Source: a virus. Taken from it: 64,000 bases of DNA. A program made the position numbers and the translations under genes. The notes under the pieces were generated by a model that ran no database searches, was not told the origin of the DNA, and worked only from the letters and a program-made list of their open reading frames with translations. The stretch covers positions 1 to 64,000 of the IMG/VR virus record IMGVR_UViG_3300033552_000004, one strand, 5' to 3'. Below, in pieces: positions 1-64,000 of this stretch; within the stretch, counting starts at the first letter, position 1, and each line of letters opens with the position of its first letter.

Positions 1-150
1 GCCTGTATAGCCCCGTAGGGGCTGAGCCTGTATAGCCCCGTAGGGGCTGAGCCTGTATAGCCCCGTAGGGGCTGAGCCTGTATAGCCCCGTAGGGGCTGA
101 GCCTGTATAGCCCCGTAGGGGCTGAGCCTGTATAGCCCCGTAGGGGCTGA
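1..150. repeat. Six tandem copies of a 25-bp hairpin repeat
   Basis: Six identical head-to-tail 25-bp units fill the left edge. Each contains the perfect inverted repeat agccccgtaggggct (6-bp stem, 3-nt loop). The window opens exactly at a unit boundary, so the array may continue to the left or mark an assembly or linearisation point. A degenerate extra copy lies at 796-825. In both places the repeat is next to the terminator of a leftward gene. Function unknown; possible roles are transcript ends, protein binding or a packaging-related site. Confidence 0.97.
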
Positions 151-164
151 GCACAGTAAGGGCG

Positions 165-191
165 TAAAAAAGCCCCTTCTAGAGGGGCTTT
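165..191 (-). terminator. Rho-independent terminator after the 220-552 gene
   Basis: The hairpin aagcccct-tctag-aggggctt is followed on the minus strand by a run of six T. It ends the leftward transcript of the 220-552 gene. Confidence 0.85.
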
Positions 192-219
192 GCAATAATT
201 CAACTATTTTGTTGTGTTG

Positions 220-552
220 TTATTTTACAACACCTGCGGCCTTACAGGCTTTCTCCCAATACCGCAGGCTCTGCGCGTCTCTCGCTGGATGCAGACTGTA
301 GGTTGTCCAATCTCCAGTGCGGTAGTCTTGATTAGGCTCTGTACTTAACCATCTGCCCGCGCCGTGAGAATCACTCCCATAAGAAAATCCTTCACTCTTG
401 ATAAGGTCTACAGCTTCCCGGAAGGTGTACGCTACATTTTCCCAAGCATACCCGGACTCTTCAGCTTCCCCATTTTCGGCGCTTTCCTCTGTTACTACCT
501 CGAAGGTTTTTGACAGTACTAGCATTTTTGAGCTTGTAGGTTTTGCCATCAT
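220..552 (-). CDS. Hypothetical early protein, 110 aa
   Basis: No family recognised. The protein is acidic at its N-terminus (about residues 20-35). The C-terminus carries the short helix DAQSLRYWEKACKAAGVVK, which is repeated almost intact as a separate 20-residue ORF at 7521-7583. The start is one of two adjacent ATG codons (552 or 549) with only a weak purine-rich site upstream. A rho-independent terminator follows directly, so this is the last gene of its leftward transcript. Function cannot be assigned. Confidence 0.75.
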   Translation of the reverse strand: MMAKPTSSKMLVLSKTFEVVTEESAENGEAEESGYAWENVAYTFREAVDLIKSEGFSYGSDSHGAGRWLSTEPNQDYRTGDWTTYSLHPARDAQSLRYWEKACKAAGVVK

Positions 553-795
553 GCGCTTTCAATTAATTGTTACAGTAAACAAATCATACAGGCCATTTAG
601 GCACTGTGCCTAAATAATTTTGGCCTTTTCGCGCATCAGACAAAAATAATTCTGCATCGCCTTCACCGGCAAAAACAACCCCTACCACACTATACAAAGT
701 TATATAATGACCTGGCCCATCACCCTGTTATAGGCAACGCCTATAGCTATGCCATCAAGGATAGCCCTTAACTATGATACCTGGTAGCGTGTAGG

Positions 796-825
796 TCGGG
801 GCTGACCATAGCCCCGTAGGGGCTG
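796..825. repeat. Degenerate extra copy of the left-end hairpin repeat
   Basis: The hairpin core tagccccgtaggggctg at 809-825 is identical to the core of the 1-150 array. It is preceded by a partial unit (ggggctga at 798-805). It lies 20 bp from a terminator, as the array does. Confidence 0.85.
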
Positions 826-840
826 GACAATGTACAGACG

Positions 841-865
841 TAAAAAAGCCCCAACGAAGGGGCTT
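841..865 (-). terminator. Terminator after the methyltransferase gene
   Basis: The hairpin aagcccc-aacga-ggggctt is followed on the minus strand by a T run (plus-strand A842-847). The flanking gtacagacgtaaaaaag is shared with the terminator at 46821-46856 (gtacagacgcaaaaaag). Confidence 0.85.
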
Positions 866-885
866 AGATAGTGTCTGCGGGTAGT

Positions 886-1584
886 TTAGGGGTTAGCTTG
901 TGCAAATGCCACAGCAAAGCCTAGAGGGGTCATACTGCGAAGCTCTTTTGTACGCTCTGACTTCCCGCCCAACTTTTGTAACCAACTACCCTGAGCGCAG
1001 GCCCGTACAGGCTCTGCATTGTGCGTAGTCAGATCAGGCATTTTAAGCACTCCCCATAGGCCCGTCTTTTTTGTGTAGCGGGATTCGTCGGATGCATCGA
1101 GCAAAGCAAAATTATGGGGTTGAAACCAAGCTACAAAGGGCAATTGTGGTCGCAGGGTTTTAAGCCTACCCACAGGGTTTTCAATTGCCCAAAAATCAGG
1201 ACTACACGCGTCAATAATGGCTTTGCAGCTGTCCACTAAAAGCAGTGATTTTGCCGTCGTACCATCTTGATCTTTTTTGGCCCAATATTGTGCACCTGAC
1301 ACACTAAAATCAGTGCATACAGGCGCAGCGAGTACACCCGCTACGTACGCACGGTCAACTTCTGGAGCACAAAACCTGCGACCTTCAAAGTTAGCTGTCA
1401 GCAGTGCCTCGTTAATGTCTGACAGCGTGCGGCTGACATCCGTGCAATCGTCCCCCAGCTTAAGGTCAAACTGGGCCACTGTGTAGCCCTGCGAGATGTA
1501 CTCGCTGGGCCAACGACCGGAATAATCGCACAGGCTCACGATTACCTTGTGAGCATTCTCTCCGTACCCTTGATGCAGCTTCAT
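886..1584 (-). CDS. C5 cytosine-specific DNA methyltransferase, compact
   Basis: This 232-aa protein has the hallmarks of DNA (cytosine-5) methyltransferases: motif IV APVCTDFSVSGA with candidate catalytic Cys90, motif VI ENPVGRL at about 135-141, and a C-terminal SERTKELRSMTPLGFA region resembling motifs IX-X. The N-terminal SAM-binding part (VIVSLCDYSGRW) is divergent from the usual FxGxGG. It is shorter than typical Dcm-like enzymes (over 300 aa), so the target-recognition region must be small. Likely role: methylation of phage DNA at a specific site to evade host restriction. No cognate nuclease is adjacent, so it looks like an orphan enzyme. The start codon sits 24 bp downstream of an inverted-repeat promoter. 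Confidence 0.82.
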   Translation of the reverse strand: MKLHQGYGENAHKVIVSLCDYSGRWPSEYISQGYTVAQFDLKLGDDCTDVSRTLSDINEALLTANFEGRRFCAPEVDRAYVAGVLAAPVCTDFSVSGAQYWAKKDQDGTTAKSLLLVDSCKAIIDACSPDFWAIENPVGRLKTLRPQLPFVAWFQPHNFALLDASDESRYTKKTGLWGVLKMPDLTTHNAEPVRACAQGSWLQKLGGKSERTKELRSMTPLGFAVAFAQANP

Positions 1585-1608
1585 AAAATACCCTTTGTTG
1601 TTGATATC

Positions 1609-1644
1609 AAAATTATAGCATTCTGAACCAAACGCTATAATTTT
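1609..1644 (-). promoter_or_regulatory. Promoter/operator of the methyltransferase gene
   Basis: A perfect 11-bp inverted repeat (aaaattatagc at 1609-1619, gctataatttt at 1634-1644) flanks a 14-bp spacer. On the minus strand the gene-proximal arm forms the extended -10 TGCTATAAT. Placing a -10 inside an operator-like repeat suggests negative control, possibly autoregulation. The regulator is unknown. Confidence 0.6.
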
Positions 1645-1666
1645 AATGCCCTTGCGGGCTGTGTGG

Positions 1667-1813
1667 TTATTGTGTAGGGTTGTCAGCGCGATAGCTTTCT
1701 ATCGCGTAAGTAGCGATGCCCTCTTCGCAATAGAGGTATGCAATCGCGACATTCTCGCTGCATCCGGTAGCATCAACTACCATTTGAATTTTCCAACCGG
1801 GGAAAGCGTACAT
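1667..1813 (-). CDS. UBA-like small protein, 48 aa
   Basis: The ORF starts at ATG 1813 behind the leader ctcaaaggctcaaaATG, which is shared with the next two upstream genes. The pattern VVDATGCSENVAIAYL followed by AIESYR resembles the three-helix UBA/EF-Ts N-terminal fold (TG-x(5)-A-x-x-L ... AI-x-x-L/Y). Such folds bind proteins, often nascent-chain or translation-factor partners. The assignment is by eye and the protein is short, so the function is inferred only. It is the last gene of a leftward cluster with 1862-2128 and 2149-2337; a GC hairpin at 1648-1660 may terminate it. Confidence 0.7.
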   Translation of the reverse strand: MYAFPGWKIQMVVDATGCSENVAIAYLYCEEGIATYAIESYRADNPTQ

Positions 1814-1861
1814 TTTGAGCCTTTGAGGTTATTTAAATTGTCTGACTGAATTCTACACGTA

Positions 1862-2128
1862 TCAATAGGCGTATGCCTGTTTACGCTCAAAAATAATCGT
1901 GAAGTCATTCGTATCCACAATCCTGACAAGCTCAGACGCTCCATATGGCAACCATGCCACAGCACCGCCTACTGTCCAGAACAACATTTTTGTCCCGTTA
2001 GCGTCAACCAGCAAATACCGGGCAAAATAATGCTTAGCAATATTGTTGCACAAACGCAACACATGGCTAGGCCTACGAATTGCCACAGCTTGTACTGTAA
2101 AGCTGGCGGATTTTGGGAGTTTTTGCAT
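1862..2128 (-). CDS. Hypothetical early protein, 88 aa
   Basis: No family recognised. The N-terminus is basic; the middle is a hydrophobic, aromatic stretch (MLFWTVGGAVAWLPYG, about 48-63) that looks like a beta hairpin or a short membrane-associated segment, followed by an acidic, beta-rich end. The start has the ttaaaggctcaaaATG leader common to the neighbours. Part of a three-gene leftward cluster. Confidence 0.7.
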   Translation of the reverse strand: MQKLPKSASFTVQAVAIRRPSHVLRLCNNIAKHYFARYLLVDANGTKMLFWTVGGAVAWLPYGASELVRIVDTNDFTIIFERKQAYAY

Positions 2129-2148
2129 TTTGAGCCTTTAAGGGTTTG

Positions 2149-2337
2149 TTATTTGTCGGTCGCGTCAAATGTTAGGAACAGTCCTAAAGACAGTCCACAC
2201 AGTAGGACAATGCTGACAAATACAACAATACCGCCAGCATTGGCAACCTGCATAGTCGAATAACATGTAAGGAACTGAGCCAGAAAGAACGCAAAAAACA
2301 GGGTCATTAGTGCGCCTACAGTCATTTGGATTTTCAT
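2149..2337 (-). CDS. Small membrane protein with two transmembrane segments
   Basis: This 62-aa protein has two strongly hydrophobic segments (about residues 5-25 and 36-57) with a short polar turn between them, so it should sit in the inner membrane as a hairpin. No family recognised. The leader ttaaaggctcaaATG and the promoter at 2372-2406 place it first in a leftward cluster with 1862-2128 and 1667-1813. Small early membrane proteins of phages often affect superinfection or host physiology, but nothing here proves that. Confidence 0.75.
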   Translation of the reverse strand: MKIQMTVGALMTLFFAFFLAQFLTCYSTMQVANAGGIVVFVSIVLLCGLSLGLFLTFDATDK

Positions 2338-2371
2338 TTGAGCCTTTAAGGTTGTTTAATTGTCTGACTGA

Positions 2372-2406
2372 ATTCTAAGCCCAAAATCTCCCAGTAATGG
2401 GAGATT
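2372..2406 (-). promoter_or_regulatory. Palindrome promoter for the 2337 cluster
   Basis: The palindrome AATCTCCCAGTAATGGGAGATT (2385-2406) has 9-bp arms. A -10 TAGAAT lies at 2377-2372 on the minus strand. The following sequence TAGAATTCAGTCAGACAATT also recurs upstream of the 1813 start. Confidence 0.65.
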
Positions 2407-2411
2407 TTCAA

Positions 2412-2564
2412 CTATTCGCAAAAATTATTTTGGCGTTGTTCTAGCGTCTGGTTTTCTAGGGCAATCCAGCGCCTACAGTGGCCTCGGTCTAAGCTAGAGA
2501 ACTGGACAATGCCATCGGAGCTAAGCACTCTGTAAAGCCTGCCAAGTTTAAGTATTCTGTACAT
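2412..2564 (-). CDS. Small basic protein, 50 aa, paralogue of 8840-8998
   Basis: ATG 2564 overlaps the stop of the upstream gene by one base (TAATG), indicating translational coupling. The protein shares the block GIVQFSSLDRG-x-CRRW and a LYRV/LYQV strand with the 52-aa protein at 8840-8998. Such conservation across 6 kb supports a real gene although it is very short. It probably forms a small beta-rich fold with a basic Cys-Arg-Arg-Trp patch. No known family recognised; nucleic-acid binding is a guess. Confidence 0.75.
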   Translation of the reverse strand: MYRILKLGRLYRVLSSDGIVQFSSLDRGHCRRWIALENQTLEQRQNNFCE

Positions 2565-3313
2565 TACGCGACCTGTAAGGCGATAGTGCGAAACGTATCA
2601 ACCACAAACCCAGTTGTATCTTTTTTGGCTTTACCCTTTGCATACAGTGCGACCACACTATCAACTGGGTCTAAATGCCGAATGTCAGAATTATCGCCAT
2701 CAACGCAAACCCGGCCTAAAAATGTCTTAGGTATCGCGCCAATTGTGCGGAAAACGGCAGCAATTCTCATGCCATTTGTAAGGGCAATATTTACGTATTT
2801 TTGATACTGTAGAACGCCACTGTAAGAAAACGTCAGGTCATAATTCTTAGGCAAATTCCGACGATTGGCAATTTTTGTGTAATCGTAGAATTGAACATCA
2901 GGAAACAATGCAAAAATGTTCTCTGCACCATTGACGGCAATATTTTCGAATTTAATATCGCTAGTACCATTCAAGCGGATTAGCGGAGTCATCCCCATTT
3001 TTTTGGCTTTGTTGACAATTTTCGTTATGTCACGCACCAATTGTTGCATGAAAGCAACACGCGCTTCGAAGAAGTATTTTGTTTTGTTGATACGGGCCAA
3101 TTGTGTGGAATTGAAAGCACCGCGACCGGCTGAATTAAGGCAACCCTCCGCACATTGTGCAATTTCCGCCATCGCGCAGACTTGATACCCTGACAAGTCA
3201 GACGGTGCAAGATACATAACGCCAGTCAAAAAGCCATATTTTTGGCCCTTGATAGTCTTAGGATTAGAGTCAATACTGAAGAGGCAATCGGGGGCGTAGT
3301 GTGTAGCTTGCAT
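2564..3313 (-). CDS. Gp88-like conserved phage protein
   Basis: This 249-aa protein contains blocks I recall from the phage Gp88/DUF7227 families: a Cys region with CAEGCLNSAGRG (about 54-65), RINKTKYFFEARVAF, LIRLNGTSDI, FPDVQFYDYTK and YDLTFSYSG, ending with GRVCVDGDNSDIRHLDP. Their biochemical activity is not known to me. The clustered cysteines C47, C54 and C58 could bind metal. It is the first gene of a leftward unit with 2412-2564 and has its own palindrome promoter (3349-3388). The start follows the leader accgcaacaaacaacccgg. Confidence 0.7.
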   Translation of the reverse strand: MQATHYAPDCLFSIDSNPKTIKGQKYGFLTGVMYLAPSDLSGYQVCAMAEIAQCAEGCLNSAGRGAFNSTQLARINKTKYFFEARVAFMQQLVRDITKIVNKAKKMGMTPLIRLNGTSDIKFENIAVNGAENIFALFPDVQFYDYTKIANRRNLPKNYDLTFSYSGVLQYQKYVNIALTNGMRIAAVFRTIGAIPKTFLGRVCVDGDNSDIRHLDPVDSVVALYAKGKAKKDTTGFVVDTFRTIALQVA

Positions 3314-3348
3314 GATGTTTAATTCCGGGTTGTTTGTTGCGGTGTCTG

Positions 3349-3388
3349 AATCTTACGCTTATTTTTGTGCCGAATCTCAATAATGAGA
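3349..3388 (-). promoter_or_regulatory. Palindrome promoter for the Gp88-like gene
   Basis: The palindrome tctcaataatgaga is at 3375-3388 and a -10-like TAAGAT at 3354-3349 (minus), about 27 bp apart. The leader ccgcaacaaacaac follows. Confidence 0.6.
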
Positions 3389-4143
3389 GGTTTTCACGAT
3401 AAAAACACAATTAATTTTACGCACCAATTTGGTGCATCGTTCACCAGGTGCGCGACCCGTGAAAAATTGGCTCTAGATAGAGCAACGCTGGAGGCTCTAG
3501 ATAGAGCAACAATTAATTTTCGTTTTCCCTGCATCAGGCTCGATATCCCGCATACAATTTGAAAATGCAAATTAATTTGTAGAATCTATCGTGGGCGTTT
3601 GTTTTGAATCCTGCATGGCTTGGCCCGTGCAGTAGCGCCGCCGCATTGCCTAGGGCAAAATTGACGGAATCGATGGATTTTCTGATAAATCTGATAAATC
3701 CGGTGAATTCGATAAATCTGATAAATTGTCAGTTGTGTAGGTGCTGTCCTACAAATGTAAGCATATGTTACAGAAGGCCGAAATCTGTAACAAAGTGTGT
3801 TTTACGACCGATTTGGGGTGGGGCAGGGCTGGCCTGCTATATAGAGCAATCTGCTTTTAATTTTATTTTTGGCTGCAAATTCTCCCTGGCACGTGCTGGC
3901 GGCATTGTCGTCAGTAGCTCCAGCGTGGGTTCAGCAGCTGGGCACAGCATTTTATTGCCCAAAGCATTGCACAGCACAAACACGCTTTAATGGCGGCTTC
4001 ATGGCACTTGCAGGAGGTGCGGAGGCGCTGAACATCGTCAGTAGTGTGCTACCCCTCAGACATTGCGTTGAGGGTTTGTACAGCCGCAGGGATGACGCCA
4101 GACATAATAGCAGCCTGGTGTTGTCATGCTCACCAGAACGGAC
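3389..4143. other. Long gene-free interval
   Basis: The plus-strand ORFs here lack ribosome sites and run against all neighbouring genes. The content is direct repeats of ctctagatagagcaac (two copies near 3471 and 3495), four gataaat units near 3682-3726, a caccaggtgcgc motif at 3442-3453 and a block duplicated at 9.5-9.7 kb. The iteron-like pattern suggests a replication or regulatory region. Confidence 0.65.
3438..3872. repeat. Duplicated non-coding block A, copy 1
   Basis: Segments are shared in order with 9455-9710: cgttcaccaggtgcgc (3438-3453), a caatttgaaaatgcaa-like stretch (3555), tgtgttttacgaccgattt (3796), ggggcagggc, and a tatatag...ctgctttt-aatttt tract ending near 3872. The spacing differs through indels. 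The shared parts look non-coding. Confidence 0.8.
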
Positions 4144-4167
4144 TAAGGGCGCTTCAAAGCGCCCTAA
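4144..4167 (-). terminator. GC hairpin after the 4193-4525 gene
   Basis: The strong stem aagggcgct/agcgccctt lies 26 bp beyond the leftward stop codon. A T run is lacking, so it may be a weak terminator or an mRNA-stabilising hairpin. Confidence 0.5.
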
Positions 4168-4192
4168 TTAGCTGGTGTGAAGTGGTGTGGCT

Positions 4193-4525
4193 TTATTCCG
4201 TCAGCTCCTTAAGCTCAAGCTCTGCAGCTGCACGATCAAGGTGAATAAGGATATCGGTGTTGTGCAGGATGTCATGTACATAGATGACCTCAGCGGCGCA
4301 CCAGGCCTCCTCTTCAGTGTCATACTCTTGAACGACTACTTGAGGCCCAGCCCATGTCGCCCACTTAGCCAGTGCCCAGCGAGTGCCCGTAGTGGTGACG
4401 TAGTAGCGACGACCGACGCCGTCAGGGCGGGTTGTCTCTGCGATGAAGCGGCTGTAGTCGCCGAGTGTGCCATCAACGACAGCGCCGTCGATCACTACAA
4501 AGCATGGGGTTTTGAGAGGGGTCAT
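4193..4525 (-). CDS. Hypothetical early protein, 110 aa
   Basis: No family recognised. The sequence alternates beta-like strands (PCFVVIDGAVVDG, RRYYVTTTGTRWALAKW) with an acidic helical C-terminus (AAAELELKELTE). The start is ATG 4525 behind aactaggaatttaaaATG. An extended -10 TGTACACT lies at about 4556-4549 on the minus strand, so the gene probably has its own promoter. Confidence 0.75.
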   Translation of the reverse strand: MTPLKTPCFVVIDGAVVDGTLGDYSRFIAETTRPDGVGRRYYVTTTGTRWALAKWATWAGPQVVVQEYDTEEEAWCAAEVIYVHDILHNTDILIHLDRAAAELELKELTE

Positions 4526-4807
4526 TTTAAATTCCTAGTTGATGATTATTTAAGTGTACACCATCTGACAGCGTAGTGGTGAACATTTCATGCACACAGC
4601 GCACAATTTGCCCAGCAGTATTGCGCCAGATGTGTGACAACCCTGCGCCACACATGGCGCAGGCTCCCCGTCATTGCCCTCAGCTTGCCTTCGATTCTCG
4701 CTGCACCTGGTAGCACAATGTGCCCAAAGAAGACCTGAAAATCTGGCATTTGATCTTGAAAATCGCGGACTCGATTTCAAAAAGTTGGAGGCTCTGCCGA
4801 AAAGGTG
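4526..4807. other. Gene-free interval with hairpin and repeat
   Basis: No supported ORF. It holds the promoter of the 4525 gene, a hairpin ctgcgcc-acacat-ggcgcag near 4643-4662 and copy 1 of duplicated element B (4741-4791). Confidence 0.6.
4741..4791. repeat. Duplicated non-coding element B, copy 1
   Basis: About 50 bp align with 10576-10627 at roughly 80 per cent identity, including atcttgaaaatc and gatttcaaaaa. Both copies lie directly beside a leftward gene end. Confidence 0.8.
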
Positions 4808-4957
4808 CTAGAGCCTGCTGGCCCATTCAAGCGCCAGAATCAGTGGGCCCGACGTTTTAGGGTCTGCTTTGGCATCCGCAAAGATTGCCTTGCGCTGCGC
4901 CTCAGTTGCCGTGATGTAGTGGCACAAGATTGTTTTCTCGTATGATAGCAGCCTCAT
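4808..4957 (-). CDS. Small helical protein, 49 aa
   Basis: ATG 4957 overlaps the stop of the upstream gene as ATGA, which supports coupled translation of a real gene. The protein is mainly helical and Ala-rich (ITATEAQRKAIFADAKAD, then LILALEWASRL). No family recognised. Last gene of the leftward unit 5567-4808. Confidence 0.65.
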   Translation of the reverse strand: MRLLSYEKTILCHYITATEAQRKAIFADAKADPKTSGPLILALEWASRL

Positions 4958-5334
4958 TTTGTCACCTTAAAGGGTTTGTCCCACTTTCCGATGTCGATGT
5001 AGACATGGTGCCCAACATCAAAGTAGTCAGATTGCGAGTCTGAGCGGTTGTGGTTGTTGTGGTTAAGTGCCGCGTGAATTTTATTGAACACTTCTAACAG
5101 CTCGCCTGAGTATGCTTTATCCAACCAGTAGGTGTTAAGGTTCAAGTACCCACGCTTGACGTATTCACCCTCCATGTCCTGCACAAGATCAATCAAATCA
5201 ATTGGTGCGCTGTAGATGGTCATCACAATGCCGCTGTGATGCTGCACAGCAAGGCTGTACTTCCAGCCTTCAGGTACGACAAGCTTTAGCAGATTGGCAA
5301 TGATTGTCTTTTTTTCTTGATTCATGTAGGCCAT
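4954..5334 (-). CDS. LPD29-like hypothetical protein, 126 aa
   Basis: The pattern of a short helix, a beta strand (WKYSLAVQHHSGIVMTI), a Leu/Ile segment, NLNTYWLDKAYSG, a helix (VFNKIHAALN), NHNRSDSQSDYFDVG and a final strand (HHVYIDIGKW) resembles LPD29-type large-polyvalent-protein domains of phages and plasmids. Their activity is unknown to me. The start is ATG 5334 (alternative ATG 5325). It overlaps 4808-4957 by ATGA and follows 5352-5567 by 17 bp. Confidence 0.72.
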   Translation of the reverse strand: MAYMNQEKKTIIANLLKLVVPEGWKYSLAVQHHSGIVMTIYSAPIDLIDLVQDMEGEYVKRGYLNLNTYWLDKAYSGELLEVFNKIHAALNHNNHNRSDSQSDYFDVGHHVYIDIGKWDKPFKVTK

Positions 5335-5351
5335 GATGGTCTTTCTAGGTT

Positions 5352-5567
5352 TTAGAGGGGATTGTTAATGCGGTAGGCGACCATTTTTCCACGCTGGTAG
5401 CAGTCTGACCAGTCCAGCAGGGTGCAGGGCTTGCCGTCAAAGCCTTTCTGCCATGATGAACGTGCGCGACCGGTGCTGTAGGGATTGAGGTCAACACCGT
5501 TATCTTTGTGGTTCTGGATGTCTTTTTCGATTGAGCAAACCAGTGTAAGGTAGGGCTTTGTGGTCAT
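5352..5567 (-). CDS. Small protein with ribosome-modulation-factor-like pattern
   Basis: This 71-aa protein has the pattern GRARSSWQKGFDG, then a Cys, then CYQRGKMVAYR. The spacing recalls RMF-family proteins (A/G-x(6)-W-x-x-G ... R-x-x-W-x-x-G), but key prolines and the second Trp are missing, so this is weak. The start is ATG 5567. It is the first gene of a leftward unit with its own palindrome promoter at 5601-5640. Confidence 0.7.
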   Translation of the reverse strand: MTTKPYLTLVCSIEKDIQNHKDNGVDLNPYSTGRARSSWQKGFDGKPCTLLDWSDCYQRGKMVAYRINNPL

Positions 5568-5600
5568 AATATTTCTCAGGTTTATTTATTGCGATGGTGA

Positions 5601-5640
5601 ATCATACACTACTTTTAAAATAGATTCCCATTACTGGGAA
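5601..5640 (-). promoter_or_regulatory. Palindrome promoter for the 5567 unit
   Basis: The perfect palindrome TTCCCATTACTGGGAA on the plus strand (5625-5640) precedes, in minus orientation, an extended -10 TGTATGAT (ending at 5601) and the leader accatcgcaataaataaac. Confidence 0.65.
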
Positions 5641-5649
5641 AGTATTTTA

Positions 5650-5667
5650 AAAGCCCGCGCGGGCTTT
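5650..5667 (-). terminator. Terminator after the 5671-5883 gene
   Basis: The perfect stem aaagcccgc/gcgggcttt directly follows the stop codon of the leftward gene and is followed by TTTTAAAA. It separates the gene from the palindrome promoter at 5601-5640. Confidence 0.8.
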
Positions 5668-5670
5668 GCT

Positions 5671-5883
5671 TTAGCTTTTCAGCTTCCTTGCCGTAAATTC
5701 TGGCACTACACTGCGCGTGAAGATGCTGCCATCTTCGTTGATCGTGCCGACAAGCTCAGCTTCGTAATCACGAAATTTGAGCCACTCCGACTCGACAATA
5801 GCAACGGCCATTGCGCGAGTGTTTGCAATAACCTCGCACTCGCTGGTGCACTCGCTCGAAACTTCCCACTTGATTTTTGCCAT
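5671..5883 (-). CDS. Hypothetical early protein, 70 aa
   Basis: No family recognised. The layout is beta-alpha-beta: strand KIKWEVSSE, helix TRAMAVAIVESEWLKF, strands AELVGTINEDGSIF. The start is ATG 5883 with AGGAAC eight bases upstream. An extended -10 TGTATACT lies near 5915-5908 on the minus strand, downstream of a caccaggtgcgc motif copy (5925-5936). Confidence 0.72.
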   Translation of the reverse strand: MAKIKWEVSSECTSECEVIANTRAMAVAIVESEWLKFRDYEAELVGTINEDGSIFTRSVVPEFTARKLKS

Positions 5884-5945
5884 TTCAGTTCCTGGTTGTT
5901 GATTACGAAAGTATACACCCGTTTACCAGGTGCGCCACTATTATC

Positions 5946-6173
5946 TCAAAATTCCTTCAAGTCACTCCGAGACATATACGGGTGAGGGGTCAGCAGAGTT
6001 GGTTTCCAAGCTGCCGGGTCGTCCAGTCGGACAATAGCACGCCCGCCAGCGTCTTTAGATGAGACTCTGTCAGCATTCAACTTGTCGCTGAACCATTCAA
6101 AGCCTGTGATTGTGCCAACACCCATAGGGGTGATGACACGCTGACCGATTAAATACTCAGCCGGTGCGGGCAT
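5946..6173 (-). CDS. KOW/SH3-like small protein, 75 aa
   Basis: The stretch IGQRVITPMGVGTITGFEW followed by GGRAIVRLDD has the V-x-TPxGxGxI-x-G pattern of small SH3/KOW-like barrels, which often bind nucleic acid or protein. The start is ATG 6173, only five bases after the stop of 6179-6406, consistent with translational coupling. Confidence 0.7.
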   Translation of the reverse strand: MPAPAEYLIGQRVITPMGVGTITGFEWFSDKLNADRVSSKDAGGRAIVRLDDPAAWKPTLLTPHPYMSRSDLKEF

Positions 6174-6178
6174 AGCTG

Positions 6179-6406
6179 CTAAAACGCTTCAATGGTTGCG
6201 GAGCTATTGACGGTGTCAACAACCTGTTTGGCCTCGTACAGACCCAGCCCATACTGTGAGCGGATGAATTTGATCATGTTGATCTTTTGCTCGGGGAACC
6301 GCAAGATGAGTTCGTACTCAGCCTGCGTGATCGTCTGCTCGACGGTCTTGGCAGGGTAGTGGACAACAATGCTGTTGTCGAAGGTGTTTTTGCTTACTCT
6401 AGACAT
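6179..6406 (-). CDS. Ribosomal L7/L12 C-terminal-domain-like small protein
   Basis: The start is ATG 6406 behind taaggagacaaaaATG, giving 75 aa; longer in-frame starts lack a ribosome site. The C-terminal half (about 40-65) reads KINMIKFIRSQYGLGLYEAK, closely matching the helix-turn-helix of the L7/L12 C-terminal domain (IK-x-x-R-x-x-x-GLGL-x-EAK-x-x-V), which in the ribosome recruits translation GTPases. The phage protein lacks the L12 N-terminal dimerisation domain. It may engage the same partners, or reuse the fold as other phage and bacterial proteins do. Flanked by a DUF2693 gene and a KOW-like gene. Confidence 0.8.
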   Translation of the reverse strand: MSRVSKNTFDNSIVVHYPAKTVEQTITQAEYELILRFPEQKINMIKFIRSQYGLGLYEAKQVVDTVNSSATIEAF

Positions 6407-6416
6407 TTTTGTCTCC

Positions 6417-6683
6417 TTAATTAACGAACAATTCAACACCGCCAGTGCGGATGCTCTGGATAGTGTCCATGTTGACGTTGCGATAGTTGCGGGCCTGCAT
6501 GTCAAAGATTGTCAGGTACTCGCTCAAACCCGCGACAGTGGGCGCAGCGCCCGTCTTTGACGCAATGTTCATGCGGCCATTCAGGCGGCGAACGCTTCCG
6601 TCTTTCTTGACAAAGGTGAGGCCAACGAATTTGTTGTTGGCAGTGCGGATGATTGACTTGAGGGTAGCGCGGGTTGTAACCAT
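6417..6683 (-). CDS. SH3 beta-barrel protein, DUF2693 family
   Basis: The 88-aa sequence fits DUF2693/SH3-barrel phage proteins: FVGLTFVKKDGSVRRLNGR, a variable loop, then YLTIFDMQARNYRNVNMDT and IQSIRTGGVEL. Its function is not established. Start ATG 6683. It leads a leftward unit 6683-5946 driven by the palindrome promoter at 6717-6754, with the L12-like gene 10 bp downstream. Confidence 0.8.
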   Translation of the reverse strand: MVTTRATLKSIIRTANNKFVGLTFVKKDGSVRRLNGRMNIASKTGAAPTVAGLSEYLTIFDMQARNYRNVNMDTIQSIRTGGVELFVN

Positions 6684-6716
6684 GATTTTCTTTCAGAGAT
6701 TTTGTTACGATGACTT

Positions 6717-6754
6717 ATTGTAGTGGAATTTTATTCAAATTCCCACTAATGAGA
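6717..6754 (-). promoter_or_regulatory. Palindrome promoter for the 6683 unit
   Basis: The palindrome tcccactaatgaga (6741-6754) lies 26 bp upstream, in minus orientation, of the -10 TACAAT (6722-6717). The leader tcatcgtaacaaaat follows. Confidence 0.68.
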
Positions 6755-6781
6755 GATTTAATTTTTAGTCAGTTTTCTTGA

Positions 6782-6982
6782 CTATACCAACCTAAAATCG
6801 TTCAGCGGAATAAATTCCCAAGGAGTAGTGACCAGAGTCCCTGCGTCGATCAGCGCAACCAGCGTTGCAACGCTTGCGCCCAGGCGCAGCATCGTCCATG
6901 CCTTATCATGCACAGTGCCATCAATCTTGCCAGCGACTCTTACCTCTACTTGAGCCATCTTTGATACTGTCGAGAGTGCCAT
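6782..6982 (-). CDS. Hypothetical early protein, 66 aa
   Basis: No family recognised. The N-terminal half is beta-like (QVEVRVAGKIDGTV); the middle is a hydrophobic helix (MLRLGASVATLVALIDAG). Start ATG 6982 follows agaagagaacgacATG. It is a single-gene leftward unit with its own palindrome promoter. Confidence 0.7.
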   Translation of the reverse strand: MALSTVSKMAQVEVRVAGKIDGTVHDKAWTMLRLGASVATLVALIDAGTLVTTPWEFIPLNDFRLV

Positions 6983-7013
6983 GTCGTTCTCTTCTGTTTG
7001 TTGCGATGCATTG

Positions 7014-7051
7014 ATGTTAGCACATCAATTCGGCAATTCCCAGTAATGAGA
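7014..7051 (-). promoter_or_regulatory. Palindrome promoter for the 6982 gene
   Basis: The palindrome tcccagtaatgaga (7038-7051) is 26 bp upstream (minus) of the extended -10 TGCTAACAT (about 7022-7014). The leader gcatcgcaacaaacag follows. Confidence 0.7.
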
Positions 7052-7064
7052 GGAAAAATAAAAT

Positions 7065-7469
7065 TTACTTTGCAACCCAGTAGCCCATGACGCGGCAGCG
7101 CGGTTTAGCTAGTGCAGGGCACAAATCGTGCTGCAAACCGTCGATCAGGGCGAATACGTGACCGCGTACGTTGACGATAAACGTACCAACAGGGTGCGCC
7201 GTAATGAAAGCTGCAACGGTTGGCAGATCACGCTTGTACACAGATGTGCGGTGATGCTCGCCAACGTACTTATCGTACGCTGCTACAAGCGGCTTATGCA
7301 TCACACCTTTGCCAGCCTTACGGCCATGCGCTTTAAGATGGCTGTGTGCCTCTGCATAGGGAATTTTTGCAGCAAGCGCCAGCGCACGTACAGTGCAATC
7401 GTTGCGCTCATAAAAGTAGCCGCTGGAAATCCTGCCAGAATCTGTAGTAACCAGTTGGTGTTTTGCCAT
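7065..7469 (-). CDS. Papain-like (C39-type) cysteine-peptidase-fold protein
   Basis: This 134-aa protein has the order expected of a compact papain-like fold: NDCTVRALALAA with Cys25 as candidate nucleophile on a helix, FIVNVRGHVFALIDG with His109 as candidate base and Asp114 nearby. Phage proteins of this type are common early genes of unknown substrate; they may be peptidases or catalytically modified folds. Start ATG 7469. The upstream sequence carries a -10 TATACT (about 7507-7502, minus) and the leader atcgcaacaaacaattg. Confidence 0.75.
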   Translation of the reverse strand: MAKHQLVTTDSGRISSGYFYERNDCTVRALALAAKIPYAEAHSHLKAHGRKAGKGVMHKPLVAAYDKYVGEHHRTSVYKRDLPTVAAFITAHPVGTFIVNVRGHVFALIDGLQHDLCPALAKPRCRVMGYWVAK

Positions 7470-7520
7470 TTTCTTCTCAATTGTTTGTTGCGATGATCAG
7501 AGTATACATGAGTTACAACA

Positions 7521-7583
7521 CTACTTGACGATGCCCCTATATTTAAGAGCCTTGAGCCAGTATTTTTGGCTTTGCGCGTCCAT
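7521..7583 (-). CDS. 20-residue ORF matching the C-terminus of the 220-552 protein
   Basis: ATG 7583 opens a 20-codon frame whose protein DAQSQKYWLKALKYRGIVK parallels DAQSLRYWEKACKAAGVVK at the end of the 220-552 protein. It begins 10 bases after the stop of 7593-7811. It is either a true microprotein or a remnant of a deleted larger gene. The match argues against chance, but expression is unproven. Confidence 0.5.
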   Translation of the reverse strand: MDAQSQKYWLKALKYRGIVK

Positions 7584-7592
7584 TCTCAATTT

Positions 7593-7811
7593 TCAGAAGT
7601 CAAGCTTCCCCGAAAACCTCACAAGAAAGTCCACAGCTTGCTCTACTGTAGAGCCTGAGTGTTGTGCAATTTTCTCCCCGTGTTCATACAGCGTGGCCGT
7701 GTACTGCAGACCCTTACCAATGCCATATCCGGGGTCTACGCTAACTGTCAGGCGTATTTCCATATTTGCAGCCATCATTTTAACGGCTGTGTCTTCTTTT
7801 AATACTGTCAT
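7593..7811 (-). CDS. Hypothetical early protein, 72 aa
   Basis: No family recognised. A beta-rich middle (EIRLTVSVDPGYG, YTATLYEHGEKIAQH) is followed by a helix (TVEQAVDFLVRF), a layout common in small phage proteins. Start ATG 7811 is chosen because an upstream -10 TAGAAT (near 7855) leads into it. An alternative start is the double ATG 11 codons further on. The ribosome site is weak. Confidence 0.6.
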   Translation of the reverse strand: MTVLKEDTAVKMMAANMEIRLTVSVDPGYGIGKGLQYTATLYEHGEKIAQHSGSTVEQAVDFLVRFSGKLDF

Positions 7812-7857
7812 GTTGTGGCCTGTAGTGGTTTGGTTGTTTGAAGCTTGAATTCTAGCA

Positions 7858-8106
7858 TTACTCTTTGATCTGCACAACCGTTTTGCTGTTGACGTAGTGC
7901 GTATTTTTCCAGCCGAAATTCTTGCGGTAGGCATTCGGCACGTACTCTCCCGTCGTGTCCTTGACGTAACCTGGGGCCACATGCTCCAGCACAGCATCAG
8001 CTGCGCCCCTGACGATGTGTGTGGCCCTGCCGTAGCCAGCTGCCTTGGCAATGGCATTGGCGGTCTTTTGGTAAGCTTTGACGTGTGCGTCGAGAGTATT
8101 GGTCAT
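7858..8106 (-). CDS. Hypothetical early protein, 82 aa
   Basis: No family recognised. A basic helical N-terminus (HVKAYQKTANAIAKAAGYG) is followed by a tyrosine- and asparagine-rich tail. Start ATG 8106 has aaaccggaattttcaaATG in front, and the conserved leader accgcaacaaacaaacc with a -10 TATACT (near 8134) upstream. Confidence 0.72.
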   Translation of the reverse strand: MTNTLDAHVKAYQKTANAIAKAAGYGRATHIVRGAADAVLEHVAPGYVKDTTGEYVPNAYRKNFGWKNTHYVNSKTVVQIKE

Positions 8107-8179
8107 TTGAAAATTCCGGTTTGTTTGTTGCGGTGATTAAGTATAAGCGGAAATTCTCTGTTTTCCGCTTGTTTCAAAA

Positions 8180-8446
8180 TTATTTTGGAAAATAAGTTGT
8201 CTTTACGTTCCAGCTTTGCAGCACGGGCTTGCCCTCTGCATCTTCATCAATAGCCACGTACACCACTGTTTTTAGGATGCTTGCAAAGCGCACTTCACGG
8301 CCAAAGACAATTTCATATCTGAGCTTGTGCGATAACGGCCAAGCATCTGTCGTCTCAGCAAAGCAGGCCCAGCGCTTTGCCCCAGTGTCGTCGCGCCATT
8401 CGATCTGGCCTGCTGGAAGATTGGAGATTTCGTAAGCTGTCTTCAT
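8180..8446 (-). CDS. Hypothetical early protein, 88 aa
   Basis: No family recognised. It is rich in Trp and Tyr with beta-like alternation (QIEWRDDTGAKRWACFAE, ILKTVVYVAIDEDAEGK). Start ATG 8446 behind ctgaaagagccgaaATG. It is a single-gene leftward unit with a palindrome promoter at 8483-8515. Confidence 0.72.
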   Translation of the reverse strand: MKTAYEISNLPAGQIEWRDDTGAKRWACFAETTDAWPLSHKLRYEIVFGREVRFASILKTVVYVAIDEDAEGKPVLQSWNVKTTYFPK

Positions 8447-8482
8447 TTCGGCTCTTTCAGAGTTGTTTAATTGTCTGAGAGA

Positions 8483-8515
8483 ATTCTATCACGCCTGTAT
8501 TCCCAGTAATGGGAA
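8483..8515 (-). promoter_or_regulatory. Palindrome promoter for the 8446 gene
   Basis: The perfect palindrome TTCCCAGTAATGGGAA-type site (8500-8515) lies 20 bp upstream (minus) of the -10 TAGAAT (8488-8483). The leader ctctcagacaattaaacaac matches those near 1840 and 2360. Confidence 0.65.
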
Positions 8516-8603
8516 TCTTGCTCTTTATTTGCGCCAGTGAGCTTTCAGGGGTCGATGGAAAACGCTTTACACATAGGCCATTTTGGCCCATGCAGAAAGT
8601 TCT

Positions 8604-8789
8604 TTACAGTGTTACGCGAGATGCCAGAGCCTCGCTAATTTCTCCGCTACGGCGCAGGCTGTCAACAAACTCACAGAACGCAGTCCGAACATCAGCAGGG
8701 TAGGCGTTCTGTGTCTTACGTGGTGAGCGCTTAAACTGCGGATTTTGATTCCAGAATTCATCGCGGATTTGTTTTTGAATTGCCAGCAT
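8604..8789 (-). CDS. Hypothetical basic helical protein, 61 aa
   Basis: Start ATG 8789 with the purine stretch aaccgaaagagc upstream. A longer in-frame start would overlap 8840-8998 and lacks a ribosome site. The C-terminal helices (VRTAFCEFVDSLRRSG, ISEALASRVTL) resemble short phage and plasmid proteins that also end in an LA-x-R-x-TL motif. The activity is unknown; the basic N-terminal half could bind nucleic acid. Confidence 0.65.
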   Translation of the reverse strand: MLAIQKQIRDEFWNQNPQFKRSPRKTQNAYPADVRTAFCEFVDSLRRSGEISEALASRVTL

Positions 8790-8839
8790 GATGCTCTTTC
8801 GGTTGTTGAAGTGTTTAGTGTAGCGGGTTTTACGATGTT

Positions 8840-8998
8840 TTAGGCTGTTTGAAAAAATCTTTCTTCTCTTTCTTCTTTTGTCTCGCTTACCGCACTCATC
8901 CAGCGTCGGCAATTGCCACGGTCTAAGCTTGAGAATTGGACGATGCCGACGGAGTTGATTACCTGGTAGAGCTTACCTGTTTTTACGATAGTGTACAA
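8840..8998 (-). CDS. Small basic protein, 52 aa, paralogue of 2412-2564
   Basis: The frame opens at TTG 8998, five bases after aaggag. Homology to the ATG-started protein at 2412-2564 fixes this start: LYTIVKTGKLYQV aligns with MYRILKLGRLYRV, and both contain GIVQFSSLDRG and CRRW. The C-terminal tails differ; this one is a charged EEREERFF segment. Two diverged copies 6 kb apart suggest gene duplication and a shared binding role. No known family recognised. Confidence 0.75.
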   Translation of the reverse strand: MYTIVKTGKLYQVINSVGIVQFSSLDRGNCRRWMSAVSETKEEREERFFQTA

Positions 8999-9053
8999 AA
9001 TTGCTCCTTGGTTGTAGGTTAAGAGTTACTGGGTTGTCCAGTAATGCGGAAAA

Positions 9054-9317
9054 TTAAAAAGTACGGCTGAAACCTTCGCAGTGGACAATCCTGATGCCAC
9101 TGCGCGTGCCAATAATGACAAGGGCAAAGCAGTGCGTGTCCGAAAGCTTCTTTTCATCCCCCGCGTTGCTGGCAGTGAGCATTACGGCATTACCTGATAC
9201 GTCCTCAGCATTAAAGAACACTGGGCCGTTGCTCCAGCGCTCACCGTCCAAGCGCTTTGCCCCGTTCGTGATGTTGCGCGTAATGCGCTGGACAGTGGAG
9301 AGTTGGGACTTGTTCAT
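9054..9317 (-). CDS. Hypothetical early protein, 87 aa
   Basis: Start ATG 9317 behind ctcggagccactccATG. The N-terminus is a basic helix (STVQRITRNITNGAKRL), followed by a beta-rich domain (PVFFNAEDVSGNAVMLTAS, CFALVIIGTRSGIRIVHCEG). No family recognised. Its own promoter lies at 9347-9386. Confidence 0.72.
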   Translation of the reverse strand: MNKSQLSTVQRITRNITNGAKRLDGERWSNGPVFFNAEDVSGNAVMLTASNAGDEKKLSDTHCFALVIIGTRSGIRIVHCEGFSRTF

Positions 9318-9346
9318 GGAGTGGCTCCGAGTTGTTTTGAGCCTCA

Positions 9347-9386
9347 ATGTTAGCACGACAAACCTGGTGCAATCCCAGTAATGAGA
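9347..9386 (-). promoter_or_regulatory. Palindrome promoter for the 9317 gene
   Basis: The palindrome tcccagtaatgaga (9373-9386) lies 28 bp upstream (minus) of the extended -10 TGCTAACAT, identical to that of the 6982 gene. Confidence 0.68.
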
Positions 9387-9454
9387 GATTATTTTAAATA
9401 TTTGCTAATCACTAGGGCAGCGCACTAATAGGAATGCATTGCGGGAACGCTTCC

Positions 9455-9710
9455 CGCTCACCAGGTGCGCCGGAAAATTTATTTTTCATTCACCGCACGG
9501 ACGGCAGCAATCCAGGTGTACAATCGAAAAATGCAACGGGATTTGTAGGCCGCTGCCTGCGCGTCTGTTTTTAAATTCCGATCATGTCGGGGTCGAGCCG
9601 ATGCATGGGTTTCCGGGCCGAAGGTTGTGTTTTACGATTGATTTGGGGGTGAGGTTGGGGCAGGGCGGTTATATAGGGTCAGCTGCTTTAAATTTTGTTT
9701 TCCGGTGGAA
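9455..9710. repeat. Duplicated non-coding block A, copy 2
   Basis: Shares in order cgctcaccaggtgcgcc (9455-9471), caatcgaaaaatgcaa (9521), tgtgttttacgattgattt (9626), ggggcagggc and tatatag...ctgctttaaatttt with 3438-3872. The gene-free interval 9387-9779 contains nothing else I can support. Confidence 0.8.
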
Positions 9711-9779
9711 TTTCAAATCGGCAAGCAGAGGGGTAGCTGCCAGGCGCTGCAGATTTCCATGCTGCAACGCTGATTTATT

Positions 9780-10283
9780 TTAAGGAAAAGCCTTCAGCAT
9801 CTCATCAGCCGCCTGCCACTGCTTGAAACCCATACCGTCATAAACATCACACCTGACAAGAGAGTCTTGTACAGGCCGCATGTCTGCCATGTCGTCCAGC
9901 ACAACGAAGTTGTTGAAGCGATCAATGTTGTTTTCAATCCAGTGCTGTATCTCACGGCCACGGTCTGATGTCTTTCCGTCCTCGTCGCTGTAAACCCAAC
10001 TCCGAGTCTTCCACCAAACATGGTTTTGCCAGATGTAGTCGCCCAAGTTAGGACACGCAGCGTTCAGTATAGCTTCCATAGCATCCTTGGCAAACATGTC
10101 CCGCCACATGCTGCTCATCACAATCTTTGCGTTGTTTTCCTCACACAATCGACTGACAAGCATACACGCCACTGGGTCGAGATAAGATTGAATACCAGTG
10201 CTCCTCATGCCTGTGCAGGCGCGGGGTGTGCACAAAACGCCGTCGATGTCCAAGAATATTACGTTGGGCAGGGTTTCACTCAC
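9780..10283 (-). CDS. HAD-superfamily phosphatase, SAK-type RNA-repair-like
   Basis: This 167-aa protein has the HAD motif I IFLDIDGVL (Asp12 nucleophile, Asp14), motif II IVMSSMWR with its Ser (about 54-61), and a motif IV-like VVLDDMADM. The layout fits the HAD domains annotated as Swiss-army-knife RNA repair (HAD_SAK type), which I infer remove phosphates from nucleic-acid ends or nucleotides. Start GTG 10283 overlaps the upstream stop as GTGA, so it is coupled to 10280-10519. Confidence 0.78.
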   Translation of the reverse strand: MSETLPNVIFLDIDGVLCTPRACTGMRSTGIQSYLDPVACMLVSRLCEENNAKIVMSSMWRDMFAKDAMEAILNAACPNLGDYIWQNHVWWKTRSWVYSDEDGKTSDRGREIQHWIENNIDRFNNFVVLDDMADMRPVQDSLVRCDVYDGMGFKQWQAADEMLKAFP

Positions 10284-10519
10284 AGTCGTTGCTCATAATT
10301 TTCTTGGATTTGCTCGTACAAGGTAGGCGGCTCGTTTTGGTGGATGCCTTCAATAAAGTATTCAAGGCCGCATGGAGAGCCGTGCATACTCCAAAGGTCG
10401 CTACCGCAGTACCTGATGCACTTTTGGCAAATGTATTGACGCAGCGCGTCAGTTGCCATTTCAAGTGTTTCATACTTCTCCGTCCAGCCGGGATAACTCA
10501 GTTTGTGTAGCGTGTACAT
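10280..10519 (-). CDS. Cysteine-containing hypothetical protein, 79 aa
   Basis: Start ATG 10519 has a strong gggagg site; longer in-frame starts do not. The middle carries four cysteines (C31, C34, C38, C50) that could form a small zinc site (CQKCIRYC). No family recognised. It overlaps the HAD gene by four bases (GTGA), suggesting a shared process. Confidence 0.72.
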   Translation of the reverse strand: MYTLHKLSYPGWTEKYETLEMATDALRQYICQKCIRYCGSDLWSMHGSPCGLEYFIEGIHQNEPPTLYEQIQENYEQRL

Positions 10520-10575
10520 GGCCCCTCCCAATGTTGTTGTAAATTGTGCCAGATGCCTCCTGCCAAAGGCTGCAC

Positions 10576-10627
10576 ATCTGACATTCAATCTTGAAAATCC
10601 TCGACTTGATTTCAAAAATGTCGGAGG
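10576..10627. repeat. Duplicated non-coding element B, copy 2
   Basis: Aligns with 4741-4791 (atcttgaaaatc, gatttcaaaaat, tcggagg). On the minus strand it directly follows the stop codon of 10633-11121. Confidence 0.8.
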
Positions 10628-10632
10628 ATATT

Positions 10633-11121
10633 TCAAATATCAGGAACCTTTAGTGATTCTTCAATAGCCGCAAGCAACAACGCCTTGGCATCGTATTTAC
10701 CTGTGGATTCCAATATCACAGCCAACGCTGCCCATAAGGGCAGCTTCGCATTCATATCTAAGAAGCTCGCCAGGGGCGTGCCTACAGCTTCTACAATATC
10801 CGCATTTTGCATTTTAGCTTTCCTAAGCATTGTACGTAAGCGTGACGCAGTGGCCGGTTCAAGACTGTGCGGCGCTCGTAGACCTGCCGCACGGATGATA
10901 CTGCGCATGAACTTCTCGTCAACGAAGTCTTGGCGCGTATCAAGCGTTGCCCATTGGGCAATCTTAGCCTGTCGGCTGGCTACGCCAGCCTCCCTCTGCT
11001 CAGCTGTAAATATTCTAGGCCCAAAGCCTGTCTTTTGTATGGTGTTTTCCTCTTCAAAACTGTCTTCATCGCAGACCGGCAGTGTACCTGCTTCAGGCTC
11101 ATTAATGAGAGTATTGCTCAT
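10633..11121 (-). CDS. Hypothetical protein, 162 aa
   Basis: No family recognised. The N-terminus is acidic and probably disordered (1-30); the remainder is helical, with AEQREAGVASRQAKIAQW and a long Ala/Leu-rich C-terminus. Start ATG 11121 has an excellent gaggagg site. A partial palindrome (ctcattaatgaga, 11098-11110) lies just inside the coding sequence. Confidence 0.75.
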   Translation of the reverse strand: MSNTLINEPEAGTLPVCDEDSFEEENTIQKTGFGPRIFTAEQREAGVASRQAKIAQWATLDTRQDFVDEKFMRSIIRAAGLRAPHSLEPATASRLRTMLRKAKMQNADIVEAVGTPLASFLDMNAKLPLWAALAVILESTGKYDAKALLLAAIEESLKVPDI

Positions 11122-11139
11122 TTTTCCTCCTCTGTTGTT

Positions 11140-11349
11140 TTATTGGTTTTCAGTGCTGTAGGGCTTCAACCGCTCCACAGCGTACGTGTCCAGCCACATC
11201 CTCACATAGCCTGGCACATACTCAGGCGATGCCATTGCACCGGCCCAAGCCTGCTCAAGCTCCGTGCCCTGTTCAGGCACAGGAAACATGTCTCGAATCT
11301 CGGCAAGCAGGCCACCGATTTCGCCCATTGAAATGTCGTCTTCGCTCAT
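11140..11349 (-). CDS. Hypothetical acidic protein, 69 aa
   Basis: No family recognised. Small, acidic and helical, with a Pro/Tyr-containing C-terminal half (ASPEYVPGYVRMWLDTY). ATG 11349 overlaps the stop of the MazG-like gene as ATGA, so it is translated with it. Confidence 0.72.
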   Translation of the reverse strand: MSEDDISMGEIGGLLAEIRDMFPVPEQGTELEQAWAGAMASPEYVPGYVRMWLDTYAVERLKPYSTENQ

Positions 11350-11708
11350 GGCGTGCCCACCTTGTCTGCACGTTCCTGTGCTGATGTATCGCTGTACTTC
11401 AAGCCAGCATAGCGGACACTCAGCTTTGCAATATTCCCGTCAATCGTCTCGTCACGGGTGATGTTCAATATCTGGCGAATTCGCTCCATGTAGAATTCCA
11501 AGTCGCCAAGCTCCTCTACGACGTTGGCACGGTCAATCGGTTTGCGGTAAATCACAGCCTTCTTCACTGCATCCAGAAGCTCACCCGCCTCGCCAGCAAC
11601 ACCTACGGCGACATGCAACAGGTCTGCGTCCTCCGCAGTGAGCGATGCACGAATGGCTTCTCCAGATTTTACGAGTGCTGCTACCATTTCGCCGTAATTA
11701 ATTCTCAT
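11346..11708 (-). CDS. MazG-like nucleotide pyrophosphohydrolase
   Basis: Start ATG 11708 gives 120 aa. The all-alpha MazG/dUTPase-2 pattern is visible: VAGEAGELLDAVKK (metal-binding E-x-x-E) and VVEELGDLEFYMERI (E-x-x-D). Such enzymes hydrolyse (d)NTPs to (d)NMP and pyrophosphate. Here the enzyme could trim unwanted host or modified nucleotides, or lower ppGpp-like signals, alongside the phage dNTP-making enzymes to the right. It is driven by a palindrome promoter (11737-11766). Confidence 0.85.
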   Translation of the reverse strand: MRINYGEMVAALVKSGEAIRASLTAEDADLLHVAVGVAGEAGELLDAVKKAVIYRKPIDRANVVEELGDLEFYMERIRQILNITRDETIDGNIAKLSVRYAGLKYSDTSAQERADKVGTP

Positions 11709-11736
11709 GTTTACCTTTAAAGTTACTGATGTGCCC

Positions 11737-11766
11737 ATTGTACACCATGTGCTCTCAATAATGGGA
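11737..11766 (-). promoter_or_regulatory. Palindrome promoter for the MazG-like gene
   Basis: The palindrome tctcaataatggga (11753-11766) is 18 bp upstream (minus) of the -10 TACAAT inside GGTGTACAAT (11746-11737). It is one of the cleanest examples, with the palindrome in the -35 position. Confidence 0.72.
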
Positions 11767-11767
11767 A

Positions 11768-12133
11768 TCATTCGGCCAGGGTTGCGTAGTTCCACCCAAC
11801 AAAGTCCTTTTCAGTGTGCGAGGTGCACCCGTGGCTCCAACCATACACCTTACCGTTCTCATATTTGGCAAAGTGACGGGGTATTCGGCTGTGGGACTCG
11901 TCATCCCGTACAAAAATCTTCGCATCGACTGCTACGTCGTGCCAAAGGCTGTATTCGACGAGGTCGTGCTCGTCGGGTCTACCGCTGTGAAGTCGCCCAC
12001 AACTGGTGTAGGTCAGCACATCCCCTGCAACAACTGCGACCACCGGGCAGTAGTCGCCCTTATCTGTGCAAAGGATTCGCACAGGCAAGCCGCTGCGCGT
12101 CTTGTAAGTTTTACCCATTTCAATTTTTTCCAT
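11768..12133 (-). CDS. Hypothetical beta-rich protein, 121 aa
   Basis: No named family recognised. It begins MGKTYKTRSGLPVRIL after a short leader, a pattern of small phage SH3-like domains, and has histidines and cysteines in the C-terminal half. Start ATG 12133 has aggagaattt in front. It lies 11 bp from 12145-12402 in the same leftward unit. Confidence 0.75.
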   Translation of the reverse strand: MEKIEMGKTYKTRSGLPVRILCTDKGDYCPVVAVVAGDVLTYTSCGRLHSGRPDEHDLVEYSLWHDVAVDAKIFVRDDESHSRIPRHFAKYENGKVYGWSHGCTSHTEKDFVGWNYATLAE

Positions 12134-12144
12134 AAATTCTCCTG

Positions 12145-12402
12145 TTAAGCAGCGCTAGCTGCGGGTTTATACCAACTCATCTGCCGCATAGCGGCAGCGT
12201 ATTCCGGTGACTCCACTGTAGCACCAACCTGCATTTCCAGCACGGAAATCTTCAGTGCCATTTCACGAATCCTCTCAGCCTGATTTTTCGTCTCATCCCA
12301 GAGTGCCAGCAATACCAGGTCTGCTTTTGTCTCTGTACTTTTCTCAAACCTCGCTTGCGCCTTGTGGTAGGCGGTGAGTGCTGGATTTTCTCTATTGCTC
12401 AT
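12145..12402 (-). CDS. Hypothetical coiled-coil protein, 85 aa
   Basis: No family recognised. Charged and helical throughout (TETKADLVLLALWDETKN, ERIREMALKISVLEMQ), probably a coiled coil. Start ATG 12402 behind caaggaagacATG. It is the first leftward gene after the divergence point. Confidence 0.72.
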   Translation of the reverse strand: MSNRENPALTAYHKAQARFEKSTETKADLVLLALWDETKNQAERIREMALKISVLEMQVGATVESPEYAAAMRQMSWYKPAASAA

Positions 12403-12599
12403 GTCTTCCTTGTCTGTTGTCTGTAAGTAGTTTCCGCTATGTAAGCACAGCCATTGTATCTAAAATCAGCTTCTATGTGGTGAAAGTTGTAAGTTTGGGT
12501 AACTTTAGGTTTGTTTGAAACGTAATTAATGCCTAAGAAGCGGGTGTTGTGTTTTTGCACAAACACAGAAATTACGTTGACAGGTGCAATGGATTTGTG
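12403..12599 (-). promoter_or_regulatory. Likely leftward promoter region
   Basis: A minus-strand -10 GATACAATGG (TACAAT at 12458-12453) lies 50 bp upstream of the first leftward gene. No clear -35 or palindrome is seen. No ORF supported. Confidence 0.35.
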
Positions 12600-12830
12600 C
12601 TATTTTATTAATAGTGTGTTTTAGGCTAGCTATAGACTAGTCTAAGACTATGCTTAAGCTTTATATTAGCTCTGAAAGAGCCTTATATGCTTAAGGTTAT
12701 ATAAGCACACTATCACTTATAAGTAACAGTTATTAGTAGTTGTTTTAAATGCTTAGAGCTATAAGAGAATAACCTATATCTACTTTAAGTTATAAGCATA
12801 GTCTATAGCTACGCTTTTTCGTGCTACAAA
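12600..12830. repeat. AT-rich nested inverted repeats (possible origin unwinding element)
   Basis: Visible arms: atagtgtg 12611-12618 with cacactat 12706-12713, central hairpin gctct-gaa-agagc 12669-12681, and a perfect 13-bp pair tagctatagacta 12627-12639 with tagtctatagcta 12799-12811. The segment is markedly AT-rich and gene-free. Confidence 0.8.
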
Positions 12831-13043
12831 CCTGGCGCAAAGCCTGCGGCCTGTTTAAAGCCTCTCCAAGCGATTTGTTTGGTGTCAGGCTAGGGTAGGC
12901 AGGGGTAGGGCGTTTACGCAGCTTCCAGACCCATTACAGCAAGCAACAACCCGCTTTACCGACGACTTTGAAGCTGCTGGGTTGGTGCGCTTGGGGGTGC
13001 TGTGTCCGTATTCTACTGTAAGACGGCTGTTTGGGTTTACTGG

Positions 13044-13197
13044 TTATCCACAGCTGCCCCGGTAACAGGTATTTTAGGTAAAAACTCTTGGAACCCGCAC
13101 CAGCATTGGCTTTTGCTTGTGGGTAACAACACTTATCCACAAGCAGTGAAGCAGTGAATTTTGCTTTCTCTGGTGTGTTATCAACAGCTTGTGCACA
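13044..13197. other. Cluster of DnaA-box-like sites (candidate replication origin)
   Basis: Two perfect TTATCCACA boxes (13044-13052 and 13133-13141), one TTACCCACA on the minus strand (13126-13118), TTATCAACA (13178-13186) and TTGTGCACA (13189-13197). The 13133 box closes an 8-bp inverted repeat gcttgtgg/ccacaagc. The cluster is next to the AT-rich repeats and to a RepL-like gene. Confidence 0.7.
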
Positions 13198-13438
13198 ATC
13201 GTTAAAAACTTCTTATACCTTTTTAGGCTGTAAAGTTGACCACCCCATGCCTGTTTGCCGAAGCTGCCTGGCGTGGACAACTTACCTCGCGGCGGTGGGG
13301 TCTTATTAAGAAGCCATCAGGCTGCAACCCGCATGGATGCTAGGTGGCGCGGACAGAAATTGACGACTAGCGGCCAACATCAGACGATTAGAGGCCATTC
13401 GTTGCTTACGGTTTGGCCGGTTATTGTCAAAAAAGCCA
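13198..13438. other. Gene-free remainder of the control region
   Basis: No supported ORF. It is less AT-rich, with no clear repeats, and leads into the rightward promoter at 13439. Confidence 0.6.
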
Positions 13439-13467
13439 TTGACAGTGGCACCCTGCCGACGTATAGT
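13439..13467 (+). promoter_or_regulatory. Strong sigma70-type rightward promoter
   Basis: A consensus -35 TTGACA (13439-13444), an exact 17-bp spacer and a -10 TATAGT (13462-13467), 32 bp before the start of the RepL-like gene. It is the only near-consensus sigma70 promoter I found in the window. Confidence 0.88.
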
Positions 13468-13499
13468 TGGCACTCAGACTAACAAAACAAGGAGTAGAT

Positions 13500-14054
13500 A
13501 TGACCGACACCGGACAAATTCAGGCTTTTGGTGAGCGTAATGGCCTGCCATACTACAAAACAAACCCATCAATTCCGGCTAGTGGCATGGTTCCGTCTCG
13601 CACAAGAACGACTCAGATTGCTAGGGGCGGCAAGGCTGTCGTGGTAAACGCCACAGGGGAGGTGCTTGGGAAGGCCTCTATCGCATTCATGCAAAGCGAG
13701 GAGGTAGACCAGGCTAAGTTTGTCAAACTCTACATGGACGGATTGCGGCAGATAGCTGGCCTGTCTAAGGCGGGGATTGCTGTGTGTGAGATTGTGTACG
13801 AACAGATGCAGGAGAAGGTCAACAACGACCACATCATTCTCAGTTACTCCTTGGCTAAAGAACTCGGAATCTCTGAGCGCACATACCGTCGCGGCGTAAG
13901 GGACTTGCTGGAAAAAGAGGTAATCTTCGCCAGCCCTGCGGAGGGAATGTTTTTCTTGAACATCCAGTACATGTTCAACGGTAACAGGTTACACTTCGTT
14001 AAGTCCTATCACAAGGCGGCAATGGTACTGGGAATTGAGGAAGGTGATAAGTAG
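13500..14054 (+). CDS. RepL-like winged-helix protein, candidate replication initiator
   Basis: Start ATG 13500 behind aaaacaaggagtagatATG, giving 184 aa. The middle and C-terminal parts recall RepL-type plasmid initiators: a helical KFVKLYMDGLRQIAGL segment, ILSYSLAKELGISERTYRR (helix-turn-helix, about 114-132), then FASPAEGMFFLNIQYMFNG and RLHFVKSYHK. RepL proteins bind an origin and recruit host replication factors. The position beside the DnaA-box cluster fits this. An early transcription regulator with the same fold is the alternative. Confidence 0.7.
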   Translation: MTDTGQIQAFGERNGLPYYKTNPSIPASGMVPSRTRTTQIARGGKAVVVNATGEVLGKASIAFMQSEEVDQAKFVKLYMDGLRQIAGLSKAGIAVCEIVYEQMQEKVNNDHIILSYSLAKELGISERTYRRGVRDLLEKEVIFASPAEGMFFLNIQYMFNGNRLHFVKSYHKAAMVLGIEEGDK

Positions 14055-14109
14055 CGCCGGGTTGGAGTTCAGGTTTGAGGCTGACCCGCAGGCCAGCTTT
14101 GAACTGTAG
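14044..14109 (+). CDS. Possible 21-residue ORF
   Basis: A GTG frame overlaps the end of the RepL-like gene and encodes a 21-residue peptide ending FEADPQASFEL. It sits close to the upstream gene in a region of coupled genes. No other evidence; it may not be translated. Confidence 0.25.
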   Translation: MISSAGLEFRFEADPQASFEL

Positions 14110-14143
14110 ACAGCAGCTTTGTGAGCAGAAAAATAAAAATAAC

Positions 14144-14171
14144 TTCTCATTAATTAGAAACGTGCTACACT
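14144..14171 (+). promoter_or_regulatory. Palindrome promoter for the 14199 unit
   Basis: The palindrome ttctcattaattagaa (14144-14159) lies in the -35 position, followed by the extended -10 TGCTACACT (14163-14171) and the leader gcatcaacaacaag. Confidence 0.72.
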
Positions 14172-14198
14172 TTGTGCATCAACAACAAGGAGAGAATT

Positions 14199-14537
14199 AT
14201 GGGTTTAGATTGCTACGTTTTGAAGAAGTCTGCAACGGACGAAGCGCCCGTTGAGATTTGGTATGGGCGCAAGGAGAATGAGATTCATGGTTGGATGCAG
14301 CGTGAGTCTGGCATGGCTGCGGAAGACTTCAACTGTGAAGACCTTCCGCTTACGGAAGACGTACTGTTGCGTCTTGAGCAGGACTGTGCATCAGGTGGCG
14401 TGGGCTACACTGCCGGGTTTTTCTTTGGTGGTGCCAACGACACTGACGAGGTAAGGACTGTTGTGCGCAACCTCATCAGTGTGTCGCGGCTGGCACTTGC
14501 AGAGGGTGCAGAAGTTAGGTACACAAGCTGGTGGTAA
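14199..14537 (+). CDS. Conserved MGLD-type phage protein, 112 aa
   Basis: Start ATG 14199 has an aaggagagaatt site. The N-terminus MGLDCYVLKK and the central WYGRKENEIHGWM resemble a widespread phage and bacterial family starting MGLDMYL, of unknown role. It is acidic, with a glycine-rich loop (GGVGYTAGFFFGGAND). Its stop overlaps the next ATG (TAATG). Confidence 0.78.
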   Translation: MGLDCYVLKKSATDEAPVEIWYGRKENEIHGWMQRESGMAAEDFNCEDLPLTEDVLLRLEQDCASGGVGYTAGFFFGGANDTDEVRTVVRNLISVSRLALAEGAEVRYTSWW

Positions 14538-14668
14538 TGTCTCCACCGCCATTTACGCTGCTAGGCGAAACATTCGGCTTCGACGAGAAAACCAGATGGG
14601 TCATAGTGCCACTCTGGACAACTGCCACACCGGCAAACGATGAAACATTTATAGAGGAGACGGTATGA
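14537..14668 (+). CDS. Small hypothetical protein, 43 aa
   Basis: The frame is tied to both neighbours: its ATG overlaps the upstream stop (TAATG) and its stop overlaps the next ATG (ATGA). Such double coupling supports a real gene. Pro/Thr-rich with an acidic end; no family recognised. Confidence 0.6.
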   Translation: MSPPPFTLLGETFGFDEKTRWVIVPLWTTATPANDETFIEETV

Positions 14669-15435
14669 ACAGACAACTTTTACAGCAAGCGCTTGATGCG
14701 CTGGTTGAAGCGGACGTTTTGCGCAATGACAAACAAGATGTGGTCGCTAGGCGCAAAACTATTGATGCCCTTTACGCAGCCCTGACACAGCAAGCCGATG
14801 CTACCCTCACCAATGAGGACACCAACCCGCAGCCAGTACAACCCGCCTCAGTAAATATGCCGATCACACCGTCAGAAAAAATGTGCGAGGCTATCAATGG
14901 TGGATATGGCAACCTCTCAACTTTTGACAAAGAGAGATTGATAGGTAAGGCGCAATTGTTGTATGCGTCTTTACTTAAACTCGCCCAGCCAGCCAGCCAA
15001 AAACTTGCATATATTTGCCAGGGTTGTGGAGGTCTTTATTGGACTGAAGTGAGTTGCGATTGCAATACGAAAGCGGCGTTTGATTTAGTTGCAGTATCAA
15101 ATATCGCGCAGCCAGTGCAGCCAGCCATCAATTTACACAAAGTACATCCAGAGTGGGAATCTGGCCCATCCTTGTTCAAGGATTGGTGCTCACAATGGTT
15201 TGGCACAGACTCCGATGAATCGTACCTAGCTCAAGCTGTTTTGTCTCTGCCTACCCATGCCGCACAGCCAGTACAGCCAGCGAGTGTGACAGATGCGGAG
15301 ACTATCCCCAAAGGAGTACTGGCCGCTATCCGTAACGCAGGCTTGATGCTGACTGTGAACCAGTACGGGTATCAATTACACAATCTTGGCCGAGCCGTGG
15401 CTTACGCCGCTCCTACAGAAGGGAGCCAGTCGTGA
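14665..15435 (+). CDS. Hypothetical multi-module protein with QPVQPA linkers
   Basis: This 256-aa protein alternates short folded pieces with three QPVQPA/I linkers (about residues 53, 151 and 202). It contains a possible zinc ribbon (CQGCGG ... CDC, about 118-132). The modules look like small helical domains found in phage early proteins. No enzyme motif seen. The start has a gaggagacggtATG site. It overlaps 15432-15560 by four bases. Confidence 0.72.
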   Translation: MNRQLLQQALDALVEADVLRNDKQDVVARRKTIDALYAALTQQADATLTNEDTNPQPVQPASVNMPITPSEKMCEAINGGYGNLSTFDKERLIGKAQLLYASLLKLAQPASQKLAYICQGCGGLYWTEVSCDCNTKAAFDLVAVSNIAQPVQPAINLHKVHPEWESGPSLFKDWCSQWFGTDSDESYLAQAVLSLPTHAAQPVQPASVTDAETIPKGVLAAIRNAGLMLTVNQYGYQLHNLGRAVAYAAPTEGSQS

Positions 15436-15560
15436 AAGTATTTTTCACATTTCTAGGGGTTTCCGTTTGTGTACTGGCGATTGCCGGGGCTTTGGGCCTT
15501 GGTCACTTTCGCCTCTATTACGGGCCGGATAAATTTACTTGCACAAAGGACAAACCATGA
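15432..15560 (+). CDS. Small membrane-anchored protein, 42 aa
   Basis: The GTG start overlaps the upstream stop (GTGA) and the stop overlaps the next ATG (ATGA). One hydrophobic segment (VFFTFLGVSVCVLAIAGALG) precedes a short polar tail with one Cys, so it is probably a single-pass inner-membrane protein. No family recognised. Confidence 0.68.
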   Translation: MKVFFTFLGVSVCVLAIAGALGLGHFRLYYGPDKFTCTKDKP

Positions 15561-16153
15561 ACACACCCACCACACCAGTGCTGCCAGTCGTTGCATTTCG
15601 CTACAAGGAAAACAGAGGTAACGGGCGTTTTGATTACAGCTACCACTTACCCGAGGACGAGAGCAAAGCGTACAAGGACAACTGCCTTGAAATCGAACCC
15701 CTCTGCAAAGTCTCTGACGCTCTCGCAGCTATTGCAGCCACCCAGAGCGCAGCACCTATAGCGCCTAGCCCTGAGCCAGTCTGCCTACACGATGACACGC
15801 AGCGACTAGGTGCGATCTGGACGCATTGCTTGCAGTGCGAAAAAAAGTGGGCTGACGACGACGCAGCACCTCCCGCGCAAGCAGCCCAGCCAGCACAAAG
15901 AGAAGGCTGTGACTATGTTGTAGAGGCGGGCAAGTTGTGTCGTAAGTGCCGTCAGATTCATCAAGCAGCACCTAGCCAGCCTACGGATGCTGAGCGGTAT
16001 CAATTCATTAAGTCTGGCGGCCAGTACGTAGTCAAAGTTAAAGACCTGACCATATTTTGCGGCCCAAGCCCTGACCATTTCCACGGTTACGGCAAAGCAC
16101 TGGACAAGGCAATCGACGCAGCCATCACTGCAAGTAAAGGAGGTGCAGCGTGA
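15557..16153 (+). CDS. Hypothetical protein with Ala/Pro linkers and Cys pairs
   Basis: Start ATG 15557 gives 198 aa. It has an N-terminal VVAFRYKENRGNGRFDYSY segment, Ala/Pro/Gln linkers like those of 14665-15435, and two CxxC pairs (CLQC about 87-90; CRKC about 127-130) that could bind zinc. The C-terminal part is a small folded domain beginning PTDAERYQFIKSGG, common in betaproteobacterial phage proteins. Function unknown. Confidence 0.75.
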   Translation: MNTPTTPVLPVVAFRYKENRGNGRFDYSYHLPEDESKAYKDNCLEIEPLCKVSDALAAIAATQSAAPIAPSPEPVCLHDDTQRLGAIWTHCLQCEKKWADDDAAPPAQAAQPAQREGCDYVVEAGKLCRKCRQIHQAAPSQPTDAERYQFIKSGGQYVVKVKDLTIFCGPSPDHFHGYGKALDKAIDAAITASKGGAA

Positions 16154-16344
16154 TTGAAAAACTCGGCTTTGCTGTCGCGATAGCAGGTGGTTGGCTTGTG
16201 GTTTTGACCATGCTAGCCGGAGTACTGCAATTGTCTTGGTTTTTGTACAAAGACATTGTTGGCTGGCCGCGCGTCTGGAAAGCGCTTCGCTTACTGAAAG
16301 AGCATGAATCAAAGCAAGGAGAAAAACATGACCACAAACCTTGA
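16150..16344 (+). CDS. Small membrane protein, 64 aa
   Basis: GTG 16150 overlaps the upstream stop. An N-terminal transmembrane segment (about residues 6-32) is followed by a basic, charged tail. No family recognised. It overlaps the start of the next gene by 17 bp in another frame. Confidence 0.68.
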   Translation: MIEKLGFAVAIAGGWLVVLTMLAGVLQLSWFLYKDIVGWPRVWKALRLLKEHESKQGEKHDHKP

Positions 16345-16843
16345 GCGGGCGGAAGCCGTAGGTGCAACCTTTGGTGTAAAGCTGGCCGACACGTTTTACG
16401 GCAGCACCGATACCACCACCATCCTGACAACCGCGCAGCTTGACGCCTACACAGCCCAAGCCAGTCAACCCCTGCCTGTCGCACTGCTTGAGCGTCTGAG
16501 CAAGACGCTGACAAACCTCGGTTATGCCACCCCTGAAGGCGGCATGGAGCACTTTGGCGCTCGGATTGAGTCGCAGCTTTACAGCCTGTGCGAGGGAGTT
16601 GACTCGATCTTAACGCAAGCAACGGTTGAGGCTAAGGCAGTGGGAGCGGTGCCGTTAGTGTGGGAGTCAACTACACCCGCGTACATCAAATTCGTGACGG
16701 ACGCGCGGTATAAAAAATTTACGCACAACATTCAGAAATGGTATCGGCCAGTCTGCCAGAAATGCACAGCGCATGGTGCGAATGACTTTGCGCGTGATGT
16801 TGAAGCAACCCACGGCATTGGTGCGCAGGAGGTGGTGTTGTGA
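16328..16843 (+). CDS. Hypothetical protein, 171 aa
   Basis: Start ATG 16328 has aaggagaaaaacATG; the longer in-frame start lacks a site. The N-terminal half is helical with Thr/Ala-rich loops. The C-terminal half has a CQKC pair (about 147-150) near GANDFARDVE. No family recognised. Confidence 0.72.
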   Translation: MTTNLERAEAVGATFGVKLADTFYGSTDTTTILTTAQLDAYTAQASQPLPVALLERLSKTLTNLGYATPEGGMEHFGARIESQLYSLCEGVDSILTQATVEAKAVGAVPLVWESTTPAYIKFVTDARYKKFTHNIQKWYRPVCQKCTAHGANDFARDVEATHGIGAQEVVL

Positions 16844-17010
16844 GCTATGTTGTAAAGGTTGTTCATTCGGAGACTGGCGAAGTGGTCAAGATGATCGAAG
16901 CTGTATCAGAGCGCCACGCTGACAGAATTGAGGGTGGTGTTTCGATCAACCTCAATCACGATCAATATCACACCGAAATTGAGCCACCCACACCCAAAGG
17001 AGCAGCATGA
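16840..17010 (+). CDS. Small hypothetical protein, 56 aa
   Basis: GTG 16840 overlaps the upstream stop (GTGA), with a gcaggaggtg site in front. SYVVKVVHSETGEVVKMIEAVSERHADRIEGG is broken by no odd codons and looks like the beta-alpha N-terminal unit of many small phage proteins. A different frame continues past its stop (see 16979-17080). Confidence 0.7.
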   Translation: MSYVVKVVHSETGEVVKMIEAVSERHADRIEGGVSINLNHDQYHTEIEPPTPKGAA

Positions 17011-17080
17011 CAACCGCTACAGCTTGTTTGATGTGTATGACATTGACAAGCAGAAATACCTATTAAACGGAGGTGAATAA
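16979..17080 (+). CDS. Out-of-frame coding remnant or tiny gene
   Basis: A TTG frame overlaps the end of 16840-17010 and encodes a protein-like tail NRYSLFDVYDIDKQKYLLN ending just before the ligase. It could be a 33-aa gene, a product of frameshifting from 16840, or the remnant of a deleted gene. No way to decide from sequence alone. Confidence 0.35.
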   Translation: MSHPHPKEQHDNRYSLFDVYDIDKQKYLLNGGE

Positions 17081-17081
17081 A

Positions 17082-18407
17082 ATGTCCCTGTACGAAATCA
17101 TCAAGGCGCTTCAAAGCGCAAAAGGCTCACTGGCGAAGCAGGCTATTCTGAACGAGAATGCCGGGAACGAATTGTTTAAGCATTACATGAAGGCTGTGTA
17201 CGATCCGGCTGTTAGCTACTGGCAGACCACGATTCCGGCAATAGATGAACACTTCAGCCGAGGTGGTGAATTTCACTATATGGACTTAGACTTTGTAGCC
17301 AAACTCGCAAACCGCGAATACACGGGTGCTGCTGCTAAGAGCGCCTTACTCTGGAGGACAGCGTGCCTGAACGACGATGGCCGGGAGCTTATGGCAATGC
17401 TCATCAAGCGCAGCATTGGCGGCTCTGTCGGTGAAACTATGGTGCTGAAAACTTGGCCCGGCTTGTTCTTTGTCCCAAGTTACATGCGCTGTGCTGGCAT
17501 GAGTCCGAAGGTGAAGGAGGAGTATGCGGCGCTGCCGTTTTTCTATGTGCAGAGCAAATATGACGGGTCATTCGGATACCTTAAATCATCGACCCTGTCA
17601 TCACACGCATCGCTATTCACCCGTGCTGGAAGCTTCTACCCCGCGTGGTTGGCAGAGAGGTTGGCAAAAAACCTACCCGACGGCGCTGTAGTTATGGGTG
17701 AAGTGCTGGTTTTTGAAGCGGGCAAACCACTGAGTCGAAAAGTTAGCAACGGTATGCTTAATTCTTTGCTGCAGGGTGGAGATGACACTGGCGCAGACAT
17801 TCGCATGATTGCGTGGGACATGGTTCCAGCCGCAGAATTTAAAAGCGGACAGTGCCACAAGCCTTACAACCTGCGTTTAGCGGACATGGGGCAGTGGGTA
17901 CAATCTACTACGCTGTCAATTGCAAACACTGTCGTAGTTACATCGCTTGAGCAAGCCTTTGCACTCAACCGCGAAGCGCTTCTACGTGGCGAGGAAGGAA
18001 CGGTCTGGAAAAAGCCTGACGGCATCTGGCGCGACAGTAGCTCTGGCACCAGGGACGCTGTGAAAGTGAAGATCAAGTTTGAGGCTGAATACCGTGTCAC
18101 AGGCAAGTACGAGGGTGAAGGCAAGGCCAAGGGTATGCTAGGCGGCTTTAACGTCGAGACAAGCTGCGGCAAGATTGCCAATAACGTCGGCTCCGGTTTT
18201 AGCGACAAGCAGCGCATTGAGTTTTGGGCCGAGGATACAACTGGTTGGATTGTGACGCTAGAGGCTAACGATGTTATTGACAAGACAGGCGCAGACACCG
18301 AGAGTTTGTTCCTGCCGATTTTTGTAGAGCGCCGTCTTGACAAGACGGAAGCAGATTCCCGTGCGCGGGTAATGGCGCAGCTGCAGGCTGCTAAAGAGGG
18401 GGCATGA
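17082..18407 (+). CDS. ATP-dependent DNA ligase
   Basis: Start ATG 17082 is eight bases after ggagg; an upstream in-frame GTG lacks a site. The 441-aa protein has the nucleotidyltransferase motifs: motif I SKYDGS with Lys159 as AMP acceptor, a GEV motif III region (about 208-210), EGTVWKKPDG (motif IV), KVKIKFE (motif V) and a C-terminal OB-like domain (YRVTGKYEGEGKAKG). It seals nicks during phage DNA replication, using ATP. Its place in the replication region fits. Confidence 0.92.
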   Translation: MSLYEIIKALQSAKGSLAKQAILNENAGNELFKHYMKAVYDPAVSYWQTTIPAIDEHFSRGGEFHYMDLDFVAKLANREYTGAAAKSALLWRTACLNDDGRELMAMLIKRSIGGSVGETMVLKTWPGLFFVPSYMRCAGMSPKVKEEYAALPFFYVQSKYDGSFGYLKSSTLSSHASLFTRAGSFYPAWLAERLAKNLPDGAVVMGEVLVFEAGKPLSRKVSNGMLNSLLQGGDDTGADIRMIAWDMVPAAEFKSGQCHKPYNLRLADMGQWVQSTTLSIANTVVVTSLEQAFALNREALLRGEEGTVWKKPDGIWRDSSSGTRDAVKVKIKFEAEYRVTGKYEGEGKAKGMLGGFNVETSCGKIANNVGSGFSDKQRIEFWAEDTTGWIVTLEANDVIDKTGADTESLFLPIFVERRLDKTEADSRARVMAQLQAAKEGA

Positions 18408-18408
18408 C

Positions 18409-18669
18409 ATGAGGACTATCTACAAGTACGAGCTAAAGGACAGCGTCTGTAAGCTGCATCTGCCCCTTGGGGCAGAGGTAGTCATGGCTGGAGGCCAGGT
18501 CGGCGCTGTGTTCATTTGGGCACTAATAAACAATGAGCAGCAAGAAACGCGAGAGCGGACGTTCCTGGTGCACCCCACGGGCCATGCCGTTTCAGACTAT
18601 GAGGTTTATGTTGGGACAGCAATGTTGTTCAACGACTCGCTCGTACTGCATGTGTTTGAGAAAACTTAA
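18409..18669 (+). CDS. DUF7352-like protein, 86 aa
   Basis: The pattern TIYKYEL near the start, a VGAVFIWALIN strand, RTFLVHPTGHAV and a final YVGTAMLFNDSLVLHVFE matches a short phage family I know as DUF7352. Its role is not known. It is separated from the ligase stop by one base. Confidence 0.78.
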   Translation: MRTIYKYELKDSVCKLHLPLGAEVVMAGGQVGAVFIWALINNEQQETRERTFLVHPTGHAVSDYEVYVGTAMLFNDSLVLHVFEKT

Positions 18670-18679
18670 GGAGTGTAGC

Positions 18680-18958
18680 ATGAAGACAAACGATTGCCTG
18701 ATGCAGGCTATAGAGGTGTTTGAGAAAGAGATTGAGCGCATCCGTGAGGAGTATAGCCGCCTCAATTTTGACGGAGGGACTCTAGATGTCGCGTCTGTTG
18801 CGAACAGAGATGACGACCTGGCCCATTGTTTATTCGGCATTGAGCTACTGCACTCCGCATATTTGCTCAAGCAAGAGGCCACATATCGACGCTGGTCTTT
18901 GCTGTCAGAACAAACTGTTACAACTAAAAGAGAGCAAACTGCTGCACATGGAAATTAA
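18680..18958 (+). CDS. Hypothetical helical protein, 92 aa
   Basis: Start ATG 18680 behind aaggagtgtagcATG. Helical and charged (AIEVFEKEIERIREEYSRL), then an acidic loop and a helix with His and Cys. No family recognised. Confidence 0.7.
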   Translation: MKTNDCLMQAIEVFEKEIERIREEYSRLNFDGGTLDVASVANRDDDLAHCLFGIELLHSAYLLKQEATYRRWSLLSEQTVTTKREQTAAHGN

Positions 18959-19032
18959 ACTTGGTGTACATTTGACTTAGCGGCAAAGCAATAACGCAGT
19001 GCCGTAATCAGACCACCTACGGAGTGATAGAT

Positions 19033-19929
19033 ATGGCAAAAATTATACGTTCTGGTAGCCGGAACAAGTTTCGCAGTCCCGAGGCCTTGCAAGCAGCATT
19101 GAGTGAGGCTCTCGGTAATCCAGTTGAGACGGAAGTCATCGACGGGGAGTTCACACTCACCCAGCAGGACGCCCCCAGCGCAGCCCATGAAGCCTCGCAG
19201 GATGTTGCAGTGACGCACACCACGCCCATCCAGACTCGACCCTCTGTGACGTCTAACAGCTGCGTCCGTGCGCTTGAGAAGGCTATTGGATTCGGCAAGA
19301 GCAAGCTCTATCTTGAGGTGGCTGTGTCTCTTGCAGTGTTCGCATCGTCCTCGACAGGCGCTGACAGGGCTACAAAGCGTGTCGTCTTTGGCATCTACTC
19401 ACAAGCAGGCTACGACGTCTCACCTACAGGCAGCGACTACAAGACGGTGCATAGGCGCGTCACCGCATCTGCTGACCTTTACAACAAGCTTGGCCGGGAT
19501 GAAATTGTCCTTGCAATGCAGGGTTTGCGCGAAGGCAAGGCCATCGAAAGCCTCTGTGCACACCTGGGCGACACATATCAGTTCGACAGCCTCAACGCTG
19601 TGCTGGAGTTTGTCGGCAAGCCTGTGGAGCAGACCAACACGCCAGAAGTCAGGGCAGCGCGGGCCGCTAAAGAGGTAGCTGAAAACAACGCAGTAGCTGC
19701 AGGCGTAAACGCACGTATCGCTGCCCGTCAGGCAGAACGTCATCAGCAGGCACTGGACGACTCCGACGGCATCATCGTCTCAGCAGGTAAACTTAGCCTG
19801 GTTGTGCCCCGCGATTGCATCCCGGCAGAGATAAGGGCGATGGCTAGCAAGCTGAACGACTTTGCGGATCGAATGGAAGCCGAGATAGGTACGCCGGAAG
19901 ACCAGCGCAACCGTGAAATGCACAGCTAA
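19033..19929 (+). CDS. Hypothetical protein, 298 aa, helical
   Basis: Start ATG 19033 with ggag eight bases upstream. A basic N-terminus (AKIIRSGSRNKFRSPE) and a disordered Thr/Pro/Ala linker (about 45-75) lead into a helical core with a Lys/Tyr-rich YSQAGYDVSPTGSDYKTVHRR region (about 127-149). A long charged coiled coil (about 205-245) follows. The KTVHRR area with its helices suggests possible DNA binding, but I cannot name a family. A terminator-like hairpin follows. Confidence 0.75.
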   Translation: MAKIIRSGSRNKFRSPEALQAALSEALGNPVETEVIDGEFTLTQQDAPSAAHEASQDVAVTHTTPIQTRPSVTSNSCVRALEKAIGFGKSKLYLEVAVSLAVFASSSTGADRATKRVVFGIYSQAGYDVSPTGSDYKTVHRRVTASADLYNKLGRDEIVLAMQGLREGKAIESLCAHLGDTYQFDSLNAVLEFVGKPVEQTNTPEVRAARAAKEVAENNAVAAGVNARIAARQAERHQQALDDSDGIIVSAGKLSLVVPRDCIPAEIRAMASKLNDFADRMEAEIGTPEDQRNREMHS

Positions 19930-19946
19930 AATGTAAAACACACGAC

Positions 19947-19972
19947 AAGCAATTCTGGTGTAGAATTGCTTT
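19947..19972 (+). terminator. Hairpin after the 19033-19929 gene
   Basis: The stem aagcaattc/gaattgctt, with loop tggtgta, is followed by a short T stretch. The loop also holds an extended-10-like TGTAGAAT, so it could double as a promoter for 20001. Confidence 0.55.
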
Positions 19973-20000
19973 GTTAATTAATTAATTAAAGGAGTGGACA

Positions 20001-20435
20001 ATGAAGACGACGATTGATACCATTAATGAGATTTTTGGGAAGCGGAAGGTGACCGACGACGCAGCACCAAAGATCAAAGCCATCTCATGCAAAGATGGTG
20101 TTAGCTTGTCAGTGCAAGCCAGCCGCAAGCACAATTGCTTCCCGCGCACAAACAAGGGCCCGTATGTGAGCGTTGAGGTGGGGTTTCCAACGATTGCACC
20201 GCCTCAGTCTTGGGCACCTTTCTGCAAGGGCGACTTCGACAAGAAGCCTTGCGACACAGTGTACTTCAATGTGCCATTGAAGATGGTAGCTGACTTTGTG
20301 GACACACATGGCGGCGTCAAGGCAGAGGAAGCACCAAAGATGGTGCTTCCAGCTGCTCCAGCACTTGTCCACCGCCCAGCCCTGGCTCAACGCCGATACA
20401 ACCTGACGGTTGAAGACTTAGGGTTTAGACTTTGA
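20001..20435 (+). CDS. Hypothetical protein, 144 aa
   Basis: Start ATG 20001 behind aaaggagtggacaATG. A compact domain (about 25-100) has the pattern GPYVSVEVGFPT ... PCDTVYFNVPL, resembling a conserved phage family of unknown role, followed by an Ala/Pro linker and a conserved basic tail. No enzyme motif. Confidence 0.75.
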   Translation: MKTTIDTINEIFGKRKVTDDAAPKIKAISCKDGVSLSVQASRKHNCFPRTNKGPYVSVEVGFPTIAPPQSWAPFCKGDFDKKPCDTVYFNVPLKMVADFVDTHGGVKAEEAPKMVLPAAPALVHRPALAQRRYNLTVEDLGFRL

Positions 20436-20680
20436 CGACTGCATACACTGCCGGTAAGTCCTACGCCACTGGAGAGACGCGCTGGCTTTACCCCCAAGAC
20501 GAGGAGCCACCAAAAGGCCAGAAGCTGCACATCCTTAACGAAGGTGGCGTTAGCATTCAAGGACTGTGGAAAGAAGACCAGGGTTTTATGGCGTTTCAGC
20601 GCATGTTTAAGCGCGACCACGCCAAGGAAGCAGAGTATAATACGTTCTTACTAATGAGAAAGAAAGCAGGCAAGGTATGA
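20432..20680 (+). CDS. Hypothetical protein, 82 aa
   Basis: TTG 20432 overlaps the upstream stop (TTGA). Trp-rich beta-like middle (TRWLYPQDEEPP, GVSIQGLWKEDQGFM) and a basic C-terminus ending in FLLMRKKAGKV. No family recognised. Confidence 0.68.
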   Translation: MTTAYTAGKSYATGETRWLYPQDEEPPKGQKLHILNEGGVSIQGLWKEDQGFMAFQRMFKRDHAKEAEYNTFLLMRKKAGKV

Positions 20681-20985
20681 GCAAGGTATTTTTGGCAGGC
20701 TTTAAGGCTGGCAAAGGGCGATACGAGCAGTTTGTTGATACGGCTACAGGTGACTCGTTCATTCGGGCCATAGACGCTGAAACGGTCATCTACCGGGTCA
20801 ATGCTGGTGGCTGGGCTTACAACCAGCACGGCAGCATTGCTGGACGCTTTGTCAGGATGGACAACGGTAACTACTACTACAGCACTATTGACAAAGACTT
20901 GAGATTGAATACCAAATATTCCGACTTGCTTGAGGCGTGTCGGGACGTCTTTAGTCTGCTACTGTCGCTGGGGCATAAAGAATGA
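20677..20985 (+). CDS. Hypothetical protein, 102 aa
   Basis: ATGA-coupled to its neighbours on both sides. Beta-rich, with Tyr/Gly repeats (GGWAYNQHGSIAGRF, NGNYYYSTIDKD) and a C-terminal helix. No family recognised. Confidence 0.7.
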   Translation: MSKVFLAGFKAGKGRYEQFVDTATGDSFIRAIDAETVIYRVNAGGWAYNQHGSIAGRFVRMDNGNYYYSTIDKDLRLNTKYSDLLEACRDVFSLLLSLGHKE

Positions 20986-21263
20986 TTGAAATGAAGTATG
21001 TAGTGGTGTCGTCTAAAGCTGGAGAGCAGATGTTCCTGCTTCCAAGGGCCATTAATCACAAAGACTTTGCGGAAGTATTGAGCTACATCAAGGAAGGTGG
21101 AAGTAGGGATTGGAAGCGGGAGCATAGACTTCCAATTTCCGCAGGGTTTACGGACGGAGTGATGTGCTACGGAAGCAGCGAGACGCTGACTTTAAAGTCT
21201 CGCCTAGAGGATACAGCGCTACTGAAAGCTGGCGGGTTCAGGGCTACTAAGGCTTTGGCTTGA
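20982..21263 (+). CDS. Hypothetical protein, 93 aa
   Basis: ATGA-coupled to the preceding gene. The N-terminal KYVVVSSKAGEQMFLLPRAI and the C-terminal GSSETLTLKSRLEDT resemble small phage proteins of unknown role with a beta-sheet core. No enzyme motif seen. Confidence 0.72.
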   Translation: MIEMKYVVVSSKAGEQMFLLPRAINHKDFAEVLSYIKEGGSRDWKREHRLPISAGFTDGVMCYGSSETLTLKSRLEDTALLKAGGFRATKALA

Positions 21264-21682
21264 GGCTGGCTGCAAAGCTGCTCATTGCGTTCCTACTACT
21301 AGTCCCAATTACAATCACCAACGCCAGCTACAGCGGTATGGCGGATAGGCAGTGCCTAGCCACGGCCCTCTACTATGAGGCCCGTGGTGAGCCTCTGGCT
21401 GGGCGTAGGGCTGTGCTGGACACAATTACTAATAGGATGCTAGCCACAGGCAAAGATGCCTGTGGCGTTGTGTTTCAGCACAGGCAGTTTGCATGGACTA
21501 ACAAGAAGCCGTTGTTAATTTACAACGATGAGCAGAGAGCCAAGTTGAGTGAAGTTGTAGGGCATCCGAGGGTGCTTGTAGGCAGCAACTATAAATACTT
21601 CTACAGCGGCCCACCCCCAGTGTGGGCTGACAGCATGTCGTGCAGGAGAATAAAAAATCAGAACTTTTGTGAAGGAAAATAA
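21260..21682 (+). CDS. SleB-like cell-wall hydrolase, exported
   Basis: TTG 21260 overlaps the upstream stop (TTGA). The 140-aa protein has a signal peptide (RLAAKLLIAFLLLVPIT, cleavage probably after NAS near 23) and the hydrolase_2/SleB pattern CLATALYYEARGEP, with Glu39 as likely catalytic residue, and RRAVLDTITNRM. Such enzymes cleave peptidoglycan glycan strands. It lies among replication genes, far from the lysis cassette, so it may act in envelope remodelling or as a second lysin. Confidence 0.82.
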   Translation: MRLAAKLLIAFLLLVPITITNASYSGMADRQCLATALYYEARGEPLAGRRAVLDTITNRMLATGKDACGVVFQHRQFAWTNKKPLLIYNDEQRAKLSEVVGHPRVLVGSNYKYFYSGPPPVWADSMSCRRIKNQNFCEGK

Positions 21683-22261
21683 ATGGATGAAGCACAGACT
21701 AAGGTGAAGGCATGGAGGGAATATTTCTACTACGACGCCACTAGCGCTACAGGTCTACGTTGGAACACAGAGATACGGAGCGGCGTGTACAGCATTCGGG
21801 TGATGTGTAGGCCGGGAGATGTGGCAGGAAGCGTCAAGAGTAACGGGAGGGGTTGTCAAGTTAGCCTTCACGGTGTGAACTACTTTGTTCACAGAATTAT
21901 CTGGGAGCTTCATCATGGTCTGCTAACAGACGATCAAGTAATAGATCACAAGGACGGTAATCCTCAAAATAACCTGTTGGATAATTTGAAGGCGATGACC
22001 CAAATCCGCAACATGCGGAACCAAAAGAAGTCCTCAAACAACACATCCGGCGCTAACGGGGTAAGCCACATGCATGTCAAAGGCAGCGACTACGCTGTAG
22101 CCTCTTGGCGAACACTTGAGGGTAAGTTCAAACAGCGGTGCTTTTCTGTTAAGAAGTTTGGCCTTGACGGAGCTTTTCAGCAAGCTATTGCATGTAGGGC
22201 AGAAGCCGTCGAGAAGATGAATGCCAATGGGGCGGGATATTCAAGTCGTCATGGAACATAA
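21683..22261 (+). CDS. HNH homing endonuclease with AP2-like domain
   Basis: This 192-aa protein has an HNH_3 core: VHRIIWELHHG, VIDHKDGNPQNN and LDNLKAMTQIRNMRN. It is followed by an AP2-like DNA-binding segment (NTSGANGVS ... YAVASWRTLEGK). This combination is typical of free-standing phage homing endonucleases that spread by cutting allelic sites. Start ATG 21683 is one base after the hydrolase stop. It sits between the SleB-like gene and thyX. Confidence 0.9.
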   Translation: MDEAQTKVKAWREYFYYDATSATGLRWNTEIRSGVYSIRVMCRPGDVAGSVKSNGRGCQVSLHGVNYFVHRIIWELHHGLLTDDQVIDHKDGNPQNNLLDNLKAMTQIRNMRNQKKSSNNTSGANGVSHMHVKGSDYAVASWRTLEGKFKQRCFSVKKFGLDGAFQQAIACRAEAVEKMNANGAGYSSRHGT

Positions 22262-22271
22262 GGAGTAACTA

Positions 22272-23267
22272 ATGGTAGAAGGTAAATCAGGTATTTCGGC
22301 AAAAGTGGTTGCTGACTCAATCTCAGAAACAGGCATCCGCCTGATGACATTGGAAATTACGTATTGGCGCGGCATTCTTGCAGAACTAAACACACACAGA
22401 ATGCTGTCAAAGAACAGCGCAAGCAGTCGAGCAATCCCTTTCAACAAGATGCAGGAGAACCTTACGGGGCGACCAGTTCGCTTTGGAGAGGCAAACCCCG
22501 GTATGCAAGACAAAGGTGAAGACTTTGACAAACTTATTCAAGGGCGTCCTTTTGAAAACGGTGGCTGCGAGCCTGTTGTATGGGAGGCGCTTGAGCCTGA
22601 AGCTGCATGGGAAGCTGCACGGGCAGATGCCGCGTTTTGGTCGAAAGCCTTTTACGAGGCTGGATACCACAAGCAAGTCTATAACAGAATTGTCGAATCG
22701 TCGCAAATGGTCAAAACAGTAATCTCCGGTACAGAGTGGGAGAATTTCTTCTGGCTCCGCGACGATGGCGCAGCCGACCCGTCCATAGCAGAGTTGGCAC
22801 GGTGTATGCGCGAAGCGCGGGATGCCAGCTTGCCGACCTTGCTAAAGGCTGGAGAGTGGCACTTGCCGTATGTCAACTTTGACGAGGTTAAGCGCTGCCA
22901 CTGGATTGATGCAGAAGACATGCTACTTGGCAGGTTCTACCTGTGTGAGAATGATGCAATCAAAGTAAGCTGTGCTAGGTCAGCCGCTGTCAGCTTCCGA
23001 AATGTGGATTACGGGCTTGATAAGTGTCGGGAAGTATATGACAGGCTGGTAGGCGACGAGCGAAAACACGCCAGTGCGCTTGAGCATCAGGCAACGCCTA
23101 TGCACGCAGCAAGCGTTGAAAGGTTTGTTAACAAGGCGTGTTTCACGGATTCGTGGCAAGAGGGCATATCCCATGCTGACCGTCAAGGTCAGCTTTGGTC
23201 AGGCAACTTCCGTGGCTGGATTCAGCATCGTAAAATGATTGCTGGTGAAAACAAATCGGCGTACTAA
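22272..23267 (+). CDS. thyX: FAD-dependent thymidylate synthase ThyX
   Basis: This 331-aa protein carries the ThyX motif as THRMLSKNSASSR (residues 41-53) and a C-terminal FRGWIQHRK region. ThyX makes dTMP from dUMP using methylene-tetrahydrofolate, NADPH and FAD, without DHFR. It is longer than most bacterial ThyX, as in other phage forms. With RNR and dNMP kinase it supplies dTTP. Start ATG 22272 has ataaggagtaactaATG. No thyA-like gene was seen in the window. Confidence 0.92.
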   Translation: MVEGKSGISAKVVADSISETGIRLMTLEITYWRGILAELNTHRMLSKNSASSRAIPFNKMQENLTGRPVRFGEANPGMQDKGEDFDKLIQGRPFENGGCEPVVWEALEPEAAWEAARADAAFWSKAFYEAGYHKQVYNRIVESSQMVKTVISGTEWENFFWLRDDGAADPSIAELARCMREARDASLPTLLKAGEWHLPYVNFDEVKRCHWIDAEDMLLGRFYLCENDAIKVSCARSAAVSFRNVDYGLDKCREVYDRLVGDERKHASALEHQATPMHAASVERFVNKACFTDSWQEGISHADRQGQLWSGNFRGWIQHRKMIAGENKSAY

Positions 23268-23281
23268 GTCATCAGTAGCCG

Positions 23282-23316
23282 TGCTACAATCACGGCTGCA
23301 AATCTCATTAATGGGA
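23282..23316 (+). promoter_or_regulatory. Extended -10 with a downstream palindrome
   Basis: TGCTACAAT (23282-23290) lies inside a hairpin (agccgtg/cacggct). The palindrome tctcattaatggga (23303-23316) is downstream of the -10, in an operator-like position rather than upstream. It precedes 23334-23645. Confidence 0.55.
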
Positions 23317-23333
23317 AACACACAAGGAGAACT

Positions 23334-23645
23334 ATGAACAAACCAAAAACTTTGCTGCAGCGTGTGCAGAGCCGAATCAGCAAGCGGCGAAATGTAATCC
23401 GCGAAATCAATTACGAAATTGAAATTATCGAGGACATGCGCGATATGTGCTTCTTGTTCAGCCCTGAACAGAAAGAGGGCTTGCGCGAGTGCCGACTGCT
23501 GGCTAAAGTGATGGGCGAAGACCAACAACTCGACAAACAGATTTTTCAGGTGCTGCTGGAGCAGGAGCGTGACAAGTACGCACTCCACTTCCGTTCCAAG
23601 TACCCACCCGTTTTGCACTTTGTTTCTAAGGAGCTACCACTGTGA
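23334..23645 (+). CDS. Hypothetical helical protein, 103 aa
   Basis: Start ATG 23334 behind cacaaggagaactATG. Basic N-terminal helices (LLQRVQSRISKRRNVIREI) and a charged core. No family recognised; the small basic, helical make-up suggests nucleic-acid or protein binding. Coupled to the next gene (GTGA). Confidence 0.72.
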   Translation: MNKPKTLLQRVQSRISKRRNVIREINYEIEIIEDMRDMCFLFSPEQKEGLRECRLLAKVMGEDQQLDKQIFQVLLEQERDKYALHFRSKYPPVLHFVSKELPL

Positions 23646-23809
23646 CAGCAGGCTACACGAAAATCACGCTTGTGTCTTGGCTGACATCCATCCTCACTTT
23701 TGCATATACTGATGGCGGGTTCAGAGTTGCCTTGGGTGCGTGGGGGTTTCTCATAATCACTGCTGTGCTGGCATACCAGGCAGGGCGGGGCGATGATGCA
23801 TGGAAGTAG
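23642..23809 (+). CDS. Small membrane protein, 55 aa
   Basis: GTG 23642 overlaps the upstream stop. Two hydrophobic stretches (ITLVSWLTSILTFAY and ALGAWGFLIITAVLAY) make a membrane hairpin likely. Its end overlaps the primase-helicase start by 10 bp. No family recognised. Confidence 0.65.
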   Translation: MTAGYTKITLVSWLTSILTFAYTDGGFRVALGAWGFLIITAVLAYQAGRGDDAWK

Positions 23810-25635
23810 AGGAAGTAGCACGCAAGTACGGCATTGACCTGTCGTATGAGCATACGACAGCCTGCCCGCGCTGCAGGCGTAACGGAAGAGACAACACCGG
23901 GAACAATCTTAGAGTCTACGGGCAGGACAATGGTGCGTTCTGCTGGGCCTGCAATTACACAATTCCGTCTGCCAAACATCGTGAAGAGATGGGCTGGGAC
24001 GATAACGAAGAAGAGGAAGATGAAGTTATGACCCGAGAGAAAATCACAGAAGAAGAAGCCGCCCGCATCAAAAGTTACACAGGTACGGCTACTCAAGACT
24101 ACCGTGGAATACGCACCGAGACGAGTAAACCGTTCGGTGTGCGCTACCAGTACGATGAAGAGACTGGTGAGGTTGACAAGATGTTCGTGCCCACTACGAT
24201 TGAGGGTGAGCATGTAGGCTACCGCACACGCAAGATTCCAAAAGACTTCTCTAACCCAATCGGCCAGGTTGGTAAAGAGGTGGACATGATTGGCGAGTTT
24301 GTGTTCAAGAGCCACAACCACACCGTAGTTATCTCTGGTGGCGAGACGAAGATGCTGACTACTTATCAGATGCTGAAAGACGACATGACGAGGCGTGGAA
24401 AGACCTATGACGCTCCAGCCGTCGTATGCTCAACGCTGGGCGAGTCTGGTGCACACAAGCAAATCCAGAGCCGGTACGAGTTCTTTGACAAGTTCCAGAG
24501 GATCATTATCTGCATGGACAATGACAAGGCTGGCATTGAGGCAACTGCAAAGATTGCCAAGGTGCTACCGAAGGGTCGCGTGTACGTTATGACCATGCGC
24601 TACAAGGACGCAGACGACTACCTGAAGGCTGGCAAGGAGCGCGAGTTTGTCACTGACTACTGGAATGCAGCAGCCTACACTCCAGCTGGCATTGTAGGCT
24701 CTGGAGACTTGCCGTCGCGTATGAGAGCAGAGCTTGAGCTTGATAAGATAATGTTCCCGCCATTCATGCGTAAGGTGAATGAGATGACTGACGGTGGCCT
24801 TCCGCTTGGAAAAATATGCAACATTGGTGCAGCCTCTGGCATTGGCAAGACGGTGTATGTCGATACAATCATCTACTACCTTGTGCACCACTCACCGCAT
24901 CGTGTGGGTGTTGTGTCGATGGAACTTAACGCAGGTCAGTATGGCATTTCCATGCTGTCGCGGCACATAGGTCGTAAGATCAGCAAGATAGCCGATAAGC
25001 AAGAGCGTATTGATTTTCTCAACAGCGACAGGGTTAAAGAGCAACAGCAAGAGTTGTTTTTCAAGCCGGATGGTAGCCACCGCTTTCATCTGGTCGATGA
25101 CCGGGACGGAACGATTGACGATCTGAAGGCTGTGGTGGAGCAACTTATAATCAGTTGTGACTGTAAAGTCATTATTCTTGACCCGATTCAAGACATCTTG
25201 GACGGTCTGAGTAATGAGGCGCAGGCGTTGTTCTTGAAATGGCAGAAAGGGTTGCTTAAAAGCCACAATGTCACGTTCATCAACATCAATCACGTTCGTA
25301 AGAGCGGGGGAGGTGGACAGCAGAACTCATCAGGTGCAATGATTTCAGAGGAAGACTTCGCAGGAAGCTCCACGATTTTCAAGTCTGCAGCAGTGAATAT
25401 CCTGCTGGTGCGCGACAAGATGAACGAAGACCCTATCATGCGTAACACGACGAAGGCTTTCATCAGCAAAAATCGTGATGGTGGCGAGACAGGCCCAGCT
25501 GGTGAATACTACTACGACAACCTGGAACATAGGCTGTACGACAAGGATGACTGGCTTGCAGGCCAGCCTGTTGTTGACTTTGTTAACCCCGACACGGGCG
25601 AAATTGCAACAAAGAAGTTTAAACCTGAGAAATAA
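23800..25635 (+). CDS. T7 gp4-like bifunctional DNA primase-helicase
   Basis: This 611-aa protein has an N-terminal zinc-binding site (C22, C25, C48, C51), a TOPRIM primase core (ISGGETK near 180 and MDNDKAG near 239) and a C-terminal RecA-like helicase: Walker A GAASGIGKT (344-352), Walker B VIILDP (about 456-461) and a NINHVRKS sensor. The protein unwinds the fork 5' to 3' and lays down primers for the phage polymerase. The start ATG 23800 overlaps the upstream small gene. It pairs with the polymerase and SSB genes downstream. Confidence 0.95.
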   Translation: MEVEEVARKYGIDLSYEHTTACPRCRRNGRDNTGNNLRVYGQDNGAFCWACNYTIPSAKHREEMGWDDNEEEEDEVMTREKITEEEAARIKSYTGTATQDYRGIRTETSKPFGVRYQYDEETGEVDKMFVPTTIEGEHVGYRTRKIPKDFSNPIGQVGKEVDMIGEFVFKSHNHTVVISGGETKMLTTYQMLKDDMTRRGKTYDAPAVVCSTLGESGAHKQIQSRYEFFDKFQRIIICMDNDKAGIEATAKIAKVLPKGRVYVMTMRYKDADDYLKAGKEREFVTDYWNAAAYTPAGIVGSGDLPSRMRAELELDKIMFPPFMRKVNEMTDGGLPLGKICNIGAASGIGKTVYVDTIIYYLVHHSPHRVGVVSMELNAGQYGISMLSRHIGRKISKIADKQERIDFLNSDRVKEQQQELFFKPDGSHRFHLVDDRDGTIDDLKAVVEQLIISCDCKVIILDPIQDILDGLSNEAQALFLKWQKGLLKSHNVTFININHVRKSGGGGQQNSSGAMISEEDFAGSSTIFKSAAVNILLVRDKMNEDPIMRNTTKAFISKNRDGGETGPAGEYYYDNLEHRLYDKDDWLAGQPVVDFVNPDTGEIATKKFKPEK

Positions 25636-25636
25636 C

Positions 25637-25686
25637 TTCTCATTAATAAGAAATTCCCGCCGAATGGCGGGAATTTGGCTTACAAT
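25637..25686 (+). promoter_or_regulatory. Palindrome, hairpin and promoter after the primase gene
   Basis: The palindrome ttctcattaataagaa (25637-25652) is followed by a strong hairpin (aaattcccgcc/ggcgggaattt, 25651-25676), probably ending the primase transcript, then a -10 TACAAT (25681-25686) and the leader tcatcgacaacaag. Confidence 0.65.
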
Positions 25687-25714
25687 TACTTCATCGACAA
25701 CAAGGAGAGTTTAC

Positions 25715-26128
25715 ATGTTTGGTATTAAGATGCCTTGGACGCGGCGTAAAGAGCGTCTTGCAAAGGAGTTGGCTGACAAGCTAGAGCTTGAAAAGAAAGA
25801 GCGGCTTGAGCGTGAGGCTAGGCTGAAAGAGTGGCCTTGGGTGGCGCGGCAGCCGCTTAGGACGCCTCCACGCCCAGTGAGCAGCTTTCCTACGCATACG
25901 AAGACAACACACGTAAGCGGGTACGAAAGTTCACCACAGGTGAGCAATACCGACACAATGTTGCCCATGCTTACCGGCGTGGTGTTGGCTAACAGCTTCA
26001 CTGCACCACCAGCTGCTGTGAGTTATTGTGCACCCAACAGCGGTGCATCCAGCTACACGCCTAGCTATGAAAGCTCGTCGTACAGTAGTGATTCGTCGTC
26101 TTCCTGCAGCAGCAGTAATTTTGATTAA
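25715..26128 (+). CDS. Basic coiled-coil protein with Ser-rich tail
   Basis: Start ATG 25715 behind aaggagagtttacATG. This 137-aa protein starts with a highly charged coiled coil (RRKERLAKELADKLELEK), then a Pro-rich linker, a short hydrophobic middle (MLPMLTGVVLANSF) and a serine/tyrosine-rich tail. No family recognised; the tail looks like low-complexity Ser tails seen in phage small proteins. Confidence 0.75.
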   Translation: MFGIKMPWTRRKERLAKELADKLELEKKERLEREARLKEWPWVARQPLRTPPRPVSSFPTHTKTTHVSGYESSPQVSNTDTMLPMLTGVVLANSFTAPPAAVSYCAPNSGASSYTPSYESSSYSSDSSSSCSSSNFD

Positions 26129-26145
26129 TTAACAAGGAGAATTTT

Positions 26146-26394
26146 ATGAACCCAGACAGCACTTCCAAGGTGGATTTTGAGGCGTTCCGCAAAGAGCGCG
26201 AGAAGGTGCAGCGGCAGGCGACGGAGGAGATTGCTAGGCGAGTAGCTGAAGTGCAGCGCCTGATTCTCGAAATCAAAAGCATCACGGATGCCACAGGCGT
26301 TACCGTCAGCCTGTTTGAGATTTACACCGCGCTGAGTAACGCAGGGGGTGGCGCTGAACGTGACAACTGGAACTCTTCGTCAGACGAGTGCTAA
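26146..26394 (+). CDS. Hypothetical helical protein, 82 aa
   Basis: Start ATG 26146 has an aaggagaattttATG site. A charged N-terminal helix (FEAFRKEREKVQRQATEE) leads into a second helix and a small DATGVTVSLFEIYTAL segment like the linker of H-NS-type or transcription-regulator helices. The C-terminus is polar. No firm family. Confidence 0.72.
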   Translation: MNPDSTSKVDFEAFRKEREKVQRQATEEIARRVAEVQRLILEIKSITDATGVTVSLFEIYTALSNAGGGAERDNWNSSSDEC

Positions 26395-26413
26395 TTAACA
26401 ACCGGAGACTGAG

Positions 26414-27301
26414 GTGATCTTGATAGGTAGTATTGCATTAGCTTTTCATTTGCCACTGAACCGTGAGCCAGCTGACACAGATTACGTTGGAACGTACGAC
26501 CAGGTAATGACTTACGTTAAAGAGTGCGAGGCAAAGGCTTACTACCCCATCAGGAGTGGGCGCAAGATGTACATAAAAGACAGCAGAGGCCGTATCACGG
26601 AGGCCGACATTGCATGGGCTGACAGTGTGGAAGAGAAGCTGTACAACTTCATTATGGCTGACGCTGGCACGATGCCGTTCATGGGCGGGTATTTTGTGCC
26701 GTCCCTCAACTTGCTCTACATGCTAAAAATGAGCCATCGCTACCTCAAAGATTCGCCTCATTTTCTCAAGACGATGCGTGACATTCAGACGATGCGTGCA
26801 CATGGGGCAGTGTTGCAAGTAAACCACACCGAGTTTTACGAGCAGCGTATGAAAGACACGTACGTGTACAACTTGCCGAAGCTGAACGTGTCGAAAGACA
26901 CGTTCTTTGACGAGGTGAGTACAGGCGTGGTGTACACATACGACCATGACAGCATCCATGCAGCTGTAAAGCACTTGGACAAACCAGCCTACCAGTATTA
27001 CTCTGGCGGCGAGGTGTGGTCGAGCAAGGACAAGTTCTTTGCACAGACCGAAGAGGTGCGGTTGCTGGGTGTGTTGGAGGAGAGTTACGTGCTGGCACTG
27101 GAGCGAAGCCTGATACCGTTCCCTGGCGGGAAGACTCCGAAGGGAGCTTTCGACATGGCGCTGATGAAGGTGTGCACAAGCATAACGTCGGGCTGGTTTC
27201 GGGAGTTCGCGTGGGAGAATTACGATGCAGTTCAGGTGCTGTATAGTGACGACTTCGTAGATAAATTTAATGCTGGCGTTGCAAACGGTACAGTGAAATA
27301 A
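26414..27301 (+). CDS. Nucleotidyltransferase-like protein (DUF7275 type)
   Basis: Start GTG 26414 behind ccggagactgag. This 295-aa protein opens with IGSIALAFHLPLNREPADTDYVG, the GS ... D-x-D motif of minimal nucleotidyltransferases (Asp21, Asp23 as candidate metal ligands). A third acidic residue lies at about Asp56 (EADIAWAD). It is followed by a helical domain with LKMSHRYLKDSPHF. Phages carry such proteins (DUF7275, as I recall), with unknown substrate. It could modify a tRNA, protein or small molecule. Confidence 0.72.
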   Translation: MILIGSIALAFHLPLNREPADTDYVGTYDQVMTYVKECEAKAYYPIRSGRKMYIKDSRGRITEADIAWADSVEEKLYNFIMADAGTMPFMGGYFVPSLNLLYMLKMSHRYLKDSPHFLKTMRDIQTMRAHGAVLQVNHTEFYEQRMKDTYVYNLPKLNVSKDTFFDEVSTGVVYTYDHDSIHAAVKHLDKPAYQYYSGGEVWSSKDKFFAQTEEVRLLGVLEESYVLALERSLIPFPGGKTPKGAFDMALMKVCTSITSGWFREFAWENYDAVQVLYSDDFVDKFNAGVANGTVK

Positions 27302-27314
27302 CTTGAGGACTATA

Positions 27315-27632
27315 ATGAACACCCCTTTACACAATAACGCTAGACACGACTTGAACTACTACAGAGAGGTTTTGGCAGTGCTTATCGCTGGAGTAGAACT
27401 TCGTCAACGACACGGGGAGATTGCAGAAGCCCTAAATAGTGTAGGTATTAAATCACCTACAGGTAATGACTGGTCTGCGGAAGCAATCAAACAGTGCCTC
27501 AAGAAGTTTCGACATAGTAGTATCTACCCCAGCCACATGTACAAGGCAATGCTGCAGCTTGTTTTTGATGGGGAGCTAGAACGTAAGGATGTTCAATGCC
27601 TCATCGACAATGAAAATATCCGAGGAATGTGA
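27315..27632 (+). CDS. Small protein with serine-recombinase-like HTH segment
   Basis: Start ATG 27315 (105 aa). The middle reads EIAEALNSVGIKSPTG, then WSAEAIKQCLK, the IA-x-x-LN-x-x-G-x-x-xP-x-G-x-W-x-x-x-x-V/I pattern of the recombinase domain of large serine recombinases. The catalytic domain is absent, so it is a stand-alone DNA-binding piece, perhaps a regulator. The stop overlaps the next ATG (TGATG). Confidence 0.72.
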   Translation: MNTPLHNNARHDLNYYREVLAVLIAGVELRQRHGEIAEALNSVGIKSPTGNDWSAEAIKQCLKKFRHSSIYPSHMYKAMLQLVFDGELERKDVQCLIDNENIRGM

Positions 27633-27997
27633 TGTCTACACACACCACCACTGTGTTCAGGGTCTGTATGCCTTACGTCTTAAATAAAGAGGGCAACGGA
27701 TGGGTGCTTCTCAATCGGGAGTACAAGCCACTAGGTTTTGACCCTAGAAAGTTCGTCAAGTACGAAGAGTTCCCTGTAGTCTTGCCGATCAAAATCACAC
27801 CAGCAAAACTGAGAAAGATTTCAGAGGACGGCCTAGGTGATGCGAACGGAGGATTCATCTACTTGTACGGGAAAACCCGACCGTTCGATTGTCAAAAAGC
27901 AATGGCTGACTACCTGAAACGGCTCGACATCCTGTGGCGAGTCGAGGCCGACTACTTAGATGGACACACAAACTGTGTTGATACACGGACATACTAG
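27632..27997 (+). CDS. Hypothetical protein, 121 aa
   Basis: Start ATG 27632 (overlap TGATG), with gagg six bases upstream; an in-frame GTG three bases earlier is possible. Contains WVLLNREYKPLGFD, VVLPIKITPAKL and a GGFIYLYGKTRP strand, a layout seen in small phage proteins of unknown role. Conserved Trp and Tyr suggest a beta fold. Confidence 0.72.
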   Translation: MSTHTTTVFRVCMPYVLNKEGNGWVLLNREYKPLGFDPRKFVKYEEFPVVLPIKITPAKLRKISEDGLGDANGGFIYLYGKTRPFDCQKAMADYLKRLDILWRVEADYLDGHTNCVDTRTY

Positions 27998-28007
27998 CTA
28001 AAATTAA

Positions 28008-28036
28008 TTCTCATTAATAAGAATCTGGTGTACACT
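28008..28036 (+). promoter_or_regulatory. Palindrome promoter for the helicase unit
   Basis: The palindrome ttctcattaataagaa (28008-28023) is in the -35 position, followed by the extended -10 TGTACACT (28029-28036) and the leader acatcgcaaccaaccaac. Confidence 0.75.
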
Positions 28037-28071
28037 TCGTACATCGCAACCAACCAACCGGGAACAACAAA

Positions 28072-29637
28072 ATGACACGTACACCAACCCCACAGCAAGG
28101 CTCTTGCATCGAAGCTATCAAGACTCACCGCATGATTAAGGTTGAGGCTTGCGCCGGAAGTGGCAAGACCAGCACACTGGACATGATGGCACAGGCTACG
28201 CCTGTGGCGTCCCTGTACCTTGGCTTTAACAAAGTCACTGCGACTGAGGCATCTGAAAAGTTTCCAAAGCACGTTACCTGCAAGACTACTCACTCAGTGG
28301 CGTACGCAGCTTTTGGTAGCAAAATACGTGACAAACTCTCCCGTCCGAAGGGACGTTACGTCAACGTGGCAGGCACTGGCTCTGAGGTTGGCAAGTTTTA
28401 CAAACTCTCGTCAATTGAGTTGTCCAAGGACGTCACCGTGTCATCTGCTTACCTTGGCCTGCTTGCGAAGCAAGCTGTGGCCCTGTTTGAGCAGTCATCC
28501 GACGACACGCTCACGAAGCGCCACCTCCCACGCGGAGAGCTTTTCGACCTTGCAAAGAAGTCTCTGGCAAACATGGATTACACAGAGTCCGTTATTCTTG
28601 GCACTGCTCAATCTATGTGGAATGACCGCAGCAATGCCCGTAGCCTAGTGTTGGCTACTCACGACACATACTTGAAGATGTACCAGCTGTCTAAGCCCGT
28701 GCTGGCAGGGTACGATGTGCTGTACGTCGATGAGTTTCAAGACACCACACCTTGCGTGTTGGACATTGTGATGAACCAGTGCAGCCACATGAAGGTTGTG
28801 ATGGTAGGTGATGCTCGTCAAGCCATCTACGGCTGGCGAGGCGCTGTCAACGCTATGCAACTGGTGAAGTGCGAGTCCCGCCAGCTGACGAAAAGTTTCC
28901 GCTACGGGCAGCGCATTGCAGATGTCGCAACGCACGTTTTGGAAGGCGCAATGGTCATTGAAGGCAATTCAAACATCACCTCTGTTGCAGAGTTTGATTG
29001 CGTCAATCGTAGTCTGCCTTACACCCGGCTGTTTCGGACAAATTCTGGCCTGCTGACAGCAGCTGTGCTGGAGATTCAGCAGGGCACCAAAGTAGCTATT
29101 GAAGTTGACGTCAAGGATTTCGTTAAGCTGATGCAAAGTGCCGTGGCGCTGTCAACTGGTGACAGCAAGAACGTCAAGCATGACAAGCTGCTGCCATACA
29201 AGGACTGGGCCGACATGGTGCTTGAGGCCAAGCATGATGCAGAGCTTGGACGTATTGTCAAGGTTGTGAAGGACGGCAAGGTGTCGCAATGGATTGAGGT
29301 GCTTTCTGGACATCTCAATAGTGAGACGCCTGCGGTGACGTTCACCACTGCTCATAAGAGCAAAGGCAGGGAGTTCTCGCAAGTGGTGATTGAAGATGAC
29401 TTCAAGACCTGTTACAATGATGATGGTGAGTGGACGGGCCTGACTGAAGACGAGCAGAATTTGCTGTACGTGGCTGTGACCCGCGCTATCGACAAGCTGG
29501 AGTACAACCAGACAGTTTCTGAGTACCTTGAGCGGGCGCAGAGCCGTGAACGCGAGGTCGGTTTTAATCTGTATGGTGAAGGTGCAAGGGGCTTGATGCG
29601 AGATATGCGCGTGGCAGCACAGGGCGAGTACGCATGA
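28072..29637 (+). CDS. UvrD/Rep-type SF1 DNA helicase
   Basis: This 521-aa protein has Walker A ACAGSGKTST (26-35), motif II DEFQDTTP (about 220-227), motif III GDARQAIYGWRGA, a motif IV-like TKSFR, VTFTTAHKSKGRE (motif V) and LLYVAVTRAI (motif VI). The compact size and motif sequence resemble Fbh1/UvrD-like phage helicases. It probably removes protein or RNA from phage DNA or aids recombination and repair alongside the primase-helicase. Start ATG 28072 follows a palindrome promoter. Confidence 0.93.
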   Translation: MTRTPTPQQGSCIEAIKTHRMIKVEACAGSGKTSTLDMMAQATPVASLYLGFNKVTATEASEKFPKHVTCKTTHSVAYAAFGSKIRDKLSRPKGRYVNVAGTGSEVGKFYKLSSIELSKDVTVSSAYLGLLAKQAVALFEQSSDDTLTKRHLPRGELFDLAKKSLANMDYTESVILGTAQSMWNDRSNARSLVLATHDTYLKMYQLSKPVLAGYDVLYVDEFQDTTPCVLDIVMNQCSHMKVVMVGDARQAIYGWRGAVNAMQLVKCESRQLTKSFRYGQRIADVATHVLEGAMVIEGNSNITSVAEFDCVNRSLPYTRLFRTNSGLLTAAVLEIQQGTKVAIEVDVKDFVKLMQSAVALSTGDSKNVKHDKLLPYKDWADMVLEAKHDAELGRIVKVVKDGKVSQWIEVLSGHLNSETPAVTFTTAHKSKGREFSQVVIEDDFKTCYNDDGEWTGLTEDEQNLLYVAVTRAIDKLEYNQTVSEYLERAQSREREVGFNLYGEGARGLMRDMRVAAQGEYA

Positions 29638-29954
29638 CGTTTTCTCTTTCTGAAGCGCTAAATAGTATGACCAAAGCGGAAAGATATAAGATGGCGTACA
29701 ACTCCATGCGGGGTGTATTGCATTTCCGAATAGACCCTGAGGGCCAAGATGAACTCTTCAGCCTGTTCGGTGAGCCAGTAGAGTCTGAATACGCCTACCC
29801 CGGAATACTGTTCAACACTTATCATTTTGAAGGCAGGGTCTACCTCTGTTCATGGGGAGAACGAGGCCCACCAACACAACCTGACATGATTGAAGAGGTT
29901 GTGCCAATGACTACTCCAGAGGAGTACAACAAGAGATTGAAGGAGGCAGGATGA
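29634..29954 (+). CDS. Hypothetical protein, 106 aa
   Basis: ATGA-coupled to the helicase and to the polymerase gene. Helical N-terminus (SLSEALNSMTKAERYKMAY), then a beta-rich domain (GRVYLCSWGERGPPTQPD). No family recognised. Its place suggests a replication accessory role, but nothing in the sequence shows it. Confidence 0.72.
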   Translation: MTFSLSEALNSMTKAERYKMAYNSMRGVLHFRIDPEGQDELFSLFGEPVESEYAYPGILFNTYHFEGRVYLCSWGERGPPTQPDMIEEVVPMTTPEEYNKRLKEAG

Positions 29955-32353
29955 GAGTTGTATACGACATTGAAGCTACTAACCTCTTGACGCACGAAAC
30001 AATTGACTATACGGCATCGCCGTATGTGTTACTGCCAGCCTTCAAAATGCACTGCATTGTGGCAAAGGACATTGACACGAAGTCGGTTTATAAGTTTGTC
30101 GGGAAAGAAATAAAAACCCAGTTCCCACAATTGCTGGCTGAAGCATCTACGTTGATTTGTCATAACCAGATTTCGTATGATCTTTTGGCACTCAAGCTTT
30201 ACTTAGGCATCGACTACACAATCGGGGAAACCTGCACATTAAACGGGCGGGAGGTCGAGATAGTCGATACGCTAGTTTTAAGCAAAACATTGAATCCAGA
30301 CCGCTACCTTGGTCACAGCATCGCTGCATGGGGTGATCGTTTGGGCCTGGCTAAGATTGACTGGAGGGCTAAGGCAATTGAGCTTGGCCTGATTACTTTT
30401 AGTTCGCCTAAAGGTGCTGAATTTGCCGTGTACCATCCTGAGATGTTAAAGTACAACGAGCGCGACGTTGACGTCAACGAAGCCGTGTACCATGCGTTAA
30501 TGAAGGAGTGGGGTGAGTGGGATTGGAGTGGGCCGTTTGCGCTGGAGCAGATGACGCGTGACATTGTCACGCGACAGGAACACCGTGGGTTTTGGTATGA
30601 CTCAGACCTTGGCGAGTGGTGCGTACGTGATCTGGACGAGAAGATGGAAGACATCCGCACCATCGTTGAACCTCTGTTGCCGCCTAAGCCTATGGGGGTG
30701 ACTAAGCTTAAGGCTTTCATGCCGCCGAAGATTCAGTTTAAAAAGAACGGTGAAGTGTCTGCGGTGCTGGAGAAGTGGGTTGAGCGGCACGGCGGCAAGA
30801 TCAGCAGAGATGAATCAGGACTTTACACGGAGCTTTATGGTAATCCTATTGCCTTGCCGCTTGATGTTGAGACATCAATTCAGACGCATGAGCCTGCCAC
30901 TGTGAAAGATATCACCCACATAAAGGGTTACCTGGTAGGTCTAGGCTGGTCGCCAACTCAGTATAAAGAGCGCGACCTGACGGTGGACAGTAAAAAGAAC
31001 AAGCTGTCACAAGAGAAGTTTGAGATTGCAGCGACGCGCTACGCAGAGCAGACCTTGGCAAGTCCATTTTGTAAGGACAGGCTGATTGAACTGAATACGT
31101 CTCGCAAGAACCTGCTGAACAAGCTCTTGAGCCACGACATTAAGCGTCCACTGAAGGTGTACACTAACCCGACGATTACAGTTGGGATGGAAAAGGAGAT
31201 TGACCCAGCGTTGCTAGAACTGGCTGACAAGTTTCCACATGCCAAGTTGGTGAGTGAGTACTTGACCTATTCGCACAGGCGGAACAGTATTTTAGGTGGA
31301 GGTGTTGACCCTGACGAGATGGATGAGGATGACGAGTGGACTGGCAAGGGTTTTATGGCTGCTGAACGTATCCAAATTGACCATCGCATACCGACCCCTG
31401 CGGATACCTGCGGAGCCGGTACAAGCCGTTTTAAGCACAAGCTGGTGGCAAATATTCCACGGGTGACAAGCCTATACGGCGATAAGATGCGGGCACAGTT
31501 TGGAGTGGATGTTGAGGACGGAAAGATTCAGTTAGGCTACGATTTTGACAGTCTGGAGGCGAAGATCGAGGCACACTATGTTTACCGATACCCTGGCGGG
31601 CCTGAGTATGGTGTGTCGTTGATTGCCGACAAGCCAAACGACTGCCACACTGTGCTGGCCCTTAGCATCAGCAAGATACTCGGCAGGCCATTCCCAAGGG
31701 GGACTGCGAAGAATGTGAAGTACGGTTGCAGCTATAACGCACAGATAGCGCGAGTAGCTAAGACTGTAGGCTGTAGTCTGGAGGACGCTGAAATTATCTT
31801 CAACGAGTTCTGGTCGCAAGCTGCACCTTTGAAGCTGTTAAAAGAGAAGATGCAGAAGTACTGGGAAACCACTGGGCAGAAAAAGTTCTTGTGCGGGCTA
31901 GATGGGCGCAAGCTCCCTATCCGTTCAAAGGGCAATGTGATTAACACGGCGTTCCAAAGTGCTGGCGTGATCTGTGCCAAACGAGCGATGGTGATTCACG
32001 AACAGAAGTTGAAGGATGCAGGGCTATACGTTGACTTCTTTCGAGACGACTGGAAGTCGAAGTCGTATTGCCAGCAGCTTATTGCGTATCACGACGAAGC
32101 CCAGCTTGAAATTTGCCGTGAACAGGTTGAGTGGAAGAAGTTTAAGGACGAGGGTGCCTGTAAGGTATTCAAGCCGGAAGACGGTAGAGTCTGGTCAGAC
32201 CCTGTCCACAACGACAAGGGATGGTTTCGTGGGTATGTTCAGGCTGGTGAACTGGCAACTGAGGCAGTGAGAGAGTCTGGTCAGTACTACAAGTTGAATG
32301 TCGAGTTGTCGGCTGGGTATATGTTGGGTACGAACTGGGGCACTTGTCATTGA
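29951..32353 (+). CDS. T7-like family A DNA polymerase with 3'-5' exonuclease
   Basis: This 800-aa enzyme has an N-terminal DEDD exonuclease: YDIEATN (Asp6, Glu8), HNQISYDLLALK (about 72-83) and YNERDVDVNEAVY (about 167-179). The C-terminal polymerase follows: motif A GYDFDSLEAKIE (about 529-540), motif B KNVKYGCSYN (about 586-595) and motif C YHDEAQLE (about 713-720). It replicates the phage genome with the primase-helicase and SSB. The length is larger than T7 gp5 (704 aa), with extra sequence between the exonuclease and polymerase domains. ATGA-coupled upstream. Confidence 0.95.
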   Translation: MRVVYDIEATNLLTHETIDYTASPYVLLPAFKMHCIVAKDIDTKSVYKFVGKEIKTQFPQLLAEASTLICHNQISYDLLALKLYLGIDYTIGETCTLNGREVEIVDTLVLSKTLNPDRYLGHSIAAWGDRLGLAKIDWRAKAIELGLITFSSPKGAEFAVYHPEMLKYNERDVDVNEAVYHALMKEWGEWDWSGPFALEQMTRDIVTRQEHRGFWYDSDLGEWCVRDLDEKMEDIRTIVEPLLPPKPMGVTKLKAFMPPKIQFKKNGEVSAVLEKWVERHGGKISRDESGLYTELYGNPIALPLDVETSIQTHEPATVKDITHIKGYLVGLGWSPTQYKERDLTVDSKKNKLSQEKFEIAATRYAEQTLASPFCKDRLIELNTSRKNLLNKLLSHDIKRPLKVYTNPTITVGMEKEIDPALLELADKFPHAKLVSEYLTYSHRRNSILGGGVDPDEMDEDDEWTGKGFMAAERIQIDHRIPTPADTCGAGTSRFKHKLVANIPRVTSLYGDKMRAQFGVDVEDGKIQLGYDFDSLEAKIEAHYVYRYPGGPEYGVSLIADKPNDCHTVLALSISKILGRPFPRGTAKNVKYGCSYNAQIARVAKTVGCSLEDAEIIFNEFWSQAAPLKLLKEKMQKYWETTGQKKFLCGLDGRKLPIRSKGNVINTAFQSAGVICAKRAMVIHEQKLKDAGLYVDFFRDDWKSKSYCQQLIAYHDEAQLEICREQVEWKKFKDEGACKVFKPEDGRVWSDPVHNDKGWFRGYVQAGELATEAVRESGQYYKLNVELSAGYMLGTNWGTCH

Positions 32354-32354
32354 G

Positions 32355-32370
32355 TTCTCATTATTAAGAA
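32355..32370. promoter_or_regulatory. Palindrome site next to the 32380 start
   Basis: ttctcattattaagaa lies immediately before the aaaggaattt ribosome site of 32380-32529, so here the palindrome is transcribed or blocks initiation. No -10 is seen downstream. Confidence 0.5.
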
Positions 32371-32379
32371 AAGGAATTT

Positions 32380-32529
32380 ATGCTTTATTTTTGCATTTAT
32401 GTTTTGGTTGTTTCGGCATGTCAGTTTGTGGCAAGCGTCCCTGCCGCCAGTGGGCCTACGATTGGGCAGTGCGTGAGCCTCGCTACCGCAACCTACGCAC
32501 TGCTAATGATTATTGGCGCTACTAAGTGA
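32380..32529 (+). CDS. Small membrane protein, 49 aa
   Basis: ATG 32380 is four bases after aaaaggaa and the stop overlaps the next GTG (GTGA), both typical here. Two hydrophobic stretches: an N-terminal one (LYFCIYVLVVSACQFV) and a C-terminal one (TATYALLMIIGA). An overlapping +2-frame ORF (32418-32525) competes for the same DNA. Confidence 0.62.
   Translation: MLYFCIYVLVVSACQFVASVPAASGPTIGQCVSLATATYALLMIIGATK
32418..32525 (+). CDS. Alternative overlapping ORF, 35 aa
   Basis: A second frame in the same DNA encodes a Trp/Tyr/Arg-rich peptide (RQWAYDWAVREPRYRN) that looks protein-like. It has no ribosome site, so it is less likely than 32380-32529 unless translated by coupling. Confidence 0.3.
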   Translation: MSVCGKRPCRQWAYDWAVREPRYRNLRTANDYWRY

Positions 32530-32711
32530 GAGTGTGGACAAAAGTAGTCTACGCGTGTGACTGCCCAACCTGCGAGTGCTGCGGTGAGCCTGTCTGTGTA
32601 GCGTGTGACACGCACTACGCAGACTGCGACTGCCCAGGCCCAACGCAAGACGGGTATGACTACAGGCTTAGAAGGGGCGTACTAGAAGCGGCCCTGCAAG
32701 ACGATGACTGA
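32526..32711 (+). CDS. Cysteine-rich putative zinc protein, 61 aa
   Basis: GTG 32526 overlaps the upstream stop. Ten cysteines in 27 residues, in pairs (CDCPTCECCGEPVCVACD, then ADCDCPGP), plus a His, indicate a compact metal-binding (zinc-ribbon-like) fold. Related small proteins occur in other phages as far as I recall; function unknown. Confidence 0.75.
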   Translation: MRVWTKVVYACDCPTCECCGEPVCVACDTHYADCDCPGPTQDGYDYRLRRGVLEAALQDDD

Positions 32712-33066
32712 TGTTATCCGGCACGGCAAACCCTCAAACGCCTACAAGGCAACTTTGCGAAAGCCTCAGACAGAAGATTTCGATAAATTAGTGAAAGCTT
32801 GCATGGCAGCTATCATTAATGATGAGGTTGATGTTATAATCTCGTTTGCATACACGATGAAGTTTCCAGACAAATTTCCGAAAGGAATTTGCATGAGCAA
32901 GAAGCCAGACGGCAGCAATGTCCACAAGGTGAAGGCTAAGAGACTTTTGATGTGGCTGTACGAGAACGGCTACACAGCCGCTACGGTGGAAATGCTTGGT
33001 GTGCAGAAAAGAGCTTTCGCCGCGATGGAAAAAGAATTTCAACTTTCTCCCATTAATGAGAAATGA
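32704..33066 (+). CDS. Hypothetical protein, 120 aa
   Basis: ATG 32704 overlaps the upstream gene by eight bases. A small helical domain follows a basic N-terminus, with LLMWLYENGYTAATVEMLGV and a Met-rich C-terminus. No family recognised. The palindrome promoter of the next unit lies in its last 20 bases. Confidence 0.7.
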   Translation: MTDVIRHGKPSNAYKATLRKPQTEDFDKLVKACMAAIINDEVDVIISFAYTMKFPDKFPKGICMSKKPDGSNVHKVKAKRLLMWLYENGYTAATVEMLGVQKRAFAAMEKEFQLSPINEK

Positions 33067-33077
33067 GGGTGTACAAT
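33048..33077 (+). promoter_or_regulatory. Palindrome promoter for the 33105 unit
   Basis: The palindrome tcccattaatgaga (33048-33061), an 18-bp gap with an ATGAGGG spacer, then the extended -10 TGTACAAT (33070-33077). The unit includes the dNMP kinase. Confidence 0.72.
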
Positions 33078-33104
33078 GACTACACCAAACAGGGTAGGAG
33101 GTAA

Positions 33105-33344
33105 ATGAAGATAACAAGCAACGCGGGTGTTTCGATTGAGGTAGATGCAGAGCTTGGCTTGCTGCTAAACGGCAAGCCACCTCACAGCATCGTGCCTCTG
33201 GGCGACAACTGGTACAGAGCAACAACAGTAGCCTTCTGCAGGATAAAACGTCCTGCGAAAGCAAACGGAATCCGTAAGCGCAAGAAAGCGCTTATGGCAG
33301 CAGTTAAACGGTATAGATTTTCATTCAACTTTAAACGAGACTAA
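33105..33344 (+). CDS. Hypothetical basic protein, 79 aa
   Basis: Start ATG 33105 behind gtaggaggtaaATG. A beta-like first half (VSIEVDAELGLLLNGKPP) and a strongly basic tail (KRKKALMAAVKRYRFSF). No family recognised; nucleic-acid binding is possible. Confidence 0.68.
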   Translation: MKITSNAGVSIEVDAELGLLLNGKPPHSIVPLGDNWYRATTVAFCRIKRPAKANGIRKRKKALMAAVKRYRFSFNFKRD

Positions 33345-33350
33345 CAGATT

Positions 33351-33560
33351 ATGAGCGAATCACGTAAGCGCGGCAGTTTTAATGAGCGGGTCAAAATGGC
33401 CCATGAGCGAAAAGAAATCATAGAAGAGAATAGGCGCATCCAACGCATGGAGCGAGAGGCATCTATGTCAATCCAGACCAAGCGCAAGCGTGCCAATTTG
33501 CGAATGCTGATGGCATTTGCCGCAGGCGCTATCGCCAGCGGCCCAAGATTAACAACATAA
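33351..33560 (+). CDS. Basic coiled-coil protein, 69 aa
   Basis: Very charged helix (RVKMAHERKEIIEENRRIQR), basic second half and a hydrophobic end (MLMAFAAGAIA), perhaps a weak membrane anchor. No family recognised. Six bases separate it from the upstream stop. Confidence 0.65.
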   Translation: MSESRKRGSFNERVKMAHERKEIIEENRRIQRMEREASMSIQTKRKRANLRMLMAFAAGAIASGPRLTT

Positions 33561-33570
33561 GGAGTAGACA

Positions 33571-33816
33571 ATGTCAAAATTTGAACAAGTAGAGACGGTG
33601 AAGGCCCGTGACCTGGTTGTGGCTGAACAGGCAGAGGCACTTGAAATTGTGGTCGAGCCAGTAGAGAGCGTGATTACACTGCTGGTTTCGACGAAGGTGG
33701 CTATGCCGTCAGAGTTTTTGAAGGACGTCGAGGCCAATACAGCGACAGTCCGCACAATGCTGGACAAGCTGTTCAAAGACCTCGGCGGGGACGTAGTCGG
33801 GGTGGACATCATCTGA
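33571..33816 (+). CDS. Hypothetical acidic protein, 81 aa
   Basis: Start ATG 33571 behind aaggagtagacaATG. An acidic helical protein with two helices and a TATVRTMLDKLFKDLGG segment. No family recognised. TGATG overlap with the kinase gene. Confidence 0.7.
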   Translation: MSKFEQVETVKARDLVVAEQAEALEIVVEPVESVITLLVSTKVAMPSEFLKDVEANTATVRTMLDKLFKDLGGDVVGVDII

Positions 33817-34334
33817 TGTTGATTGGCATTACCGGCAAAGCCGGGTCAGGTAAAGACACTGTTGCAGACTACCTGAAGGCCAGTAGTAACTTCAGGTCTA
33901 TCGCGTTTGCTGACCCTATCAGGGCAGGCATGAAAGCCATTTTTGGCTTTGATGACAGGCTCTTCCAGCACCCCGATAAAGAGGTGATCTTGGAAGAGTT
34001 TGGCAAGTCGCCCAGACAAATGATGCAAACCCTTGGGACGGAGTGGGGCCGCGAGAGCGTCAACACAGACTTGTGGCTGATACTGGCAGGCATCAAAGTC
34101 AAGGCGTTAAGTGCTAGAGGCTACAACGTAGCCATCACCGACGTCCGGTTCGAGAACGAGGCAGAATACATTCGCAGTAGTGGTGGAGAAATCTGGCACA
34201 TTCAAAGGGGAGTCGCAGGTACGAAACATGTGCACACCAGCGAAGCTGGTGTGGGTTTTGTAGACGGCGACTTGCTTATTGACAACAACGGAACGCTTGC
34301 ACAGCTTTATGAGCAAGTTGATGAATACGTTTGA
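33816..34334 (+). CDS. Deoxynucleoside monophosphate kinase
   Basis: This 172-aa protein has the P-loop GKAGSGKDT (7-15), then AFADPIRAGMKAIFG, a variable lid region and a VAITDVRFENEAEYIR motif characteristic of phage dNMP kinases (T4 gp1 type). It phosphorylates dNMPs, feeding the dNTP pool with ThyX and RNR. The Arg and Glu of DVRFENE are conserved in the family. TGATG-coupled to the preceding gene. Confidence 0.88.
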   Translation: MLIGITGKAGSGKDTVADYLKASSNFRSIAFADPIRAGMKAIFGFDDRLFQHPDKEVILEEFGKSPRQMMQTLGTEWGRESVNTDLWLILAGIKVKALSARGYNVAITDVRFENEAEYIRSSGGEIWHIQRGVAGTKHVHTSEAGVGFVDGDLLIDNNGTLAQLYEQVDEYV

Positions 34335-34343
34335 GAGGGCAAA

Positions 34344-34610
34344 ATGAACACTTGTCTACAGTCAGTACGTGGCGGGTATGTTGCCCCAGCTGCGGAGCAG
34401 GAGGGTAGACCATTGGTGAGGTATGAACCTATCGGCCACGCGATAGTTGTCGGCTACCGTGCCTGGGTTATCCCGCTAGATCACTACGCGAATGACAGGG
34501 TGTCTAACACTGGGCCAGCATTCACCGGCACCGTAGTGGCATACGACGAAACAACAGGCGCTTTTGAAACTCGCCGCACACGCTATGTATTAGCAGACAG
34601 GAGACATTAA
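34344..34610 (+). CDS. Hypothetical protein, 88 aa
   Basis: Start ATG 34344 behind ttgagagggcaaaATG. A small beta-sheet protein (HAIVVGYRAWVIPLDHY, FTGTVVAYDETTGAFETR) of unknown family. Its Arg-rich end and the TRR spacing recall other small phage barrels. Confidence 0.7.
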   Translation: MNTCLQSVRGGYVAPAAEQEGRPLVRYEPIGHAIVVGYRAWVIPLDHYANDRVSNTGPAFTGTVVAYDETTGAFETRRTRYVLADRRH

Positions 34611-34611
34611 C

Positions 34612-34884
34612 ATGGCAGAACAATTGCCGCACATTGAGTTTGCAGCCGAAGTGGTGCGCCTCGCAATGGAAGCGCAAGACGCACACGATGGCGTAAGTGT
34701 CCCCATGAACGGCATCGCAATTGCTGCAGCTGCATTGCTGGTAGACATGAGTATCTACACCCCAGGCACCGTTGACGAGGAAACCTTGAAAGAGGTAACT
34801 GAGCGGTTTAAGGTGTGTGTTGATTCCGCAGTTGCTTTTGCATCAGCGCAAGTGGAAGGTGGGGCGCTAAATGCAGTGGCTTGA
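34612..34884 (+). CDS. Hypothetical helical protein, 90 aa
   Basis: Start ATG 34612 behind acaggagacattaacATG. A helical bundle with Ala-rich middle and acidic residues (LPHIEFAAEVVRLAMEAQD, TLKEVTERFKVCVDS). No family recognised. Confidence 0.7.
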   Translation: MAEQLPHIEFAAEVVRLAMEAQDAHDGVSVPMNGIAIAAAALLVDMSIYTPGTVDEETLKEVTERFKVCVDSAVAFASAQVEGGALNAVA

Positions 34885-34975
34885 AGTGGCTGTTATCGCT
34901 GTACTGGTTGGTTGCGTTGTTTTAGGAGGCATAGCTGCCGCGATAATCTCAAACAATGGCCTCGACAATGGCTGA
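34871..34975 (+). CDS. Single-pass membrane peptide, 34 aa
   Basis: ATG 34871 overlaps the end of the upstream gene. One transmembrane segment (WLEVAVIAVLVGCVVLGGIA) and a short polar tail. Microproteins like this occur in phage early regions; function unknown. Confidence 0.5.
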   Translation: MQWLEVAVIAVLVGCVVLGGIAAAIISNNGLDNG

Positions 34976-35183
34976 CATAACAATGTGCATGGGCACATGG
35001 TGTGCAAACAAAGAAACATGCTACCGCTTTACAGCCGTAGCAAACGAGTGGCGGCAGTCTTACTTTCGTGAGATTCCGCTGCAAGACGATGGTAGCTGTG
35101 ACCATTATTCTCCCAACGAGAAGGCAGACAAAAGCAAAGGAGCCAAAAGCTCCAACCCCGCTCATAAACGAGCATTAAAATAA
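34968..35183 (+). CDS. Conserved Cys-containing phage protein, 71 aa
   Basis: Start ATG 34968 is preferred, giving MADITMCMGTWCANK. The four-cysteine pattern (CMGTWCANKETCYRF ... SCDHY), plus the QSYF motif, matches a widespread small phage family of unknown role, possibly zinc-binding. An in-frame ATG at 34956 would add four residues. Confidence 0.75.
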   Translation: MADITMCMGTWCANKETCYRFTAVANEWRQSYFREIPLQDDGSCDHYSPNEKADKSKGAKSSNPAHKRALK

Positions 35184-35194
35184 AGGATACATAC

Positions 35195-36139
35195 ATGTCA
35201 TTTAAACCAGAATCCAGCGGCAACACTTCCGGCGCTAAATTTGAAGATACCAGCAAGCTCCCGACCCCACGGGCGGGTAGCCGCAAAGCCCGTATCAGCC
35301 TCATCGTAGACTTGGGTAAACAGAACCGCGAAGATTATGAAGACCCGGTGACTAAAGAGGTGCGGGCACAAAAGCCAGCGCACCAAGTGGCAGTGTTTGC
35401 TGATTTGGTTGCTGACGTCGTTGACTACGGTGGCAAGATTGGTAAGGCGCAATATCGCTTGATGCTGAACAAGCAGTTCATGGGCCAAGTGCAAGGCGTT
35501 AACTTCCAGGCATCACCTCCGAAGGATGCCAAAGGCAATACCGTCGCTGGCAAGCCTTGGTGCCTGCACCCAGCCAACCTGCTTGCGAAGCTGTTTAAAG
35601 CAGTGGGTAAGGCAGAGCTTGCAAACGATGACCGTAACAATCCCAACTCAATGGACATCAACCTGCTCCTTAATGAGCCAGTGATGTGCCAGGTAGAGGT
35701 CAAGGAAACTGAGGGCAAAAAGGAAGACGCTGACGGCAACAAGATTGTCTACAAGAACGTCAACTTCAAAGGCGTCTCAGAGATTCCAGAGGACGACGAT
35801 GGCGCGAAAATTGCCGTGGCAGCGCTGACTCAGAAGGCACGTTGCATCACTTTCTCCAATGCCACTGCGGACGACATTCAATATATTCGTGCGAACCTGA
35901 TTGCACAGATTAAGCTGGCTAACAACTACGCTGGAAGTCAGATGCAGAAAGCGATTGAGGCTTACGAGGCAGCGAATGGTGGCGCAAAGGCTGCAGCCAA
36001 GGGTAGTGATGACGACGAGGGTGATGAAGAGGAAGAAAAGCCTGCAGCTAAGCCTGCAGCGGCTAAGAAGCCTGCTGCCCCTAAGAAGCCTTCGCCTCCG
36101 GTGGGTTTTGATGATTTGGACGACGATATTCCGTTCTAA
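35195..36139 (+). CDS. T7 gp2.5-like single-stranded DNA-binding protein
   Basis: This 314-aa protein has an OB-like N-terminal body (about 20-230) with the gp2.5-type blocks AHQVAVFADLVADV, YRLMLNKQFMG and PWCLHPANLLAKLF, and a long Lys/Ala/Pro-rich linker. The acidic C-terminus ends DDLDDDIPF, virtually the acidic tip of E. coli SSB (DDDIPF). That tip recruits DNA-repair and replication partners, so the phage protein may borrow host SSB partners. Terminator and palindrome follow. Confidence 0.88.
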   Translation: MSFKPESSGNTSGAKFEDTSKLPTPRAGSRKARISLIVDLGKQNREDYEDPVTKEVRAQKPAHQVAVFADLVADVVDYGGKIGKAQYRLMLNKQFMGQVQGVNFQASPPKDAKGNTVAGKPWCLHPANLLAKLFKAVGKAELANDDRNNPNSMDINLLLNEPVMCQVEVKETEGKKEDADGNKIVYKNVNFKGVSEIPEDDDGAKIAVAALTQKARCITFSNATADDIQYIRANLIAQIKLANNYAGSQMQKAIEAYEAANGGAKAAAKGSDDDEGDEEEEKPAAKPAAAKKPAAPKKPSPPVGFDDLDDDIPF

Positions 36140-36195
36140 TTCTCATTAATAAGAACTAGATATAGCCCTGTACTCGTAAGGGTACAGGGCTTTTT
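36140..36195 (+). terminator. Palindrome plus strong terminator after SSB
   Basis: The palindrome ttctcattaataagaa (36140-36155) overlaps the SSB stop region, followed by the rho-independent stem agccctgtac/gtacagggct and TTTTT (36164-36195). Confidence 0.85.
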
Positions 36196-36212
36196 GATTG
36201 AGAAGGAGAATT

Positions 36213-36941
36213 ATGCAACAAAAACAAATGTTTGTCGGAGATACATTTGAGACAAAGGACTCCGGCACGATTCGGGTCATAGAGCTTCTGGTTGGCAGTA
36301 AGGCAGTAGTAGAGTTTGATGACGGCAACACTGGCACGTTCCACAGAGCAAACATTGTCAGAGGTCTTGTTAAAAATTATATGAAGCCAATAATCTTCAA
36401 TAGGGGGTTTCTAGGTAGTCCGAGAACTTCAAAATGCAGAGCCTACGGTGTTTGGTCGCAGATGTTCAACAGATGTTACTCTGGAAAGTTCCAAGCTTAC
36501 CGCGACTGTACGGTTAATGAGGTTTGGTACGATTTTCAAGTCTTCCGCAGCTGGTATGAGGAACAGAAAAACTCGTCCATATTGGGCTTTGAGTTAGACA
36601 AGGATATTCTCCAACGAGGGAATAAGATTTACTGTGCAGAACTATGCCAAGTTATCCCAGCCAACCTGAACAAACTTCTTGAAAGCTCTAGGGCCTCAAG
36701 AGGGGCGCTACCCTTGGGCGTATCTTTGCACAAAGGTACTGGTAAGTATTTAGCAAGGTGTTGTGACGCCAAAGGCGGATACCCGCACATCGGGCTTTAC
36801 CCGACAGTTGACGAGGCTTTTGCAGCGTACAAAGCGGCTAAAGAGGGTTTTATCAAAGAATCGGCAGAAAAGTACAAGCACCTTATCACTTCCGATGCCT
36901 ACGACAAATTACTGCTATGGGAGGTAAAATATAATGACTAG
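36213..36941 (+). CDS. Homing-endonuclease-like protein (HNH/AP2 type)
   Basis: Start ATG 36213 behind gagaaggagaattATG (242 aa). The core reads AYGVWSQMFNRCYS, a Trp-Asp-Phe segment (VWYDFQVFRSWYEEQ), LDKDILQRGNKIYC and QVIPANLNKL, typical of phage homing-endonuclease-like proteins with AP2 DNA-binding modules. The His/Asn triad is not fully visible, so activity is uncertain. It sits between SSB and the exonuclease gene and overlaps the latter by eight bases. Confidence 0.78.
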   Translation: MQQKQMFVGDTFETKDSGTIRVIELLVGSKAVVEFDDGNTGTFHRANIVRGLVKNYMKPIIFNRGFLGSPRTSKCRAYGVWSQMFNRCYSGKFQAYRDCTVNEVWYDFQVFRSWYEEQKNSSILGFELDKDILQRGNKIYCAELCQVIPANLNKLLESSRASRGALPLGVSLHKGTGKYLARCCDAKGGYPHIGLYPTVDEAFAAYKAAKEGFIKESAEKYKHLITSDAYDKLLLWEVKYND

Positions 36942-37938
36942 AAGTATAGCGGTGATTGACGGGGATTTGATATCCTATCGCTGCGCCGCAGCTAACGAAA
37001 AGCGAACAGTTGACGCGATGCACAATGAGACGGCTGAATCGCACACGTTCGACACCGTGACAAAGTTCAGGGAGTGGTGTTCTGATTCAGAACTTGACCC
37101 TGCGGATTTTACAGTGACGCCCGGACAGGAAGCCGGAGCTAAAGCCTTTGCATTCGGGAAGTTAAAGAGTATGATTTCAGACATTACCAAGGACGCCAAG
37201 TGTGACGACTACCATATCGTGTTGTCAGGTAAAGATAATTTTCGACTTGAACTCCCACTACCTACTAGGTACAAAGACTCGCGCAAGGAGAACATCAAGC
37301 CACTACAGTTGCAAGCTTGCCGGGACTACCTAGTTGAGCATCACAATGCAGAGGTGAGTGTCGGGTGCGAAGCAGATGACCTACTCGTCGGGTATATGTA
37401 CCAAGGGTATAAAGACGGAGACTATGTGGTGCAGTGTTCGCTTGACAAAGACGCTTCCCACGGCCCCGGATACTTGTACGATTGGACGCTGATGTCAGAG
37501 CCAAAACTTATTACGGGCTATGGTGGGCTGACTCTGACCCTAAAAGAGACAGCACGTAAGACTGCTGCAGGCAAGCCTATCGTAGACAAAGTCATTAAAG
37601 GCACTGGCAGGGCATTCCTGTGGTATCAGATTGTCTTTGGTGACCCGGTAGATTCGTACAAGCCTTGCGAGTTAGCCAAGGCTAAGTTTGGCGAGGTCGG
37701 TGCTTATGAGTTGCTGAAGGATGCCAAGAACGATAAAGAGGCGCTCGAAGCTGTTGTGCGCCAGTATAAGTTGTGGTATCCGACACCTGTTACATACAGG
37801 GATTGGAATAATGTCCTGCACACGAAGTCGTGGCTGGAGATTATGCAGATGTATGCCGACTGCGCGTTTATGCGACGTTGGGAAGGCGACAGACTTGATG
37901 TTGAGAAATTGTTGAATAGGTTAGGAGTGAACGTATAG
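36934..37938 (+). CDS. 5'-3' exonuclease (FEN/T7 gp6-like)
   Basis: This 334-aa protein carries the FEN fold signals: AVIDGDLISYRCA (6-18), LSGKDNFRLELPLPTRYKDSR, GCEADDLLVGY (about 147-157) and CSLDKDA (about 169-175), all metal-binding Asp clusters of phage 5' nucleases. It removes RNA primers or degrades DNA ends and may act in recombination. It is coupled to the endonuclease-like gene and to 37938. Confidence 0.88.
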   Translation: MTRSIAVIDGDLISYRCAAANEKRTVDAMHNETAESHTFDTVTKFREWCSDSELDPADFTVTPGQEAGAKAFAFGKLKSMISDITKDAKCDDYHIVLSGKDNFRLELPLPTRYKDSRKENIKPLQLQACRDYLVEHHNAEVSVGCEADDLLVGYMYQGYKDGDYVVQCSLDKDASHGPGYLYDWTLMSEPKLITGYGGLTLTLKETARKTAAGKPIVDKVIKGTGRAFLWYQIVFGDPVDSYKPCELAKAKFGEVGAYELLKDAKNDKEALEAVVRQYKLWYPTPVTYRDWNNVLHTKSWLEIMQMYADCAFMRRWEGDRLDVEKLLNRLGVNV

Positions 37939-38294
37939 TGAGAAAATTTAAAGCGACCTTAAAAGAGTCCAGTTGCCCTGTTGACATTGCCGGGTTTGTC
38001 GTCTACATGGCGCTAACGAAAAACTATGTATCTGCTGGCTACATGGAGGACTCTACCCTGTACCAGCGGTGCAACGAGGGCAGTCCTTTTGTGGAAGTTG
38101 ATGCAAGTCACGACCTACCCTGGCGCTTTAGAGACTTTAACAATTTTGAAAATGGCGCAAATCGAGTAGAAAAGAAGTTGACAAAAGAGGGAGAAAGACT
38201 TGTTCTTCATTTTTTAAATTCCAGCTTCCGTGGCGATAAGTTCCAGGGGGAGTTTATCAACGAGGTTTACAAAGATCAAGGAGCAGAGCTATGA
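37938..38294 (+). CDS. Hypothetical protein, 118 aa
   Basis: GTG 37938 overlaps the exonuclease stop (TAGTG). A beta-alpha fold with LYQRCNEGSPFVEVDAS and a basic region (GANRVEKKLTKEGERLVLHF). No family recognised. Confidence 0.68.
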   Translation: MRKFKATLKESSCPVDIAGFVVYMALTKNYVSAGYMEDSTLYQRCNEGSPFVEVDASHDLPWRFRDFNNFENGANRVEKKLTKEGERLVLHFLNSSFRGDKFQGEFINEVYKDQGAEL

Positions 38295-46177: not shown

Positions 46178-46401
46178 GCAAGTACAAAGCAGGCGACCTC
46201 ATCGTATTTGGAAAGCGAAAGCGACACAAAGACTTGCTGGGTATTACTATCGGGAAGATATACACTGTTGAGGATGACGGCTCCGGTTGTGGCCCTGACG
46301 ACTTATTCTTCTTTGACGACGACGGCGACGAACGCTATGCGCCTCTGGATAAAGAGTGCAAAGACAAATACAAGCCGACGCTTATTGTCGGCTCAATTTA
46401 A
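46174..46401 (+). CDS. SH3/KOW-like small protein, tandem paralogue 2
   Basis: 75-aa copy of the preceding protein (YKAGDLIVFGKRKRHKD, TIGKIYTVEDDG) with a longer acidic C-terminal half. Tandem duplication with divergence; a role in nucleic-acid or protein binding is only a guess. Confidence 0.72.
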   Translation: MSKYKAGDLIVFGKRKRHKDLLGITIGKIYTVEDDGSGCGPDDLFFFDDDGDERYAPLDKECKDKYKPTLIVGSI

Positions 46402-46410
46402 AAGGAAAAT

Positions 46411-46680
46411 ATGAACATCACTATTGAAACAAAATCCGGCCCAGTCGCAGTTGACCAGGAATTGCTGAATGGCTACATCGACGAAGCAGGGCGGCACTAC
46501 GCCAAGATTGACGAGGCCAAGGGCGACCTCAAACTGATTGGCGAAGCGCTGGAAGAGAAGACAGGCATCAAGGCAGCCCTGCTTATGAAGTATGCCAAGG
46601 CGAAGTACGCCGACAGCACTGAGGCCACGACGGAGCTTGGCGAATTGTTTACGCAGCTTGACGCTGCTACAGTGGCGTAA
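46411..46680 (+). CDS. Hypothetical helical protein, 89 aa
   Basis: Start ATG 46411 behind aaaaggaaaatATG. Helical core (AKGDLKLIGEALEEKTGI, ALLMKYAKAKYADS) loosely resembling small T4 DsbA-like dsDNA-binding proteins, but the match is weak. TAATG overlap with 46680. Confidence 0.65.
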   Translation: MNITIETKSGPVAVDQELLNGYIDEAGRHYAKIDEAKGDLKLIGEALEEKTGIKAALLMKYAKAKYADSTEATTELGELFTQLDAATVA

Positions 46681-46805
46681 TGAAATACACCCTTGGCACG
46701 TACCTCCAGTATGCATTCTTGCCAGCCTTTGTAGTCATACTGATGTGCGAGGATGTGTTGCAGGGCTGCAGGAATCTCGCTAATAAGTTTTCTAAGCGGC
46801 ATTGA
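46680..46805 (+). CDS. Small membrane protein, 41 aa
   Basis: ATG 46680 overlaps the upstream stop (TAATG). One hydrophobic segment (YLQYAFLPAFVVILMC) and a basic tail (NKFSKRH). Last rightward gene before the convergent terminator. Confidence 0.6.
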   Translation: MKYTLGTYLQYAFLPAFVVILMCEDVLQGCRNLANKFSKRH

Positions 46806-46820
46806 AAATAGTACAGACGC

Positions 46821-46856
46821 AAAAAAGCGGAGGCAAGCCCTAAGCCTGCCTCCGCT
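46821..46856. terminator. Bidirectional terminator between convergent operons
   Basis: Stem agcggaggca/tgcctccgct with loop agccctaagcc; on the minus strand it is followed by six T. It ends both the rightward replication region and the leftward tail/lysis operon. The adjacent gtacagacgcaaaaaag matches the 841-865 terminator flank. Confidence 0.88.
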
Positions 46857-46883
46857 ATAAAACACCTACCAGGGTGATAAAAC

Positions 46884-47411
46884 TTATCCTTTAACAGGTT
46901 CCGCCCTAGCTAGCAGTTCAGTCTTCTGCCTGCTGCTGGAGGTGGTGCTGAAATAATACGCCAAGCACCCTGTCCAAGCTGTACCCATCGTTCCGAACAT
47001 GATAAACAGAATATCCTTGTTGGCTACAGGTATGCTGCCAAACATCAGGGCAGCTACAAGTGAAAAGTAGCCTGCTGTAACAATGTACGCCAAGTTCCTT
47101 GGCGTATTATCCTTCACACTCATCTCGCGCAAACGCGCACTGTTCCTGTCGCTGGCCTCAACCGTGAGGGTATCCTTGGCGTCAGCGAATACCAATTCTT
47201 GCATCTTCAACGCAAACATCTGGTCGGCATTTTTCAATGCCAGCAGCTGCTCCGGTGTCGTGCCTGCCAACGCCTCAGTGATTGCTGCCTCTGTCTTGTC
47301 AGACAAGCCGAGCGCATCAGCAACACTCGCCAGAGCAATTCCACCCAATGGCCCGCCTAGCGCTGCGCCCAACATTGGGGCAACCTTGCCTACTACATCT
47401 TTCCAATCCAT
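46884..47411 (-). CDS. 3TM-type holin-like protein
   Basis: This 175-aa protein begins WKDVVGKVAPMLGAALGGPLGG and has two hydrophobic segments in the C-terminal half (AYIVTAGYFSLVAALMF, ILFIMFGTMGTAWTGCLAYYF), with the pattern of 3TM-type phage holins associated with lysis or gene transfer release. Last gene of the leftward operon; it overlaps the endolysin stop by one base (TAATG). Likely forms lesions that let the endolysin out, but holin function is inferred. Confidence 0.75.
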   Translation of the reverse strand: MDWKDVVGKVAPMLGAALGGPLGGIALASVADALGLSDKTEAAITEALAGTTPEQLLALKNADQMFALKMQELVFADAKDTLTVEASDRNSARLREMSVKDNTPRNLAYIVTAGYFSLVAALMFGSIPVANKDILFIMFGTMGTAWTGCLAYYFSTTSSSRQKTELLARAEPVKG

Positions 47412-48052
47412 TAAACTACTCCTAATACCTTCTTAAAGGCGTTGTACATTTCCAGCCTGTGTGCGTAGCCGATAGCATCCCCAACCTTGGCAGTTTTACG
47501 TCCCAAGTTGATTGCGTCCGATACCCCGTCGAAGTCCCCCACATCGGCGAATTTATTGAGGGAGTTTGCTTGCCAAAACCACCCTGAAACATCGCAAGCG
47601 CCTTCGGTGGTGCGAATGTACTCACTCACCGTTAAAACGTCTTTGTCCGCTGACATTGCGTACGAGATGTGGTTGTCCTTGCCTGTTAGCTGGATAAGGC
47701 CACCGCCACGGTATTTCCACCCATCGCCAGAGGCTTCGTCGCGGTTGCCCATGCGCGAGGCATACACCTTGTTTGCAATCTTCTCAGGCTTGCGTTCGTA
47801 CGCTTGAGCAAGGGCCAGGGTGGGGAAGCGGGTAGGCCATGTCGCCATCAATCCCTTGGCGCTGTAGTTCAGGTTTTCTTCCGTACTTGCAAGAAGCCCT
47901 GACTCATGCATGATTTGTGCTAAGAATGCTGCCTGGCGAAGTGGGGTGGTTATGCCATACCTTGCCATCGCGTCGTTTAATGGCCTCACGAAAACCGCTG
48001 CACGTAGCTTAGCTGATGGCGTTGCCCTGACAATCTGATCTAGCGTTATAAT
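47411..48052 (-). CDS. GH19 endolysin, apparent AUU start
   Basis: The 213-aa lysozyme/chitinase-fold protein has RQAAFLAQIMHESG with the catalytic Glu (about residue 50), WKYRGGGLIQLTG and GACDVSGWFW typical of GH19 endolysins, which cut peptidoglycan. Homologues start ITLDQ-like before the RAT-x-AK region; here that sequence ITLDQIVRA is in frame only if translation starts at ATT 48052, eight bases after aaggag. A GTG at 47989 would drop 21 residues and has no ribosome site. Confidence 0.85.
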   Translation of the reverse strand: MITLDQIVRATPSAKLRAAVFVRPLNDAMARYGITTPLRQAAFLAQIMHESGLLASTEENLNYSAKGLMATWPTRFPTLALAQAYERKPEKIANKVYASRMGNRDEASGDGWKYRGGGLIQLTGKDNHISYAMSADKDVLTVSEYIRTTEGACDVSGWFWQANSLNKFADVGDFDGVSDAINLGRKTAKVGDAIGYAHRLEMYNAFKKVLGVV

Positions 48053-48486
48053 TTTTCAGGCTCCTTAGTCGTTGCGGCGGGTTTATGCTTGTCTACCCAG
48101 CCCTGTACGTGCTCTCGCATCCAATCAATTGCTGCAATTCGTTGCCAACCTGCCGCCATCACAGCAGCAAACCTTACCTCGGACGGAACCTGCAACCCCC
48201 AAGAGCGTGCTGCCTGAATCAAGAAGAAAGCTGCCATGCCTGCAATTAGACTCTTTAAGGCGTCCCACACAGCCTCACGCGCAATGTCTTTTACGACACG
48301 CTTGTCAGACTCAAGGCTCAAAATAGTACGTATGACTCCGCCAAGCAAAGCAGTCAGTGCTGCCCATTGCAACAGTTCTGATTCGTAGGGGCCAATGAAC
48401 CCTCCAAGCGTTGTAGCCTGGACCGTTTTAGCCACTAAGAACGCCCAAGCGAACAGCAGTATAAGGGTGATACGGTGACGGCTCAT
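48046..48486 (-). CDS. Holin-like membrane protein, three TM segments
   Basis: This 146-aa protein has an N-terminal hydrophobic segment (ITLILLFAWAFLVAK), a second (WAALTALLGGVIRTIL), a third (LIAGMAAFFLIQAA) and a charged C-terminal tail. Such proteins next to a GH19 endolysin are usually holins or antiholins. Start ATG 48486 is ATGA-coupled to the upstream gene; the stop overlaps the endolysin start. Confidence 0.7.
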   Translation of the reverse strand: MSRHRITLILLFAWAFLVAKTVQATTLGGFIGPYESELLQWAALTALLGGVIRTILSLESDKRVVKDIAREAVWDALKSLIAGMAAFFLIQAARSWGLQVPSEVRFAAVMAAGWQRIAAIDWMREHVQGWVDKHKPAATTKEPEKL

Positions 48487-48917
48487 GCAACATCCTCCTT
48501 TATACGGTTGTGCGTGTTTAAGCTATAAGCCAAGAGCGCAGCCGTTGCTACACATGTTGAGCCGTTGAATAGGAAAATTTCAGTGATGCTTCCGAAATCT
48601 AGTCCTCTACTTAGAAAGGCAAGGTAGACCCAAAACACCCCGCTTGTCAGTATTGCCCAACAAGCTAGTCGGGTGACGTTCCTCTGCTGGGGGTGTGCCC
48701 TACCAACAACCTGCATTGCCATGTATGGCAAGACAAGCAGGGCTAAGGACATCCACAGGTACGCAAAGATTTCCGGCGAACTGGATAGACTGGCAATCTT
48801 ACCAATCATGCTGCCCGGTTGGAATATCCACATACCTGTTGTAACCATACTCTTTGAAAGCTCGAACGCCAGCACAGCACCCACCAGTCGCACTTCCGGG
48901 AGTTTGAGACTAATCAT
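48483..48917 (-). CDS. Membrane protein, four TM segments
   Basis: Start ATG 48917 (ATGA overlap) gives 144 aa. Four hydrophobic segments are visible (near 10-32, 50-72, 82-101, 113-133). It could be a lysis or envelope-associated protein of the tail operon. No family recognised. Confidence 0.7.
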   Translation of the reverse strand: MISLKLPEVRLVGAVLAFELSKSMVTTGMWIFQPGSMIGKIASLSSSPEIFAYLWMSLALLVLPYMAMQVVGRAHPQQRNVTRLACWAILTSGVFWVYLAFLSRGLDFGSITEIFLFNGSTCVATAALLAYSLNTHNRIKEDVA

Positions 48918-49336
48918 GCGCTCGCTTCCTTGATTGTGCACAGGACGTTGTACAGGCCGTTGGGGCCGTAGCGCCAAGGCTCTTTCAGCCCAAGAGCCTC
49001 AGCAACCCACTCGCTACACCAGTACTTATCACCCTGCCCGCGCAGAGGGGCGAGGACGAATCTGACCTGCCCAAACAGGTCATACTTAACCCCTTCTGTG
49101 GCATTAAAGAACTTCCTTGCAGGCTCCTCGTAGTGGGCGGGCAGCGTGAGGTAGTCCCACGTATTCTCGCCGGGGTTAATAAACTTGCCCCTCACTTTCA
49201 TGTCGTCCATGAAAGACGCACTTGCCCATAAACCGTTGCTAAAGACAACCTCGCAATGACTGTATGGCCCAGCATCCCACCACTTAACAAGCTTGTCACC
49301 AATCATGTTCCCGCCCTTGTGAAATGCTACCTTCAT
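48914..49336 (-). CDS. NlpC/P60-like permuted cysteine hydrolase
   Basis: 140-aa protein with the permuted-papain pattern: YSHCEVVFS (His near 27) early and YWCSEWVAEALG (Cys near 107) late, plus VKYDLFGQVRF. Phage proteins of this kind are found with tail-tip genes and may cut peptidoglycan peptide bonds during entry or assembly. Coupled by ATGA on both sides. Confidence 0.75.
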   Translation of the reverse strand: MKVAFHKGGNMIGDKLVKWWDAGPYSHCEVVFSNGLWASASFMDDMKVRGKFINPGENTWDYLTLPAHYEEPARKFFNATEGVKYDLFGQVRFVLAPLRGQGDKYWCSEWVAEALGLKEPWRYGPNGLYNVLCTIKEASA

Positions 49337-49803
49337 AGCGTCACCTCATCAGGGGTTGGGTTACGGAGCGTATACAAATCAACCACCGCCACAGCAGCTG
49401 CAGCGACTAAACCTTGAGCGGTGCTTCTTTCCGCAGTGTCAACATCAACCTCTGACTGATTAACAATAGTGGTAAGGTCGTCTTCGTAGACAACCGCCAC
49501 TGGCGATAGCTGCAGCCGGGCTTGAGCAGCCTCCAAGGCGAGGACATTAGAGAGCAGCACCGCGTCAGCGCGTGCTGCTATGCCCAAAGCTGCAACCCTG
49601 TCAGTCGTAGCTTTGAACAGCCCAATGGCTGCTTGCTCCTGTAGCGTCAAGGTGTGCATTCCAAGCATCCTGCCTTGGATTGCACGACTCACTTCATTCT
49701 CCATGTCCTCAGAGATGACTGAGCGAATCTCAGCATGGAGCCGCCGCTTAATATCGGCTTCGCTCCATACGTCATTCGCCATCAAGTTGATAAAACTTGC
49801 CAT
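49333..49803 (-). CDS. Hypothetical tail-operon protein, 156 aa
   Basis: Start ATG 49803 behind ttaaggagagtaatcATG. Helical, with Ala-rich segments (AAIGLFKATTDRVAALGIAARAD) and an acidic, beta-like middle (SPVAVVYEDDL). No family recognised. Position after the fibre gene suggests a virion or assembly role. Confidence 0.68.
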   Translation of the reverse strand: MASFINLMANDVWSEADIKRRLHAEIRSVISEDMENEVSRAIQGRMLGMHTLTLQEQAAIGLFKATTDRVAALGIAARADAVLLSNVLALEAAQARLQLSPVAVVYEDDLTTIVNQSEVDVDTAERSTAQGLVAAAAVAVVDLYTLRNPTPDEVTL

Positions 49804-49814
49804 GATTACTCTCC

Positions 49815-52800
49815 TTAATTTGCGCGAACGCACATGATTGAAACCTCAACCGTTGCACCGGGGGCCGCAGCAAACGTCACTGTCTCGCCAAACCCGTCAT
49901 TGCTGACAACGTAAGCCTTGGTAGCACCGCCACGACGCAGCAGACCAGCCGAATACACAGCCTTCACCGTGTAGCCCTTTGGCACTGGAAAGACAACTTG
50001 TGCGGCGATAGCATCAAACTCGAAGAACACCGGCACCTTGCCCAGAGCCTTGCGAGCTTCTTCTTTACGCCGCAGTTCGTCACGCAGCAGCATGGCTGGC
50101 TGGTAATAGCGTCCTGCCGTTGCTCCACCAGTCAGGATACTGCCTTGCCCTGCAGACAGCGAAGTGACTGCACCAACTGGTGTAGCTAGCGAATCAACCC
50201 GAACAAGGTCACGCATTCCAGACCTACCCCATGACGTGCCAACGTGCAAGAGGTTAGTCTCGTCGTCGTAGGCAAGTGCTGTGACTGCGGTGCTGGTGCC
50301 GTCTATCGTGCATTGCGCGCCTGTTTGAAACATAGGCAACTCAGTGCGATAGATTAGTGCAAGTTGGTCAGCACTAGGCACAGTAGCGGAAGACTTCAGC
50401 AGCGTCAAAGAGCCGGGGAACGGCGCATCCAGCGTGCGGCTGTTGCCGATTGTCAGCACCGCATTGCTGTTGTTCAACGTCAACAGTGGTGTGCCAGTAG
50501 CGGATGCCACTTCAAACCCATTGACGCTGATTGCCAGCTTGCCGGTTGTAGAGTAAGTAGCCCTTATTCTTGACATCGTGCCGGTGTTGTAACTAACAGT
50601 TGTCACTGCAGTGCGAGTTGTGGTGCCGTCAAAAGCTGTGGCAACATACCTGCCTGCTGCATCTTGCCCAAGTTTTATGCTTGGGCCGGTGGGTGCGCTA
50701 CGCTCCGCAATGATGGATGGCCCCACTTCGCGGATAGAGATGGAGTCAAGCGTCACATCGACGTTGGTTGTTGAGCGTGTGAAGGCAAAGTTCGTCGCTC
50801 CTGCACCAGCAAGTCCAATCATCTTGACCGTGCCCACGGAACCCCCAAAGTTAAGCGTTCCGCCTGTCTTTGGGTCAACCAACTGGTCTGTCTTGAGTAC
50901 CCCGCTTACCCAAGCGGAAGTCGTTACTGTCAGCTCGTAAATCTTGCCCGCCGTCAGCTCAAACAAGGTTCTAGATACAACCAAGTTGGGTGTGGTGGTG
51001 TCGGACTGAAACCGCACCGCACCATTGGCAAACGTGACAATATGAGTAGCGTCCGTATTTGTTGCCGCCCAGTTTGTCGAGCCACTGTTGAAGTCGCCGT
51101 TAGGCATCAGCTCTGCACTGACAATTGGATAGTTCCCCGGTACTGGTGAAGTTGCTGGGAAGTTAGCCCAAGCACCAAAGCTCCACTCTCCCGTACCAAA
51201 GTCAAAGTTGGTGCTGTACAACTGCTGCAAATAATTAGCAGCACTCCAGCCGCTATAACCCACCAGGTTTGCGCCTGCTGCTACTGGCGCTTTGGTAATG
51301 GAGCCAAAGATGCTCAGGCCGTTGGCTTTGACGCTGCGGTCACTGGCGGCTAGCTTGACTGAGATGTTGTCAACGTCTAGGTATTCTCCTGCAAGTGCTG
51401 TTGAGTTTGTCCCTAATAGGAAGGACACAGAATTGGCCGTTGCTACAAAACTACCCGAGTAAGCGCCGACTGCCGCGATACCAACAACTGGGCTTGCGCC
51501 TATGTTCAGGGAATATCCTTTACCCGCTGCGCTATTTGCAATAATAGTGAATCTGTAGCTGTACGTTTTCCCCGCTACAAGTGTGAGGGTCTGATGCATA
51601 CCTTGACCGCCGCCGCTGGTGGTGTTGGTTATACGGGCCGCTCCCGCAACGACAGAAAGGGTTGACGCTTGAGCTACCCACCCTGCCGCATCAGTATCAA
51701 AAATCCCATTCGTCACCAACTCAGGCGCAGTGAGAGTCTCCGCAGTCGTATCAGCAAGCGTAGTCAGCCTTGCATCGCCTACCTGCCAGCCGGTGTTAAA
51801 AGCGTTAGTGATGTGGGCAACCATGCTTTTAGCAGGGATGGCTGGGCTTTCTTTAAGCACAAATATCCCGGATGCAGCCGACAACACCAAGTTGCCGGAA
51901 GTGACAGCGGTAAACTGGCCGTGCCCGGTGTCAACAGACGGCAGAGGGGGCAAGCCTGATGCGCCAGCGTAAACAGCCAGTCGCGTGGATGTTGTGGATG
52001 ATGCTGCTGGTATATCAAAAACTATCGCATTAGTTATTCCAGAGTAGCTGGCGACAATGTTATTTCGGCTGTTGAATTTAATTGTCTTGACTATAGATGA
52101 CCCAGTTGTTGGGTGAGCACCTGTGATGTTCACCGCCACCCCGTCATCCCGAATAACACTCAAACCACCCATAGTAGCCACAGCCACAGTAGGCACAGGC
52201 AGACCAGTAGCAGGGTCAATAGGGGCGTTGTCTAACACTGTTGCGGTTACGTCGTTAATTAATCGGCTGACAAGAGCAATCGTCTTACGCAAGCCGTCCG
52301 GAGTAGCCGCCGAAGCTACGTTCCTACGTGAAATTCCGACGCTGTATGCGTCCGCACCTGTAATGTGGACGATGGAACGCATGGTGTCCGTAAGGAACTC
52401 AAAAATTGACAGCGCCCCGTTGCTGTCAGATGTACCAACATACAAAATGCCGTTGATCGCAAAAGCAGTTGAAATCGTCGTTCCGTATATCCACCCTAAC
52501 GCCCCCACTACACCCTTGCACACCATCCACATCGGGCATCCAACTTGCGTCAGGTCATAGATAACAACCCGAGCCGCTTCTACAAAGATACCCACTTGCT
52601 CAGGAAACTCCCGCACATTGCCCCGGAACACTTCAGTTTGTCCGTAGGTGCTGTTAAGCGCGTAATACTTGCCGTCAGTGGTGTTCTGGTAGTAGCTGTT
52701 GGCTAGTGCGCTGTATGGGACGTAGGGTGTGGCTACGGTGGTGACTTCTTTAATGGAGACACTATCTATAGACCCAGCCCCTGCAGTGCTCCTGAATAAA

Positions 52801-54866
52801 TAAAACCACGATGTAGTCGTAGTTGCGGTAAACACATAACTTACAGTTACACCGTTAATATTGACAGAAGCGTTTCCTGACAAATTTGTAGAATGTTCTA
52901 TTGTGCCAAGACCAGAACCAACAAGACCAGAAATACCAACAACCTCTAGCCTATAAACTTTACCAACCTGAGTTGCAAAACTCTGGCTAAGTCTTGCGGC
53001 GTTAGTCCCGTCTCCTGTAAATGTTACAGAGCCGTTACTAGCAACAATTGTCGAGGCACCTGATGTTGTGGCGCTCCACCCTGCCGTACCATTATCAAAC
53101 CCACCATTGCTGACAAGCTCAGGCGATGCGCTGTAGGTGCTTGGGAGGACGCCTACTTGGTTGAGCTTTGCTTGACCAAGATAAACGCCCGACACACCAT
53201 CTCCAAGGTAACTATTAGAAGCGTTGTATAAGACCACGGCACTGTTTAGCGTAGTATCGGTGTCCGTAGCCACTACCAGCACGCAGCGGTAGGTGTTGTT
53301 ACCGAGGGCTGTTATAGATGAGGTGATGTGGCTAAAGCCAGCTCCACTTACGCCGGTAGCGGCCACAGCGCCAGCGCCTGTCAACGTAAATCTGGCGAAG
53401 CCTCTGTTAAACAGGTTTGACGAAGCCACCCACACTTCCGCGCTGGTTCGTTCTCCCGCCGCCAATGTGACAGCAAAAGCGAACACACCGCTTACCGCAG
53501 GCTTTGTGTAGGCGGTATACACATAGTGCTGTGCATTTGTCGAATTTTCGACAATTTTGTCGAGCGTCGTGGTGCCGTCAGGCGCGACCAGCACATTAGG
53601 AGTAACTGTAGAATTTGCCTTGCCCCAATTGGCATGGTCAACCTGCTCCGCTGCTGTAACCAAATTATCCCCACGCGCAGCCAACTCGTTCGTAGCCTGC
53701 CCAAGCCAAGCACCATAAATCGACTCAGTAAACCAGCTCTTGTCTTGGCAGCGTTTACGCCACGCTCCACCATCACTGTCTTTACCAGTGTCATAGATAA
53801 GTGCTTTGACTACTGCGCCGTGATGCACCGTCTTGCTGATAGCAGCAAGCGTCTCCATTGGGTAAGTGGATGCGGCCCATGCGGTCAGGGCGAGGTCGCG
53901 TGCGGTTCTGGCTTGGGCTGCGCTTGAAGCTGCGGCAGAGGCTTGTGTGCTGGCCGTTGCGGCTGCTGCTGACGCTGCGGCTGCGTTTGGAGCAACAGTT
54001 GCACCATTACCAAGCAAACTAGAATAGCCAGCAGCATTCAGTTCAGCCACCCTTGCGTATGCAGCGGACGAGGCTGCAGCGGCTTCAGAGGCGGCTGTAT
54101 TTGTAGCGTGAAACCCTGCCGTGTTCTGGAAGCCTTGAGCGTTAGACGCGCTCGTAGCTGCGCTAGAGGCGCTAGTAGCAGCCTCTCCAGCTTTTGTCAC
54201 AGCGATGTCTTTAGAGCCTACAGCCAGGTCGCGGGCAGTAGTTGTTGTCAGCCTGTCAGCGGCTGCAGCAGAGGCAGAGTTGTTGGCGTTAGTAGCAGCA
54301 GTGGACGCTGTCGTTGCGGAGGTAGCTGCGTTGGTCGCAGAAGTAGAAGCTGCACTTGCAGAGCCAGACGCACCAGATGCACTCGTAGAGGCATTTGTAG
54401 CAGAGGTGGCTGCATTGGTTGCAGACGCGGCTGACGCAGACGCAGACGTCGATGCAGCAGATGCTGTGGACGCTACGGAGGTTTGTGAAGCAGAGGCAGC
54501 AGACGCGGAAGCGGCTGCGGCTACCTTGCTTGCATCAGCGGCAATGGCGCTGTTGTTGGCAGCAGCAGCGGCTGTGTCAACAGCCGTCTTAGCAGTGGCT
54601 ACAGCGGATGCGTTAGTCGAAGCCTCGCTGGCCTTAGTCGTGGCTGTCGTAGCGCCTGTAGACGCCGTTGTAGCGGAGCTAGCAGCAGCGTTCTGTGATG
54701 CAAGAGCAGCTGTTGCCGAAGCAATGGCAGCGTCCCGTGCAGCTACGGCTGCGGCAACATTACTTGCTGTTGTGCCGGGAGCCGCAATTGCTGCGTTAAA
54801 CAAGTCATCAATCTCATTGAGCTTGGCAATGTAGTCTTTTTGACCCACAAAAAATTTAGTTGACAT
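49815..54866 (-). CDS. Large tail fibre with Ala/Ser repeats and carbohydrate-binding modules
   Basis: The 1683-aa protein starts with a short helical head, then a long Ala/Ser/Thr-rich shaft (about 35-330) of imperfect SAT/SAA repeats. The rest contains repeated jelly-roll-like modules each opening with E-L-V/M-x-NG-x-F-D/N and a W (near 580, 1046 and 1250), resembling carbohydrate-binding domains, and a LamG-like region near the C-terminus. It probably forms a trimeric side or tail fibre that binds host surface sugars. Start ATG 54866 (TAATG). Confidence 0.82.
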   Translation of the reverse strand: MSTKFFVGQKDYIAKLNEIDDLFNAAIAAPGTTASNVAAAVAARDAAIASATAALASQNAAASSATTASTGATTATTKASEASTNASAVATAKTAVDTAAAAANNSAIAADASKVAAAASASAASASQTSVASTASAASTSASASAASATNAATSATNASTSASGASGSASAASTSATNAATSATTASTAATNANNSASAAAADRLTTTTARDLAVGSKDIAVTKAGEAATSASSAATSASNAQGFQNTAGFHATNTAASEAAAASSAAYARVAELNAAGYSSLLGNGATVAPNAAAASAAAATASTQASAAASSAAQARTARDLALTAWAASTYPMETLAAISKTVHHGAVVKALIYDTGKDSDGGAWRKRCQDKSWFTESIYGAWLGQATNELAARGDNLVTAAEQVDHANWGKANSTVTPNVLVAPDGTTTLDKIVENSTNAQHYVYTAYTKPAVSGVFAFAVTLAAGERTSAEVWVASSNLFNRGFARFTLTGAGAVAATGVSGAGFSHITSSITALGNNTYRCVLVVATDTDTTLNSAVVLYNASNSYLGDGVSGVYLGQAKLNQVGVLPSTYSASPELVSNGGFDNGTAGWSATTSGASTIVASNGSVTFTGDGTNAARLSQSFATQVGKVYRLEVVGISGLVGSGLGTIEHSTNLSGNASVNINGVTVSYVFTATTTTSWFYLFRSTAGAGSIDSVSIKEVTTVATPYVPYSALANSYYQNTTDGKYYALNSTYGQTEVFRGNVREFPEQVGIFVEAARVVIYDLTQVGCPMWMVCKGVVGALGWIYGTTISTAFAINGILYVGTSDSNGALSIFEFLTDTMRSIVHITGADAYSVGISRRNVASAATPDGLRKTIALVSRLINDVTATVLDNAPIDPATGLPVPTVAVATMGGLSVIRDDGVAVNITGAHPTTGSSIVKTIKFNSRNNIVASYSGITNAIVFDIPAASSTTSTRLAVYAGASGLPPLPSVDTGHGQFTAVTSGNLVLSAASGIFVLKESPAIPAKSMVAHITNAFNTGWQVGDARLTTLADTTAETLTAPELVTNGIFDTDAAGWVAQASTLSVVAGAARITNTTSGGGQGMHQTLTLVAGKTYSYRFTIIANSAAGKGYSLNIGASPVVGIAAVGAYSGSFVATANSVSFLLGTNSTALAGEYLDVDNISVKLAASDRSVKANGLSIFGSITKAPVAAGANLVGYSGWSAANYLQQLYSTNFDFGTGEWSFGAWANFPATSPVPGNYPIVSAELMPNGDFNSGSTNWAATNTDATHIVTFANGAVRFQSDTTTPNLVVSRTLFELTAGKIYELTVTTSAWVSGVLKTDQLVDPKTGGTLNFGGSVGTVKMIGLAGAGATNFAFTRSTTNVDVTLDSISIREVGPSIIAERSAPTGPSIKLGQDAAGRYVATAFDGTTTRTAVTTVSYNTGTMSRIRATYSTTGKLAISVNGFEVASATGTPLLTLNNSNAVLTIGNSRTLDAPFPGSLTLLKSSATVPSADQLALIYRTELPMFQTGAQCTIDGTSTAVTALAYDDETNLLHVGTSWGRSGMRDLVRVDSLATPVGAVTSLSAGQGSILTGGATAGRYYQPAMLLRDELRRKEEARKALGKVPVFFEFDAIAAQVVFPVPKGYTVKAVYSAGLLRRGGATKAYVVSNDGFGETVTFAAAPGATVEVSIMCVRAN

Positions 54867-55690
54867 TAGATTTCCTCTATTTCGATTGATGTGTTGTATT
54901 GGTTAGCAAACTGGTAGCGTATGCCGCCCTGCTGTGAGAGCTTTCCGTACAGGCTAAAAACCTGTTCTTCCACGGCATCTGTGGACTGCGGAGTCAAGCT
55001 GAAAAATACAGGCCTGGACATTCCGTTTATTCTTGATATATTCCAAATGATGTTCCTGTCTTCGGCTGGCATCAGAGAGAGGTCAAGGCTGATCTTCTTA
55101 AACATAGCGCCCCGGTCTGTGCGGAGGTCGCCAGCATCGCTGCGCTCATGCTTACTGAGGTCTGCCATAGTGATTTGCACAGCGCCGTGTTCAGCGTTGT
55201 TAAGCGGACTCCAGTAGGCTCCGACAACAAGCCTCGCAGCTTCTATATAGGTGCTGCCCGTATCGACAATGTCGATGACTAGCTTCTTGACAGATGTCTG
55301 AGCAAACCAGGCTGTAGCGTACGCAGAGCCTGCGTAAGCGTAGGAGTTAACGCCTAGCGCTGTTGACCCCCAATCCCAAGCACCTACACCCACTGGACAA
55401 GCAAGCACAACGCCCGTGTCTACAGCTGGAGTAGCATCAGCAGTATTTGTATAGCCTCTCACACGTATAGTGGCTGTTTGAGACAGGCTACAGAAGGGCA
55501 ATGCGGCCAGGCCGATCACTTCTGAGTTAGCCCATGTCAGGGTGATAGAGGCGCTTGTCGTGGCTGTTCGCCACACCTCTGACTTTATATCTGTAAGCAG
55601 ATTGGCAGCTACAAGGGTGCCAACACCTGCTGTTGCTGATAGCGTTGCTCTGTCTACTGCATTGTCATATACGACACGTAAGTTAGGCAT
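54866..55690 (-). CDS. Hypothetical tail protein, 274 aa
   Basis: Beta-rich throughout, with aromatic strands and Gly/Asn loops (VLACPVGVGAWDWGS, ISLDLSLMPAEDRNIIWNI). Probably a structural tail or fibre-base protein. No family recognised; position between DUF4376 and the large fibre supports a virion role. Confidence 0.7.
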   Translation of the reverse strand: MPNLRVVYDNAVDRATLSATAGVGTLVAANLLTDIKSEVWRTATTSASITLTWANSEVIGLAALPFCSLSQTATIRVRGYTNTADATPAVDTGVVLACPVGVGAWDWGSTALGVNSYAYAGSAYATAWFAQTSVKKLVIDIVDTGSTYIEAARLVVGAYWSPLNNAEHGAVQITMADLSKHERSDAGDLRTDRGAMFKKISLDLSLMPAEDRNIIWNISRINGMSRPVFFSLTPQSTDAVEEQVFSLYGKLSQQGGIRYQFANQYNTSIEIEEI

Positions 55691-55715
55691 TCATTCCCTC
55701 TTCCTTTGTTTGGAG

Positions 55716-56297
55716 CTACCAAACGATAGCCTCCACTTCTGCGATTGTTGTGGCTGCTGCCAGTTGTGCCTTTAGGGCTTGTGAGCGGGCAAAGTTGGCT
55801 GAACCTTGTGCTACCATTGCCTTGTAGAACAGAGTCCATGCAGCTACGTCGGATATGCCGACGTAGGTGTTGTCAACGGCCTTCCAGCCACCGACCCAAC
55901 CGTCAGGCATCCCATTAGTGAGAGTGACGATTCCGTGCACGACGTCGATGTCGCTGCGAGACAAACCATCAACAGCGATTTGCTTACCGGAGTAAATAAA
56001 GTGAGACTGATTGGCGCGGAGCCTTTCAGAATTTATTTCAGCGTACTTGGAAGTTTTAAGGTCTACAAGTGTTCTGGGGTCTAGCCACTGTTTTGTACTG
56101 TAGTCAAAGTTGTGATTATCAGACAGCTTAGGGGGAAAAGCGACCAGAGAGCCGTTATGAACGTAGTGAGTCAACCCTACAAAATCAGGCACATCTAGCT
56201 GTAGCTGACTGACCCCCTCTTCAGGAGTGAAAGCAACCTTAGCCGTCTTCAGTATTCTGCCTGTAGTGGTTTCGTAGCAAACGTATCCATTTGTCAT
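55716..56297 (-). CDS. DUF4376-type tail/fibre-associated protein
   Basis: 193 aa. YSTKQWLDPRTLVDLKTSKYAEINSER and a downstream helix fit the DUF4376-type domain often found in tail-fibre or tail-assembly proteins. The N-terminal beta part (VCYETTTGRILKTAK) may attach to the tail. ATGA overlap with the upstream tail-tip gene. Confidence 0.78.
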   Translation of the reverse strand: MTNGYVCYETTTGRILKTAKVAFTPEEGVSQLQLDVPDFVGLTHYVHNGSLVAFPPKLSDNHNFDYSTKQWLDPRTLVDLKTSKYAEINSERLRANQSHFIYSGKQIAVDGLSRSDIDVVHGIVTLTNGMPDGWVGGWKAVDNTYVGISDVAAWTLFYKAMVAQGSANFARSQALKAQLAAATTIAEVEAIVW

Positions 56298-58666
56298 ACT
56301 TTATTCTCCAGTATCGCTAAGTTAGCGCTTACCTGTACGTAAGACTCAGCGCCAAAAGATTGGGAAACAGTAGGCTGTCCGCTGTTTCTAGGCTCTACGT
56401 TGACAGTCACAGAGAACGTGTGAGAGCCTGCCTGCATAACTGTTGTCCTAAACATTATGTTTATATGGCCCTTACCAATGTTACTCCCCGGTATTTTCTG
56501 TACGTATATAAAGCTTGAGTCCTGATTGCTTGATCCTCCAGAACCGTCTATACGTATACCTGCTGACATGTAAAAATAGTCTATGCCTAAGAGGTTTGCA
56601 ACTGCGGAAATGTCTATCCTTGCAAACACCATAACGGGCACGCCTAGCCCGCTTGCAACAAAGGTAGCAGTCTCTGAAGGGTAAGCCGTGTAATGGGGGT
56701 CAGCAGGCGCAGGGTAAAAAGTTTGAGCATTCACAAACCCTGCCGTGGAAGCACTGGCCGAACCGACCTCAAGGTTTATGGTTTTTATGCTGTTAGTCTC
56801 AATGCCTGCACTGGTTATCCTTGTCCCCGTACCACCCAACGACCACGGCGAAGGTGTCGTCTGATTGACAGTTGCGGCGGCGACTAGCGGACAGGCTGCG
56901 AACATATAGCTCTCAGCGCTCCCCGGCGCTGTGGCTGTTTTTAAAACCAGCAAAACTGCACTTGTCGCGCCCGCTGGCGCTGTGCAGAACCCTGTCAGGC
57001 GCTTGTATGAGTCAAGGGCTATACCCCCAAGCTGCGCCTGCGCGTTATCTGTTGACGCCGAGAAGTAAACAAGATCGGTTCCGGCAGAATTGCGAAAAGC
57101 GATTTGTACAGTGACCGTGCAGCCGTGTGCGCCCGTATACGCGCTGAACTCGTACCGAGTTCCAGCACTGACGGGAACTGGCTTTGAATACGCATACTGG
57201 AATACACCTGCGTTACCTGCGTAAAAGTTGTTAGGCTGATAGATGTATAAGGTATTGCTCCCAGCCAGCGTCCATGTGGTTGCCAAGTTGGTCGCCATAA
57301 CGGCACTGACGTCAAAGCCACCAGACGCCAATGCCCAATAGCTTGTGCCGTGCGCAAAGCCTGAGTTGTCGAGGAGGTTGTTACCTAGCCCGACATTGAG
57401 CTTGTCAGTTGTTACCGAGCCAGCCGTCAGCTTTTGGGCGTCTAGGTCAGCGATCTGGGCGTTGCCGATAGCAGCGCCGGATATGAACGTGGTGATATTA
57501 GCGGAATCAATCTTGCCGCCAGTGGTTCCTGCTATCCTTCCAAAGGAAAGCGGCACTCCAGACGAAAGTATTATGTTACCACTAGTGTCACGAACTGTCA
57601 ACCCCCGTGTAAGGACATTGTCGGCATTCAGCAGGTTTGTCTGCATCTGTGTAGCACCGATAGTGCCAGAAACTATGAGGTTTCCGTCCACTACTGCGTT
57701 GACAATTACCCAACCACCAGCCGTATAAAACCTCGTCTGTGAAAACCCTTGCGAGGTGTTGTATTGCGTGACAACGTCATTCAGCACAGGCCCGCCGTCA
57801 GCGGATGCAGTGGTCGTAGCTAGCGAGTCAGAGTACGTGGCTGTAGTGCCTGTCAAGGTCACATAGTAAGTCCTAGACCCGCGTAAGCCATTCGTACCTG
57901 TCGCCCCGTTTGTGCCTGGTGCGCCAGCCTTCGATTTGGATATAGTGAATACCTTGTCTATCGTGACTGAGCCGAAAGTAGCCCTCAATAGTAGCGTTGC
58001 TACGTCAGTCGTGGTTGGGTAGCCGCCTGACACTGAGTAAGCGCCTGTGGTGGCGTTTATAGTCGCTGTAAGAGCGCTGGTGTTGCCCCCGGCTGGGATA
58101 CTGAAAGAACACAACGAAGTGATGTCGTTGACGCCTTGGAACACTTTAAAGTTGCCGCTAGCACCTGTATACGCCAGCACATTTCCGAGGTAGTCAGCCG
58201 CCACCATGTGCGCTTCATTGCTCAGGAATCCGATAAGCCCGTCAATACCTTCACGCACCTTGACCAACGTCACTTCGTCGGTGTAGGTTATACCGTCCTG
58301 CACCACCGTCAGGCGAATCATGGCAGTGTCCGTAGACATATTGACGTAAGGGATGGTGACTGACCCGCTCACCAGTGTTGGCACAGGGCTGATAGTCCCC
58401 GACACAACCGTGAGGGTTGGCGTGCTTGTTACGTTCTTAAGGTCGGCTGTCAAAACTGTCGATGACGGGCTTACTGCCCCAGACTTTGCAATCTGGAACA
58501 CTTGGGTTGTGGCATTCAGAAACACCATCTTCGTACCAGCGACGACAAGCCCTAGGCCAGTAACCTGGGACTGGCTTACAACCAGGTTGGGAGCTACCGA
58601 TACAGTCGCAACTCGCGGAGAGTACGCTTGCAATATTACATCTCTAGCATTGACTATTGTTGCCAT
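56294..58666 (-). CDS. Tail-tip/host-specificity-like protein
   Basis: 790-aa protein with a beta-sandwich N-terminus, a collagen-like insert GAPGTNGATGTNGLRG (about 246-261), a long central region typical of J-like tail tip C-terminal parts (ADVDGNLIVSGTIGATQM, SGNIILSSG) and a distal module (NLLDNSGFAHGTSYW near 430) resembling the fibre's carbohydrate modules. It probably contacts the host receptor. TAATG-coupled to 58666-60135. Confidence 0.78.
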   Translation of the reverse strand: MATIVNARDVILQAYSPRVATVSVAPNLVVSQSQVTGLGLVVAGTKMVFLNATTQVFQIAKSGAVSPSSTVLTADLKNVTSTPTLTVVSGTISPVPTLVSGSVTIPYVNMSTDTAMIRLTVVQDGITYTDEVTLVKVREGIDGLIGFLSNEAHMVAADYLGNVLAYTGASGNFKVFQGVNDITSLCSFSIPAGGNTSALTATINATTGAYSVSGGYPTTTDVATLLLRATFGSVTIDKVFTISKSKAGAPGTNGATGTNGLRGSRTYYVTLTGTTATYSDSLATTTASADGGPVLNDVVTQYNTSQGFSQTRFYTAGGWVIVNAVVDGNLIVSGTIGATQMQTNLLNADNVLTRGLTVRDTSGNIILSSGVPLSFGRIAGTTGGKIDSANITTFISGAAIGNAQIADLDAQKLTAGSVTTDKLNVGLGNNLLDNSGFAHGTSYWALASGGFDVSAVMATNLATTWTLAGSNTLYIYQPNNFYAGNAGVFQYAYSKPVPVSAGTRYEFSAYTGAHGCTVTVQIAFRNSAGTDLVYFSASTDNAQAQLGGIALDSYKRLTGFCTAPAGATSAVLLVLKTATAPGSAESYMFAACPLVAAATVNQTTPSPWSLGGTGTRITSAGIETNSIKTINLEVGSASASTAGFVNAQTFYPAPADPHYTAYPSETATFVASGLGVPVMVFARIDISAVANLLGIDYFYMSAGIRIDGSGGSSNQDSSFIYVQKIPGSNIGKGHINIMFRTTVMQAGSHTFSVTVNVEPRNSGQPTVSQSFGAESYVQVSANLAILENKV

Positions 58667-60135
58667 TAAGTGATTACCTCTATCGTTATATGTGGATCAA
58701 GCCAGTCTGTTGCCAGCGAAATGATTTGCCCTCTGACACCAGAAGACAAGCCAAAGCGTGTATGGGTAATCGTCTGCGTACCCCCAAGTTCCTCAAGCAT
58801 CATGTGGGCGAGGCCGACGTACTTAAACACCTTGCGCTGCGTACTCACCATGCCAAGACGCCTGTTTGCCTCTGCCGTAGCGTCAGCAGCAGTTAGAAGC
58901 AATGTCTCGTCAAGGACAGGCTCTGTGTAAGTGACATAGTTTGCAGCTGCTAAAGAGTCTGTCCTAGTCACCGTCAGCCATTCGTCCTTGAACAGTGACA
59001 CATGCTCTTGAGGTATGCCAGTCTGGAGGTTGTCCTGCACGGTGTAGTTTTTACAGTAGCCGAGTTTTACGCCTGCCTCAACAACCGGGAACTGCGACAA
59101 CGCCAAAGAGCGCTCAAGCATGTCCGTAGAACTTACTGAGCGCCCCGCTGTGGCGCGGGGCAGGCTTAAGGCTACCAATGCCAGCTTGCCAGCACGATTG
59201 ACCGTCAGACGCCCTCCTACGCTTGCTACGAGCCTTGTCGTGGACTCAAGTACGTTGGCCCTGTCTTTCAGGTAGAGGCCGACAGGCTGAGTGTTTGATG
59301 CAGCGAACGCATCAAAACTCGTTGCGTCGATTTCAGCCAAGGTGAATCTTTTCTCTACCTGACCAAAACCTATTGCCAACCGCTTCACAAGCGCTGCTAT
59401 TGTGTTGGCGTAGGTCGAAGGCTTGTCGCCTTGGACACTGCACGTTACGACGCCCGTAGGCTGCGATGTAAGTCTGAACTTACCCGTGGCAACGAAGGGT
59501 GTGAACAACACAGGGACGCCGTTGTCCCTCACTTCGATGATGCCCTCAATAGGGCCGTTGTGCACCTGATATTCATTCACCGTAGCATCGACCAGGAGTG
59601 GCGATACGTTGTGACATTCGCCGAAGCACAGAGGAATGAGTGCATCTTTGTTGGCAGTAGAGCCGAGCAGTTTCACCTCTGTCACTGGAGTGTTAAGCCT
59701 TTGCAGCTTGTCGCCCAATTTGAGGTTCAGCCTGCCAGCGTTCTTACTGTCTACACCAACAACAAGGCCACTGAAGATAAGCTTGAAGTCAGACTTGGGC
59801 CAGCGCACATCACCAATATAAATATTGGCAGACCTGTTCACCCATATATCGTCAAGCCAGGAGTCACGGTTGCCCGTAAGGTTGTCTACCTCAATGTCTC
59901 CGAATGACAGACTCACCCCACCGTCAATCTGCATTGACTCTGTAAACTTCACGCTGCCGACAATTACAGGAGAGTAGTTAGTGTTCGCAGGAGTGTCACC
60001 GCTGCCGGTGACGTACCCCTTGCTTGACAAGTAGCGAGTGGTTTCGACACCCCCTACTTTCACACCAACTTCCATCAGGACACAGCGAACTCCGCTGGAC
60101 TCTTTTAACCACTTTATAAATAATTCATCCGTCAT
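58666..60135 (-). CDS. Tail-tip/baseplate hub-like protein
   Basis: 489-aa protein next to the tape measure. Beta-rich N-terminus (LSFGDIEVDNLTGNRD, KLIFSGLVVGVDS) and later SLFKDEWLTVTRTD segments resemble tail-tip/baseplate hub proteins of siphophages. The position after the tape-measure gene and before the J-like protein supports that. No enzyme motif. TAATG overlap with the tape measure. Confidence 0.75.
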   Translation of the reverse strand: MTDELFIKWLKESSGVRCVLMEVGVKVGGVETTRYLSSKGYVTGSGDTPANTNYSPVIVGSVKFTESMQIDGGVSLSFGDIEVDNLTGNRDSWLDDIWVNRSANIYIGDVRWPKSDFKLIFSGLVVGVDSKNAGRLNLKLGDKLQRLNTPVTEVKLLGSTANKDALIPLCFGECHNVSPLLVDATVNEYQVHNGPIEGIIEVRDNGVPVLFTPFVATGKFRLTSQPTGVVTCSVQGDKPSTYANTIAALVKRLAIGFGQVEKRFTLAEIDATSFDAFAASNTQPVGLYLKDRANVLESTTRLVASVGGRLTVNRAGKLALVALSLPRATAGRSVSSTDMLERSLALSQFPVVEAGVKLGYCKNYTVQDNLQTGIPQEHVSLFKDEWLTVTRTDSLAAANYVTYTEPVLDETLLLTAADATAEANRRLGMVSTQRKVFKYVGLAHMMLEELGGTQTITHTRFGLSSGVRGQIISLATDWLDPHITIEVIT

Positions 60136-63100
60136 TAGTTAAGTCCTGTTTTTGTTCGTTCCAAGTACGACGCATCCTCCATCGCACCCTTTGTACCGGC
60201 AACTACCATCCGAGCGTTCTGCTCGTTGGAGTCATATCCAGCCTCAATCATGTGCATTGTCTGATTGCGTTGCTCTTCCCTCAATTGCTTGAGTTCTTCA
60301 CGGAGTGCCTTGATTTCGTCAACCATCGCTGTGTCGGTTTTAAAGCCGGTGTTTCCGAGGTTGGCGCGGTACTCATTGTTCTGGCTTGCAGTGAGAACAG
60401 CCTCGCCCTTGTGCAACTCAGCGACGTAGCCGTCGAACGGTACGCTGCTCAGTCCCATAGCATGTGAACCGTCAACTCCCGGCAGGGAGCTAGGAGCCAT
60501 TGCCAAGTGCAGGGCAACGATTGCCTCAGTCACTGTCAGCACACTCTCGTTGACATCCAGCAAACCCTTTACCTGCTCTTTCAACAAGTCAAGCGAGGCT
60601 GTTGCAACATCAACTTGCGAAGCTGTGTACTTGCCCAGATCGGTAGTCGCAGCAAGCACCATGTCGTAGTCTGCTGTGTAGTTGACACCAGAGGCGTTAA
60701 CTTCCCTGGACAGCTTCAAGAATTCCGAGGCAACCTTTTCAAAGTTACCGATAGCCGTCACATCGCCTGTGGCAGCAAGTGCCGAGGTGCTTGTGTACAG
60801 TGCTTGAGCGGTAGCGTACTTTTCAAAGCCTGACTTAGTTGACAGGTCACCCATGATTAGGGAGTTCTTAAAATCGCCAAGCGACTTCGTGAATTCCTTC
60901 ATCTTGTCGATGGTGTTTTCCAGAGCCTCAGACTCCTTGTCATACGCATCGCTGAGGTTGTCTTTAGCCTTGTCAACAGCGTCACTGCGGGCCTCTTCTG
61001 CTTCAGCAAATGCGTCCGCAAACGCTCCACCAAGCAACAGCACCCTACCAGCCAACTCTTGGCTGGCGACGTCGCCAGCCATCAGGGAAGTGACTAGAGT
61101 TTTAAATCCGTCCTTCGTCTCTGGCATGACCACGTTGAGCCGCTTGAACTCAGCGCGTAGCTTGGAGAAGCTGATAACTTGTTTTTCAGCGTCTGAGTAG
61201 AAGCCGTCAATGAAGTCGCTCAATGCACTATCCAACTCTGCAATTCCACCAGCACCACGGATGGTGTCTCTGGAGATACCGTTGCCCAGCCCTGCGCCAC
61301 GCATGGTGTCCTGAATACTGAGTAGCGTTTTGTAGCCCTCTACCAAGTCACTCAAGCCACCATCCAGCACACGCATGACTTCTGCCATAGTTGTGCCAGC
61401 TTCTTTAGCCATGATGCTCTCACGCACCAATTCTGCTGCGATGTCACCAGACTTGTTAGTCAGATTACGAATGTCCACCATCTGAATGCCGAAGCTTTCA
61501 AGCGCATTCATCGCTTGCTCGGAGCCGGTTGCTACGCGGACAATTGTCTCGTAGTAACCCTCCCCTGCCCGCTGAAACGCCTCAAACCCGCCAAACACTG
61601 TCCGAGCCATGCTGTCAGCAGTTGCTGAGAACATATCTTCCAGAGCCTGCTTCAGTTCGTCACCCTTCAAACCTTTGAAGCTCACTTCGGTATTGATGAC
61701 ATAAGCGTCCATTGCGGCTTTGATGTTTGCACCGTTTGCACCAAGTGACGTAGCCGCTTCCGCAACAGTGTCATTGATACTCTGGAACACCCGACCAATA
61801 GTCGTCGTGATTTCTGCATCAGCTGCCATGTAGCTGCGTTCGTTCCACGACTTAGCCTTAGAAAACCAACCGCCACTTTTCTGCTTGTTTACGTCAACAT
61901 ACTGCTGCGCGCCCTGGCCGCTACTGAATTGATCGGCTGTGCCATTTAAGGTCAAGCCGGTATCCATCACTGTAGTCGTAGTTTTTCCACCGAAAATACT
62001 AGAAAGGAAACCACCACCAGAAGTCCCCTCAGCGATGCCGAAGTTCTTGCCAGTAGTCATGCCGGTGGCCCTGCCAATAGCTGCTGTGAGTCCCTGCATG
62101 GATGCCTCAATGCCGCGCAAGCTTGACAGCATGTTCGACGTAAGAACCAGGCCTACGTTGGAGTTGTCTTCCAAGGCAGACATTGCGTTAGCAATGGATG
62201 CTGACTTGGCTGTGTCGTCTCCGAGCACAGTACCTGTGTGTTGCTTCTCTTGACGGTCTTTGAAGTCAATCGGTGTAGCGGAGCCGCCACCACCACTGAA
62301 GCCTACACTTGCCATAACAGCCAGCATTGCACCAATTGCTACAGGTGCGAACGGGCCGAGCCATGCGTACATCTTTGCTGCACCTTCCATGACGTAAGCA
62401 CTGGCGCGGGCAAAGCTGGAGGCAATAGCGCCGCCTGTGGCGGCTGCGTCAACGCTGGCACCTGTGGTGACAGCGGTCGTCTCAACGCTCTTTGCGGATG
62501 CTGCTGTCAGGCTCCCCCACACCTTCGTAGCAGTGCTTTCAATGGTCATTGCCATCTCTGCAATGCGGAAGGCCCTCTCAGTAGCCGCCATGATTTTGTA
62601 GCCAGCGGTGTGCTCAGACATCAGGTCTTTAGCAGCGCCTGCCATAGCACCCGCTGCGCGGAGCTTAGACTGCATCTCCAACTTGTCTAGTGCTTGCAGG
62701 CCAGCAGTACGCTTCTTCTCGTCCGTGAGGGACATGAACTTGGCGCGCTGGTCGTCAATATCCTCTTGGGATTTACCGTAGACGCCAAGAGCTTTAGTCA
62801 TCTTACCTATTGCATCACCGGCCTTACCGAACGCCTCGCCAAGCGCATCACCGAAGTCCAATGCCTTCTTAGGGTTGAGCAGCTTGTCAAGCTCTTCAAG
62901 TGCAGCCTTCTCGTCCTGCGCTGCACCCAGTTCCCTAGTGGCACTGCCCATTTCGCGCAATGCGCGGGCTTGTGCCATATACGACACATACAGCTTTTCG
63001 TTGCCTCCTGGGTCAGTCTCATTCCTCGCCAACATCTCCAGCCTGCTAGCATCAGCCTCCATCTGTACAGCAGCCATATCCTTGGCTGCTGTTTTAGATA

Positions 63101-64000
63101 TCGTCAGTGCCGCAATTTGCTCGCGGATTCTCTGGGTCTGGTCAGCAATTACGAATGTGCCTGCGTCCATCTTCAAGAGCATGTCAGCCTCTGCCTTTGC
63201 AGCAGCTTCAGTAGCCTTGGTATTCCTGTCGCGCAGTTCTATTTCCTGCTCTAGGTTGAACATCCTTTTCACGCCTGCGTCAACCTTGTCACGCTCTTTG
63301 GGAGATAGTGCCTTATAGTCCGCGTTTTTGCCAGAGTCGTACTCAGCACGTAGCTTCTCAGCAGGCGTTGCCTTTGCACCAGTTACAAGATGGATTTCTA
63401 ACGCCTCTGTTGCAGCCTTAATGGATGAGGTCAGTATGTCGAAGTGGTTCCGCTTGTCTGGTGCAGGCCCGCCCATGTTTTTGCCAAAGACTTCAAGTCT
63501 TATCTGATCTTCATAGGCTTTCTTCCAGACAGCGCCGACTTCTGCGGCACCGTCTTGAGCGGCCTTAAGCCTCCGCTCAAACTCCACTGGCTTTGACTCA
63601 TGTTTCAAATTAAACGTCGTCTGCCATTTGTCTACGGCAACGTCTTTGAGCCGCTTGTTGTTCTCTTCTACAGCGCGGACCTGGTCTGCCTGCACGACCT
63701 TAAGGCGTGCCAGTTCACCCTTTTCAAAGTCAAGATCAAGGCCGAGCATACTGGCTTCGCCAGTCTTACCCTCCTGTTTTGCCCGGTTCATTTTGAAGAT
63801 AACCTCGTTGACCCTAGCAGTAGCGTTGATTACATTCTGTACGTGGGCGCTTTGATCTACGACTACCGGAGGAGCGATTTTGGCCTTCCCGTTGCGCTCG
63901 TCTAGCTTGTCAATCTCGCGCTGAATCATTTCGATTCGCTTAGTGGTGTTAATCGAAGTTGCACCTGTTGCGGCAGTCTCCGACTGTGCATTAGACGCGG
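60135..64000 (-). CDS. Tape-measure protein, N-terminus beyond the window
   Basis: The frame is open to the window edge (63929 is only an internal ATG), so this is at least 1288 aa without its start. Long charged helical coiled coils alternate with a hydrophobic Ala/Gly/Met region (AMTIESTATKVWG, then FAPVAIGAMLAVMASVGFSGGGG, about 480-590 from the internal ATG), as in siphophage tape measures that set tail length and enter the host membrane. Stop TAA at 60137-60135. Confidence 0.88.
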   Translation of the reverse strand, partial: ASNAQSETAATGATSINTTKRIEMIQREIDKLDERNGKAKIAPPVVVDQSAHVQNVINATARVNEVIFKMNRAKQEGKTGEASMLGLDLDFEKGELARLKVVQADQVRAVEENNKRLKDVAVDKWQTTFNLKHESKPVEFERRLKAAQDGAAEVGAVWKKAYEDQIRLEVFGKNMGGPAPDKRNHFDILTSSIKAATEALEIHLVTGAKATPAEKLRAEYDSGKNADYKALSPKERDKVDAGVKRMFNLEQEIELRDRNTKATEAAAKAEADMLLKMDAGTFVIADQTQRIREQIAALTISKTAAKDMAAVQMEADASRLEMLARNETDPGGNEKLYVSYMAQARALREMGSATRELGAAQDEKAALEELDKLLNPKKALDFGDALGEAFGKAGDAIGKMTKALGVYGKSQEDIDDQRAKFMSLTDEKKRTAGLQALDKLEMQSKLRAAGAMAGAAKDLMSEHTAGYKIMAATERAFRIAEMAMTIESTATKVWGSLTAASAKSVETTAVTTGASVDAAATGGAIASSFARASAYVMEGAAKMYAWLGPFAPVAIGAMLAVMASVGFSGGGGSATPIDFKDRQEKQHTGTVLGDDTAKSASIANAMSALEDNSNVGLVLTSNMLSSLRGIEASMQGLTAAIGRATGMTTGKNFGIAEGTSGGGFLSSIFGGKTTTTVMDTGLTLNGTADQFSSGQGAQQYVDVNKQKSGGWFSKAKSWNERSYMAADAEITTTIGRVFQSINDTVAEAATSLGANGANIKAAMDAYVINTEVSFKGLKGDELKQALEDMFSATADSMARTVFGGFEAFQRAGEGYYETIVRVATGSEQAMNALESFGIQMVDIRNLTNKSGDIAAELVRESIMAKEAGTTMAEVMRVLDGGLSDLVEGYKTLLSIQDTMRGAGLGNGISRDTIRGAGGIAELDSALSDFIDGFYSDAEKQVISFSKLRAEFKRLNVVMPETKDGFKTLVTSLMAGDVASQELAGRVLLLGGAFADAFAEAEEARSDAVDKAKDNLSDAYDKESEALENTIDKMKEFTKSLGDFKNSLIMGDLSTKSGFEKYATAQALYTSTSALAATGDVTAIGNFEKVASEFLKLSREVNASGVNYTADYDMVLAATTDLGKYTASQVDVATASLDLLKEQVKGLLDVNESVLTVTEAIVALHLAMAPSSLPGVDGSHAMGLSSVPFDGYVAELHKGEAVLTASQNNEYRANLGNTGFKTDTAMVDEIKALREELKQLREEQRNQTMHMIEAGYDSNEQNARMVVAGTKGAMEDASYLERTKTGLN

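Follow-up and report, generated by a model that had tools for sequence, protein, structure and literature searches.

How replication begins is not known for the majority of virulent phages with fork proteins of their own, and a phage carrying a plasmid-type initiator gene next to a defined candidate origin offers a testable case. How would such a phage use a plasmid-type initiator? We addressed this question for the window, i.e. bases 1-64,000 of the 66,414-base virus record IMGVR_UViG_3300033552_000004. Our analysis suggests, with a probability of roughly 0.7, that a RepL-type plasmid replication module occupies the region at 13.04-14.05 kb and resides in a tailed phage with its own fork proteins. 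The features of the locus, read from the sequence unless other evidence is given, are as follows.

12600..12830, no strand: AT-rich tract with nested inverted repeats, putative unwinding region (29.9% GC, excess of inverted repeats)
13044..13052, + strand: perfect DnaA box TTATCCACA
13118..13126, - strand: DnaA box with one mismatch, TTACCCACA
13133..13141, + strand: perfect DnaA box TTATCCACA
13178..13186, + strand: DnaA box with one mismatch, TTATCAACA
13189..13197, + strand: weak DnaA-like site TTGTGCACA with two mismatches (a similar TTGTGCACA lies beside AGCTTGT in the related contig L211)
13233..13251, + strand: left arm of the origin inverted repeat, DnaA-box-like, AAGTTGACCACCCC (pairs with 13270-13283 at 10/11 core positions)
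13270..13283, - strand: right arm of the origin inverted repeat, GGCGTGGACAACTT (reverse complement AAGTTGTCCACGCC; GC-TGGA-AAC invariant in 7/7 close RepL loci)
13307..13335, + strand: RepL-origin element TAAGAAG-N11-CAACCCGCATG (plasmid elements with identical spacing)
13362-13376, no strand: iteron/operator-like direct repeat GACGACTAGCGGCCA
13383-13397, no strand: iteron/operator-like direct repeat GACGATTAGAGGCCA (21-bp spacing from GACGACTAGCGGCCA)
13414-13428, no strand: inverted iteron/operator-like copy TGGCCGGTTATTGTC
13439..13467, + strand: repL consensus promoter TTGACA-17-TATAGT (11/12 consensus positions)
13489-13494, upstream of repL: ribosome-binding AAGGAG
13500..14054, + strand: repL, encoding a plasmid-type replication initiator of 184 aa (PF05732 3.3e-5; full-length plasmid homologues with 36-44% identity)

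A sequence-only reading of this DNA had placed a candidate origin exactly where leftward and rightward genes diverge. This divergence is real, as the nearest leftward ORF starts at 12402, with 13500 being the start of the rightward block. In each of the three blocks of the window the GC skew tracks the coding strand and is thus unable to separate the direction of replication from that of transcription. We found no end repeats in the 66.4-kb record, meaning that it may be incomplete, and no convincing terminase either; on both grounds the record is probably incomplete, and we dropped the idea of symmetric replichores on a 66.4-kb circle with divergence at ~13 kb and convergence at ~46.5 kb for the same reasons. 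The window starts with a perfect 25-bp tandem repeat of 6.1 copies with a hairpin unit GCCTGTATAGCCCCGTAGGGGCTGA (1-152), probably the point where the assembly broke. The T7-type fork proteins ascribed to this phage were recovered in profile searches as a T7-type primase-helicase with Toprim and DnaB-type helicase domains (phrog_239, 6e-167) and a family A polymerase (phrog_17, 3e-94). Elsewhere in the window, the large subunit of ribonucleotide reductase is encoded on two overlapping ORFs matching consecutive parts of the profile (41894-44130), reflecting a frameshift, a split gene or a sequencing error, and the rightward block contains several HNH endonuclease genes (21683-22258, 36198-36938 and 38607-39143), as expected for mobile homing genes.

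The gene at 13500, described earlier only as RepL-like, encodes a protein matching the Pfam family RepL (PF05732) with 23.9 bits and 3.3e-5, above the gathering cut-off of 20.3 bits. Its full-length homologues are encoded by plasmids of Acidisoma (44% identity), Methylomagnum (39%), Escherichia and Salmonella (both 36%). The membership motifs NP, TGE, VD-FVK and FNG(D/N)R are present and the invariant residues of the family are kept, the conserved positions in the window protein being N22-P23, G53-E54, D70, F74, K76 and FNG-R. Judged by profile match, motifs and alignment length, we show that the window protein belongs to the plasmid RepL family over its full length. No deposited phage (50,697 records) matched this protein, one plasmid RepL or either of two further viral RepLs. 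A truncated repL remnant is located inside an Acidisoma chromosome (L028).

Comparison of the non-coding DNA upstream of repL shows the same ordered elements as in the closest plasmid and viral RepL relatives: a DnaA-like inverted repeat, TAAGAAG...CAACCCGCATG, repeats and a promoter. The closest RepL subfamily comprises seven loci, i.e. the window phage, L171, L173, L174, L176, L194 and an Acidisoma plasmid. In this subfamily GC(A/G)TGGA(T/C)AAC, which reads as the DnaA-like GTT(A/G)TCCA(C/T)GC on the opposite strand, precedes TAAGAAG by ~25-40 bases with its core being invariant in all seven. A GTTACCCAC-type left arm is seen in all of them except L176, in which the aligned stretch begins too late, and the homologues GTTACCCACCCC/GTTGCCCACCCC of the left arm are present in L171, L173, L174, L194 and L029. 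In the wider set, TAAGAAG lies 120-290 bp upstream of repL in 22/45 loci including the window phage (shuffles: mean 0.6, maximum 4), a figure counting loci and not independent events since the RepL loci are mutually related; about half of the loci are without the exact TAAGAAG at the expected distance. In several plasmids TAAGAAG is followed, after a spacer of 11 bases, by CAACCCGCATG; the phage agrees with this arrangement at 17/17 positions (13308-13335).

A weight matrix covering the entire element and built from plasmids with the phage excluded ranks the phage site top on the + strand with a score of 13.8, but a purine-rich site on the - strand scores 16.8 and random genomes reach up to 15.3, and we rejected the matrix as a genome-wide locator because it is not specific. 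The looser pattern AAGAAG-N8-18-AACCCGCAT occurs at at least 120 loci in viral contigs, with RepL at none among the matches listed, and was attributed to chance. A leader peptide within the conserved element was ruled out by eye, as neither frame nor start is conserved. The case for an origin element rests jointly on the exact core, its spacing and its position before repL. The consensus rightward promoter of the sequence-only reading is indeed present, and the shared non-coding elements reach 100 bp past it. These elements, shared with RepL plasmids and viral contigs, suggest that the origin core is likely the segment at 13.23-13.48 kb, the DnaA boxes forming an upstream array. In Paracoccus, RepL of plasmid pMOS6 alone supports a minimal replicon, the origin of which was placed upstream of rep, where two 18-bp iteron-like repeats lie 3 bp apart (PMC3832669).

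The repeats at 13362-13428 adjoin the repL promoter and the protein matches helix-turn-helix families weakly in profile searches, which would also fit RepL being a helix-turn-helix repressor with the boxes titrating DnaA or controlling transcription; the dispensability, in P1, of DnaA sites close to the RepL origin (PMC9948254) points in the same direction. We nevertheless regard this regulatory role as very unlikely, as RepL is the sole annotated initiator in the plasmid homologues of 2-3 kb, as one RepL was shown to be sufficient for replication (PMC3832669) and as the shared non-coding elements run beyond the promoter.

The second component of the proposed module is the cluster of DnaA boxes. 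Two perfect and three near boxes had been claimed, and we find two perfect boxes, two with one mismatch and one weaker site. Four of these, namely the two perfect and the two one-mismatch boxes, fall within 143 bp (13044-13186), and this cluster is beyond chance: in 600 second-order Markov genomes there were never more than three boxes in 151 bp, and two perfect boxes within 150 bp occurred in 0/600. Across the whole window the number of one-mismatch boxes is that expected by chance (14 against 12.7). DnaA boxes are few or absent in most of the sampled RepL plasmids. The adjoining AT-rich tract, ~0.2-0.4 kb away from the boxes, was likewise described correctly, 12600-12830 being the 231-bp window of lowest GC content in the 66.4-kb record and its inverted 8-9-mer pairs exceeding shuffles, of which 6-7/1000 reach that count. 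As a single strand the tract has no significant predicted fold (z about -1.3 to -1.6), and no Rfam family matched.

Relatives of the window phage were traced via polymerase, primase-helicase, ligase and thymidylate synthase. L211 is collinear with the window (identities of 45% for ligase, 54% for thymidylate synthase, 55% for primase-helicase and 56% for polymerase). Whereas the DnaA boxes lie 3.9-4.0 kb upstream of ligase in the window phage, L211 has, at the matching place 4.3-5 kb upstream of ligase, six perfect boxes (405-1162), AT-rich DNA with CTTATATAAG palindromes lying among them (about 700-806) and TTAAGAAG at about 1241; RepL was not found within this 61-kb record. In G006, a closer relative with a polymerase 69% identical, neither RepL nor a DnaA-box cluster is present at the matching place, and homology of its AT-rich tract with that of the window is not significant. 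The contigs of G001, G004 and G005 end before the matching place. With boxes in L211 but not in G006 and RepL found in neither, only some members of the lineage share the DnaA-rich region, and RepL has a patchy distribution.

A DnaA cluster without detectable RepL in L211 means that RepL may not be the initiator of the lineage. The DnaA-box/AT-rich region would then be the lineage's own origin, with RepL a later accessory or regulatory addition dispensable for initiation. Besides the boxes, palindromic tract and TTAAGAAG kept by L211, the distant relative G008 carries a long AT-rich non-coding region with two perfect boxes ahead of a different helix-turn-helix gene. We consider this explanation unlikely: repL in the window is joined directly, in a plasmid-like manner, to a complete RepL-type upstream region and its own strong promoter, and G006 is without the box cluster.

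The region in G008 (L021:5300-8489) comprises ~2.2 kb of AT-rich non-coding DNA, its two boxes being 44 bp apart. The helix-turn-helix gene following it is 80% identical to a gene of Shewanella phage 1/4 and 27% identical to an ICP1 gene, which some records place at about 2.0-2.6 kb. Read coverage of ICP1 peaks late near the genome end, close to its G008-type gene (PMC7145576), and these genes are possibly an initiator family. Two further observations concern the relatives. G001 has a serine recombinase gene a few genes upstream of ligase, near the contig end (L026:12168-12869), and the polymerase match at L010:10001-13211 and L011:10001-13211 extends over 3.2 kb rather than 2.4 kb, so that the gene is apparently interrupted by an intron, an intein or an inserted gene.

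A RepL profile search matched 38 viral contigs (L004 turned out to be a spurious match in a single-protein RepL search of viral contigs). In a few other uncultured phage contigs RepL occurs together with phage replication genes: G025 encodes a terminase and a family A polymerase, G037 a polymerase, and G030 and G018 each a T7-type primase-helicase. G030 and G035 have AAGAAG at -181 relative to repL. Four contigs (G021, G023, G024 and G028) combine RepL with ParA and terminase, and such contigs are probably phage-plasmids. RepL is a plasmid maintenance protein, and together with these four contigs this is in agreement with the module maintaining a plasmid-like prophage rather than starting lytic replication. 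For the window phage this appears quite unlikely, as its gene content resembles that of virulent myoviruses and no ParA, ParB or tyrosine integrase is found in the 66-kb record, an absence that is not decisive in a record that is probably incomplete.

Overall, a RepL-type replication module operating in a phage with its own replisome would be consistent with RepL family membership, the shared origin elements and their positions, the DnaA cluster beyond chance and the matching place in L211. RepL alongside phage replication genes in G025, G037, G030 and G018 and pMOS6 needing only its RepL with an origin upstream of rep (PMC3832669) are counted on the same side. Against it count L211 and G006, the loci lacking the exact TAAGAAG, the higher-scoring - strand matrix site and the scarcity of DnaA boxes in most sampled RepL plasmids. 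Of the initial proposal, an origin with DnaA boxes beside RepL, the origin-like region, the true RepL and the phage with T7-type primase-helicase and family A polymerase are retained. The comparative core at 13.23-13.48 kb, however, is located to the right of the boxes, within the span first proposed but defined by elements absent from that proposal.

The data are compatible with a model according to which RepL would be expressed from its consensus promoter, bind the repeats at 13362-13428 and act on the element at 13.23-13.34 kb resulting in DNA opening. Opening would be assisted by DnaA occupying the inverted repeat as well as the four upstream boxes, and the AT-rich tract at 12.6-12.83 kb might serve as a further unwinding site. 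The first helicase loaded could be that of the host or of the phage, and the phage primase-helicase and polymerase would then run the forks. Firing, bidirectionality and dependence on DnaA are all inferred. A broader proposal is tentative, and we lean against it: virulent-type phages of different lineages may each have taken up a plasmid RepL origin, with host DnaA and the plasmid-type initiator opening the genome before the phage replisome takes over.

As a summary, we compare the locus with known systems. Myoviruses of the Pseudomonas ventosus/phiPsa374 group have a primase-helicase ~50% identical to that of the window phage but, unlike it, a RepL match in none. Bacteriophage P1 resembles the window phage in having an initiator named RepL, an AT-rich region and DnaA sites. 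P1 RepL/oriL starts lytic theta replication, and mutating the nearby DnaA sites had no significant effect while the AT-rich region matters (PMC9948254). In P1 the origin has been located within repL, whereas the conserved elements of the window lie upstream of it; moreover, the window RepL has no detectable similarity to anything in the 50,697 deposited phages searched as one set. Staphylococcal RepL plasmids of the pSN2 family encode a small helix-turn-helix initiator of the same Pfam family as the window protein and are classed as rolling-circle replicons (PMC5703833), so that a theta mode is not to be assumed for the window module. Proteobacterial RepL plasmids (e.g. Paracoccus pMOS6, Bartonella pBGR2, Zymomonas pZMOBP6 and Acidisoma sp. 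plasmid unnamed4) share with the window the full-length RepL as well as the upstream TAAGAAG-type element, repeats and promoter, and the closest one (Acidisoma) and the viral contigs L171, L173, L174 and L194 also have the DnaA-like inverted sites. The window module differs from these plasmids by its denser upstream DnaA array, the adjoining AT-rich tract and its presence in a phage that itself supplies a primase-helicase and a polymerase. For the little-studied RepL plasmids, the TAAGAAG element together with the DnaA-like inverted repeat provides a concrete origin candidate.
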